Positions 1 through 46,048 of a stretch of 46,048 nucleotides of DNA are shown here, piece by piece. This DNA comes from Deltaproteobacteria bacterium (GTDB lineage: Bacteria > Desulfobacterota > Syntrophobacteria > Syntrophobacterales > Thermodesulforhabdaceae): assembly GCA_019309115.1 (NCBI GenBank), contig JAFDGW010000035.1, positions 1 through 46,048 on the forward strand, in the 5' to 3' direction. The stretch's first letter is position 1, and every line of letters starts with the position of its first letter. The notes under the pieces were generated by a model. The model did no database searches. It saw nothing but the letters and a program-made list of their open reading frames with translations, and had not been told where the DNA came from. A program made the translations under genes and the position numbers.

Positions 1-1
1 C

Positions 2-136
2 ACCCTCCTGGTGAAAAATCAGCGGTTTATATCTGTAAAACCTAAACCCTCGAAATTGCATACTTTTTCTAAAAAATATCTTTCATTCTGTCAACAATTT
101 ACTTATATTTGTTCGCGGATCCAGGTTCCTATGTAA
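2..136 (+). other. Possible 3' end of an upstream gene at the window edge
   Basis: A reading frame is open from the first bases of the window to a TAA at 134-136 (about 44 codons, no start seen). A second frame carries a short tail reading ADPGSYVKRIESIYDSLID before a TAA at 172-174, a sequence that resembles the C-terminal helix of many GT4 glycosyltransferases, but that frame has stops further upstream. One of them may be the end of a gene lying to the left, possibly with a frameshift. The sequence inside the window is too short to decide. Confidence 0.2.
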
Positions 137-185
137 AAAGGATTGAAAGCATTTACGACAGTTTAATTGACTAAGAGGTATTTTG

Positions 186-1154
186 ATGTCGTTATCTGAG
201 TTGTCTGAGTCTTTATTTTTCACAATTATTATACCAACTTATAATCGAGCAGATATTCTTTCTGATTGTCTTTTGGCGCTTGCAAAACAGACGATAAATC
301 CCGAGTTTTTTGAGGTAATTGTGGGCAATGACGGTTCAAAGGATCATACCCTATCGGTATTGCAGCAGCTTAAAGAAGTGGTGCCTTACCGACTTCGCTT
401 TTTTTCTCAGGAAAATAAGGGCCCCAATGTGATTCGAAACAGGGCCATTAAAATGGCCGAGGCACCGGTAGTGGTTTTCTTCAACGACGATACCATTGCC
501 CTTCCTGATTGTCTTGAAAACCATTTGATTTTTCATAAGCGATTTTCTGAGGAAAACATCGCCGTGCTTGGAAAATTAACTATAGATCCTTCTATTCCAG
601 CTACGCCTTTTTCACAAGTGGCATTGGATTTGAGTTATGCCCAGTGGCAGGGAAAGCGAAACTTGGACTGGCGAGCCTTCTACACGTGCAATCTTTCTGT
701 TAAGAAAAGCTTTCTGCTTAAATATGGCTTATTTGATGAGAATATCTGGTATAATGATGATGTAGAACTAGGCTCCAGATTAGACCGACATGGCTTGAGG
801 ATTATTTATTGTTGGGAAGCAGTTGGTTATCATAGGCACTATCTCAGCGAGCAAGATTATCTAGCCATTGCCGAGAAGGATGGAAAAGGTTTGGCCGTAT
901 GGTATTGCAGTAAGCCAGAGTATAGAGAATATCTTAGAATGTTACACTTTCCAACCTTAATGCCAATAACAACACAGTTTAAATACCTTGCGGGAGACAT
1001 GATATTCCACCCACTGTTACGTCCTTTATGGCTGAAATTTGCCAGAAAGCTTCTCAGCTTTAATGAAAATCTGGCGTTAAAACTTTACCTTAAATGTTAT
1101 CAGGCTGTTAAACGTGAAACGATAAAGAAAGAGGTCAAAAGATTGTCATGCTAG
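186..1154 (+). CDS. Family 2 glycosyltransferase
   Basis: A 322-residue GT-A fold glycosyltransferase of family GT2, expected to transfer a sugar from a nucleotide-sugar donor in the cytoplasm during surface polysaccharide assembly. The N-terminus has the typical strand FTIIIPTYNRAD, then VGNDGSKD, the RNRA segment, and the metal-binding acidic cluster FFNDDT. A later DVELGSRL segment fits the ED/DxxLxxR acceptor-base region. I start at the ATG at 186, preceded by AGAGG at 175-179, rather than the adjacent TTG at 183. It overlaps the following aminotransferase gene by a few bases (ATG at 1148), so the two are probably co-transcribed. Donor and acceptor cannot be read from the sequence. Confidence 0.88.
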   Translation: MSLSELSESLFFTIIIPTYNRADILSDCLLALAKQTINPEFFEVIVGNDGSKDHTLSVLQQLKEVVPYRLRFFSQENKGPNVIRNRAIKMAEAPVVVFFNDDTIALPDCLENHLIFHKRFSEENIAVLGKLTIDPSIPATPFSQVALDLSYAQWQGKRNLDWRAFYTCNLSVKKSFLLKYGLFDENIWYNDDVELGSRLDRHGLRIIYCWEAVGYHRHYLSEQDYLAIAEKDGKGLAVWYCSKPEYREYLRMLHFPTLMPITTQFKYLAGDMIFHPLLRPLWLKFARKLLSFNENLALKLYLKCYQAVKRETIKKEVKRLSC

Positions 1155-2332
1155 CCATTGATGGAGGGCGGCCGGTTCGGCCCAAGGACAGGTTCATAAT
1201 ATTTGGTGCACCCTGTATTGGCGAGGAAGAGATCTCGGAAGTAGTCGATTCAATGAGAAAGCGATGGATTGGCACGGGGCCCAAAGTTGCCAGGTTTGAA
1301 GAAGTTTTCCGTGAGCTTAAGGGAAGGCGACACGCAATTGCCGTAAATTCATGTACTGCAGCGCTTCATTTGGCTATTCTAGCGTTAGGTATAAGGCAAG
1401 GCGACGAAGTTATAACTACTCCCATGACCTTTTGTGCCACCGTAAACGCCATCATTCATGCAGGTGGAATTCCTGTTCTTGCCGACTGTGAGACGGATAC
1501 CATGAACATTAGCCCTGAGGAAATCGAGAAAAAAATAACCCGAAAAACCAAAGCAATTTTGGTTGTCCATTTTGCCGGTAGGCCGTGCGATATGGATGCA
1601 ATCATGGAACTGGCAAGGCGATATGATTTATATGTCATTGAAGATTGTGCTCACGCAATAGAAGCGTCTTACAAGGGTATTCAAGCTGGTTGTTTCGGAG
1701 ATGTTGGCTGTTTCAGCTTTTACGTGACCAAGAACATTACGACCGGTGAGGGGGGAGTTATTATCACCGACAACGATCGCATAGCCGAGCGGGTGAAAAT
1801 GCTCGCTTTACACGGTATGAGCAAGGATGCGTGGCTCAGGTTTTCCGACCAGGGTTACAGGCATTACGAAGTTATACACGCGGGCTTTAAATACAACATG
1901 ATGGATCTGCAAGCAGCAATAGGACTTCATCAACTTGAGAAACTACAAATCTTCAGAAAGCGTCGTAGAGAAATTTGGGATTATTACAATGATAGATTTG
2001 CTGATCTGCCGGTTTTTCTCCCACCCAAACCTGAACCAGAAACAGAGCATGCGTATCATCTTTACACGCCTCTCATAGATACAGACCGGTTCGGTAAAAC
2101 CCGCGATTGGGTACTCAATGCCCTCACTGCCGAAAATGTTGGCTGTGGTGTACATTATCTGCCAATTCATTATCATTCTTTTTACAAAAAAAACCTGGGT
2201 CTAAAAATGGGTGACTTTCCTGCTGCTGAGTGGATAGGCAATCGAACAATATCTCTTCCCCTGTCTGGCTGCTTGACAGATGATGAGGTGGAAGATGTAG
2301 TAAAAGCATTCAGAAAGGTTTTGACAGGATAG
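1148..2332 (+). CDS. DegT/DnrJ/EryC1/StrS-family sugar aminotransferase
   Basis: A 394-residue PLP-dependent aminotransferase of the DegT/DnrJ/EryC1 (ArnB-like) family, which converts a keto group of a nucleotide sugar to an amino group. Visible family marks are AVNSCTAALHLAI (phosphate-binding region), VIEDCAHA (Asp contacting the PLP ring nitrogen) and FSFYVTKNITTGEGG, where the Lys is the expected Schiff-base residue. The C-terminal half carries the H-Y/LP segment GVHYLPIHYHSFY typical of the family. Length is normal for the family. It sits between two glycosyltransferases with a 7-base overlap upstream and a 3-base gap downstream, which suggests that an amino sugar is built into a surface glycan. 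Confidence 0.9.
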   Translation: MLAIDGGRPVRPKDRFIIFGAPCIGEEEISEVVDSMRKRWIGTGPKVARFEEVFRELKGRRHAIAVNSCTAALHLAILALGIRQGDEVITTPMTFCATVNAIIHAGGIPVLADCETDTMNISPEEIEKKITRKTKAILVVHFAGRPCDMDAIMELARRYDLYVIEDCAHAIEASYKGIQAGCFGDVGCFSFYVTKNITTGEGGVIITDNDRIAERVKMLALHGMSKDAWLRFSDQGYRHYEVIHAGFKYNMMDLQAAIGLHQLEKLQIFRKRRREIWDYYNDRFADLPVFLPPKPEPETEHAYHLYTPLIDTDRFGKTRDWVLNALTAENVGCGVHYLPIHYHSFYKKNLGLKMGDFPAAEWIGNRTISLPLSGCLTDDEVEDVVKAFRKVLTG

Positions 2333-2335
2333 GCC

Positions 2336-3382
2336 TTGCGTATTGCAATTGTTTCCATTCCGTACAAGCCGACTCCGCCCAGAGGGTATGGTGGGATCGA
2401 GCGCGTTGTGTACGAACTGGTTGAGGAGCTGGTTCGCAGAGGGCATGATGTAACCCTTTTTGCTACGCCTGGCAGTTATTGTTCCGGACGAACCGTGGAA
2501 GTTCCCGATTACGACCCGTCAAAGGCTCCTTCCGGTATCACTGGCGGTATGTCGTGGATTTCGGAAGAACCTCTTTACAGGTCCATGAAGGAATATCTGT
2601 CCGACAATCCTGTGGACGTTATCCACGATTGGTCCTTTGAGAATACTTTTGTACGCAGGCACCCAGAGACTTTCCCATTTCTGATATCAACCTGCATTCC
2701 ACCACCGCCGGATTACGAAAGAGTTAATTTGGTTGCCGCAAGTCGAGCTCATTCCCGCCTTTTTGATCCGCCTGTGCCATATGTTCACTATGGCATCAAT
2801 CTGGGTTCTTATCCTTTTTCCCCCAACAAACCGGAGCCCATAATACACATTGCCAAAATAGCGCCCTACAAAGGTCAGCATATTGCCGTTCTGGCAGCTT
2901 TTCTGGCGAGAAAGCCTTTAACAGTGGCAGGGAATGTAGAGAGCACTCGCTACTTCAATTGGGTAATGAAACCACTTTTCAGGTTAATCCCGAGTGTGAA
3001 GTATATCGGTGAAATTCCAGGCACTGCTCAGTTTTTGAAGGGCGCGTGTGCACTTGTCCAAACCCCTCGATGGTTTGATGTGTTGCCTCTGGTTATTATT
3101 GAATCTCTTGCCTGTGGGACACCGGTTATAGCTTTCGAGCAGGGGGGAATTTCTGAGCAAATAATAGACGGCGTTAATGGTTATTTGTGCCATTGCTTTG
3201 CGGACCTTGTGAGAGCTATGAAAAACGTGAATAAGCTAAACCCTTGTGCCTGCCGTGAAGTAGCAGAAAAAAGGTTTCATGTCAGGAGGATGGCAGAAGA
3301 ATATGAGGCGCTTTATGCACGGGTTATCAAGGGTGAGAAGTGGTTTGCCCGTTCTGTCAACTTTAGAAATAGCCTTTCATAA
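2336..3382 (+). CDS. Family 4 glycosyltransferase
   Basis: A 348-residue GT-B fold protein of family GT4. The N-terminal domain begins MRIAIVSIPYKPTPPRGYGG, with the glycine-rich loop near the acceptor site. The C-terminal domain has AKIAPYKGQH and the donor-binding stretch PLVIIESLACGTPVIAFEQGG, including the E-x7-E-like motif. The start is a TTG at 2336 with AGGA at 2326-2329 upstream. No other start keeps the N-terminal strand. It follows the aminotransferase by three bases. Its last 70 bases (3313-3382) overlap, in antisense, the end of the convergent glycosyltransferase gene, so no terminator lies between them. The substrate is unknown. Confidence 0.87.
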   Translation: MRIAIVSIPYKPTPPRGYGGIERVVYELVEELVRRGHDVTLFATPGSYCSGRTVEVPDYDPSKAPSGITGGMSWISEEPLYRSMKEYLSDNPVDVIHDWSFENTFVRRHPETFPFLISTCIPPPPDYERVNLVAASRAHSRLFDPPVPYVHYGINLGSYPFSPNKPEPIIHIAKIAPYKGQHIAVLAAFLARKPLTVAGNVESTRYFNWVMKPLFRLIPSVKYIGEIPGTAQFLKGACALVQTPRWFDVLPLVIIESLACGTPVIAFEQGGISEQIIDGVNGYLCHCFADLVRAMKNVNKLNPCACREVAEKRFHVRRMAEEYEALYARVIKGEKWFARSVNFRNSLS

Positions 3383-4467
3383 GTTCGAACAATTCTGTCC
3401 CAGGAATAAACCTTTTGGGATCGTTTAAAAGCACGCTCTCTACAGTGGATTACCAGACTATCGTCAACGCTGAGCAATTCCAGTTTTTCTTTCAGCGATT
3501 CGATTGGTTTTGTCTTGTCAAAATACACGCCACAGTCCCGCACGACTTCTATCTGAGCCGGGTTGTTTGCTACCAGGACGCAGTTGCCAAAAGCCATCTG
3601 GTCCAGTAACACAGGCCTGGTGCCGTCTATTGTGGATGGCAGAACGAAAAATCTACAGTGACAGCTGATCTGTTTGTAATCCCTTCCCCATAAGTATCCT
3701 GTTCTCACAATTCTTGAATCATCTTTACAAAGATCATCGAGATATTTTTTGTAATCGTCAACATAAGGGGCATCACCAACAAGGACCAGTTTTAGGTCAG
3801 TACGTGCTTTTTTAAAGGCTTTGACCAGGAGATCAGCTTTATTTTCCGGAGTCATCCGACTGACGAAAAGAATGTATCCATCTGGCTTCAAACCGAACTT
3901 TTTAATTGTGCCCGTATTACTTCGCTCTTTTTCCCTGGGCCAGGGATTTGCACCGTAAGGGATAAAGATAGTGTTGCACTTGTACCTAATTTTGTAGCGC
4001 CTTTTTATAGCTCTAGAATCAGCAATGATTACATGGGCGCTGTGTTTTGCCAGATGTTCTGCAAAGCGAATATACATTTTGGCAAAGCCTTTCCATTTTG
4101 CCCGGTCCGCATCGGCACCGTCCACATTTATAATAACCCGATGTCCCGCTAATTTTGCTAGGAAAGCCACAGGACTATTGCCGGCAATTACGTAGTAAAT
4201 AATGTCGTAATTTTGTTTTAAGGCGTGAAGAGTGGAAAGCAAAGTATGGGACATGGTTTCGAGGTGTTTTGAATACAGACCCGGCAACCAGACCAGGCGC
4301 ACGCCTTTGTAAAAATTTCCCACGTCCTGTCGTACTCGTCCAATTCTGTTATAGACTGTAACGTCATGTCCTCGGTGGGCAAGCCTTATGGCCAGATTTT
4401 CGTAGAAGGTCTCAAAGCCACTGTAGGATGCAGGAATACCTCGACTTCCTAAAAGGCCTATTTTCAT
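3313..4467 (-). CDS. DUF1972/GT4-type glycosyltransferase
   Basis: A 384-residue glycosyltransferase whose N-terminus MKIGLLGSRGIPASYSGFET matches the DUF1972 N-terminal domain found before GT4 domains in rhamnosyl- and related transferases. The C-terminal domain shows LFVSRMTPENKADLL and a donor-site region with DGTRPVLLDQMAFGN, where the usual E-x7-E glutamates are partly replaced. The frame stays open upstream to 4614, but the extension is basic and low in similarity to the family. The ATG at 4467 begins the conserved strand and is the preferred start. It is transcribed against the other three glycan genes, and its stop lies inside the neighbouring gene. Confidence 0.83.
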   Translation of the reverse strand: MKIGLLGSRGIPASYSGFETFYENLAIRLAHRGHDVTVYNRIGRVRQDVGNFYKGVRLVWLPGLYSKHLETMSHTLLSTLHALKQNYDIIYYVIAGNSPVAFLAKLAGHRVIINVDGADADRAKWKGFAKMYIRFAEHLAKHSAHVIIADSRAIKRRYKIRYKCNTIFIPYGANPWPREKERSNTGTIKKFGLKPDGYILFVSRMTPENKADLLVKAFKKARTDLKLVLVGDAPYVDDYKKYLDDLCKDDSRIVRTGYLWGRDYKQISCHCRFFVLPSTIDGTRPVLLDQMAFGNCVLVANNPAQIEVVRDCGVYFDKTKPIESLKEKLELLSVDDSLVIHCRERAFKRSQKVYSWDRIVRTYERLFLKLTERANHFSPLITRA

Positions 4468-5047
4468 AAATGGCTTCCCAAAATTTGGTTTACGTACTGA
4501 AAAGTGAACATATTTAGATCTTGTGGGCAAGTCCGTTCTTTGCCGACTCCTCCGTTGAGAAACAGGGGGTGACCTTTGTCCTCCCACATTCTTTTTCAAA
4601 TCTTTTCCCCACAAAATCCGTTGCCCTCAGGTATCTCCTACCCGTAAACGGTTTTCATAGGACCAAGGGCATCCTACGAGTTATTTCTGAGAAAAGCAGT
4701 CAGCCATAGACAGAGCGGCTCGCTTGAGTTCCTCACCTGTGGTTTCTAAACACACACATCTTGCCCTTGCTCATCTTTTATTTCTTGCTCCAAAAGCTCT
4801 TGAACCACCAGAGTGACATTTTCCCTAATCGGGCACTCAGAAGAGATTCTTCCTCTTTCACACCAGACAATGATAACTCTCACAGCTCCTTGCGCATCTT
4901 ATGGCTAACTGGTATCTTCTTCGTCGTGTGACTTCCTTTTTAAATATAGGACGTCGCTTATCCTACTTTTCACCCTATACTTTGCGATATTAATTAATAT
5001 TGAGAAACTAGCGTAGTTAGGAATTTGCTAAATGGTCATCGTGAATT
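4468..5047. other. 580-bp gene-poor stretch with a possible decayed reading frame
   Basis: No intact gene is visible here. On the - strand, about 50 codons upstream of an in-frame TAG at 4746-4748 read like real protein (CPIRENVTLVVQELLEQEIK is one part). A further protein-like piece (TTGEELKRAALSMADCF) continues after a frame change down to about 4690. This suggests a degraded gene, not identified. Near the right end lies a 14-bp perfect AT palindrome at 4987-5000, about 48 bp before the next start codon. Confidence 0.35.
4987..5000. promoter_or_regulatory. Perfect 14-bp AT palindrome upstream of the DAC gene
   Basis: ATATTAATTAATAT at 4987-5000 is fully self-complementary and lies 47 bases upstream of the ATG at 5048. 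It could be an operator or part of an AT-rich promoter for the DAC-domain gene. AT-rich palindromes of this size also arise by chance, so the assignment is weak. Confidence 0.25.
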
Positions 5048-6484
5048 ATGAATTACGCTGGCAAAAAGCTGAGAATAGTAAATGTGATGGAAGGGCTCGC
5101 TGAAGGGCTTAGCCAATTTTGCGGGCCTACGCGGGTAGCTCTAATTTATGCAGAAAGGCCAGATGATCCTCTTAGGATTTGTGATCCCGCTCATTTACTG
5201 GACGGCCATGAACCGAGGCTCAGGGAGTTGTATCTAGAGTCTAACACGTGGCGCGAATGTGATCTAAGTCTCGAAGAGATGCGGTTTTTTGGGGATATTG
5301 TGCCGGAAAAGGACCTAGGCTTGAGCGGGGTCATTTCCTATGGTGGCAGAAGTGGCGCTATTTTCTATCAAATTTGGTTCGTCGATCATCACCCGGATTT
5401 GTGTTCCACAGGACCAATCGAAAGATGGCTTGAACATGCCGTTTGTCTTCTTTCTCACGATTTCGTTACTGAAGACGCTTTTTACACCGGGAGTTCTAGA
5501 TACGTTCTGAGAGAATATGCCACTTACGCCGTACGGGATTATATACTCGATGCCCTTAATCTTTTAATCGGTTGGGACATGCCCTTCCATGTAACAGATG
5601 TGCTCAACTCCATATTGGGGCTTTCCAAAATGACCGAAGAAGGGGCTTTGCCAGAAGGAATTTTGGCTATCGCTGATATGGAAACACTTGATGGGCTGGA
5701 ATTCCTTATAAGGTTACCTAAGCTCGAAAGACCGAACCTAGGTAACCTCAAACATGTAAGAAAACTTCTCACAGCGGTGCACGATAAAGAGCTGATGTTG
5801 GTGTCTGACGGTCGAGATGTAGTCGGTATCGTGCCATTTGTGCGGGACATTCCAGCTATAATTGCGGATTTCCGTAAAAATTATGGTTTTGTTTCTGTTG
5901 GCAAGCAGCGGGTTTGCAGTTTCTCAGACGGTAAGTTTTACGCAACCAATCGTGAACCTCATCTGGTTGAACTTGAAGAACTTTTGCTGGAAAAGGATTT
6001 GGACGAGGATACCCGGTATGCACTTTTCGGTGTAGTAATGACCATAGTCAGACAGGCAATTCATAACAGACATGGTGCTGCAATAGTGCTGGATCTAAAC
6101 TATCCTGTTATACCTATATCGGGTCAACGCGCTGAAACGCCGATTGAACTAACCAATGCCCAGAACTTAAAGTTAGCCTGTGCTCTGTCGAAGCTTGATG
6201 GAGCCATCCACATCGGTGCCGATTTGAAACTGTACGCCTTCTCGTGCCTTCTTGATGGTTTGGCCGCTCCTAATGAGGACAGGTCAAGGGGAGCAAGGTA
6301 TAACTCGGCGCTGAGGTTTACCGCCCAGCATCCGGAAGTCATTGTGATCACGGTGTCGGCGGATCGCCCGGTGTCGGTGTTTCAGGAAGGTGTAGATCTT
6401 ACGAGGAAGTACTTTCAGGAGGATGTTACTGCCAATGAAATTTTTCGGGAATCCAAAACGCTAGAGGAGTGGCTGTCGGAGTAA
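5048..6484 (+). CDS. Putative diadenylate cyclase (DAC-domain protein, variant motif)
   Basis: A 478-residue soluble protein. The C-terminal part, from about residue 330 to 450, matches the DAC (DisA_N) fold: a helix followed by HGAAIVLDL, then LACALSKLDGAIHIG with the DGA motif at residues 384-386, then RGARYNSALRF at 414-424, and a strand VIVITVSAD with a following VSVFQEG. DAC enzymes join two ATP into cyclic di-AMP using DGA and (G/T)xRHR motifs. Here the second motif reads GARYN, so His and the second Arg are replaced. The first ~330 residues are not recognised and may be a sensory region. No transmembrane segment is seen. No clear ribosome site precedes the ATG at 5048. An in-frame ATG at residue 14 is an alternative. 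It lies 106 bp upstream of phoH and one gene away from a 7TM-HD phosphodiesterase-like gene, which supports a nucleotide-signalling role. Activity is not certain. Confidence 0.68.
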   Translation: MNYAGKKLRIVNVMEGLAEGLSQFCGPTRVALIYAERPDDPLRICDPAHLLDGHEPRLRELYLESNTWRECDLSLEEMRFFGDIVPEKDLGLSGVISYGGRSGAIFYQIWFVDHHPDLCSTGPIERWLEHAVCLLSHDFVTEDAFYTGSSRYVLREYATYAVRDYILDALNLLIGWDMPFHVTDVLNSILGLSKMTEEGALPEGILAIADMETLDGLEFLIRLPKLERPNLGNLKHVRKLLTAVHDKELMLVSDGRDVVGIVPFVRDIPAIIADFRKNYGFVSVGKQRVCSFSDGKFYATNREPHLVELEELLLEKDLDEDTRYALFGVVMTIVRQAIHNRHGAAIVLDLNYPVIPISGQRAETPIELTNAQNLKLACALSKLDGAIHIGADLKLYAFSCLLDGLAAPNEDRSRGARYNSALRFTAQHPEVIVITVSADRPVSVFQEGVDLTRKYFQEDVTANEIFRESKTLEEWLSE

Positions 6485-6590
6485 ATGCGGGTAACCCAGG
6501 CTATTTGGACTTTAAGCTTCTTGATTTCGGTGATTAAAAGGTTATGTTACTGGCGATTAGAATTCAAACTCATGGAGGGCTAATTCGATA

Positions 6591-7589
6591 GTGGGTAAGA
6601 TGTCTTGTGCCGTTAGGCGGGAAAGCTGGGCTTCTGATGATATTGATGTAGTGAGGCAGATTGCCGGTGAGCGAAACAGTCATCTGAAAATAATTGAAAG
6701 ACAAACCGGCGTCAGGGTTCATTTGCGGGGCAATCAATTTCTGCTAGAAGGTAGCTCGCCGCAGGTGGAACTGTCCATCAGGCTATTTGATGAGCTGGCT
6801 GATCTTGTGCGGGGTGGATATCCCCTTTATGCCAGCGATGTGGTCTTTGCTTCGAGAATACTCAGCGAAAATGTGAAAGCTCGGTTAAAAGACATATTCT
6901 GTGATCGCGTTTTTGTTACTTCCAGTAAAAAAATTGTCACTCCAAAGAGCGAGAGGCAAAAAGAGTACATAGATGCTATTCGTTCCCACGATGTCGTGTT
7001 CGGTATTGGGCCGGCCGGAACAGGTAAAACCTATCTGGCCATGGCGATGGCTGTTTCCGCTCTTATGAATCAGCAAGTCAGACGGATCATATTGGTGAGA
7101 CCTGCTGTGGAAGCCGGAGAAAAACTCGGATTTCTACCGGGAGATCTGGCGGAAAAAGTCAATCCCTATCTAAGGCCTCTTTATGATGCCTTGCATGACA
7201 TGATGGATTTTGACCGAGCTGCGAAGCTTATACAAAAAGGCGTAATCGAGGTAGCTCCTCTTGCTTTTATGCGAGGCAGAACGCTGAACGAGGCCTTTGT
7301 CATTCTGGACGAGGCTCAAAATACGACACGTGATCAAATGAAAATGTTTCTCACGAGGCTCGGTATAGGTTCGAAGGCAGTGATTACCGGAGACATCACC
7401 CAGATTGACTTACCTGAAGATAAACCGTCCGGTTTGATTGAGGCCATGGAAATTTTGTGCGATGTGGAAGGGATATGTTTTGTGTATTTTTCTCACCGCG
7501 ACGTCGTTCGGCACAAGCTGGTTCAGGATATAATTCAAGCTTATGAGCGGGCTGAACCAGGGTCGATCCAACGACGATTTGGGCGTTAA
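6591..7589 (+). CDS. phoH: PhoH-family ATPase (YbeZ-like)
   Basis: A 332-residue PhoH-like P-loop ATPase, about the usual length for YbeZ/PhoH. The N-terminal ~90 residues contain a KH-like RNA-binding region. Walker A is GPAGTGKT at residues 140-147 and Walker B is in AFVILDEAQN. The sensor region ITGDITQIDLP is also typical. The family is linked to RNA metabolism and works with YbeY and RNases. The start is a GTG at 6591 with GGAGGG at 6574-6579. An ATG at 6600 is further from that site. It heads the conserved phoH-7TM-HD-ybeY order, and the next gene begins 7 bases after its stop. Confidence 0.93.
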   Translation: MGKMSCAVRRESWASDDIDVVRQIAGERNSHLKIIERQTGVRVHLRGNQFLLEGSSPQVELSIRLFDELADLVRGGYPLYASDVVFASRILSENVKARLKDIFCDRVFVTSSKKIVTPKSERQKEYIDAIRSHDVVFGIGPAGTGKTYLAMAMAVSALMNQQVRRIILVRPAVEAGEKLGFLPGDLAEKVNPYLRPLYDALHDMMDFDRAAKLIQKGVIEVAPLAFMRGRTLNEAFVILDEAQNTTRDQMKMFLTRLGIGSKAVITGDITQIDLPEDKPSGLIEAMEILCDVEGICFVYFSHRDVVRHKLVQDIIQAYERAEPGSIQRRFGR

Positions 7590-7595
7590 CGCAGA

Positions 7596-9314
7596 GTGCG
7601 GGTTATGACAAAGTCTTCAAAAGAGTCGGCGTCTGTAATTTCCGCCAAAGTAGATGATTCCAGGCAGAAAATAATCCTTTCTTCGGCGTCGTTTCTTTCG
7701 TTTCACCGAACTCTTATCATAGTCGGCGGGGTTCTTTCCGCAATATTATCCCTTATTTGCCTTCCATCGGTGGTGGGGCACGGTCGGCTGCTCCATGAGG
7801 GCTTTAGTTCACTAAGGTTATTAACCATGTTTCTCGCAGGTTGTGTCTTTTGTTTTGTTGGCTTAAGCGTGCCTTTTTATGTCGGGCAAAAGCATGTTTT
7901 AAAGAAGTCTTTAACTGACAAAGACCTGGTATTTCTCGGAAGCCTGATCGCTATTGCTAGTTTGCTGACTTATACAATGAGTTGGCTTCAGGTGCATCTG
8001 ACCAATGTCCCGGATATTTTGAGACTACAACAGGATCTTCGTATTTTCGTTCTGATCCTCCCCGTTGCAGCTGCTGCCATGATAGTGGTCACTTTTTTCG
8101 ATGTTAACACAGCCCTTTTGTTTTCTATCATCCTTTGTACCTTTCTGACTGTTATTTTAGAATCCAACCTATGGATCTTCCTCTATTTCTTGCTCAGTTC
8201 CTTCCTGGGTATTCATTGGCTTTATCCATATCACGATAGGTTTAAACCCATCAGGGCGGGAATCTTTGTTGGGCTATTTCAGGGGTTTTTGGTTGGGTTA
8301 TTCTTGGTTTTGAGGCAACCGTCCATGGGTTGGGAGTTGTATCCTCTTTATACGCTTGCAGCAATTATGGGAGGGATTCTTTCCGGTGTGCTGGCATCGG
8401 GTTTAATACCGCTTGTAGAGTATCTTTTTGATTACACCACGGACACCCGACTTATGGAACTTGCCACTATGGATCATCCTCTCTTACGGGAACTTATGCT
8501 GCAGGCACCCGGAACATACCACCACAGTATAATCGTGGGAAACATGGTGGAAATTGCCGCAAAGTCAATTGGTGCCAATGCCTTACTTGCCAAAGTGGCG
8601 GCTTACTACCACGACATAGGAAAGATTAAGAAGCCTCTTTACTTCATCGAAAACCAGTTTGATTGTGAGAATCGTCACGCAAAGCTCGCACCTTCAATGA
8701 GTAGTTTAATTTTGATTTCTCACGTTAAAGATGGAGTTGAGCTGGCTAGAAAGTATAAGCTGGGACAGCCTATTGTAGATATTATTCAACAACATCATGG
8801 AACGAGCCTGATTGCTTATTTTTATCAAAAAGCCTTGGAGTGTCGGGAGAGGGTTCGACAGTCCAAGAAAGGAACCGAACTTCCTCCTGTAAACGAAGAA
8901 GACTTCCGCTATCCCGGTCCCAAACCTCAAACCAAAGAAGCCGGACTAGTAATGCTGGCGGATATGGCAGAAGCGGCGTGCAGATCGATTCCCAATCCTA
9001 CGCCGGCTCGTATTCAGGGAATGGTAAACCGCGTGATTAACCAAGCATTTGCCGATGGTCAGCTTGATGAGTGTGAACTGACTCTAAAAGACTTGCACAA
9101 GATTGCAAAACACTTCAATCAGATACTTAGCACCATCCATCACAAACGTATCGAATATCCATCAACTGCAACGGCAAAGTTTGAATCTCATCCAAAGTGT
9201 AAGGAAACCGGAAATGGCAGAGATACTGATCAAAAATCAGCAGCGCAGTCCGGTAAATCTGAAGCGAATAAAGCAAATAGCGGAACGGATCTTAAACGCC
9301 TTGGGCTTCAGTGA
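7596..9314 (+). CDS. 7TM-HD membrane phosphohydrolase (PgpH/YqfF-like), short N-terminus
   Basis: A 572-residue membrane protein with several hydrophobic segments between about residues 40 and 275, followed by a cytoplasmic HD phosphohydrolase domain. HD marks are TYHHSIIVGN (about 308-317), AYYHDIGKIKK with the HD pair at 339-340, QQHHGT at 398-403 and LADMAEAACRS. PgpH-type members of this family hydrolyse c-di-AMP. Usual family members have an extra extracytoplasmic 7TMR-HDED domain of about 200 residues after the first helix. Here that domain is absent, with only a short polar segment between the first and second helices. The start may be GTG 7596 or ATG 7605. The last ~34 codons overlap the ybeY gene in another frame, and the tail is polar and low in complexity, so it looks overprinted. 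The context phoH-HD-ybeY is standard. Confidence 0.88.
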   Translation: MRVMTKSSKESASVISAKVDDSRQKIILSSASFLSFHRTLIIVGGVLSAILSLICLPSVVGHGRLLHEGFSSLRLLTMFLAGCVFCFVGLSVPFYVGQKHVLKKSLTDKDLVFLGSLIAIASLLTYTMSWLQVHLTNVPDILRLQQDLRIFVLILPVAAAAMIVVTFFDVNTALLFSIILCTFLTVILESNLWIFLYFLLSSFLGIHWLYPYHDRFKPIRAGIFVGLFQGFLVGLFLVLRQPSMGWELYPLYTLAAIMGGILSGVLASGLIPLVEYLFDYTTDTRLMELATMDHPLLRELMLQAPGTYHHSIIVGNMVEIAAKSIGANALLAKVAAYYHDIGKIKKPLYFIENQFDCENRHAKLAPSMSSLILISHVKDGVELARKYKLGQPIVDIIQQHHGTSLIAYFYQKALECRERVRQSKKGTELPPVNEEDFRYPGPKPQTKEAGLVMLADMAEAACRSIPNPTPARIQGMVNRVINQAFADGQLDECELTLKDLHKIAKHFNQILSTIHHKRIEYPSTATAKFESHPKCKETGNGRDTDQKSAAQSGKSEANKANSGTDLKRLGLQ

Positions 9315-9732
9315 CGCCGAGCTTAGCATTTTGCTCATCGATAACGTGGGTATGCAGGAACTGAACAAAATCTACCGGGGGGTTGATGCCCCAACAGATG
9401 TTTTGTCCTTTCCGATGATGAGCAATAATGAAGAATATCTTTTTGGCCGAGGGCAGACGGTGATGCTTGGTGACGTGGCTATATCCGTCGAGATGGTTAT
9501 GAAACATGCTGGAGACACGGAATTGCCGGTTGAACAAGTTCTAGACATTATTTTGTGCCACGGCATACTGCACCTCGTGGGCTATGATCACGACACGTTT
9601 GAAAAGGCCAAAATCATGGATGCAAAAACAATGGAGTTGATGAAAGAGCTGGGATGGAGTGTTAATGCGGCCGATAGTTTGGATAAACTCTGTCGGTGGT
9701 ATCAAACGTCTCGGTGGTTTACGGAGGATTAA
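9214..9732 (+). CDS. ybeY: Endoribonuclease YbeY (rRNA maturation factor)
   Basis: A 172-residue zinc-dependent endoribonuclease involved in 16S rRNA 3' maturation and ribosome quality control. The hallmark H3 zinc motif is HGILHLVGYDHD, preceded by PTDVLSFPM and LGDVAIS, all in the family positions. The frame is open further upstream to 9103, but conserved similarity begins near MAEILIKNQQ, so I use the ATG at 9214. This start lies 101 bases inside the preceding 7TM-HD gene, an unusually long overlap. Downstream, pdxJ begins two bases after the stop. Confidence 0.93.
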   Translation: MAEILIKNQQRSPVNLKRIKQIAERILNALGFSDAELSILLIDNVGMQELNKIYRGVDAPTDVLSFPMMSNNEEYLFGRGQTVMLGDVAISVEMVMKHAGDTELPVEQVLDIILCHGILHLVGYDHDTFEKAKIMDAKTMELMKELGWSVNAADSLDKLCRWYQTSRWFTED

Positions 9733-9734
9733 GC

Positions 9735-10454
9735 ATGGCGAGGCTGGCGGTAAATGTTGATCATGTCGCAACAATCAGACAGGCAAGGCTTGCAAAATAT
9801 CCGGATCCAGTAATGGCTGCGGCATTAGCCGAACTGGGCGGTGCTCAGGGAATCGTTATACATCTTCGGGAAGATAGAAGGCACATTCAGGATAGGGATT
9901 TGGAAATCCTGCGTAAGACGGTGCAAACTCATCTAAATCTTGAAATGGCCATAACCAGAGAAATGCTAGATATTGCCCTGCGAATAAGACCTGATAGATG
10001 CACCCTGGTACCGGAAAAAAGACAGGAACTTACGACTGAAGGCGGTTTGGACGTTGTTGGACAGGAGGAAAAAGTCCGCTCGGCCGTTGCTGAACTTCAC
10101 GAGGGTAACATAGAAGTTAGCCTTTTCATTGATGCCGACGAACAACAGGTCAGAGCAGCTCATAGAGTGGGCGCGAATGTGGTGGAACTACATACGGGAA
10201 CCTTTGCAGACGCCGGAACCGCCGAGGAGCGACATAGAGCCTTGGAAGCACTGAGGAACGCTGCGAAGCTGGCAAAGTCGTTGGGACTCAAGGTTCATGC
10301 TGGCCATGGTGTTGATTATACAAACATTGTTGATCTTAGAGAAATTCCGGAGATAGAAGAATTCAGCATAGGGCACTCCATAGTGGCTAGGGCTGTTCTG
10401 GTTGGGATGGAACAGGCGGTCAGAGACATGATTCGTCTTATAGAAGGGCGTTGA
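9735..10454 (+). CDS. pdxJ: Pyridoxine 5'-phosphate synthase
   Basis: A 239-residue TIM-barrel enzyme that condenses 1-deoxy-D-xylulose 5-phosphate with 3-amino-2-oxopropyl phosphate to give pyridoxine 5'-phosphate. Family signatures are the N-terminal LAVNVDHVATIRQAR, HLREDRRHIQD and the glycine-rich HAGHGVDYTN. The ATG at 9735 has GGAGG just upstream (9723-9727), and a GTG extension to 9696 would lie inside ybeY. The stop at 10452-10454 is one base from the start of acpS, so translation is likely coupled. This DXP-dependent B6 route matches the several PLP enzymes in this window. Confidence 0.96.
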   Translation: MARLAVNVDHVATIRQARLAKYPDPVMAAALAELGGAQGIVIHLREDRRHIQDRDLEILRKTVQTHLNLEMAITREMLDIALRIRPDRCTLVPEKRQELTTEGGLDVVGQEEKVRSAVAELHEGNIEVSLFIDADEQQVRAAHRVGANVVELHTGTFADAGTAEERHRALEALRNAAKLAKSLGLKVHAGHGVDYTNIVDLREIPEIEEFSIGHSIVARAVLVGMEQAVRDMIRLIEGR

Positions 10455-10455
10455 T

Positions 10456-10857
10456 GTGGTGATCAGAGGGGTTGGGGTTGATATAGTCAGTATTGAGAGG
10501 ATTCGACGAATACTGGGTAGGTGGGGTTCGAGATTTACAAAGAGGGTTTTTACTGTTCTCGAAAACGAAGAAGCAATCGGGAAAAAGGAACAAGCGGCTT
10601 ATTATGCCCTAAGGTTTGCTGCCAAAGAGGCTTTTGCCAAGGCGGTTGGCACCGGCGTTAGGCACCCGCTGGTTTGGCGTGCTATTGAGGTGCGTAGCGA
10701 CTCAAAGGGTAAGCCTTACCTTGTGTTGAGTAGGGAAGCTGAAGTTTTTTGCAATGAACTTGGTATCTGTTCGTGGCATCTCAGTTTAAGTGACGAACGT
10801 GATTATGCCGTTGCTTTGGTAGTGGTATCCGGGAAGGAGGAACAATGTACGTCGTAA
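10456..10857 (+). CDS. acpS: Holo-[acyl-carrier-protein] synthase
   Basis: A 133-residue phosphopantetheinyl transferase that moves 4'-phosphopantetheine from CoA to the serine of acyl carrier protein. The magnesium-binding motifs are GVGVDIVSIERI near the N-terminus and RFAAKEAFAKAVGTG in the middle, with the usual Asp and Glu. Length is normal. Two tandem GTG codons (10456 and 10459) are possible starts. The pdxJ-acpS-nnr order is common in bacteria. Its last 13 bases overlap the start of nnr. Confidence 0.94.
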   Translation: MVIRGVGVDIVSIERIRRILGRWGSRFTKRVFTVLENEEAIGKKEQAAYYALRFAAKEAFAKAVGTGVRHPLVWRAIEVRSDSKGKPYLVLSREAEVFCNELGICSWHLSLSDERDYAVALVVVSGKEEQCTS

Positions 10858-12401
10858 CGCCAAAAGAAATGGCATTCATTGATAAAATAACAATTGAAGA
10901 TGTAGGCATACCAGGCATGGTGCTTATGGAAAATGCCGGGCGAGGAGCATTTGAATTCTTCAGGGAAATTCTTCCGGATTTTCTGGATAGAAAGATAGGC
11001 GTCGTATGTGGAACCGGGAATAATGGGGGGGATGGTTTCGTCATTGCCCGTCTGTGTCATGGGGCTGGAGCTGATGTTAGGGTATTTTGCGCAAAAGATC
11101 CGGGACGCCTTGATGGTGATGCCAAGCGAAACTTCGAAGTTATTTCAAGGCTTGATATTCCTGTCTATGTTTTTGACGAAAAAGGCAACCAAGATGTTTG
11201 GGATATTTTCCGTGAAAGCACAGCGGTGGTTGATGCACTTTTCGGAACAGGTCTAAATCGAAATGTTGATGGGATTTACAAAAAGATTATCGACGAGATA
11301 AATAATCTGGGTGTTCCGGTTCTTGCGGTAGATATTCCGTCGGGAATAAACGGTGCTACCGGGCACGTTATGGGAGTAGCCACTTGTGCGTACGGAACTG
11401 CCACCTTTGGATTGCCCAAGGTCGGGCACTATCTTTGGCCAGGCGTTCGCTATACAGGGAAGCTGAAAGTTGTTGATATTGGTATCCCACCTTCGGTAGT
11501 TGCTGGCCAGGGAATAACACGTTTCCTGCTAACTCGTGAGTATTTGTCTTCCCTACTTACGCCTCGGGTTCCAATTGTTCACAAGGGAAATGCCGGGCAT
11601 TTTGCCGTCCTTGCTTGTTCTCCAGGAAAGACCGGTGCAGGGGCAATGACCGCTGTGGCGGGAATCAGAGGTGGTGCGGGCTTGGTTACTCTCATGGTTC
11701 CGGAAAGCCTCAATCCCATACTTGAAGAGAAAACCATGGAATCCATGACTCTTCCCCTGAAGGAAACACTAGCTCACACGGTCTCGCTGGAAGCGGAAGA
11801 TGACATTCTTGACTTTATCTCCGACAAACAATGTTTTGCCATCGGACCAGGGCTATCCACGCATGCGGAAACAAAGGAGCTAGTTCGTAGAATCGTTGGT
11901 AAATCAAGCGTTCCCATGGTTATTGACGCCGATGGCCTGAATGCCATAGCTGATTCGCTTGAGGTTCTCGAAAATGCCGGGGCACCGATTGTTTTGACAC
12001 CGCACCCGGGAGAAATGAGCAGGCTCGCGGGGACTTCAGTTACCGATGTTCAGGCAAACAGGATTGAGGTAGCGCAGGAGTTCAGCCGTCGGTACGGGGT
12101 AGTTGTGGTGTTGAAGGGTTTTCATACGATTGTCGCTTCCCCGGATGGGCGCGTTGCAATAAATACCACGGGTAACCCGGCAATGGCATCGGGGGGTATG
12201 GGAGATGTTCTTACGGGGCTGATAGGAGCGTTTATTTGTCAGGGTCTTTCTCCTTTTGATGCTGCCTGCGTGGGTGTTTACGTGCACGGTAAAGCGGCTG
12301 ATGATGTGGTGTCTTCCAGGAAGTGGGGAACGAGAGGATTGATTGCTACAGATTTACTAGAAAAGGTTCCTGAAATAATAAGAGAAATAGAAGAAACTTG
12401 A
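10845..12401 (+). CDS. nnr: Bifunctional NAD(P)H-hydrate epimerase/dehydratase
   Basis: A 518-residue fusion of the YjeF N-terminal epimerase (NnrE) and the C-terminal ADP-dependent NAD(P)HX dehydratase (NnrD). Together they repair hydrated NADH and NADPH. The epimerase half shows MENAGRGA, GTGNNGGDGFVIAR and DIPSGINGATG. The dehydratase half, a ribokinase-like fold, shows KGNAGHFAVLA, the loop IGPGLSTHAET, LTPHPGEMSRLAG and ASGGMGDVLTG. A strong ribosome site AAGGAGGA sits just before the ATG at 10845, inside acpS. A 118-bp gap follows before tsaE. Confidence 0.95.
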   Translation: MYVVTPKEMAFIDKITIEDVGIPGMVLMENAGRGAFEFFREILPDFLDRKIGVVCGTGNNGGDGFVIARLCHGAGADVRVFCAKDPGRLDGDAKRNFEVISRLDIPVYVFDEKGNQDVWDIFRESTAVVDALFGTGLNRNVDGIYKKIIDEINNLGVPVLAVDIPSGINGATGHVMGVATCAYGTATFGLPKVGHYLWPGVRYTGKLKVVDIGIPPSVVAGQGITRFLLTREYLSSLLTPRVPIVHKGNAGHFAVLACSPGKTGAGAMTAVAGIRGGAGLVTLMVPESLNPILEEKTMESMTLPLKETLAHTVSLEAEDDILDFISDKQCFAIGPGLSTHAETKELVRRIVGKSSVPMVIDADGLNAIADSLEVLENAGAPIVLTPHPGEMSRLAGTSVTDVQANRIEVAQEFSRRYGVVVVLKGFHTIVASPDGRVAINTTGNPAMASGGMGDVLTGLIGAFICQGLSPFDAACVGVYVHGKAADDVVSSRKWGTRGLIATDLLEKVPEIIREIEET

Positions 12402-12519
12402 AAACGATGACCTGATAAGATGGGTACCGTTCGAAACATGCTTGGTCGGTGAACGGTGGACAGTGGACAAAAAAAGCCACAGACTACACACTGCCGGCTA
12501 CGTACTAATAGGGTAAAAG
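12402..12519 (+). other. Short intergenic spacer with a weak hairpin
   Basis: A 118-bp gap in an otherwise tight operon. It contains a 7-bp inverted repeat, ACCGTTC at 12426-12432 and GAACGGT at 12451-12457 with an 18-nt loop, and a partly repeated GTGGACA segment. There is no T-run after the stem, so a terminator is not supported. It may be a decayed dispersed repeat. Confidence 0.3.
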
Positions 12520-12963
12520 ATGTGCAAGATAAATTATCTTTCTAAGAGTGCTGATGATACCGTAGGTTTTGCCATAACCTTTGCAGAAAAGCTGAAACCT
12601 GGCGATGTCGTCACGCTCTGGGGGGACATGGGAGCCGGCAAAACTACTTTCACACGAGGACTTGCGTGGGGCCTTGGAATTCCCAGAAAGTGTCCTATAA
12701 CGAGTCCAACCTTTACCCTGGTAAACGAGTATTCGGGACGTCTCACATTGTACCATATCGACCTTTATCGTGTGCAAGCGACAGAAGATCTAGAGACCTT
12801 GCCATTACGAGAAATCCTTTTCGGAGACGGGGTGGCCGTGGTGGAATGGCCTGAAAAGCTCGGTGAGGTACTACCTGAAAACAGGTGGGATGTGAGAATT
12901 AAAATTGTTGATGAAAACAGCCGACGCATAGAAATCGAGCAAATTGGAGCCGATGAGCCGTGA
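12520..12963 (+). CDS. tsaE: tRNA threonylcarbamoyladenosine biosynthesis ATPase TsaE
   Basis: A 147-residue P-loop ATPase that works with TsaD and TsaB in making t6A37 on tRNAs reading ANN codons. Walker A is GDMGAGKTTF at about residues 35-44. It is followed by the family segment ITSPTFTLVNEY and LYHIDLYR, and a late VVEWPEK, which are all diagnostic. Length is typical. Its stop overlaps the GTG start of the next gene by four bases. Confidence 0.95.
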   Translation: MCKINYLSKSADDTVGFAITFAEKLKPGDVVTLWGDMGAGKTTFTRGLAWGLGIPRKCPITSPTFTLVNEYSGRLTLYHIDLYRVQATEDLETLPLREILFGDGVAVVEWPEKLGEVLPENRWDVRIKIVDENSRRIEIEQIGADEP

Positions 12964-13691
12964 GTGGGAAAGCGAAGAGGTTGAAACCGGCGGTTCTTAC
13001 CGTTGGTAACGAGCTTATATACGGAGAACGGGAGAACACCAATGGAATGTGGATGCTCCAGAGGCTTTACTCTGCCGGTATGCCAGCTGAGATTTGGATC
13101 TCGCTTCCCGACGATGAAAACGCTATTGGGGAATGGATAAGACTCTTAAAGGAGCGAGATGCTTTCCCCATTTTTGTTTCAGGAGGGATCGGGGGAACCC
13201 ACGATGACAGAACCCGTCAGGGCATTGCCCTTGGACTTGATAGGGCGCTGGTCTGCCATGAAGAGTGCTACCAGATACTGGAAAAGCGGTACGGCAAGCA
13301 TTTTTCGGGTCAGAGAAAGCGGATGGCATGGCTACCGGAAGGTTGCGATTTGATTCCTAACGACATAGGTGCGCCTGGCTTTTTCCTTGAAGGTATTTAC
13401 GCCTTTCCGGGTTTCCCTGAGATGTTGAAGCCTATGTTTGAGTGGGTAATGGAGCGGTTTTTTCCAGCACAGGGCGACGTTGAGGTGTTTGAATGGACCG
13501 TTCCGGTAAGTGAAGGAACTGTAGGACCGGTGGTTGAGCGTTTCAGCATTGAACATCCGGAAGTATCGGTGGGGATTTATCCTCATTTAATCCCTGATGG
13601 ACAACAGGTAACGGTAAGGCTTAGGTGCTCCGGGAAGGATTCTCATGTTGCCGACGAACTGGGCAGGATTTTAAAGGAGTTTGAAAAATGA
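12960..13691 (+). CDS. MoaB/Mog-domain protein, CinA N-terminal type
   Basis: A 243-residue protein with the molybdopterin-binding-like fold of the CinA N-terminal domain. Visible marks are LTVGNELIYGERENTNG, FVSGGIGGTHDDRTRQGIA and FAFPGFPEM-like YAFPGFPEMLKPM. Stand-alone forms without the C-terminal deamidase domain are common, and this one ends before that domain. A nucleotide pyrophosphatase or cofactor-related role is possible but not shown by sequence. The GTG at 12960 overlaps the tsaE stop. The pfk gene starts four bases before its stop codon ends. Confidence 0.82.
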   Translation: MSGKAKRLKPAVLTVGNELIYGERENTNGMWMLQRLYSAGMPAEIWISLPDDENAIGEWIRLLKERDAFPIFVSGGIGGTHDDRTRQGIALGLDRALVCHEECYQILEKRYGKHFSGQRKRMAWLPEGCDLIPNDIGAPGFFLEGIYAFPGFPEMLKPMFEWVMERFFPAQGDVEVFEWTVPVSEGTVGPVVERFSIEHPEVSVGIYPHLIPDGQQVTVRLRCSGKDSHVADELGRILKEFEK

Positions 13692-15889
13692 AAATCGGGG
13701 TCATGACCAGTGGCGGGGATTCACCTGGAATGAATCCGGCCATAAGAGCGATCGTGCGGCGGGCACTGGTCAGGAGAGTCGAAGTTTTCGGCATTGAGAA
13801 CGGTTATGAAGGATTGGTCAGCGGCGCAATAAGGCCTCTGGGCTGGCATGATGTGGGTGGAATAGTGAGCAAAGGTGGCACCTTTTTAGGAACCGCCCGG
13901 TCTGATCGGTTTCGGACTTATGAGGGCAGGCGTGAAGCCGTGAGGAATCTGGCCTCGAAAGGAATAGAAGCCCTTGTAATCGTCGGTGGAGATGGTTCCC
14001 TCATGGGGGCACATGTGCTGGCAAATGAGTGGCCGGAACACTTGAAGGCGCTGGGGAAGGAAATCTCGACCGAAATATCACAATTAAAGGTGGTCGGGCT
14101 TCCCGGTTCTATTGATAACGACCTTTTCGGTACGGACATGTCCATAGGAGCTGATACGGCCCTCAATCACATCGTTAGAGCACTTGACGACCTTAGTTCG
14201 ACCGCTGCTTCGCATCAGCGCACCTTTGTGGTCGAAACTATGGGTCGGCATTGTGGTTATCTGGCACTGATGTCCGGGCTTGCGGGCGGAGCGTCGTGGG
14301 TTCTCATCCCCGAAGATGAGCTTGACGTACGCTGGCATCGCAAGATGATTGAAGCTCTGGAAAATGCAAGATCTGCCGGAAGACCCCATCAGATGGTAGT
14401 GGTGGCAGAAGGGGCTCGACATGCCGATGGATTACCCATACAGTCAAAGGAGATTTGTGATATCATTCACGAGAAACTCGGCCTTGATGTACGCCTTACC
14501 GTGCTCGGACACGTACAGCGCGGAGGGAGTCCGACGGCCTTTGATAGAGTTCTTGCCACACGTCTAGGCACCGCCTCTGTTGATTTGCTGGTAGAAAATT
14601 CCGAGGAATGCACCTGCCACATGATTGGGCTAAGGGAAAACCGTGAGGTGCTAACGCCCCTTGATGAGGTGGTTACCAAAAGTCGAGCAGTGGGGGAAGA
14701 AATAGAAAACGGCAACTATACAAGAGCCCTGGAACTTCGAGGTGAAAGCTTTCGAAAAGCTTTTGAACTGGTGAAGATGCTCACGCGGATAACTCCAGCG
14801 AAAGAGTGCACCGACGAAGGTGCAGTGCTGGTTTTGACCGGTGGTGCCGATGCGCCAGGTATGAATACCGCTCTCAGTGTCGTTGGCCGCTGTTTGCTGA
14901 ATCAGGGCATCCGAGTATTGGGATCTCTGAATACATTCCTCGGTCTTCTCCAGAACAACCTCGTTGGACTTGACTGGCACGAGATGGTCGGCTGGATGAA
15001 TCGGCCTGGTTCGGAAGTAGGGACAGCTCGTGTGACGATTAAAGACGGAGATTTATCTCGGATTGCAGACACTCTCCGAAAAAATAACATTTCCGGCATA
15101 ATTGCCATAGGAGGGTGGGGTGTCTATCACACCTTGTGGCGTATGATCGAACAACGCGACAAATACCCTGAATTCAAAATTCCCATAGTGCTCGTTCCTG
15201 CATCTATAGATAACAATTTACCCATGTCTGATTTTAGCATTGGAGCTGATACAGCATTGAATGTCATAATTGAGTCCATAGACAAAATCCGCAATACAGC
15301 CAGTGCCAACAGACGCGCTTTCATTGTTGAAGTCATGGGGCGGAATTGTGGATTTCTGGCTCTTCTTTCAGCTATGGCCTCAGGGGCGGAACGGGCTTAT
15401 CTGCCCGAGAATGGCATTTCGCTGAAAGAGCTGGTGACAGATGTTGAACTTATAAAAACGAGCTTTGACTGCGGAAAAAAAATGATGATCTTCGTGAGAA
15501 ACGAAGCGGCGTCGAGGCACTACACCACTGATTTTATACGTAGGCTTTTTGAAGCAGAGGGTAGGGGAACCTTCAGTGTCAGAACAGCGATATTGGGGCA
15601 TGTCCAGAGAGGTGGTGCGCCGACGGCTTTTGACCGGATACTGGCCTGCCGCCTGGGAGCTCAAGCGGCTTTTTCAATAATAGATTTTCTCGGCAGAGGT
15701 TCCGATGACGCAATAGTGCTTGGACTTAAGGGTCGGGGTGTGGTGGTGAATCACCTCGATGAAGCCATGAAAGAAATGGATATAGATTTAGGACGTCCCA
15801 AAAATGAGTGGTTTCTGAAGTTGTGTGATATTGCGGATTCTCTTGCATTACCTTTTGCCGGATGCGGACTGCCAGAGGAGCAATTGTAA
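13688..15889 (+). CDS. Tandem-domain 6-phosphofructokinase with a degenerate C-terminal half
   Basis: A 733-residue protein made of two PfkA-type domains, about twice the usual bacterial length of ~320. The first half (1-355) keeps the catalytic elements: SGGDSPGMN at 8-16, GGDGS at 100-104, PGSIDND at 139-145, MGRHCG at 185-190 and GHVQRGGSPTAFDR. Gly in GGDGS and in PGSIDND matches ATP-dependent rather than pyrophosphate-dependent enzymes. The second half (about 375-733) is clearly homologous (GGADAPGMN, SIGADTALN, MGRNCG, GHVQRGGAPTAFDR). However, GGDGS is replaced by GGWGV at 475-479 and the last Asp of SIDND by Asn at 510. This recalls eukaryotic PFKs, in which the C-terminal half became regulatory. 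It overlaps the CinA-like gene upstream (4 bases) and the PhzF-like gene downstream (1 base). Confidence 0.9.
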   Translation: MKIGVMTSGGDSPGMNPAIRAIVRRALVRRVEVFGIENGYEGLVSGAIRPLGWHDVGGIVSKGGTFLGTARSDRFRTYEGRREAVRNLASKGIEALVIVGGDGSLMGAHVLANEWPEHLKALGKEISTEISQLKVVGLPGSIDNDLFGTDMSIGADTALNHIVRALDDLSSTAASHQRTFVVETMGRHCGYLALMSGLAGGASWVLIPEDELDVRWHRKMIEALENARSAGRPHQMVVVAEGARHADGLPIQSKEICDIIHEKLGLDVRLTVLGHVQRGGSPTAFDRVLATRLGTASVDLLVENSEECTCHMIGLRENREVLTPLDEVVTKSRAVGEEIENGNYTRALELRGESFRKAFELVKMLTRITPAKECTDEGAVLVLTGGADAPGMNTALSVVGRCLLNQGIRVLGSLNTFLGLLQNNLVGLDWHEMVGWMNRPGSEVGTARVTIKDGDLSRIADTLRKNNISGIIAIGGWGVYHTLWRMIEQRDKYPEFKIPIVLVPASIDNNLPMSDFSIGADTALNVIIESIDKIRNTASANRRAFIVEVMGRNCGFLALLSAMASGAERAYLPENGISLKELVTDVELIKTSFDCGKKMMIFVRNEAASRHYTTDFIRRLFEAEGRGTFSVRTAILGHVQRGGAPTAFDRILACRLGAQAAFSIIDFLGRGSDDAIVLGLKGRGVVVNHLDEAMKEMDIDLGRPKNEWFLKLCDIADSLALPFAGCGLPEEQL

Positions 15890-16725
15890 TGAAAGTCCCG
15901 CTTTTTCAAGTCGATGCTTTTACTGACAGAGCTTTTAGAGGAAATCCTGCAGCCGTTTGTTTACTTGATGGCTGGATTCCTGACCATGTCATGCAAAGCA
16001 TAGCAGCAGAAAACAACCTCAGTGAGACGGCCTTCCTGGTTAAAAAAGGTTACGGCATTTATGAGCTCAGGTGGTTTACACCGGCAACTGAGGTTGATCT
16101 GTGCGGGCATGCCACTTTAGCATCTGCATACGTTCTTTTCGATGTGGTAAAAGAAGTATCGGAGGAAGTAATTTTCATAACCAGAAGTGGAGAACTTAGG
16201 GTCCATGTTGATAACGGTGTCTTTTACATGGACTTTCCTGCCCGCCCTCCCGAACCTCTGTTAAAACCGCCGGGCTTAATTACCTCACTGAAAATAGAGC
16301 CCACCGAGGTCCTGAAAGCAAGGGATTTATTGGTTGTTTATGATGTTCAGGATGTTGTGAAAACGATAGAGCCCGATTTTAGTGCCCTCACTGCTTTATC
16401 AAGAGACCTGAACGTGCTTGGAATTATTGTTACCGCTCCGGGAAGTGGTAAAATAGATTTTGTTTCGCGTTTTTTTGCACCCATCGTAGGTGTGCCGGAA
16501 GACCCTGTCACCGGATCTGCCCATTGTACGCTGGTTCCTTATTGGGCAAGGCGGCTTGGTAAAAGTGAGTTGGTAGCCTATCAGGCGTCGAAAAGAGGCG
16601 GTGAGCTTTTCTGTCGTTATTGCGGTGACAGGGTTGTTATTGGGGGTAGAGCTGTTTTGTTCGCGAGAGGTGAAATACTTCTGGAAGGTGGTGCGGAGTC
16701 TGATGAAGGAAGAGTTGATCTTTAA
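15889..16725 (+). CDS. PhzF-family isomerase-like protein
   Basis: A 278-residue member of the PhzF/diaminopimelate-epimerase fold. The family acid is in NNLSETAFLV, and other marks are FTPATEVDLCGHATLASAYVL and the C-terminal DPVTGSAHCTLVPYW. PhzF itself acts in phenazine synthesis, but most family members, including this one, have no phenazine genes nearby and unknown substrates. The ATG at 15889 overlaps the preceding TAA, indicating coupled translation. The last 23 bases overlap the start of the aminopropyltransferase gene. Confidence 0.88.
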   Translation: MKVPLFQVDAFTDRAFRGNPAAVCLLDGWIPDHVMQSIAAENNLSETAFLVKKGYGIYELRWFTPATEVDLCGHATLASAYVLFDVVKEVSEEVIFITRSGELRVHVDNGVFYMDFPARPPEPLLKPPGLITSLKIEPTEVLKARDLLVVYDVQDVVKTIEPDFSALTALSRDLNVLGIIVTAPGSGKIDFVSRFFAPIVGVPEDPVTGSAHCTLVPYWARRLGKSELVAYQASKRGGELFCRYCGDRVVIGGRAVLFARGEILLEGGAESDEGRVDL

Positions 16726-17605
16726 GGAACCGCTGACACCGTCAATGTCGCGCATCGTTAGGGTCAGGAAAATCGTTTACTCGTCTTCGACCCCTTTCCA
16801 GCAGGTTGATGTGGTGGAAACGGATGATTACGGAACGGTACTGTATCTGGATAAACGGTTCCAAACATCGGAGGCAGAAGAGTTTTTTTATCACGAGAGT
16901 CTTGTGCATCCTGCTATGATTTGCCACGGTAAGCCCGAAAGGGTGCTCATAGTGGGAGGAGGAGACGGGGGGGCTCTGGAGGAAGTGACGAAGTATTCGA
17001 GTGTGAGCGAAATAGACATGGTGGAGCTTGATGAAGAAGTTACGAAGATCTGCCAGTGTTACCTTCCTTCCGTATGCGGTAAGGCATTCGATGATCCCAG
17101 GCTCAGACTGCACTTTGGGGACGGCCGGAAATTTGTGGAGGAATGTGACAGCAAGTACGATGTTATCATTCTTGATCTAACCGATCCCATGGAACCCTCA
17201 AAGTACGTTTACACGCGGGAATTTTACAAATTGTGCAAGGATTTACTAAATTCCGGTGGGATACTTGCGCTGCACAGCGATTCTCCTTTTTTTTACCCTG
17301 AAGCCTTTAACACAATAACAAAGACTGTGCAGTCTGTTTTCCCTTGCTGTAAGCAATTTGTGACATTTATCCCAGGCTATCTTCTAGATTTCGCTTTTAC
17401 GGTTTGTTCGCAAGAACCGTTGCTGGATCTGTCCGCTACAGAAGCGGCTGAAAGGCTCCGCCATCAAGGAATAAGAAGTTTACGCTGGTATGATCCATCG
17501 GTTCACCCCTTTTTGTTTACATTACCTCTGTATGCTCAAAGGATATTGGAGAATCCTTGCAGTATTTCCACCGATTTAAATCCTTACGTTATTCCCGAAA
17601 TGTAA
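16703..17605 (+). CDS. speE: Polyamine aminopropyltransferase (spermidine synthase family)
   Basis: A 300-residue enzyme expected to transfer aminopropyl groups from decarboxylated S-adenosylmethionine to a diamine. The SAM-binding motif is VLIVGGGDGGALEEV, followed by MVELDEEVTKI, RLHFGDGRKFV and the catalytic-region segment VIILDLTDPMEPS. The N-terminal beta domain with EAEEFFYHESLVHPAM fits the family. I use the ATG at 16703 with GGAG upstream. The frame stays open to 16601 inside phzF, without family similarity. DLTDP in place of the usual DSTDP is a mild variation. The exact polyamine (spermidine, or longer or branched forms in thermophiles) cannot be told. Confidence 0.88.
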   Translation: MKEELIFKEPLTPSMSRIVRVRKIVYSSSTPFQQVDVVETDDYGTVLYLDKRFQTSEAEEFFYHESLVHPAMICHGKPERVLIVGGGDGGALEEVTKYSSVSEIDMVELDEEVTKICQCYLPSVCGKAFDDPRLRLHFGDGRKFVEECDSKYDVIILDLTDPMEPSKYVYTREFYKLCKDLLNSGGILALHSDSPFFYPEAFNTITKTVQSVFPCCKQFVTFIPGYLLDFAFTVCSQEPLLDLSATEAAERLRHQGIRSLRWYDPSVHPFLFTLPLYAQRILENPCSISTDLNPYVIPEM

Positions 17606-17616
17606 GGAGTTAAAGC

Positions 17617-18555
17617 TTGAGAAGGAGAGATTCGGCCTCTTACGGTAAATTACCTTCTAGGAGTAGGTGCACCAGGTGTCGAAAGCGTGCAGTTGTGCAT
17701 CTTCCAAGCCATAACGCAAATTTTTGCGATTCCTGTTTTGTTTTTTTCTTTAAGAACGCCGTAAAACGAGCTCTGAAGCTTTTTCCGGTCAAAAGAGATA
17801 CTCCTATTATGGTGGCCGTGTCGGGTGGTAAGGATTCACTTGCGGCATGGCTGGTTCTTGAAGAACTGGGATTCAAAACCCTGGGAGTACATATAGACCT
17901 GGGTATTCCAGAGTTTTCACAAGCATCACGCAGGGCTGTCGAGTCATTCGCGAAGAGCAGAGCACTGGGCTACAGGGTATATTCCATTGTTGATTTGCTA
18001 GGCTATTCTTTACCGGAAATTTACAAGCGGACGAATAGAATGGTATGTGCAGTTTGCGGAACGGTCAAAAGGCAGTTGCTGAATCGTATAGCTTTTCAGG
18101 AAGGTTTTAGGGTCGTTGCAACGGGACACAACCTGGACGATGAAGCCAGCAGACTTCTTGGAAATATCGTAAGGCATAGAGAACAATACCTCGAGAAATC
18201 TTACCCATACTTACCCTCGATCGGCAAAAAAATTCCAGCCCGTATCAAACCTCTTTTTAGGGTGGAGGCCGATGAAATCCGTATCTACTGCCAGATTAAG
18301 GGAATAGATTACTTTTCTGGAACCTGCCCTTTTTCGAGGGGTGCTACGAGCCATATATTTTTCGAAGCCCTGAATTTTTTGGAAGCAGAGATGCCTGGTA
18401 CAAAGCGCGACTTTCTTTTTCACTTCGTCAGAAATCATACTCCGCCAGAGACGGATATAAATTATAAAACCTGTTCCAAGTGTGGTTATCCAAGTTATAG
18501 TGATTTGTGCAGCTTGTGCTCGTTGAAGGAGCGTTTGGGCAACCAGGGAGACTAG
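17617..18555 (+). CDS. ttuA: TtuA-type tRNA 2-thiouridine (position 54) synthetase
   Basis: A 312-residue protein of the TtcA/TtuA/Ncs6 PP-loop family. It has an N-terminal zinc finger (C18, C21, C37, C40), the PP-loop SGGKDS at 69-74, three cysteines for a 4Fe-4S cluster (C144 and C147 in CAVC, C237 in GTCPF) and a C-terminal zinc finger (C286, C289, C298, C301). The two flanking zinc fingers separate TtuA from TtcA. TtuA makes s2T54 in the T-loop of tRNA, a thermostabilising modification in thermophiles. The start is TTG at 17617, with AAGGAG at about 17603-17608 as a well-placed ribosome site. The gene follows the aminopropyltransferase by 11 bases. Its usual ubiquitin-like sulfur carrier (TtuB) is not seen here. 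Confidence 0.86.
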   Translation: MRRRDSASYGKLPSRSRCTRCRKRAVVHLPSHNANFCDSCFVFFFKNAVKRALKLFPVKRDTPIMVAVSGGKDSLAAWLVLEELGFKTLGVHIDLGIPEFSQASRRAVESFAKSRALGYRVYSIVDLLGYSLPEIYKRTNRMVCAVCGTVKRQLLNRIAFQEGFRVVATGHNLDDEASRLLGNIVRHREQYLEKSYPYLPSIGKKIPARIKPLFRVEADEIRIYCQIKGIDYFSGTCPFSRGATSHIFFEALNFLEAEMPGTKRDFLFHFVRNHTPPETDINYKTCSKCGYPSYSDLCSLCSLKERLGNQGD

Positions 18556-18588
18556 GTCGCAAGAGGTATCGATTTTTGGAGGGCATTG

Positions 18589-18996
18589 ATGGGCAAGAAT
18601 TGGAAACTGGAGCTGATCAGTTCTGAGAAAGGCGTAACCTTGAATCTGCATGGTAAGGAAGGGACAATAGTTGAGTTGATTTCATCGGTTGAATCCTTGG
18701 ATGATTTTGAGAAAGAGTTGACGGCCCTGCGCTCTGAACTTGACAAAATGCTCAACAAAGCCAAATCACTATTTGAAGCCATGAGCTCTGGAAAGCCGCT
18801 AGATCCTCAGGAAATATGGAATATCATGAAGCAGATGTCACTTCCTGACATGCGGGATTATTTCAATTCTCTCGATGAATCGGTCAGAAGAGAAGTTGCA
18901 AACTTCATATTTTCTACCGTCAACATGTTTTCCGGGGCAGGTCCCATGTTTGCTACCTTCTACGATCCCGAAACAGCCTTACTTCTGGAGGAATAA
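18589..18996 (+). CDS. Small soluble protein of unknown function
   Basis: A 135-residue protein with no family I recognise. It starts with a short beta-rich stretch (KLELISSEKGVTLNLHGKEG), followed by a long charged helix around residues 37-65 (DDFEKELTALRSELDKMLNKA), and a C-terminal half with more helices ending in LLLEE. It has no signal peptide and no transmembrane segment. GGAGGG at 18578-18583 is ideally spaced for the ATG at 18589. It follows ttuA by 33 bases and is the last gene of this long run, so it may be functionally tied to tRNA thiolation or simply ride along. Confidence 0.72.
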   Translation: MGKNWKLELISSEKGVTLNLHGKEGTIVELISSVESLDDFEKELTALRSELDKMLNKAKSLFEAMSSGKPLDPQEIWNIMKQMSLPDMRDYFNSLDESVRREVANFIFSTVNMFSGAGPMFATFYDPETALLLEE

Positions 18997-19011
18997 ACTA
19001 ATGACCTAAAC

Positions 19012-19087
19012 TGGTGGAGATGACGGGATTCGAACCCGTGACCTCAGCCTTGCGAAGGCTGCGCTCTCCCACCTGAGCTACATCCCC
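19012..19087 (-). tRNA. tRNA-Ala (CGC anticodon)
   Basis: Read on the - strand, a full 76-nt cloverleaf is present with encoded CCA (19012-19014). The acceptor stem GGGGATG pairs with CATCTCC with one G-U pair. The D-arm begins AGCTCAG, the anticodon stem CAGCC/GGCTG encloses the loop TTCGCAA with anticodon CGC at 19052-19054, and the T-arm has GGTTCGAATCCC. The CGC anticodon reads alanine codon GCG. The gene stands alone between two + strand operons. Confidence 0.95.
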
Positions 19088-19105
19088 ACTTTTTTATGCC
19101 CGTTG

Positions 19106-19132
19106 ACTATACGATTCCAATCCCGGTGTCAA
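19106..19132 (-). promoter_or_regulatory. Putative sigma-70 promoter of tRNA-Ala
   Basis: On the - strand, TTGACA (complement of 19127-19132) and TATAGT (complement of 19106-19111) are separated by 15 bp, and the tRNA 5' end lies 18 bp beyond. The -35 is a perfect consensus. The spacer is shorter than the usual 17 bp. Confidence 0.55.
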
Positions 19133-19229
19133 CCTTTCTGAAGAGTGTGGGTTTGGATGTTTAAGGATTTTTATGTAATAAACGTAGGGGTCTTGTGCCA
19201 TTGGTCCACGGTTAAGGGAGTAAAGGAGG

Positions 19230-20237
19230 ATGAACGGAGAATTGCCCGGAGGCGATGCTATACTGCGAATTGACGACCTACATACCTATTTTTTCACAGA
19301 ACGTGGAGTCGCCAAAGCAGTAAACGGAGTTTCTTTTGACATAAGACCAGGTGAGATGCTGGCTCTGGTTGGGGAGTCGGGATGTGGCAAAAGTGTTACT
19401 GCTCTGTCTGTTATACGCCTTATTCCGGAACCTCCAGGGAAGATTGTAAAAGGCAGTATCCTTTTTGAAGGAAAGGACTTGGTTGAGTTGTCCGAAAGGG
19501 ACATGAGAACCATACGGGGAAACAAAATCGGGATGATATTTCAGGAGCCCATGACGGCGTTGAATCCTGTGTTTTCCGTTGGCGATCAAGTAGCCGAAGT
19601 ATTGCTGTGTCACGGCAAAGCGACCAAAAGAGACGTTAGGGACAAAGTGATCGAACTTCTTAGAGAGGTGGGCATTCCATCTCCCGAAAGGAGAATTTAC
19701 GACTATCCTCATCAAATGAGCGGTGGAATGCGCCAAAGGGTCGTAATTGCCATGGCTCTCGCCTGTAAACCACGCCTTATTCTGGCTGACGAACCAACAA
19801 CCGCCTTAGATGTTACCATCCAGGCTCAGATACTCGAACTTATGAAAACCTTCCAGGAACAGACTGGCACCTCCTTCATACTGATAACACATGATCTAGG
19901 CGTTGTGGCCGAAATGGCCGAGCGTGTAGTGGTTATGTACGCTGGACGGATAGTAGAAATGGCAGATGTGGTCAGCCTGTTTCGTAATCCCATGCATCCA
20001 TATACGCAAGGACTTATGGAGTCAGTTCCCAGCTGGTCCACCGGGAAAGAGAAACAAAGGCTTAAAACCATACCGGGTATCGTACCGAGCTTGCTTAACT
20101 TACCACCAGCTTGCGTTTTCCACGACAGGTGCAACCAGAGTTTTGATCAATGCAAAGAAATGGAACCTCCTTTGATGGAAGTAGAGAAAAATCGGTTTGT
20201 GAGGTGTTGGCTTTATGGGCAGAGATGTTCTGGTTGA
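19230..20237 (+). CDS. Oligo/dipeptide ABC transporter ATPase, DppD-like
   Basis: A 335-residue ABC ATPase of the OppD/DppD group. Walker A is VGESGCGKS, the Q-loop is [11 protein letters not shown], the signature is [11 protein letters not shown], Walker B is [12 protein letters not shown] and the switch is [11 protein letters not shown]. The C-terminal oligopeptide-transporter extension ([10 protein letters not shown] with downstream cysteines) matches the region that can hold a 4Fe-4S cluster in DppD-type subunits. AAAGGAGG runs directly into the ATG at 19230. A second site, AAGGGAG at 19214-19220, is better spaced. The next gene overlaps by 23 bases. No permease or substrate-binding protein gene is nearby, so the substrate is open. 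Confidence 0.92.
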
Positions 20238-21183
20238 TGTTAGCGGTTTGAGGAAACATTATCCTGTGACAGGCGGGGTATTTAGGAAAAAGATTGGAAC
20301 TGTTCGAGCGGTGGATGGGATAGACCTTTCTATATTGCGAGGTGAAGCGCTTGGGCTTGTTGGCGAAAGCGGTTGTGGTAAATCCACGCTGGGAAAGCTA
20401 TTATTACGACTTGAAACGCCTACCAGCGGAAATATTTATTTCGATGGCACGGACTTACTCAGCCTCTCGAAAGAACAGATGAAGCCTTTTCGTCGTCGTA
20501 TGCAGATTATATTTCAAGATCCTTACTCGTCTCTGAATCCCCGGCAGACCATTGGTAAGATAATTGGTGAAGGATTGGTGATTCACGGTGTTGGAACAAA
20601 AGCCGAGCGTGAAGAGCGGGTTCGAGCCATTATGGAAGTTGTTGGTCTCAGACCTGAGCACGTCAGCCGCTATCCGCACGAATTCAGCGGAGGACAACGC
20701 CAGAGAATTTGTATAGCCAGAGCGCTTATTCTTGAGCCAGATTTTGTCATCTGCGACGAACCGGTTTCAGCTCTGGACGTGTCAATTCAGGCGCAGGTGA
20801 TCAATCTTCTCCTTGACCTTCAGGAACGATACAAGTTGACATACCTGTTCATAAGTCATGATCTTTCAATAGTACGCCATGTATGCGACAGGGTTGCCGT
20901 GATGTACCTTGGAAAAATTGTCGAGCTAGCTGACAGGAGTTTAATTTTTTCAAGTCCCTGTCATCCGTACACCCAGGTATTGCTTGAAGCCGTCCCAAAG
21001 CCCGATCCCGGTCATTCGCCTAAACGACCTCACCTTAAGGGTGATTTACCAAGCCCGATTGATCCTCCGTCGGGTTGCGCTTTTCATCCTCGCTGTACCG
21101 AAGCCAAGAAAATTTGTTCGGAGGAAATTCCCAAACTTAAAGAAATCAGCCCCGGTCACTTTGTAAGATGTTTTCTTTATTGA
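20215..21183 (+). CDS. Oligo/dipeptide ABC transporter ATPase, DppF-like
   Basis: A 322-residue second ABC ATPase of the OppF/DppF group, partner of the upstream DppD-like subunit. Walker A is [10 protein letters not shown], the Q-loop is [12 protein letters not shown], the signature is [11 protein letters not shown], Walker B is [12 protein letters not shown] and the switch is [11 protein letters not shown]. The C-terminal extension [14 protein letters not shown] is kept. The heterodimer should power import of peptides or another small solute through permeases encoded elsewhere. The gene starts inside dppD and ends facing a convergent gene with a 7-bp antisense overlap. Confidence 0.92.
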
Positions 21184-21782
21184 AGGAATTTTTTGGAGTC
21201 ATAGTCAATGGGAACAATACCAGCATCTTTTAATTTCCGAGCATCTCGGCGGCTGTGAGTTTTAAGCCACCTTTCGTAAATCCGGAGAACATCTGAGTTT
21301 CTGTAGAACCCTCCTGATTCGCTTATCTGGGCAAGGAGATCCTTGACTTCCCAGAACCGCTCGCTCAACTCATCGAAAACCCTTTCGATGCCCCAGTGTA
21401 TCAGACCGTAAGCAATCAGTTGGACAAGTGTGGCGTAGGCTAGTTGACCCATTCTGCCGTAATAGTCTATGTCCACCACCTTACGCTTGAAGCTGTCTCC
21501 AAAAAAACCTGTAAGGAACAGGGCAGCATCGCCTATGGCTTGGAGTGCATGAGCTCGTTCTTCAAATCCTTTCATCTGGCTTTCTAGGTAAACCTCTGCA
21601 AAGGTCTTGTCTCTGAATAGGGGATTTTCCGCACGAACTTTCTTCATTTCGGCAAACCGAGTTAACATGTCTGCTACGTAAAATTGCGTCCACTCCGAAA
21701 CCTGCACGTTGAGCTCTTGACTTGCTTTCTCAAGCGCATCACGGAAGTACTCCATAAGACTCGAACGAACTAATCTTTTCAT
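21177..21782 (-). CDS. Conserved-looking soluble protein of unknown function
   Basis: A 201-residue, largely helical protein that I cannot assign. It has no signal peptide. A moderately hydrophobic stretch ([20 protein letters not shown], about 112-131) is flanked by charged helices and may be a buried helix or a peripheral membrane contact. AAGGGAGG sits just upstream of the ATG at 21782. A perfect 10-bp inverted repeat lies just beyond that ribosome site, suggesting its own regulation. It is the downstream gene of a short - strand pair with the L,D-transpeptidase, separated by 160 bp. Confidence 0.75.
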
Positions 21783-21796
21783 AAAACGCCTCCCTT

Positions 21797-21831
21797 CATG
21801 TTAGCAGTTCATATGTTTTGTTGCTAACATG
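21797..21831. promoter_or_regulatory. Perfect 10-bp inverted repeat upstream of the 21782 start
   Basis: CATGTTAGCA at 21797-21806 and TGCTAACATG at 21822-21831 are exact inverse complements separated by 15 nt. The element lies 15 bp upstream of the start codon and immediately before the ribosome-binding site of the - strand gene. It could be a dimeric repressor operator or an mRNA hairpin controlling translation. Confidence 0.5.
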
Positions 21832-21859
21832 TTGGTTTAATTGTAATTATACCTGATAT

Positions 21860-21884
21860 GCCGGACTTCAGCAATGGTTCCGGC
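21860..21884. terminator. Weak hairpin downstream of the L,D-transpeptidase gene
   Basis: GCCGGA at 21860-21865 pairs with TCCGGC at 21879-21884 across a 13-nt loop. It lies about 60 bp past the stop of the - strand L,D-transpeptidase gene. No U-run follows on that strand, so termination is only a possibility. Confidence 0.25.
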
Positions 21885-21942
21885 TTAAAATGTAAACGAG
21901 TTGATGGTCATCTCTACGGACAGAAGGCAATCGAAAGGTTTT

Positions 21943-22599
21943 TCAGGGAAGTATATATACCGGTGTCCCAAGAGATACGATTTCGTAAAGCTCGTCCATA
22001 TCGGTGTTGTACAGGGCTATGCAACCGTCAGTCCAATCCCCGTATGCTCCACCCCCGTGTATGAAGATATACCCTCCCAAAGGAGTATCCCCCGGTGGCA
22101 TGACTCCACGCTCATGAGCCATGATAATAGCCTTGTATTGGTCTGCCGTAATAATCCCTTTTGAAAATGCCTTTTCTGCATCTTCCGGGGTTGGATAATC
22201 GATAGCCACCGATTTGTAAAAACGGCTTTTTGGATTTTTACCGCATATCTTGAACTCTCCCTCAGGAGTCTTTCCATCATTAGCCCTTTCTTTATCACCT
22301 ATCGGGTTTTTACCAAGTCCAATAGGATATTCCCGAACAAGCGTGTCACCATCAAATACGTACAAACGTCTTTTTGACTTGGAAACTACTATTATAGGAT
22401 TTTGTATGTCTTCCGTCTTACGCAAGTAATCACGCTTGTGAAGCACCACTTTTGAACTGTTCTTTTTCTGCTGTATTGTCTGGTTTTGTTTTTTAGCGGG
22501 GGCAATCTCGGAAGGTTGACCGGCACAACCGACAAGAAAGGTGGCACAACAGGTCATAACAAACGCGGTGATGATGAGGACAGCAGAATTGCTGTTCAT
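21943..22599 (-). CDS. Lipoprotein L,D-transpeptidase (YkuD domain)
   Basis: A 218-residue envelope enzyme with a YkuD catalytic domain, able to form or exchange 3-3 peptidoglycan cross-links or attach proteins to peptidoglycan. The N-terminus is a lipoprotein signal with lipobox LVGC (Cys25). The catalytic domain shows IIVVSKSKRRLYVF, then GKTPEGEF, IHGGG with His181 and WTDGCIAL with the nucleophile Cys193. The usual SxGC is TDGC here. I use the ATG at 22599 because AAGGA lies 4 bases upstream and it gives a clean signal peptide. The frame is open to 22680 but without a ribosome site. It is divergent from rnc. Confidence 0.88.
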   Translation of the reverse strand: MNSNSAVLIITAFVMTCCATFLVGCAGQPSEIAPAKKQNQTIQQKKNSSKVVLHKRDYLRKTEDIQNPIIVVSKSKRRLYVFDGDTLVREYPIGLGKNPIGDKERANDGKTPEGEFKICGKNPKSRFYKSVAIDYPTPEDAEKAFSKGIITADQYKAIIMAHERGVMPPGDTPLGGYIFIHGGGAYGDWTDGCIALYNTDMDELYEIVSLGTPVYILP

Positions 22600-22756
22600 A
22601 GCTTCCTTGGCTGTCAATCCCATAGAGCGAGCAAAAATCGTTCTCGTATTTTCTGTCAACTCAGAATGGCTGGGTCGCATTTAATCCACAATCATGTTAT
22701 AAAAAACGTGAAGAAGTGAAAATGTAAAGGTTTAATTTCCAGCTCAGGGGGAAAAA

Positions 22757-23473
22757 GTGACGACAAAAGACCCTTCTAAACTTGAGCAACTGTTGGGATA
22801 TGAGTTTTCCGACAAACGTCTCCTGCGAGAAGCGCTCACTCATCGTTCTTTTGCTTACGAACATATCGACGAGCCAGACGTTAGCGACAACGAGCGCCTT
22901 GAGTTTTTGGGTGATGCCGTTCTTGGGCTTGCAATGAGTCATTTCCTCTGGCACAGATTTCCGGACTACTCGGAGGGAGAATTATCGCGCCTCAGGTCAG
23001 CCCTGGTAAACGAAAAGATGTTGTCTCACATTGCCGATCGATGGAACCTTTCAGCCTACCTCTTTCTTGGAAAAGGTGAAGAACAAACTGGTGGGCGTAG
23101 AAAACCGTCCATACTTGCCGATGCTGTTGAGGCTATATTGGGAGCACTTTACATCGATGGCGGATGGCAAAGGGTTTTGGATGTTGTGGAAAAACAAATC
23201 ATACCTGTTCTCGATGTTTTTCAATCTGAAGACCCGTTGAAAAATTTGCATTGGGACTATAAAACTCGCCTCCAAGAATGGCTGCAAGCTCAGTACAAAA
23301 AAACACCTGTGTATCGATTGGATCGCGAAGAGGGACCCGAACACGATAAAGTTTTTTATGTTTCGGTAATGATGGACGATATGGTCCTCGCACGAGGCCG
23401 GGGCAAGACAAAAAAGGAAGCTCAACAAAATGCCGCCCAGGCGGCCTATCAGAAACTGGCAAAGAAAAAATGA
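22757..23473 (+). CDS. rnc: Ribonuclease III
   Basis: A 238-residue double-strand-specific endoribonuclease that processes rRNA precursors and other structured RNAs. The catalytic signature is NERLEFLGDAVLGL, with the second acidic site in ILADAVEAILGALYIDGG. The C-terminal double-stranded RNA-binding domain runs from about 165 to 235 (DYKTRLQEWLQ through KKEAQQNAAQAAY). Length is typical. The start is GTG at 22757 with AGGGGG upstream. It overlaps the next gene by four bases. Confidence 0.97.
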   Translation: MTTKDPSKLEQLLGYEFSDKRLLREALTHRSFAYEHIDEPDVSDNERLEFLGDAVLGLAMSHFLWHRFPDYSEGELSRLRSALVNEKMLSHIADRWNLSAYLFLGKGEEQTGGRRKPSILADAVEAILGALYIDGGWQRVLDVVEKQIIPVLDVFQSEDPLKNLHWDYKTRLQEWLQAQYKKTPVYRLDREEGPEHDKVFYVSVMMDDMVLARGRGKTKKEAQQNAAQAAYQKLAKKK

Positions 23474-24504
23474 GGAAAAAACGTAGAAGGCTTATATTCC
23501 CAATTTTCCTCCCCTTTGCCGGGTGTCCGTACAGGTGTGTGTATTGCAATCAATACGCTACGACCTCTAGTTCCGATAAAAAGAGTTTTAATAACATCGT
23601 GGAATATGTCAGGCGCATTATTGATGAGTATGGAAAGAAGGTCGCCCTTAGCAATTGTGCCCCCGAGCTTGCCTTTTTCGGTGGTACATTTACATGTCTT
23701 CCAGAAGGCGTTCTTGTCGAGATTTTAAAAATAGCAGCATGTCATGTGGAATATGGGCATTTTTCGGGTATTCGTTTTTCTACTCGTCCGGATGCACTGG
23801 ATGATGATGTATTGGATCTGCTTAAAAATTTTCCGATAAGGACTATCGAGATCGGGGCTCAAAGTCTTGATGATGGTGTGCTTTCGAAGGCTCGGAGGGG
23901 ATACGGGGCTGAGACCGTGGTGAGCGCTGTGAAGCGCATCAGGGCAGGGAGGTGGAATGTTGGTTTGCAGTTAATGCCGGGTCTTCCTGGCGAGACGGCG
24001 GAAGTGTTTGATGCTTCTGTGGAAACTGTTTGCAGGTTAAAGCCGGATTTTGTGCGTATTTATCCGACGCTTGTTTTAAAAGACACAGTTCTTGAAAGGT
24101 GGTTCAGGGAAGGGAAATACAGACCCTTAAGTCTTAGAAACGCCATTGAGCGTAGTCTAAGGGCAGTCATGGCTTTTGAGGAGCACGACATCGATGTGAT
24201 TCGCATCGGCCTTCAGGCTACGCCGGAACTTGATTCAGGTGCTGTAGTTGCCGGTCCATATCACCCAGCTTTTGGATTTTTGGTGAGGGTTCATTGGTGG
24301 AGGTGCAAGCTGGACAGGGTTTTTGAATCTTCAACAATAGGTGATACCTGTAAGGTCTGGATACCTGCTCGATACCTTTCGGAATTTCTTGGTCCCAAAA
24401 GCATAAATGTTCGCTACTGGAAAAAACGCTGGAAAATAAAGAATTTTTTGGTAGAAAAAGAATCATCCTGGCTTGAACGACGAATGTTGGTATCTTTCAT
24501 ATAA
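23470..24504 (+). CDS. Radical SAM protein, Elp3/HemN-like
   Basis: A 344-residue radical SAM enzyme. The 4Fe-4S/SAM motif is CPYRCVYC (C19, C23, C26), preceded by the family stretch IFLPFAGCP. Further marks are FFGGTFTCLP, TIEIGAQSLDDGVL and LQLMPGLPGET, which place it with the Elp3/coproporphyrinogen-dehydrogenase-like group, though there is no acetyltransferase domain. The substrate is unknown. An RNA-related role is suggested only by its overlap with rnc, since the ATG at 23470 precedes the rnc stop. Confidence 0.84.
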   Translation: MRKKRRRLIFPIFLPFAGCPYRCVYCNQYATTSSSDKKSFNNIVEYVRRIIDEYGKKVALSNCAPELAFFGGTFTCLPEGVLVEILKIAACHVEYGHFSGIRFSTRPDALDDDVLDLLKNFPIRTIEIGAQSLDDGVLSKARRGYGAETVVSAVKRIRAGRWNVGLQLMPGLPGETAEVFDASVETVCRLKPDFVRIYPTLVLKDTVLERWFREGKYRPLSLRNAIERSLRAVMAFEEHDIDVIRIGLQATPELDSGAVVAGPYHPAFGFLVRVHWWRCKLDRVFESSTIGDTCKVWIPARYLSEFLGPKSINVRYWKKRWKIKNFLVEKESSWLERRMLVSFI

Positions 24505-24519
24505 AAACGAGGAAATGGA

Positions 24520-25071
24520 ATGTTTAAGCGACTTTTTGGCAGAAAGAAAAAAGAAAAGACACTGGCTTTTGATCCTACGAACCTGACTCTTGATAAGTTG
24601 CAGCCCGGCTGGTTCGTGGATTTTGATATGAAAACCTGGCGGGTTATTGCAAAGAGTCGCTATGATATGGGCGATGGGTTTGAAATGCTGGAGTGGGAAC
24701 TGGAGTCAGGCGACGAACGCAGGTTTCTCTGCCGGGAAGAAGATGACAGGGTTTACTGGACGTGGGTAAGGAAGGTTCCCGTGGGAATGATTGACCCTGG
24801 ATTGAAAGACCATATATTGAAGTATGAAGATCCGCCTGAGGAAATCGTATTTGATGGAATTACCTTTGAGATGGAAAGTTACGGGGGAGGATACTTTTAT
24901 AAAAACTGTGTTGGTCCGGGCATTCCATTTCTCTACTGGGATTACGAAAGCGAAGATGAAAGATATGTCCTCACGATAGAGCAGTGGGGAGATACTGATT
25001 TTGAAGCGGCCGCTGGCGAATACGTCGAAGAGTATCAGTTCAGTAACATATTGCCCAGTTCGGCTGGATAA
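24520..25071 (+). CDS. DUF4178-like protein
   Basis: A 183-residue soluble acidic protein. The pattern LQPGWFVDFDMKTWRVIAKS followed by EWELESGDERRFLCREED fits the DUF4178 domain (a beta-rich domain of unknown function usually found near transferred or membrane-stress genes). The second half repeats a related beta pattern. The first ~14 residues are basic (FKRLFGRKKKEK). It follows the radical SAM gene by 15 bases and is the last gene before a strong hairpin. The DUF assignment is from memory of the pattern and is moderate. Confidence 0.6.
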   Translation: MFKRLFGRKKKEKTLAFDPTNLTLDKLQPGWFVDFDMKTWRVIAKSRYDMGDGFEMLEWELESGDERRFLCREEDDRVYWTWVRKVPVGMIDPGLKDHILKYEDPPEEIVFDGITFEMESYGGGYFYKNCVGPGIPFLYWDYESEDERYVLTIEQWGDTDFEAAAGEYVEEYQFSNILPSSAG

Positions 25072-25122
25072 CCTGATATAAGTAAATTTGTGTGTAAGGC
25101 TCGAAAATTTCTTGCTAAGAAG

Positions 25123-25152
25123 GCGCCGCACATAGGATTAACTGTGCGGCGC
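25123..25152. terminator. Hairpin between convergent genes
   Basis: GCGCCGCACA at 25123-25132 pairs perfectly with TGTGCGGCGC at 25143-25152 around a 10-nt loop. It lies between the stop codons of two convergent genes (25071 and 25190) and may terminate both. No long T-run follows on either strand, so it may act with Rho or as an mRNA end stabiliser. Confidence 0.6.
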
Positions 25153-25189
25153 ACTTACACGTAGGGTTAAAAGAGGGCGGCGTATTAGC

Positions 25190-26563
25190 CTAGCCAAAAT
25201 AGCTACCAAATATGATGCCGGCTATCGTTGACATGATCACGACGAGTGTAACGTAAACCATCGTTTTTTTCGTGCCCATCACGCTTCTTATCACTAACAT
25301 ATTGGGAAGGCTGAGAGCGGGACCTGCAAGCAGCAAGGCCAGAGCTGGCCCTTTGCCCATGCCAGCTCCGAGCAGTCCTTGCAGAATGGGGACTTCCGTC
25401 AAGGTGGCAAAGTACATGAATGCTCCTACGACAGACGCAAACAGGTTGGCCGCAAGTGAGTTACCACCCACCAAACCGCTAACCCACCGGGATGGAATGA
25501 GTCCTTCATAACCGGGACGACCCAGCAACAACCCGGCAACAAGCACGCCTCCAAATAGGAGAGGAAGAATCAGTTTTGCGAAGTCCCACGTTGCCAAGAA
25601 CCATGTCTCGGTTTCACCTCTCGTGGTTGTAAGGCATATACTCAGGCAAATGATGCCCGCCGAAAAGGGTATTAGAGGTTCGTGAGGGAACGTGAACGCT
25701 AGAGCAGCAATGACAATTATAGACAACACAACCTTGTAGGCTTTGACTCTAAACCATAAAACCAGAAGCACTCCAAGCAAAAGAGCAACCACAGAAGTCA
25801 GCCACCACTTCATTTGATACACCGCATTCCAGAAGCCGATGGGTTGAGCCGGTTTTCCCCAGGTTGCAAAAATCAGCACGCCAACCATGCTGGCGAAGTA
25901 AATGATGTTTTGCCAAAGAGGTCGCTCAACCTCAGGGGGCGGAAGATGCATTGCCGCCTCGGCTTTTTTCTTTTCCTCCTGATAAAATAAAAAGTGCATT
26001 GCAAGTCCAATCACGATGCTGAAAATAACCGCCCCGATGGCTCGTGCAACGCCAATTTGAAGCCCAAGCACTCGAGCTGTGAGAACGATTGCTAGGATGT
26101 TAATGGCAGGTCCTGAATAGAGAAATGCGATTGCCGGCCCAAGACCTGCTCCACGGCGCCATATACCGGCAAAGAGTGGTAGCACCGTGCACGAGCAAAC
26201 GGCAAGAATTGTCCCAGAAACGGATGCAACGCCATAGGCAACAACCTTTTTGGCACCCGCTCCGAGATACTTCATCACCGCCGCCTGGGAAACAAAACAC
26301 GAGATGGCACCAGCAATAAAAAATGCCGGTACCAAGCAGAGCAATACATGCTCTCTGGCGTACCATCTGGCTAGAGCCAGTGACTCAAGAATTGAGTTTC
26401 TAAACCGCTCACTTTCCATGGGAAGCCAAAAGAACACAAGAAAGGCGGCGATGAGCACAGTCATAGGTTTCCATATTTCGCCCCAGTTGATTTGACTTTC
26501 GGGCTCCTCAACATTCACCTCATCGAACAACTCGTCCTGTGTAGCTTCATGCACCTTGGCCAT
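25190..26563 (-). CDS. ArsP/DUF318-family permease
   Basis: A 457-residue polytopic membrane protein of the DUF318 (ArsP_1) permease family. It has a soluble N-terminal ~30 residues and then roughly ten hydrophobic segments. The family motif with two cysteines is AVCSCTVLPLFAGI (C123, C125), followed by GPAIAFLYSGPAINILA, and is partly repeated in the second half (TEVPILQGLLGAGMGKGPALALLLAGPALSLPN). ArsP members export organoarsenicals, but many DUF318 proteins have unknown substrates, so metal(loid) export is an inference. GGAGGAGG precedes the ATG at 26563. A promoter with an overlapping dyad lies upstream. Confidence 0.83.
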   Translation of the reverse strand: MAKVHEATQDELFDEVNVEEPESQINWGEIWKPMTVLIAAFLVFFWLPMESERFRNSILESLALARWYAREHVLLCLVPAFFIAGAISCFVSQAAVMKYLGAGAKKVVAYGVASVSGTILAVCSCTVLPLFAGIWRRGAGLGPAIAFLYSGPAINILAIVLTARVLGLQIGVARAIGAVIFSIVIGLAMHFLFYQEEKKKAEAAMHLPPPEVERPLWQNIIYFASMVGVLIFATWGKPAQPIGFWNAVYQMKWWLTSVVALLLGVLLVLWFRVKAYKVVLSIIVIAALAFTFPHEPLIPFSAGIICLSICLTTTRGETETWFLATWDFAKLILPLLFGGVLVAGLLLGRPGYEGLIPSRWVSGLVGGNSLAANLFASVVGAFMYFATLTEVPILQGLLGAGMGKGPALALLLAGPALSLPNMLVIRSVMGTKKTMVYVTLVVIMSTIAGIIFGSYFG

Positions 26564-26604
26564 GACCTAACCTCCTCCCATATTCAGCTTAATTGATTTT
26601 TGCC

Positions 26605-26645
26605 TTGCTATATAGATACATAGCAATATAACTCTTTCTAGTCAA
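26605..26645 (-). promoter_or_regulatory. Permease promoter with operator-like dyad over the -10
   Basis: On the - strand, TTGACT (complement of 26640-26645) and TATGTA (complement of 26617-26622) are 17 bp apart. The -10 sits within the perfect inverted repeat TTGCTAT-N8-ATAGCAA (26605-26611 and 26620-26626). A dyad over the -10 is the usual layout for ArsR-type repression, which would suit an ArsP-like permease. No ArsR gene is in the window. Confidence 0.6.
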
Positions 26646-26792
26646 CTGTCGTGGATATTTTTGTCAGAAAAAGCGGTATCTTTAAAAATTATAACTGAAT
26701 AGGCATATGGGTTGGTAAGCCAAAAGCTGGTATTCTACCCCAACATCTAATCCCAGAGACAATAAAGATATTTTCCGAACAACTTCTTTGCT

Positions 26793-26821
26793 TTGACTAG
26801 GCTTGATTGGCCAAGTATAAG
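26793..26821 (+). promoter_or_regulatory. Sigma-70-type promoter of the CARF-domain gene
   Basis: TTGACT at 26793-26798 and TATAAG at 26816-26821 are separated by exactly 17 bp, 62 bp upstream of the ATG at 26884. The -10 is also the left arm of the palindrome TATAAG-AAAAA-CTTATA (26816-26832), which may be an operator. Confidence 0.6.
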
Positions 26822-26883
26822 AAAAACTTATATAGAACACCGTGGGGGATGAAAAATTCTGTATTCGTTAATGGAGAGTTATC

Positions 26884-28224
26884 ATGGCCAGAGTTTTGCT
26901 TACCACATTGGGTACCAAAAAGTCGCTTTCCTGCAGGTATTTGCTAAATGGGCAGAAATCATCGGAAGTTGCTTATTTACAGGAAGCTCTTATCGAACTG
27001 GTTTGTAGGAACTGGGATGAAAAGGATTGCATGGTTCTTTTTTGTTCTCGAGAGGCTGAAAAAAACAATTGGAGGGATAGAAAGGATTTTGGCGAAGGGC
27101 TCCAATCCCGATTGGCGTCCCGCAAGTTGAATTTTGCCGTGAAACCGGTCTCTATTCCTGATGGAAAGAATCCGGACGAGGTTGACACCGTAATTAAAAA
27201 GATACTTGAAGCATGCCCGCAAGGAACTGAACTTTATCTGGACATTACCCATTCATCCAGAATTTTTCCGTTTCTCCAGAGTTTTCTGGTCAATTATCTA
27301 ATGTTGTTGGGCTTTGTGAAGCTAAAAGGAATTTTTTACGCATCCTATGACAGTGTCGGCGGTGTTGAAAAGCTTAGGAAGTTATCGCCAAAGGAACGGA
27401 TCATTCCGATTATTGATCTTTCCAGGTGTGCTTTTCTGCCGGACCTGGCAATAGCGGTTCGTTCTTCGCTTTTCCCTGAGGGGTTTTATAAAATGCCTGA
27501 TGCTCCAGATTTCTGGGAAAGAGGAGTGGCGGCGGCGGATCGCATTGTAAAGTCCATTTTATCTGGTGCGGTTTATTTTTCGGCAGACTGTGATGAGCTG
27601 TTAGAGGTTTCCGAAGACGATGTTATAGAAAACTTCCCTTTTGGTCCGGCCTTTTTATTCGTAAGAACCCAAATGATGCCTTTTTGCTCCCACGAAAATC
27701 CCGTCGATCGCCTTCTTTTCATGGCAAGGTGGTGTCTGGAGCATCAGCTTCTACCTCAAGCTTTTGTTTTTGCTAGAGACTTCACCCTATCCGCTGTATG
27801 TATTTTTGCCGGGAAACATGTGACCGATTTCGTATTCAAAAGGGACACCGTTGAGCCCCTTCTGTTCTGGGCTTCTGATAAAACTCCGCCGTGCAAGTTG
27901 AGGATTTTTCTGGAAAGTTATCGCCTTCTTCTTTCGGGAAGAGTGAATCTTTCAAGTGGCAGATTCAAAGAATGCTTTTCGGAATTTGTAGAGCGGGCGG
28001 AGGAACTGGCTCGGGAGAGAACTCTTACTGCCGAGCAAATTTGCCTAAAGACCCAATGTGGTCCCCATTTGAAATCTCTTGCTAACGCCTATGCTGATTT
28101 CAACCGCATGGGGAACTTACTGCTGTCGTCGCCGTATAACGCAGTCCATGTGCAGCGAGAATTCAGAGAGAGCTTTAACAAGCTTATACAAGCCGTGGAA
28201 GATTTTAGGAACTTGGTCAAATAG
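26884..28224 (+). CDS. CARF-domain protein, Csx1/Csx2-like (CRISPR-associated, orphan)
   Basis: A 446-residue protein whose N-terminus (MARVLLTTLGTKK, then YLQEALIELV and VLFCSREAEKNNW) matches the Csx1/Csx2 group. The DxTHG signature of the family appears as LDITHSS, with D120 and H123 kept and Gly replaced by Ser. Such CARF domains bind cyclic oligoadenylates made by type III CRISPR complexes and switch on a C-terminal HEPN RNase. The helical C-terminal half here aligns with the HEPN region (RWCLEHQLLPQAFVFAR), but no R-x4-6-H motif is seen at the expected late site: R408 and H422 are too far apart. RWCLEH at 282-287 fits the spacing, probably by chance. There is no cas gene or CRISPR array nearby. 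GGAGAG precedes the ATG. Confidence 0.72.
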   Translation: MARVLLTTLGTKKSLSCRYLLNGQKSSEVAYLQEALIELVCRNWDEKDCMVLFCSREAEKNNWRDRKDFGEGLQSRLASRKLNFAVKPVSIPDGKNPDEVDTVIKKILEACPQGTELYLDITHSSRIFPFLQSFLVNYLMLLGFVKLKGIFYASYDSVGGVEKLRKLSPKERIIPIIDLSRCAFLPDLAIAVRSSLFPEGFYKMPDAPDFWERGVAAADRIVKSILSGAVYFSADCDELLEVSEDDVIENFPFGPAFLFVRTQMMPFCSHENPVDRLLFMARWCLEHQLLPQAFVFARDFTLSAVCIFAGKHVTDFVFKRDTVEPLLFWASDKTPPCKLRIFLESYRLLLSGRVNLSSGRFKECFSEFVERAEELARERTLTAEQICLKTQCGPHLKSLANAYADFNRMGNLLLSSPYNAVHVQREFRESFNKLIQAVEDFRNLVK

Positions 28225-28239
28225 GGAAAGAGAATTCAG

Positions 28240-29196
28240 ATGGTTGGCATGGTAAAAGCGATAGAGGAGTTCCTGTCGCACTTGCAGGGTGAAAGGCGCA
28301 TGAGTCAGCAGACTGTTCGAGCGTATCGTTCGGACCTCTTGCAGTTTTTTAACTGGCTTGTTCGAGAAAATGGCTTCGACGGGTCAGATTTCCTTTCTTC
28401 ATCCATTACCCACCATCACATTAGGAAGTTTTTTGCCCAGCATAATTTTTCAAAGAGAACTCAAGCACGAAAACTGTCGGCACTTAAAAGTTTTTTTGCT
28501 TTCCTGGAGGATAGATATTCTTTCTCTCCCAATCCTGCAGCGGTCATGACTTCGCCCAAGCTGGGACATCAAAGCCCTCCCCATTTTGATGTGGATGAGG
28601 TTATTCACTTTCTTGACTTTCTACACAGCAAGGCATTAAAAGCGAAGGCTTCCTGGATGATTGTCAGGAATTGGGCTATTTTTGAAACCCTTTACGGATC
28701 AGGGATTAGAGTGAGCGAGTTGGTGAGACTGAATGAGATTGACATTGACACATCTGAAAAGCTTATAAGGGTAATGGGCAAGGGCGCCAGGGAACGCTAT
28801 GTTCCTGTAACTTCAGTAGCCGTGGATGCGGTTTCGAAGTATCTTTTAACTCTTCAGGCGCAAGAGCCAAAAAAGCGATTCCTATCTGATGCTCTTTTCA
28901 AAAACCGTTTTGGAAAGCGTCTTACAGAAAGGTCGGTGCATAGGATTTTGCAGAATGAATTAATGGAATGCGGTCTTTTTAAGAAAATTGGACCTCATGG
29001 CTTTCGTCATAGCTTCGCCACTCACCTTCTCAGTTCAGGAGCTGATCTCAGAGCCATTCAGGAAATGCTAGGGCACAGAAAGCTGGAAACAACACAGCGA
29101 TACACTCATCTTGACATTGATCGCCTTACTTGTGTTTACGATAAAGCCCATCCGCACAGTAAAAAGAAGCCCAGAGAAGGAGATGGTAGGAGATGA
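28240..29196 (+). CDS. xerC: Tyrosine recombinase XerC/XerD-like
   Basis: A 318-residue tyrosine recombinase expected to resolve chromosome dimers at dif. It has an N-terminal SAM-like core-binding domain (about 5-90) and a catalytic domain with Arg in GSGIRVSEL, Lys in the hairpin VMGKGARER, the [12 protein letters not shown] box, [15 protein letters not shown] and the nucleophile Tyr in the last. Starts at 28240 and 28249 are both possible. It overlaps hslV by four bases, and xerC-hslV-hslU is a common order in bacteria, which favours a housekeeping Xer role over an integrase. Confidence 0.9.
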
Positions 29197-29729
29197 GCAT
29201 CGATTTTCACAGCACCACGATTCTGGCTCTTCATACGAAGGACTCGGTGGTTATGGCCGGTGATGGTCAGGTAACACTGGGTGATACGGTGGTTAAGCAT
29301 AAAGCTCGCAAGGTTAGGCGCATGTATCACGGAAATGTTCTTGCCGGTTTTGCCGGCGCCACGGCCGATGCATTTACGCTCTTTGAGAGGCTCGAGGCAA
29401 AACTGGAACAATATAATGGCAACCTGACCAGAGCTGCTGTGGAGCTTGCTAAAGACTGGAGAACCGATAAAGTCCTGCGGCGCCTTGAGGCTATGCTGGT
29501 GGCTGCGGATCGAACAACCTGTCTTATTCTGGGTGGTAGCGGTGATGTTATCGAACCGGATGATGGGCTTGCCGCGGTTGGGTCTGGTGCTCCCTATGCT
29601 CTTGCTGCCGCCAGGGCGCTACTCAAACATTCCAACCTAAGCGCCCGGGCGATCGTCGAAGAAGCCATGAACATTGCTGCTGCTATTTGCATTTACACCA
29701 ATAGGGAATTTGTCATTGAGGAGCTATAG
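29193..29729 (+). CDS. hslV: ATP-dependent protease subunit HslV
   Basis: A 178-residue proteasome-like peptidase subunit of the HslUV (ClpQY) protease. Removal of a seven-residue propeptide (MSIDFHS) would expose the catalytic Thr, followed by [23 protein letters not shown], the family signature. Length is typical. The ATG overlaps the xerC stop and hslU follows after two bases, fitting a stoichiometric complex. Confidence 0.97.
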
Positions 29730-29731
29730 CC

Positions 29732-31096
29732 ATGGAGAAACCGTTAACCCCGGCCGAGATCGTTCGAGAACTGGACAAATACATAGTTGGGCAAAAAGAA
29801 GCCAAGCGGATGGTTGCTATTGCCCTTCGCAACCGCTGGCGAAGGCAGCAGGTGCCGGAACACCTCAGGGACGAGATAGCACCCAAAAACATCATAATGA
29901 TAGGCCCCACGGGAGTAGGAAAGACGGAAATTGCCCGAAGACTTGCCCGTTTGGCTCAGTCGCCGTTTTTGAAGGTTGAGGCGACCAAGTTCACCGAAGT
30001 TGGGTACGTGGGTCGAGATGTTGAGTCCATGATTCGGGATCTGACCGATATTGCAGTTAATATGGTGAGAGCGGAAGAGCTGGATCGTGTCAAGAGGCGA
30101 GCGGAGGAAATTGCTGAGGAAAGATTGCTAGATATTCTATTGCCGCAGTCGCGCCGAAGAGGAAAGCCGTCGCTGGTTCATAGCGAAGGTGGCGAGGCAA
30201 TTGAGGTTCAGCAGATAGATGCCACTAGGGAGAAGCTAAGAAAGTTGCTGCGTGAAGGTGCTCTTGACGAGAGATATGTGGAAATAGACGTACCCGACAA
30301 AAGCAGCCCCATGATTGAAATTTTTGCCGGGGCAGGGCTTGAAGAATTGGACTACAGCCTTCGAGAGATGCTCAGTTCCATGCTTCCCAAAAAGACTCGA
30401 AGACGAAAGGTAAAAATCCCCGAAGCTCGACAGATTTTGATCGAGGAGGAATCTCAGCGGCTGGTTGACATGGACAAGGTCATAAAGACGGCCATCGAAA
30501 GAGTGGAACACTCTGGGATTATATTCATTGACGAGATAGACAAGATAGCCGGCCGAGAGTCCACCGGTGGCCCTGATGTATCCAGAGAAGGCGTGCAAAG
30601 GGACCTACTACCCATTGTGGAAGGCTCCACAGTTATGACCAAGTACGGCATGGTCAAGACCGATCATATTCTTTTCATTGCATCCGGAGCGTTCCACATG
30701 TCGAAACCTTCAGATCTAATTCCTGAACTTCAAGGGCGTTTTCCAATAAGGGTTGAACTCAAGCCTCTTACCAAGGAAGATTTCGTCAGGATCCTTACCG
30801 AGCCTGAAAATGCGCTGATCACACAGTACAAAGCCTTGTTGGCGACAGAAGGCGTTGACCTGGTGTTTGAAGAAGAGGCGATAGAGGAAATTGCCGAGAT
30901 TGCCTTCGAAGTTAACACCCGTACGGAGAATATAGGCGCAAGAAGGCTGCACACCATCATGGAAAAACTGCTTTCTGACGTATCCTTTAACGCACCGGAG
31001 CTTCAGGGGCAAACTCTAAGAATAACAAAGCAATATGTTCGGGAAACCCTGAAGGACATAGTGGAAGATCAAGACCTGAGCCGCTACATACTGTAA
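29732..31096 (+). CDS. hslU: ATP-dependent protease ATPase subunit HslU
   Basis: A 454-residue AAA+ unfoldase that feeds substrates to HslV. Walker A is GPTGVGKT at 58-65 and is followed by [16 protein letters not shown], which carries the GYVG pore loop. The I-domain insertion spans about 110-240. Walker B is [11 protein letters not shown], and the C-terminus RYIL matches the tail that docks into HslV. The N-terminal [17 protein letters not shown] is also diagnostic. Confidence 0.97.
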
Positions 31097-31109
31097 TTTT
31101 GGAGGATAA

Positions 31110-32003
<894 letters not shown>

Positions 32004-32080
32004 TTTGCAGAGAAGTGACATGGCGCGGAAGAATCCGCGAGATGGGGAAATGTTTTTTAAGACGGCGTGAGAGATGGAAA

Positions 32081-33271
32081 ATGACTGAGAAGACAAAGAA
32101 AATGGCCGACTCGTTTATCTTCAACACTTATGCTCGTGAACCCGTAACCTTTGTTCGTGGTTCCGGGTGTCGTCTCTGGGATGATAGGGGAAAGGAATAT
32201 CTAGATTTCGTTGCGGGAATTGCCGTATGCAACCTGGGACACTGCCCTGAAAATTTATCCAAAGTTATTTGCGAACAGTCCAAGAAGCTGGTCCATGTTT
32301 CCAACCTGTATTACACCGAACCTCAGGTCGAACTGGCAAAAGAGCTGATCGAAAGGTCTTTTGCAGACAGGGTTTTTTTCTGCAATAGCGGAGCTGAAGC
32401 AAATGAGGCAGCGCTTAAGCTGGCACGAAAATATAGTAACGACCGTTACGGACCCGGCAGATTTCATGTAATTAGCATGAAAAATTCCTTTCATGGCAGA
32501 ACCCTCGCCACTCTTTCTGCCACGGGGCAGGAAAAGGTGCAGAAAGGTTTTGAGCCACTTGTTGAAGGCTTTAGCTGGGTACCCTTCGATTCGGTCGAGG
32601 CCGTCGAGGAGGCCATGACCGACAAGACTTGTGCTGTTATTGTTGAACCTATTCAAGGAGAAGGTGGGGTTAGAATTCCGTCTTCAGGATATCTTCGGGA
32701 TTTGAAAACGCTTTGTGAAGAAAGAGATGTTCTACTCATATTTGACGAAGTGCAGGTCGGCATGGGACGCACCGGATGGTTGTTTGCTCATGAGTGCGAA
32801 GGCGTTACACCTCACATAATGACCCTTGCAAAAGCCCTGGCAAACGGCCTGCCCATAGGAGCAATGCTCGCCATAGAAAGAGTTGCTCAGGCCTTTGTGC
32901 CCGGCAGCCATGCAACGACCTTTGGTGGGACACCACTTGTTACCGCTGTTGCTCTCGAGACGTTGAAAACCATTGCAAACCCTGAATTCCTGGAGCAAGT
33001 ACGAAAACGGGGTGATTATTTGCTGGCTAAGCTCCGAAGCCTTGCAAATCGTTACGATTTCGTGAAAGAGGTTAGGGGACGGGGATTGATGGTCGGTATG
33101 GAGCTTACCGTTGAAGCTCAGCCGGTGATAAGGCGGTGTCTTGAACAGGGAATAGTTTTAAATGCAGTACAGGGTAACGTTCTCAGGTTCACGCCACCCT
33201 TGATTGTGGAAGAAACAGACATAGATCGACTGGTAAGTGTTCTGGATGATGTGTTCAAGGAGCTAAAATGA
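32081..33271 (+). CDS. argD: Acetylornithine aminotransferase
   Basis: A 396-residue class-III PLP aminotransferase. It shows the expected FVRGSGCRLWDDRGKEYLDF, FFCNSGAEANEAALKLAR, FHGRTLATLSATGQ, LIFDEVQVGMGRTG and the PLP lysine in TLAKALANGLPIGAM. The frame extends to 32015, but the added residues are basic and unlike the family. The ATG at 32081 is preferred and one at 32102 is possible. It may also serve in other acetyl- or succinyl-amino transfers. Its stop overlaps the argF start by four bases. Confidence 0.94.
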   Translation: MTEKTKKMADSFIFNTYAREPVTFVRGSGCRLWDDRGKEYLDFVAGIAVCNLGHCPENLSKVICEQSKKLVHVSNLYYTEPQVELAKELIERSFADRVFFCNSGAEANEAALKLARKYSNDRYGPGRFHVISMKNSFHGRTLATLSATGQEKVQKGFEPLVEGFSWVPFDSVEAVEEAMTDKTCAVIVEPIQGEGGVRIPSSGYLRDLKTLCEERDVLLIFDEVQVGMGRTGWLFAHECEGVTPHIMTLAKALANGLPIGAMLAIERVAQAFVPGSHATTFGGTPLVTAVALETLKTIANPEFLEQVRKRGDYLLAKLRSLANRYDFVKEVRGRGLMVGMELTVEAQPVIRRCLEQGIVLNAVQGNVLRFTPPLIVEETDIDRLVSVLDDVFKELK

Positions 33272-34197
33272 AAAGGGATTTTTTAACTTTGTGGGACGTT
33301 ACTGAAGATGAGATATGGGCGCTTCTAGAGCGTGCCCGGGCGTTGAAAAAGGGGTTTCAAGAAGGAGCTGATATTCGCCCATTGCGCGGCAAGATTTTAG
33401 GTTTGCTATTTCTTAAGCCATCGACACGAACCCGTGTTTCCTTTGAAGCGGGCATGTACAGGCTTGGAGGTCAGTGCATTTTCATGACATCAAAGGAAAC
33501 CCAGCTTGCCCGCAAGGAACCCCTTTCTGATACGGCTCGTACACTGTCACGCTACATTGACGCGCTGGTGGTGAGAACTTACGGGCATCAGGAAGTGGAA
33601 GAGCTTGCCAAATACGCATCCATTCCCATCATCAATGGTCTTACTGACATGTATCATCCCTGTCAGGTGTTGAGTGATTTGCTTACGATTTGGGAAAAGA
33701 AAGGCTCATTCGATTTTCCCATTGCTTGGGTGGGTGATGGCAATAACATGGCTCATTCCTGGATTGTCGCCGCTGCTCGGATGGGATTGCATTTAAAGGT
33801 TGCCACACCCGAGGGATATGAACCTCATGTTTCTGTGCTGAATCGGGCTAAGCTAGAAGGCAAGGGAAGGATTGAACTTTCGCATAATCCCGTAGAAGCT
33901 GTTCGGGGTGCAGAAGTCATCAACACGGATGTTTGGGCCAGCATGGGACAGGAAACTGAGCAAGAGGAACGACGGAAAGCTTTTGCTGAGTTTCAGGTGA
34001 ATGCTGATCTTCTTTCTTATGCACCCGATAGCGTCATTGTTATGCATTGTTTACCGGCTCATCGCGGTGAGGAAATAACTCACGAGGTGCTGGAAAAATT
34101 CGCCGAGGTCATCTTCCATCAGGCGGAAAACCGCATGTGGGCGCAAATGGCACTGCTTGAGTGGTTATTGGTTGGAAATTTGCCAGCTGTTACCTGA
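33268..34197 (+). CDS. argF: Ornithine carbamoyltransferase
   Basis: A 309-residue enzyme forming citrulline from ornithine and carbamoyl phosphate. The carbamoyl-phosphate site is FLKPSTRTRVSFEAG, followed by YHPCQVLSDLLTIWE (HPxQ motif). The ornithine-binding loop is MHCLPAHRGEEIT, with the Cys typical of OTCase rather than aspartate transcarbamylase. Length is normal. A 145-bp spacer separates it from argG. Confidence 0.96.
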   Translation: MKRDFLTLWDVTEDEIWALLERARALKKGFQEGADIRPLRGKILGLLFLKPSTRTRVSFEAGMYRLGGQCIFMTSKETQLARKEPLSDTARTLSRYIDALVVRTYGHQEVEELAKYASIPIINGLTDMYHPCQVLSDLLTIWEKKGSFDFPIAWVGDGNNMAHSWIVAAARMGLHLKVATPEGYEPHVSVLNRAKLEGKGRIELSHNPVEAVRGAEVINTDVWASMGQETEQEERRKAFAEFQVNADLLSYAPDSVIVMHCLPAHRGEEITHEVLEKFAEVIFHQAENRMWAQMALLEWLLVGNLPAVT

Positions 34198-34342
34198 TTT
34201 ATGGTTTCTAATGGGTGTATTTATTCGCATGATGAGGCCTTTGATGGGCCAGAACGCGTTCCCAACCTGCTTCTGGAGGAACATCAAAGGAAGAGAGAAA
34301 GTAATCATTGCTTGGTTGGTATAAATGAGGAGATATTTTCCG

Positions 34343-35545
34343 ATGAAGGTAAACAAGATAGTACTTGCCTATTCTGGAGGGCTGGACACTTCGATAATTC
34401 TAAAATGGCTCAAAGAAACTTACCAATGCGATGTTATTGCCTATGTGGCGGACATTGGTCAGGGTGAGGAACTGCAAGGACTTGAGGAAAAGGCTCTGAA
34501 GACGGGAGCCAGTAAAGTTCGTATAGAAGATCTGAAGGAGGAATTTGTCAGGGATTTTGTTTTTCCCATGTTCCGGGCCAATGCCATTTACGAAGGGCAG
34601 TACCTTCTAGGCACATCTATCGCCCGTCCTTTGATTGCCAAGCGCCAGATTGAGATAGCCCACGAGGAATATGCAGATGCTGTGAGCCATGGTGCTACCG
34701 GGAAGGGAAACGACCAGGTTCGATTTGAGCTTACTTATATGGCATTGGATCCGAACATAAAAATCATTGCTCCGTGGAGGGAGTGGGATTTTCAATCCAG
34801 GAGCGAGCTTTTGGAGTTTGCCAGACAACACGGAATTCCTGTCCCGGTTACGAAAGAGAAACCTTACAGTTCGGATAGAAATCTGCTCCATATCAGCTAC
34901 GAAGGAGGAATACTCGAAGACCCCTGGGCGGAACCGCCCGAAGACATGTTCACTCTTACGGTCAGCCCGGAGCGTGCACCTAACGAACCTGAAGTAATAA
35001 CGATAGACTTTGAGAAAGGCGATCCCGTGGCGGTGAACGGTGAACGGTTGACCCCAGCGGCGCTGCTCGGAAAGCTAAACGAACTGGGTGGGAAACACGG
35101 CATCGGCAGGGTGGACATTGTGGAAAACCGCTTCGTAGGGATGAAGTCTCGAGGGGTTTACGAAACGCCAGGTGGGACAATTCTCAGGGCTGCCCACCGA
35201 GCCCTAGAATCCATCACCATGGACAGGGAAGTAATGCATCTGCGGGATTCGCTTATGCCCCAGTATGCACGTCTTATCTACAACGGATTCTGGTTCTCAC
35301 CCGAGAGAGAACTCTTGCAAAAAATGATAGACTCCTCGCAGGAATGCGTGACAGGTACGGTCAGGCTAAAGTTGTACAAGGGAAACATTATTGTTCTTGG
35401 CAGAAAGTCGGAGTATTCTCTCTATCAGCCCAGCTTTGCCACCTTTGAAGAAGATCGGGTTTACGACCAGCGTGATGCGACAGGGTTTATTAGATTGCAG
35501 GGGCTAAGGTTAAAAATTGCGTCCATGCTCAGGAACCGGGAGTAA
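34343..35545 (+). CDS. argG: Argininosuccinate synthase
   Basis: A 400-residue ATP-dependent ligase joining citrulline and aspartate. The PP-loop is [16 protein letters not shown], then [15 protein letters not shown] and [11 protein letters not shown]. It has the usual length. GAGGAGA at 34327-34333 places the start at the ATG at 34343. An in-frame ATG at 34325 lies before that site. The upstream 145-bp gap has no clear hairpin or promoter that I could define. Confidence 0.96.
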
Positions 35546-35552
35546 GAACGGA

Positions 35553-36965
35553 ATGAAGGAGAAGCCGTGGCAAGGGCGTTTTGAGAAGGCGACTCACGAA
35601 GAAGTAGAAAAATACACAGAGTCCTTGAGCTTCGACAGGAGGCTTTATCGGTACGACATCGAAGGTAGCATGGCCCATTGTCGTATGCTTGCGGAATGCG
35701 GCATCATCCCTCAGGACGATGCGGAAAGGATAATTGGAGCGCTTGTTGAAATCAGGCAGGAAATAGAAGAAGGTCGATTCGTATTTGACCCTTCCTTTGA
35801 AGACATACACATGGCCATTGAACATGCTCTCATCAAAAAGGTTGGTGATATCGGGGGCAAGCTGCACACGGCAAGAAGTCGTAATGACCAAGTATGTCTG
35901 GACATTCGGCTGTATCTCAGAGATGTCATCGGAACTGTCCGAAAGGGATTGGCCGATCTTATGGCGGTCATTCTGGATCTTGCAGAAAAATATACCGATG
36001 TCATCATGCCCGGTTTCACACATCTTCAGCATGCTCAGCCCGTTAGCCTCAGTCATCATCTTATGGCTTACTTTGAAATGTTCCGTCGGGACGAAGAGCG
36101 TTTTTCAGACTGTCTGAAACGCGTCAACATTCTTCCATTGGGAAGTGCAGCCCTGGCGGGAACTACTTTTCCCATAAACATGGAACTTACAGCGCACTAT
36201 CTCGGCTTTGACCGTGTGACTAGGAACAGCATGGACGCGGTAAGCGACAGGGATTTTCTGGTGGAATTCCTCTCTGCGTCGGCGATAACGATGATGCATA
36301 TAAGTCGCATGGCTGAAGAGCTGGTGTTGTGGTCTTCGCCTGAGTTCGGATTCATCGAAATAAGCGATGCTTTCTGTACCGGATCGAGTATAATGCCTCA
36401 GAAGAAAAATCCTGATGTGGCCGAGTTAATGAGGGGGAAAACTGGTAGGGTTTATGGTAACTTGGTTGCTCTTTTGACGGTTATCAAGGGGTTGCCCCTT
36501 ACTTACAATCGCGATCTTCAGGAAGACAAAGAACCTGTGTTCGATACGGCTGATACCTTGATAAGCACACTGCGGGTTTTAACGACTATGTTGCCAGAGA
36601 TTGAGTTTAATGAGGAGCGCCTTTCTGAGGTTCTCGATGATGGATGGGTACTTGCCACAGAACTAGCCGATTATCTCGTTTCCAAAGGCCTTCCTTTCAG
36701 AAAGGCCCATCACGTCGTCGGCAAAATTGTAGGGCGGTGCGTTAAGGAGGGTAAAAAACTTACAGATTGCACACTGGATGAGCTGAAAGGTTTTGACGAG
36801 CACTTTGGAGAGGATGTTTTTAATGTTTTGGATGTCAGAAAGGCTGTAGAAAGGCGAAGGTCTGCAGGAGGAACAGCATTTTCCAGGGTAATTGAGGCGG
36901 TGAAGGAAGGCAGGGAGCATGTCAGAAGATTAAGGGAAAGCCTGTCGGGGGATGGAAGAAGATGA
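35553..36965 (+). CDS. argH: Argininosuccinate lyase
   Basis: A 470-residue fumarase/aspartase-superfamily enzyme that releases fumarate to give arginine. The N-terminal KPWQGRFEKATHEEVEKYTE, the HTARSRNDQV segment, TVIKGLPLTYNRDLQEDKE and the signature GSSIMPQKKNPDVAELMRGK are all present. The ATG at 35553, 8 bases after the argG stop, is preferred. The four-base overlap with the next lipoprotein gene suggests that gene belongs to the operon. Confidence 0.96.
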   Translation: MKEKPWQGRFEKATHEEVEKYTESLSFDRRLYRYDIEGSMAHCRMLAECGIIPQDDAERIIGALVEIRQEIEEGRFVFDPSFEDIHMAIEHALIKKVGDIGGKLHTARSRNDQVCLDIRLYLRDVIGTVRKGLADLMAVILDLAEKYTDVIMPGFTHLQHAQPVSLSHHLMAYFEMFRRDEERFSDCLKRVNILPLGSAALAGTTFPINMELTAHYLGFDRVTRNSMDAVSDRDFLVEFLSASAITMMHISRMAEELVLWSSPEFGFIEISDAFCTGSSIMPQKKNPDVAELMRGKTGRVYGNLVALLTVIKGLPLTYNRDLQEDKEPVFDTADTLISTLRVLTTMLPEIEFNEERLSEVLDDGWVLATELADYLVSKGLPFRKAHHVVGKIVGRCVKEGKKLTDCTLDELKGFDEHFGEDVFNVLDVRKAVERRRSAGGTAFSRVIEAVKEGREHVRRLRESLSGDGRR

Positions 36966-38014
36966 GCAGGGTTCCAGTTTGGTGTTTTAGCGCAATTTTC
37001 ATCCTGATCGGGTTTGTGTCGTGTGGGAAGAAAACACTGCCGGTACCCGAATTGAAGAGTACATACCATGTTCCAGAAGCCATTATAGAAAAAGCGGAAT
37101 ATCGTCCGGATGGCCTTTATCTGAAGTGGAAGGTTTCCAAGGAGCAGAAGGGGTTTTGTTTTGTCGTTGAAAAGGTAGAGATTCCCTGGAAGGGTTTGAG
37201 TTGTATTGATTGTCCGGAACTTCCCTGGGAGCAATCGAAGTGTGTGGATCCGGCCTTTCCTGAACCTGCCGTTCGAATCGGGGATTGGCTGATCTGGAAA
37301 GACGATAGGGTGATGGTGGGGCATGCCTACAGATTTCGCTTGGTAGTTTTTGATCTCACGAAGCGACGACCTGTAAAGTATGGACAGCCTTATGATGTGA
37401 GGATTCCATCCACTCCACCGAATGTCGTTAAGGGAGATGTGAAGGCGGGAAAAGAAGGTATTTTGATAACATGGTTCATTCCATCTGGAGCAAAAGATGC
37501 AATAAAGAAAAGACTCAGGTTCCGTGTGGAACGCATGGCCGATGGAGATACGGGCTGGACGAGGTTAGACGGAGCTGGCTGTACCGATTCAAGCTATCTC
37601 GACGGGGAAGTAACACCTGGGAAATTGTACACTTATAGGGTTACTCCATATTACACGATCGCTTCATTGGAGGTTTACGGCAAACCTTTCGTTGTGGGGA
37701 AGGCCAGAGCTCAAGACACTGTCCTGCCGCCTCCGCCGAAAACGGTTTGGGTCGTTCCCGGCAAAAAAGGACTTGAAGTACACTGGCTCGAGGTTACCGT
37801 ACCCGTCGGAGGTTACCACGTTTACCGCAAAGAAAGCGAAGGCACGATAGTAAGATTAACTCAGAAACCGATAATGCACCCACCTTTTGTAGATACCAAT
37901 GTTAAGTGGAACAAGGTTTATTCTTACGCCGTTACTTCGCTGTCGCCTAATCCGCCTCATAGAGAGGGGTTGGCATCGTCTTGGGTCGAAATCCGTAACG
38001 TCTTTTTCAAGTAA
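36962..38014 (+). CDS. Lipoprotein with LptM-like N-terminus and fibronectin type III-like repeats
   Basis: A 350-residue envelope lipoprotein. The signal ends in the lipobox FVSC, and the first mature residues, CGKKTLPVPE, resemble the CGxKGPLxxP start of LptM-like lipoproteins, which often precede lysA/dapF. Two or three beta-sandwich modules follow, with fibronectin type III-like features: GLYLKWKVSKEQKG, YRFRLVVFD, TYRVTPYYT, LEVHWLEVTVPVGGYHVYRK and YSYAVTSLSPNPP. Such modules bind partners outside the cytoplasm. It sits between argH and lysA, so its place in this biosynthetic cluster follows the LptM-lysA neighbourhood seen elsewhere. No catalytic residues are apparent. Confidence 0.78.
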   Translation: MSRVPVWCFSAIFILIGFVSCGKKTLPVPELKSTYHVPEAIIEKAEYRPDGLYLKWKVSKEQKGFCFVVEKVEIPWKGLSCIDCPELPWEQSKCVDPAFPEPAVRIGDWLIWKDDRVMVGHAYRFRLVVFDLTKRRPVKYGQPYDVRIPSTPPNVVKGDVKAGKEGILITWFIPSGAKDAIKKRLRFRVERMADGDTGWTRLDGAGCTDSSYLDGEVTPGKLYTYRVTPYYTIASLEVYGKPFVVGKARAQDTVLPPPPKTVWVVPGKKGLEVHWLEVTVPVGGYHVYRKESEGTIVRLTQKPIMHPPFVDTNVKWNKVYSYAVTSLSPNPPHREGLASSWVEIRNVFFK

Positions 38015-38127
38015 TATCGACAAGACAATGGGGTGATCGTTTCGCAGTGGTGGATAGTGTATTGTTTTATTGCCGGACGTTCAGTTGACTGACATTGTGT
38101 AGGACTATTAGGTCAGGAGAAATAAAC

Positions 38128-39381
38128 ATGCATCATTTTTTTTACAAAGATGGAGAGCTTTTTTGTGAAGATGTGTCATTGAAGAAAATAGCTTCTGAAG
38201 TTGGAACGCCCTGTTACATTTACAGCCATGCCACGTTGACCCATCATTTTCGAGTTTTTGATGGCTCATTTGATGCAGTACCGCACATTATCTGCTTCGC
38301 CGTGAAAGCGAATTCCAACATTGGTGTGCTGCATGTACTCGGGAAACTTGGTGCCGGGGCGGATATCGTGTCAGGAGGTGAGCTCTATCGTGCAAGAAAA
38401 GCGGGCATTCCAGCCGATAGGATTGTCTATTCCGGGGTAGGTAAAACCATAGAAGAAATTGACTACGCTCTCGGTGAAGGAATCCTAATGTTCAATATTG
38501 AATCTTCTCAAGAGCTTAAAGTCATAAACGAGCGGGCTGGTGCTCTTGGGACGAAGGCTCCTATTGCCATCAGAGTCAATCCCGATGTTGATCCTCGGAC
38601 GCATCCTTACATTTCCACGGGCATGAAAAAGAACAAATTTGGAATAGATGTGGATTTGGCCCTTGAGGAATACAGGCGGGCTATGGAGCTCGAGCATGTG
38701 GAAATTGTCGGAGTTGATTGTCACATAGGAAGTCAGCTTACGGAATTGCCTCCCTTTGTGGATGCGTTGCGGCGATTAAAGGTTCTTATAGAAAGGTTGC
38801 ATGATATCGGAATATCTATTCGTTATTTGGATCTTGGCGGTGGTCTGGGCATACCCTACTCAGACGAAAAACCACCGCATCCAAGCGAATACGCCGAAGC
38901 TCTGCTACATGAATTGAAAGGTGTTCCTTATACACTGATTTTCGAACCTGGTAGAGTTATTGCTGGAAATGCCGGCATATTGCTTACAAGAATTCTTTAC
39001 ATCAAAGAGACGCCGCTAAAGAAGTTTTTGATAGTTGATGCAGCGATGAATGATCTTATAAGGCCAAGCCTTTACGGGGCTTATCACCACATTCAACCGG
39101 TTGAGATTGACGGTAGTCGGGGCGAAGAGATCGTGGACATAGTTGGGCCGATATGTGAGACCAGCGATTTTCTTGCACGAGACAGGAAGTTGCAAAAGTG
39201 TAATTCCGGCGAGTATCTGGCGGTGATGAGTGCCGGTGCTTATGGTTTCACGATGTCTTCCAACTACAATTCAAGGCCCAGGGCCGCTGAAGTGCTTGTG
39301 AAAGGGGACAAGTATGAGGTTGTTAGGCAGCGGGAAAGCTGGGAAGATCTGGTTCGGCTTGAGCGAATTCCAACATTCTAA
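38128..39381 (+). CDS. lysA: Diaminopimelate decarboxylase
   Basis: A 417-residue alanine-racemase-fold PLP enzyme making lysine from meso-diaminopimelate. The PLP lysine is in CFAVKANSN. Other marks are VSGGELYRARKAG, GVDCHIGSQL, YLDLGGGLGIPY, EPGRVIAGNAG, GPICETSDFL and AGAYGFTMSSNYNSRPRAAEV. AGGAGA at 38115-38120 supports the ATG at 38128. It begins the lysA-dapF-dapA-dapB-dapL block. A 113-bp spacer without a clear element precedes it. Confidence 0.96.
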   Translation: MHHFFYKDGELFCEDVSLKKIASEVGTPCYIYSHATLTHHFRVFDGSFDAVPHIICFAVKANSNIGVLHVLGKLGAGADIVSGGELYRARKAGIPADRIVYSGVGKTIEEIDYALGEGILMFNIESSQELKVINERAGALGTKAPIAIRVNPDVDPRTHPYISTGMKKNKFGIDVDLALEEYRRAMELEHVEIVGVDCHIGSQLTELPPFVDALRRLKVLIERLHDIGISIRYLDLGGGLGIPYSDEKPPHPSEYAEALLHELKGVPYTLIFEPGRVIAGNAGILLTRILYIKETPLKKFLIVDAAMNDLIRPSLYGAYHHIQPVEIDGSRGEEIVDIVGPICETSDFLARDRKLQKCNSGEYLAVMSAGAYGFTMSSNYNSRPRAAEVLVKGDKYEVVRQRESWEDLVRLERIPTF

Positions 39382-39392
39382 GGGCGGGGGAA

Positions 39393-40253
39393 ATGTTTAT
39401 GGGAGAATTTATACCGTTTTTCAAGATGACCGGAAGTGGTAATGATTTCATAATCATTGATAATCGTACGGGTATAGTGGCGCCAGAGCAGGGTGCAGAA
39501 CTGGCAAAAATGGCTTGCAGAAGGAAGTTATCCGTCGGAGCTGATGGGCTGATATTGATAGAGGGCGATCCCGAGGTTGATTTCCGCTGGAATTTTTACA
39601 ATTCTGATGGCAGTGTAGCAGAAATGTGCGGCAATGGGGCTCGTTGTGCTGCTCGCTTTTGTTACCTTACCGGGATCGTTAAGAGTAAAGAAATGGTTTT
39701 TCGAACCATGGCCGGGTTAATTCGAGCAGAAGTCATAGATGAGCGTGTCAGGGTTCAGATACCGGGCGTGGGAGGTGTTAAACTCGGCATAAACCTGGGT
39801 ATTGGACCAGGTGAGCTCCACTTTGCCAATACCGGTGTGCCTCATGTTGTTTTCTTCTTACCCGATGAAAAAGCGCTAAACGATATTGATGTGGTAAGTA
39901 TAGGTCGTGCTATCAGGTTTCATGAATATTTTCAACCTGCTGGAACTAATGTGAATTTCGCATGTGTTAAAGGCATACATGATGTTGTTGTTCGGACCTA
40001 CGAACGTGGAGTTGAGGATGAGACGCTTGCTTGCGGAACGGGAAGTATTGCTGCGGCGATTTTGAGTTGCGCGACTGGCAAGGCGAAACCGCCTGTTAGA
40101 GTGAAAACCCGTGGTGGTGAAGTGTTAGCGGTTTATTTTGATGTATCTCGTGATAATGATGATGATGAAGTTAGGTTTCGAGATGTTTATCTTGAGGGTC
40201 CTGCCCTAGTCGTGTATGAGGGCAGGATGTGGATGGAAACGGTTAAAGCCTGA
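39393..40253 (+). CDS. dapF: Diaminopimelate epimerase
   Basis: A 286-residue epimerase converting LL- to meso-diaminopimelate. The two catalytic cysteines lie in MCGNGARCAARF and ETLACGTGSIAAA. KMTGSGNDFIIIDN and AGTNVNFACV also match. The ATG at 39393 and one at 39399 are both possible. It lies 11 bases after lysA and 12 before dapA. Confidence 0.95.
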   Translation: MFMGEFIPFFKMTGSGNDFIIIDNRTGIVAPEQGAELAKMACRRKLSVGADGLILIEGDPEVDFRWNFYNSDGSVAEMCGNGARCAARFCYLTGIVKSKEMVFRTMAGLIRAEVIDERVRVQIPGVGGVKLGINLGIGPGELHFANTGVPHVVFFLPDEKALNDIDVVSIGRAIRFHEYFQPAGTNVNFACVKGIHDVVVRTYERGVEDETLACGTGSIAAAILSCATGKAKPPVRVKTRGGEVLAVYFDVSRDNDDDEVRFRDVYLEGPALVVYEGRMWMETVKA

Positions 40254-40265
40254 GAGGAGAAGGTG

Positions 40266-41141
40266 ATGTTTAAAGGGGCTTTTGTTGCGATAGTTACACC
40301 TTTTAAGGATGGGAAGGTTGACGAGGAAAGTTTGAGAAAACTCATTGATTTTCAGATAGAGCAGGGAACTCATGGCATAGTGCCTTGTGGCACTACTGGT
40401 GAATCCGCCACGTTGTCCTTTGAAGAACACGAACGTGTGGTTGAAGTCACCGTTGAACATGTGAACAAAAGGGTTCCGGTAATAGCCGGTACGGGCTCGA
40501 ACAACACGGAAGAAGCTATACGCCTTACGAAACATGCGCAAAAGGTTGGAGCCGATGGCGCTTTGATGATTTCGCCCTACTATAACAAGCCAACTCAGGA
40601 AGGCCTCTACAGACACTTTGAAAAAGTGGCTGCTTCCGCTGATATACCCATTATCGTGTACAACATTCCGGGAAGAACGGCAGTGAATATGGAACCTTCG
40701 ACCATCGAGCGGCTTTCAAAAATAGAAAACATTGTTGGGATAAAAGAAGCTGCTGGATCGATAAAGCAGGTGATGGAAATTATCGCACGGTGTGGGGACG
40801 ATTTTGCCGTTCTCTCCGGCGAAGATTACATCACATTTCCGCTTTTAGCCCTCGGAGGTAAGGGAGTTATATCGGTTGTTTCCAACGTAGCTCCGAAGGA
40901 CATGGCAACCATGTGCGATCTTGCACTGGCGGGAAAGCTTGAGGAAGCCCGCGACCTTCACTATAAGCTACTCCCTCTGTGCAATATCCTATTTTGCGAA
41001 ACTAATCCCGTTCCAGTGAAGGCTGCTCTTGCCATGATGGGCAAGATCTCAAGCGATGAAGTGAGGCTTCCGCTTGTTCCACTATCGGATACAAACAGAG
41101 AAAAATTGCGGGGTGTTCTCAAGGACTATGGCCTGATTTAA
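40266..41141 (+). CDS. dapA: 4-Hydroxy-tetrahydrodipicolinate synthase
   Basis: A 291-residue TIM-barrel class-I aldolase condensing pyruvate and aspartate semialdehyde. Marks are FVAIVTPFKDGKVD, VPCGTTGESATLSFEEH, the Tyr in SPYYNKPTQEGLYRHF, YNIPGRTAVNM and the Schiff-base lysine in GIKEAAGSIKQV. AGGAGA precedes the ATG at 40266. A GTG directly before it (40263) is a less likely start. Confidence 0.97.
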   Translation: MFKGAFVAIVTPFKDGKVDEESLRKLIDFQIEQGTHGIVPCGTTGESATLSFEEHERVVEVTVEHVNKRVPVIAGTGSNNTEEAIRLTKHAQKVGADGALMISPYYNKPTQEGLYRHFEKVAASADIPIIVYNIPGRTAVNMEPSTIERLSKIENIVGIKEAAGSIKQVMEIIARCGDDFAVLSGEDYITFPLLALGGKGVISVVSNVAPKDMATMCDLALAGKLEEARDLHYKLLPLCNILFCETNPVPVKAALAMMGKISSDEVRLPLVPLSDTNREKLRGVLKDYGLI

Positions 41142-41154
41142 CCGGAGGACGGAA

Positions 41155-41958
41155 ATGATAAAGGTCGGAGTTGCCGGCATAGCCGGTCGCATGGGAAGTC
41201 GTATTGCCCAACTAGTTTGCGAAGCACCTGATATGGTGCTCGAGGGTGGCTGGGAGCGGCCGGAGCACGAAGCGGTGGGAAATCCGGTTCGACGATTTGT
41301 GCCCGGCTTTGATGGGGACATTTTGGTGGCACCAGGGATAGAAGATGTCATTACCGCCGTGGATGTGGTCGTAGATTTCACAGCGCCGGAAGCCTCACTG
41401 CATCATGCCGAAGTTTGCAAAAGACACGGGAAACCTGTGGTGGTAGGGACCACGGGCTTTTCGAAAGAGCAGTGTGAAACTTTGATTCAGTATGCTTCCG
41501 ACATTCCGATAATTCTTGCACCCAACATGAGTGTTGGCGTGAACGTCCTTTTTAAACTGGTAGAATTTACGGCAAAGTTGCTCGGTGATGACTTTGATGT
41601 GGAAATCGTTGAAGCACATCACCGCTACAAAAAGGATGCACCAAGCGGAACGGCAATAAAACTGGGTCAGGTGATTGCAGCAGCTTTGGGTAGGGATTTT
41701 GATAAGGTTGCTGTTTATGAAAGAAGGGGGTTTACCGGGGAGCGGACCAGACAAGAAATTGGCATGCAAACCCTTCGAGGTGGGGACATTGTTGGTGAGC
41801 ACACCATTTTATTTGCAGGGCTGGGCGAGCGGATTGAGATAACTCATCGAGCTCATAGCCGTGATACCTTTGCACGAGGAGCTATTCGAGCAGTTCGATG
41901 GATTGTTGATCGTGACGCCGGACTTTATGATATGCACGACGTTCTGGGATTGAAGTGA
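41155..41958 (+). CDS. dapB: 4-Hydroxy-tetrahydrodipicolinate reductase
   Basis: A 267-residue NAD(P)H-dependent reductase. The Rossmann motif is [13 protein letters not shown], followed by [32 protein letters not shown] and the substrate motif [15 protein letters not shown]. Length is typical. CGGAGGA is just before the ATG at 41155, and the dapL start lies 17 bases after the stop. Confidence 0.97.
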
Positions 41959-41975
41959 AGGGGAGGGAGCGGATA

Positions 41976-43142
41976 ATGAACATTGAAGTTTCCGAACGAC
42001 TGAAGGCACTGCCACCGTATCTGTTTAGAGAACTGGACAGGCTACGTGATGAGGTTAAAGCCAGTGGAGTTGATATAATTGACTTTGGGGTTGGGGATCC
42101 CGATCTGCCGACGCCGCGCCACATTGTTGAGGCTATTAAAAAGGCGGTAGAGAATCCATCTACTCATAGGTATCCGTCCTATTCAGGTATGAACGACTTT
42201 AGAGACGCCGTAGCTCGTTGGTATGAACGAAGGTTCGGTGTAAAACTTGATCCGCCAACTGAAGTCATAACCCTGATAGGTTCCAAAGAAGGGATTGCTC
42301 ACATACCTCTGGCGTTTCTTAATCCGGGAGATGTCAGCCTAGTGCCATCACCAGCCTATCCCGTTTATCATACGGGCACTATTCTGGCGAGTGGAATATC
42401 GTACTTTATGCCACTCGAGAAAAAAAACGGTTTTCTGCCTAATCTGAATGCGATTCCTGAAGATGTGGCTCAGAAAGCTAAGCTAATGTTCTTAAATTAT
42501 CCAAATAATCCCACAAGCGCTGTTGCTGACAGAGAGTTTTTTGAAAAGGTAGTAGCCTTTGCAAAGAAATACGATGTAATTGTGTGTCACGATGCCGCTT
42601 ATTCTGAGCTGGCTTTTGACGGTTACAAACCCATGAGTTTCATGGAAGTTGACGGTGCAAAAGAGATAGGCATAGAATTTCATTCCCTTTCGAAGACCTA
42701 CAATATGACAGGTTGGCGGCTTGGATTTGCTGTGGGGAATGCAGAAGTGGTGAGGGCTCTTGGACAGGTAAAGAGCAACGTTGATTCAGGAGCTTTTAAT
42801 GCGGTTCAGATTGCCGGTATTGCAGCCCTTGAGGGGAATCAGGATTGCGTTGTTGAAATGTGTCGAATTTATCAGGAAAGACGTGATATTTTGGTCGCAG
42901 GGCTCAGGGAAGTGGGATTAAACCCGCAGATTCCAAAAGCGACCTTTTATGTTTGGTGCCCGGTGCCGGATGGTATGAGTTCAACGGAATTTTCCATGCG
43001 GTTGCTGAAGGAAGCCGGAATAGTTGTCACTCCGGGAAATGGTTTCGGTGATCCCGGTGAAGGCTATGTCCGTTTTGCACTGACGGTGTCGAAAGAACGA
43101 ACTGAAGAAGCCATTGAGCGAATGAAAAAGCTTATTTCTTAG
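41976..43142 (+). CDS. dapL: LL-diaminopimelate aminotransferase
   Basis: A 388-residue fold-type I aminotransferase. Marks include [53 protein letters not shown] and the PLP lysine in [18 protein letters not shown]. In this setting it should convert tetrahydrodipicolinate directly to LL-diaminopimelate, bypassing acyl intermediates. This would explain why dapC/D/E are absent from the block. I use the ATG at 41976 with GGGAGGGAG upstream. Its family also includes alanine and valine transaminases, so the assignment rests partly on context. Confidence 0.9.
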
Positions 43143-43173
43143 AATTTTGGAATACTTGTGGCTGTGGAAGTTG

Positions 43174-43671
43174 ATGAAGAAATTGGAGAATGTATTCTTA
43201 AGTATAGGTAGCAACTTGGGGAATGCTTTGAGAAACTGCGAGTCAGCAGTGCAACGCATTGCCGATGTTGAGCATTTTGAAGTGGTTGAGGTGTCACCCT
43301 GGTACAGGACTGAACCGGTAGGCTTTAAAAAGCAGCCATGGTTCGTGAACGGGGTGATTTGGGGTGTTACGAACCTTGAGCCAGTAAAACTTCTGGAAGC
43401 CATCCAGGCCGTAGAGAATTCAATGGGACGCGAAAGAACCATAAAATGGGGCCCTAGAACAATTGATATTGATATACTTTTTTATGGAAACAAGCGCGTT
43501 AACATGGAAAATCTGGTCATACCTCACCCTGAATTGCATAAGCGCAGATTTGTCTTGGTTCCGTTGTGCGATCTTGCGCCCCACTGGATTCATCCCGAAT
43601 TTGGTGTTTCCGTCAAGGAACTTCTTGCTGGAGTTTCTCCCGATGGGCAGGATCTTAAAAGGATAGAGTGA
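43174..43671 (+). CDS. folK: 2-Amino-4-hydroxy-6-hydroxymethyldihydropteridine pyrophosphokinase
   Basis: A 165-residue HPPK enzyme of folate synthesis. Marks are VFLSIGSNLGNALRNCESA, SPWYRTEPVGFKKQPWFVNGV, MGRERTIKWGPRTIDIDILFYG and the late VIPHPELHKRRFVLVPL. GGAAG just upstream supports the ATG at 43174, and the frame extends without similarity to 43147. It overlaps the next small gene by four bases. Confidence 0.95.
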   Translation: MKKLENVFLSIGSNLGNALRNCESAVQRIADVEHFEVVEVSPWYRTEPVGFKKQPWFVNGVIWGVTNLEPVKLLEAIQAVENSMGRERTIKWGPRTIDIDILFYGNKRVNMENLVIPHPELHKRRFVLVPLCDLAPHWIHPEFGVSVKELLAGVSPDGQDLKRIE

Positions 43672-43943
43672 AAATGATCAGGTTATTGGTTTATGTGTTC
43701 ATTGGTTATCTCATATATCGTTGGTGGAAAAAGGGGGTAGCGCGAAAGAGTGTTCAAGATAGGAAAGTTCCCCCTCGTGAAGAACTGGAGGGAGCGGAAC
43801 TTGTGCAGGACCCCCAGTGTGGGATTTATTTTGTCAAGGATAAGGCCGTAACGGCGAGGATTGATGGGGTTACCTATTACTTTTGCAGTGAAGATTGTAA
43901 AGAAGCCTTTATTAGGAAAAGATCAGGTTCGGAGGGAGCTTAG
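43668..43943 (+). CDS. Small membrane-anchored zinc-finger protein (PP0621/TRASH-like)
   Basis: A 91-residue protein with one N-terminal transmembrane helix (IRLLVYVFIGYLIYRWW), a basic linker and a C-terminal finger: C at QDPQCGIYF and two cysteines in YFCSEDCKEAF. This arrangement matches the PP0621 family and resembles the YHS/TRASH metal-binding fold. Function is unknown. The start may be GTG 43668, overlapping the folK stop, or ATG 43674. The transaldolase gene begins immediately after its stop. Confidence 0.75.
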   Translation: MKMIRLLVYVFIGYLIYRWWKKGVARKSVQDRKVPPREELEGAELVQDPQCGIYFVKDKAVTARIDGVTYYFCSEDCKEAFIRKRSGSEGA

Positions 43944-44600
43944 ATGAAGTTTTTTATTGATACTGCTAACATAGACGAGATCAAAGCGGCGCACGAGCTG
44001 GGTGTTCTTGATGGAGTTACCACAAACCCGACACTTATTGCAAAGGAAGGTGTAAGTAGTAGAGATGAATTTAAAAAGCACATAAAGGCAATTTGTGAGA
44101 TTGTGCAGGGGCCTGTTAGTGCTGAGGCGGTATCCAGCAAAGCTGAGGATCTCATAGAAGAGGCGCGCGAACTGTCAGAGATTGATCCTCATGTGGTCGT
44201 TAAGATTCCAATGACCCGTGAAGGGCTGAAGGCTGTTAAGGTTTTATCACAGGAGGGGATCCATACCAACGTAACCCTTGTTTTCTCACCTCTACAGGCT
44301 CTCCTTGCCGCCAAGGCCGGGGCAACTTACGTGAGTCCCTTTGTGGGCAGGCTTGATGATATATCTTCCGAAGGCATGGCGCTCGTTAAAGATGTGGTTG
44401 AAATATACGCTAATTACATGCTTGAGACGGAAATTATAGTTGCAAGCATTCGGAATCCCCTTCATGTGCTAGAGGCAGCACGATTGGGAGCAGATATTGC
44501 CACGATTCCATTCAAGGTGATAGAACAGATTTTAAAACATCCCTTGACGGACATAGGTATCGAAAAGTTTCTTTCAGATTGGCAAAAGGTTGCGATGTAG
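43944..44600 (+). CDS. fsa: Transaldolase/fructose-6-phosphate aldolase, small type
   Basis: A 218-residue class-I aldolase of the short TalC/FSA family. Marks are [28 protein letters not shown], the Schiff-base lysine K87 in [42 protein letters not shown] split across the barrel, and [10 protein letters not shown]-like [12 protein letters not shown]. Members are either transaldolases or fructose-6-phosphate aldolases, and this cannot be settled here. A canonical pentose-phosphate role fits. Confidence 0.92.
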
Positions 44601-44640
44601 AGATTATATGATGTGGTTTTGAAAGTGGAGGGTTAAAGGT

Positions 44641-45276
44641 ATGAAAATGGCCTGGGTTGGGGTTTTGGGAACTATTCTGCTAATCCAGGCTACCATGTTT
44701 TCCGCCCATGCGAAAATTTACTATTACGTTGATGAAAAAGGCGTAATTCACCTTACCAATGTGCCTGTTGGTAGAAAGAATTTTAAAGCTCAGGGTATTC
44801 GGACAAAGAGCAGCACAATTGTGGCCAAGACTCGTAGTCGGCGCAATACCCCTGTTTCCCATTCAAAGGCCGAGTATTACGAAAAGGCGTTGGACAGGTA
44901 CATCCGGAAGATTGCGGATTTTTATAAAATCGATCACCGGTTGGTAAAAGCGGTTATAAAAGCTGAATCGGGATTTGACCCTCACGCTGTATCTCCTAAG
45001 GGTGCCATTGGGCTTATGCAACTCATGCCCGATACAGCTTACGAAATGGGAATTATCAACCCGTATCATCCAATGTATAATCTCATCGGCGGAGTTAGGT
45101 ATCTGAAACAGATGCTGATTGAATTTAACAACAATCTTATTTTGGCTCTTGCTGCTTACAACGCTGGCCCCCAAGCGGTCAGGAAGTACGGTGGAATTCC
45201 GCCTTACAAAGAGACCCGCCAATATGTGCGACGGGTCCTTCGTTACTATATTCAATATGTGCGTAACAACTCGTGA
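44641..45276 (+). CDS. Secreted lytic transglycosylase with DUF4124 domain
   Basis: A 211-residue exported peptidoglycan lyase. A signal peptide ends at SAHA (about residue 24). A short DUF4124-type module follows (IYYYVDEKGVIHLTNVP), then a basic linker, and an SLT domain with the catalytic Glu109 in KAVIKAESGFDPHAVSPKGAIGLMQLMP and the later AAYNAGPQAVRKYGG. The enzyme cleaves glycan strands to form 1,6-anhydro-muramyl ends. GGAGGG precedes the ATG at 44641. Its last base overlaps the pgsA start. Confidence 0.92.
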   Translation: MKMAWVGVLGTILLIQATMFSAHAKIYYYVDEKGVIHLTNVPVGRKNFKAQGIRTKSSTIVAKTRSRRNTPVSHSKAEYYEKALDRYIRKIADFYKIDHRLVKAVIKAESGFDPHAVSPKGAIGLMQLMPDTAYEMGIINPYHPMYNLIGGVRYLKQMLIEFNNNLILALAAYNAGPQAVRKYGGIPPYKETRQYVRRVLRYYIQYVRNNS

Positions 45277-45854
45277 TGGCCAGAAATCGAATACGAGGTC
45301 GTGATTTTTTCAACCTTCCTAATATCCTGACCTATCTCAGGATCACCGCCATTCCACTGATGATTGTCTTGCTTGTTCCACCGGTAACTTCATTTGATTA
45401 TAACATGGCGTTTTTAATATGTTTTCTAGCTACCTTAACGGATTACATTGATGGAATAATAGCTCGCAGGCACAATCAGGTTACACCTATTGGGAAGCTT
45501 ATGGATCCACTGGCTGACAAACTTTTGGTTTCGGCCGTTTTCATCATGCTCATTCCTCTCAAGAAAATGCAGGCCTGGGTAACCTTTTTGATTATCAGCC
45601 GTGAAATGCTCATAACAGGCCTTCGCGCGCTCGCTGCCTCTCACGGGCTAGTCATCCAGGCGAGTCGTTCCGGAAAAAATAAAATGGTTTCACAGAGCAT
45701 CGCCATGTTGTTATTATTACTTCACATACCAGCAGTGGAGAGACCTCTTTTTTATTTAGGGCAGGGATTTGTTTGGGTTTCTATATTCTTTGGGTACTGG
45801 TCAGCAGGGCGCTATTTAGTGGTTTTTTATTGGGAAATGAGAAAAAAGCCATGA
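45276..45854 (+). CDS. pgsA: CDP-diacylglycerol-glycerol-3-phosphate 3-phosphatidyltransferase
   Basis: A 192-residue integral membrane enzyme of the CDP-alcohol phosphatidyltransferase family, making phosphatidylglycerol phosphate. The family motif D-G-x2-A-R-x8-G-x3-D-x3-D is seen in TDYIDGIIARR through GKLMDPLADK. The N-terminal NLPNILTYLRI and five to six hydrophobic segments fit PgsA. The ATG at 45276 overlaps the upstream stop. A GTG at 45273 is also possible. It is the last gene before the mobile element, whose end lies about 35 bp after its stop. Confidence 0.9.
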   Translation: MARNRIRGRDFFNLPNILTYLRITAIPLMIVLLVPPVTSFDYNMAFLICFLATLTDYIDGIIARRHNQVTPIGKLMDPLADKLLVSAVFIMLIPLKKMQAWVTFLIISREMLITGLRALAASHGLVIQASRSGKNKMVSQSIAMLLLLLHIPAVERPLFYLGQGFVWVSIFFGYWSAGRYLVVFYWEMRKKP

Positions 45855-45888
45855 AAGTTCTTGCGCATCGGCAAAACCATTGACCGTG

Positions 45889-46048
45889 GTGAACTACTCC
45901 GCCCTAACGGACGGAGCTTCTAAGGGAGTTTGATAGGTCACTCCTACCCTTATCCCTCTGGGTGAGTTCACGTCACCCTCTACTCCTATCCCCGCAAAAA
46001 GCAGGAACTCGGAGATACCTTTACCCAACTTGTAGATTCTTATCCTGA
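45889..46048 (-). mobile_element. Right end of an IS200/IS605-family TnpB element
   Basis: On the - strand the sequence ends with a stem-loop CTCCGTCC-GTTA-GGGCGGAG (complement of 45897-45916, one G-U pair) followed by TAGTTCAC, the layout of right ends in TnpB-carrying IS605/IS607 relatives. A second stem GGGTGA/TCACCC lies at 45960-45978. The omega RNA (guide RNA) of such elements covers this 3' region, so it is likely encoded here. The element continues beyond the window, so its other end and any TnpA are not visible. Confidence 0.72.
45894..46048 (-). CDS. tnpB: C-terminal tail of TnpB (partial)
   Basis: A - strand frame is open from the window edge to TAG at 45894-45896, encoding about 50 residues. 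It includes GIGVEGDVNSPRGIRVGVTY and then QTPLEAPSVRAE. The pattern of a polar tail with EGDVNSP and ending EAPSVR(A/E) is what I associate with the non-conserved C-terminal extension of TnpB proteins, where coding sequence overlaps the omega RNA and the right-end hairpin. The catalytic RuvC domain and zinc finger would lie outside the window, so integrity cannot be judged. Confidence 0.65.
   Translation of the reverse strand, partial: RIRIYKLGKGISEFLLFAGIGVEGDVNSPRGIRVGVTYQTPLEAPSVRAE

Follow-up and report, generated by a model that had tools for sequence, protein, structure and literature searches.

Csx1/Csx2 proteins are ancillary RNases of type III CRISPR systems, and the question raised by the locus considered here is what a protein of this type may be doing when its gene stands apart from any cas locus and the active site of its ribonuclease half has gone. 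The gene (Table 1) is in a stretch of 46,048 nucleotides, termed the window, which constitutes the entire contig C50 of a 2.51 Mb assembly (72 contigs, 96% complete). Its reading frame is intact, its start codon is ATG with GGAG eleven bases 5′, and its composition (45.0% GC, 45.9% at third positions) resembles that of the adjoining genes. The window shows no cas gene, and an earlier description of the gene as an orphan without CRISPR neighbours, in a sequence-only reading of this DNA, is borne out over the whole contig.

Table 1. Features of the orphan gene and its downstream neighbours (window coordinates)
Feature	Position	Strand	Basis or remark
CARF + pseudo-HEPN orphan gene	26884..28224	+	446 aa; ORF, PADLOC profiles, alignment, AlphaFold2
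CARF domain, residues 1-185	26884..27438	+	fold match to 8y75; kept invariant columns
CARF motif I, L9-G10-T11	26908..26916	+	alignment; kept in all three dead-HEPN members
CARF motif II, D120-I-T-H-S-S-R126	27241..27261	+	alignment; DITHS = residues 120-124
HEPN-like helical region, residues 266-446	27679..28221	+	AlphaFold2 helices; homolog profile match to 8y7g HEPN
Inserted helical segment, about residues 338-380	27895..28023	+	alignments
Former HEPN active site, G410-N-L-L-L-S415 for R-N-x-x-x-H	28111..28128	+	alignment
xerC-hslV-hslU	28240..31096	+	15 bp 3′ of orphan; xerC confirmed by domains

Identification as a Csx1/Csx2-like CARF protein, as first proposed, is supported by the PADLOC CARF-HEPN/Csx1 profiles (E values from 1e-34 to 1e-45, the best being 1.5e-45 and 3.6e-45) and by fold. 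TIGR02221 gives 38.5 bits on the orphan, under its cut-off of 76.25, and no match to the protein was obtained in Pfam, in NCBIfam above cut-off or, by single sequence, in the PDB. Structural prediction, a check that had been suggested, was performed with AlphaFold2 from 32 homologs (mean pLDDT 80), this model replacing a three-sequence one with a pLDDT of 62. Block-mean pLDDT is 93-98 for residues 1-90, and the linker, residues 188-236, is poorly predicted. Model residues 1-193 match the CARF-HTH part of Marinitoga Csx1-Crn2 (8y75_D) with a Z of 16.7 and an rmsd of 2.9 Å over 186 residues; weaker fold matches, at Z of 10-13, are to Csx1, Csm6, Can2, Card1, Csa3 and Crn1. Given this match of the predicted fold, together with the presence of motifs I and II in the alignment, the protein is assigned to the CARF superfamily. 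By sequence profile as well as by fold, Marinitoga Csx1-Crn2 (8y75, 8y7g) is the closest solved structure, with H123 of the orphan aligning with its H129 and so corresponding to a position in the cA4 pocket. The C-terminal half is predicted to be helical and HEPN-like (helices 273-286, 290-308, 394-415 and 417-445). It can be superposed on the HEPN domains of 8y7g and 8y6z only if the domains are arranged differently (rmsd about 20 Å), so that assignment as HEPN derives mainly from profile alignment. Likeness to Csx1/Csx2 (PADLOC CARF2 CARF_HEPN; TIGR02221) comprises full-length homology, the CARF fold, a helical linker and a HEPN-like helical half; the differences are the absence of the HEPN R and H, an extra insertion and a position outside a cas locus.

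The DITHS sequence is present as had been noted, but its interpretation as an odd form of the CARF signature is rejected. When 44 full-length homologs are aligned, the type III relatives read DITHS, DVTHS or DITHA, and with DxTHS/DxTHA being usual in the subfamily, type III members included, DITHS is no deviation in itself. The HEPN helix is a different matter. The alignment consists of three proteins lacking the HEPN active site (the dead-HEPN members, of which the window protein is one) and 41 others. RNxxxH is present at this helix in 41/41 of the latter and in 0/3 of the former. In the window protein the changes are R410G and H415S, which agrees with the initial remark that no HEPN R-x4-6-H could be recognised. 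The second member, from the genome termed G002 (its CARF gene being L002), has K-D-N-M-V-L there, and the third, from G003 (L087), has I-K and no H; the substitutes in the R and H columns thus differ, being G..S, K..L and I..Q respectively. An RNase function retained through displaced residues, or exerted by another site, is highly improbable: other C-terminal arginines and histidines do exist, e.g. R408 and H423, but none of the three dead members has R-x4-6-H at the helix position in the alignment, and no common substitute is seen. Compared with the Csx1/Csm6 ribonucleases, there is homology but not the catalytic R-x4-6-H, and not, in the window's genome, a detected Cas10, though Cas10 is found in G002 and G003.

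G002 and G003 represent different genera of the window's family. The orphan nests among type III Csx1 proteins in the tree, in which the three dead-HEPN copies are one clade (ultrafast bootstrap 100, SH-aLRT 98). Their branches are long (1.2-1.8), and the tree software flagged the fact that two of these, leading to the window and G003 copies, meet. In CARF-only trees from which any one dead member was omitted, the other two still pair (SH-aLRT 82, 94 and 96). In addition, an insertion of ~40 residues, placed ahead of the final HEPN helices, is confined to the three dead-HEPN members and absent from live homologs (those with the motif), and, as a shared sequence feature, it lends independent support to a single clade. 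That clade is sister to the type III Csx1 proteins of the same family, L088 of a further genome, G004, and L098 of G003 (95/80 in the full tree), a relationship that is less firm, since apart from the full tree it is recovered by one of three reduced trees. Only three members of the lineage are known, each on a long branch. In GTDB contigs, a profile of the clade matched live Csx1 proteins from Bacteroidota and the copy in G002, and nothing else. On a possible origin in phages or mobile elements, as for a phage anti-defence sponge, neither 50,697 phage records nor a pattern scan of viral contigs gave a match, distant relatives being able to escape both the search and the scan; distant matches occurred on six plasmids, five of them annotated csx2.

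Loss has not been even along the protein. Identity among the dead copies is 42-48% in CARF, with few indels, and 17-28% in the C-terminal half, the corresponding values for the live pair L088/L098 being 68% and 54%. Of 34 CARF columns nearly invariant in live homologs, 23 are kept in the window copy, 28 in that of G002 and 26 in that of G003; of 10 such HEPN columns, the numbers kept are 5, 5 and 3. From these counts and identities, the sensor half has been held and the effector half let go. D120 and R126 are present in 3/3 dead-HEPN members, and H123 in two, Y taking its place in the G002 copy. Retention in CARF is lowest in the window copy, which is compatible with weaker selection there, though with n=3 this proves nothing.

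Surroundings of the gene are of limited help. It does lie directly before xerC-hslVU, as first described, and the 15-bp gap to xerC makes a shared transcript likely; a promoter and terminator scan gave no excess over shuffles. The neighbourhood itself is not a shared one, however. Upstream of xerC-hslVU in G001, G003 and G004 are other genes and no CARF gene, and in G002 xerC is at a contig end, with its upstream gene beyond the readable sequence. The dead copy of G002 is next to uroporphyrinogen/hemC-like genes, judged by sequence, and that of G003 next to unrelated genes, with no cas gene adjoining any of the three. Since the neighbourhood differs in each genome where it is readable, a functional link to xerC-hslVU is rejected, and the association is uninformative on function. 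On the other side of the window gene, and divergent from it, is an ArsP-type permease gene (PF03773; 25190-26563), 320 bp lying between the two, and beyond it a DUF4178 protein is encoded at 24520-25071. Two further ORFs, of 201 aa at 21177-21782 (−) and 136 aa at 18586-18996 (+), are without any Pfam match.

A source of ligand was looked for as well. The initial suggestion was of a signal from a distant type III system, and the genome-wide check proposed with it yielded neither Cas10 (palm or protein) nor a RAMP protein in the window's 96% complete genome; no such system was found in that genome, while its sisters do carry type III systems. What the window's genome has instead is a type I-B set, cas6-cas8b-cas7-cas5-cas3-cas4-cas1, on its contig C1, with the cas8b match just under cut-off. 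Panoptes/mCpol and CBASS were also considered as sources and rejected, neither mCpol (PF18182) nor an SMODS cyclase (PF18144) being found in the genome, with SMODS the CD-NTase family covered by the search. By contrast, G002, G003 and G004 each have a Cas10 with GGDD and a live Csx1, and from the GGDD, cOA is presumably made in G002 and G003. In G003 (L098) and G004 (L088) the live Csx1 is within the type III operon and has a fused C-terminal Csx20 domain, which by analogy with Csx1-Crn2 would be a built-in off-switch; in G003 the dead copy is about 100 kb from the live one on the same contig.

The reading preferred here, with a probability of roughly two in five and drawing on sequence, structural models and analogy, is that the orphan is a pseudo-ribonuclease, duplicated from a type III Csx1, whose CARF domain binds cOA as a sponge or competitor. 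The family's type III Csx1 would have been duplicated, with one paralog leaving the cas locus and losing its HEPN active site while its CARF domain was kept under selection. In known relatives cOA is bound at the CARF dimer interface. A dimer of the orphan's CARF domain would similarly bind cyclic oligoadenylate, probably cA4 as in the nearest solved relative, with no RNase being switched on. With cOA so held, there would be less signal for live Csx1, or the two would compete, and the protein would be a host sponge or damper. (A variant is that it acts as a poison subunit, if the dead copy pairs with live Csx1.) The analysis itself shows the CARF fold, the missing R and H, a single origin of the three dead copies, the selective keeping of CARF, the lack of adjoining cas genes and a GGDD Cas10 in both sister genomes; binding of cOA, the identity of the ligand and the damping role are inferred. 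Several published findings are pertinent. Csx20 is a reported cA4-specific ring nuclease family (PMC12409355), and its fusion to L088 and L098 points to cA4. Changing H129 in the DxTHG motif of Marinitoga Csx1-Crn2 to W abolishes its cA4-activated RNase (PMC7293037). PfCsx15, likewise an orphan CARF-fold protein, inhibits an RNase that cA4 activates, its proposed action being to sequester cA4 (PMC13148439). Csx15 is a stand-alone protein of CARF type, whereas the window protein derives from an effector, still carries the inactive HEPN half and is a putative sponge. The difficulties are also evident. Type III systems make much cOA and sponging could be ineffective (PMC13148439). With no cOA-making enzyme found in the window's genome, a sponge there would be without anything to bind, and the lower count of retained CARF columns in this copy is as relaxed selection predicts. 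In that genome the protein may persist as a damper for mobile type III systems that are gained and lost over time, or it may have begun to drift; it may be a relic there, or a reader of another nucleotide.

The sequence-only reading had offered a ring nuclease, a sponge or a response to a non-CRISPR signal, and among these the sponge is the best fit. With a ring nuclease, the CARF domain would slowly cleave cOA, and so provide an off-switch, the dead HEPN half merely supporting the dimer. A HEPN mutant of EiCsm6 does still partly degrade cA6 via its CARF domain, T11 being needed (PMC7101355), and L9-G10-T11 is kept in 3/3 dead copies. Nevertheless, Marinitoga Csx1-Crn2 combines an active RNase driven by cA4 with a ring nuclease, Crn2, fused to it, neither of which the orphan has; cA4 is degraded by the Crn2 part, and mutation of its H495 stopped the degradation (PMC7293037). 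The live L088 and L098 also bear a fused ring nuclease family, and with both fusions in mind this type of CARF is seemingly not self-limiting. The Crn1 proteins Sso2081 and Sis0455 have the CARF fold in common with the orphan (Z about 11), but their G-T-S and G-R/x-K motifs (PMC10018336) are not present as such, L-G-T-K-K and D-I-T-H-S-S-R being the counterparts. Cleavage by the orphan is accordingly quite unlikely.

A non-CRISPR signal has a modest chance of being what the CARF domain reads, with the HEPN-like half then binding RNA or a protein partner. Few cases of non-CRISPR signals for CARF domains are known, to our knowledge. RtcR is a CARF protein with such a signal (PMC7790460). Pertinent in the window's genome is the failure to find Cas10, RAMP, mCpol or SMODS there, yet the frame and its GGAG have persisted. 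Set against this are the coexistence of the two sister members with type III systems, the low identity of the C-terminal halves, such that a common partner is not evident, and the lack of conserved neighbour genes. A bolder version, with a small chance of being correct, is of a chromosomal CARF receptor freed from CRISPR, a former Csx1 effector retained for the sake of its ligand-binding domain and sensing a cellular nucleotide in a genome without a known cOA polymerase.

It is unlikely, too, that the gene is simply a leftover Csx1 in decay after loss of its own system. Such a relic would account for the lack of a detected type III system in the window's genome, the disparate residues at the old active site, the fast divergence of the C-terminal half and the length of the branches. 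It sits poorly with a full-length frame kept in three genera and with the identity and few indels of CARF, and as a live paralog is also present in G003 and G002, the dead copy there is a separate lineage rather than the result of mere loss of a locus.

CARF, Csx1 and orphan CARF sponges are each already known. The literature searched, the main CARF classification aside, contains no description of a HEPN-dead, cas-free lineage of Csx1 paralogs; no claim to priority is made. The known host brakes on cOA signalling are ring nucleases and, recently, the small sponge Csx15. If the sponge reading is true, disarming the duplicate of an effector would be a novel means of making such a brake; in G003, the live (L098) and dead (L087) copies are a pair suited to a direct competition test. 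Should the window protein bind a ligand other than cOA, it could lead to a signal outside CRISPR that CARF domains read.

Other CRISPR-related and nucleotide-related features were encountered in these genomes. The type I-B locus of the window's genome (L072, G000:C1, 1-11744) has an array of at least 35 repeats of GTTTCAATTCCTCATAGGTAGGCTCGCAAT, which may extend further, since the contig starts within it or immediately ahead of it. A lone copy of this repeat, with 3 mismatches, is present in G003 (L123, G003:C1:740653-740682) and may be a piece of a related array or a single repeat. G002, which has one of the dead Csx1 copies, encodes an SMODS nucleotidyltransferase (L085, G002:C227:246-737; PF18144, E 1.2e-27), a possible CBASS locus and a further source of cyclic nucleotide in that genome.
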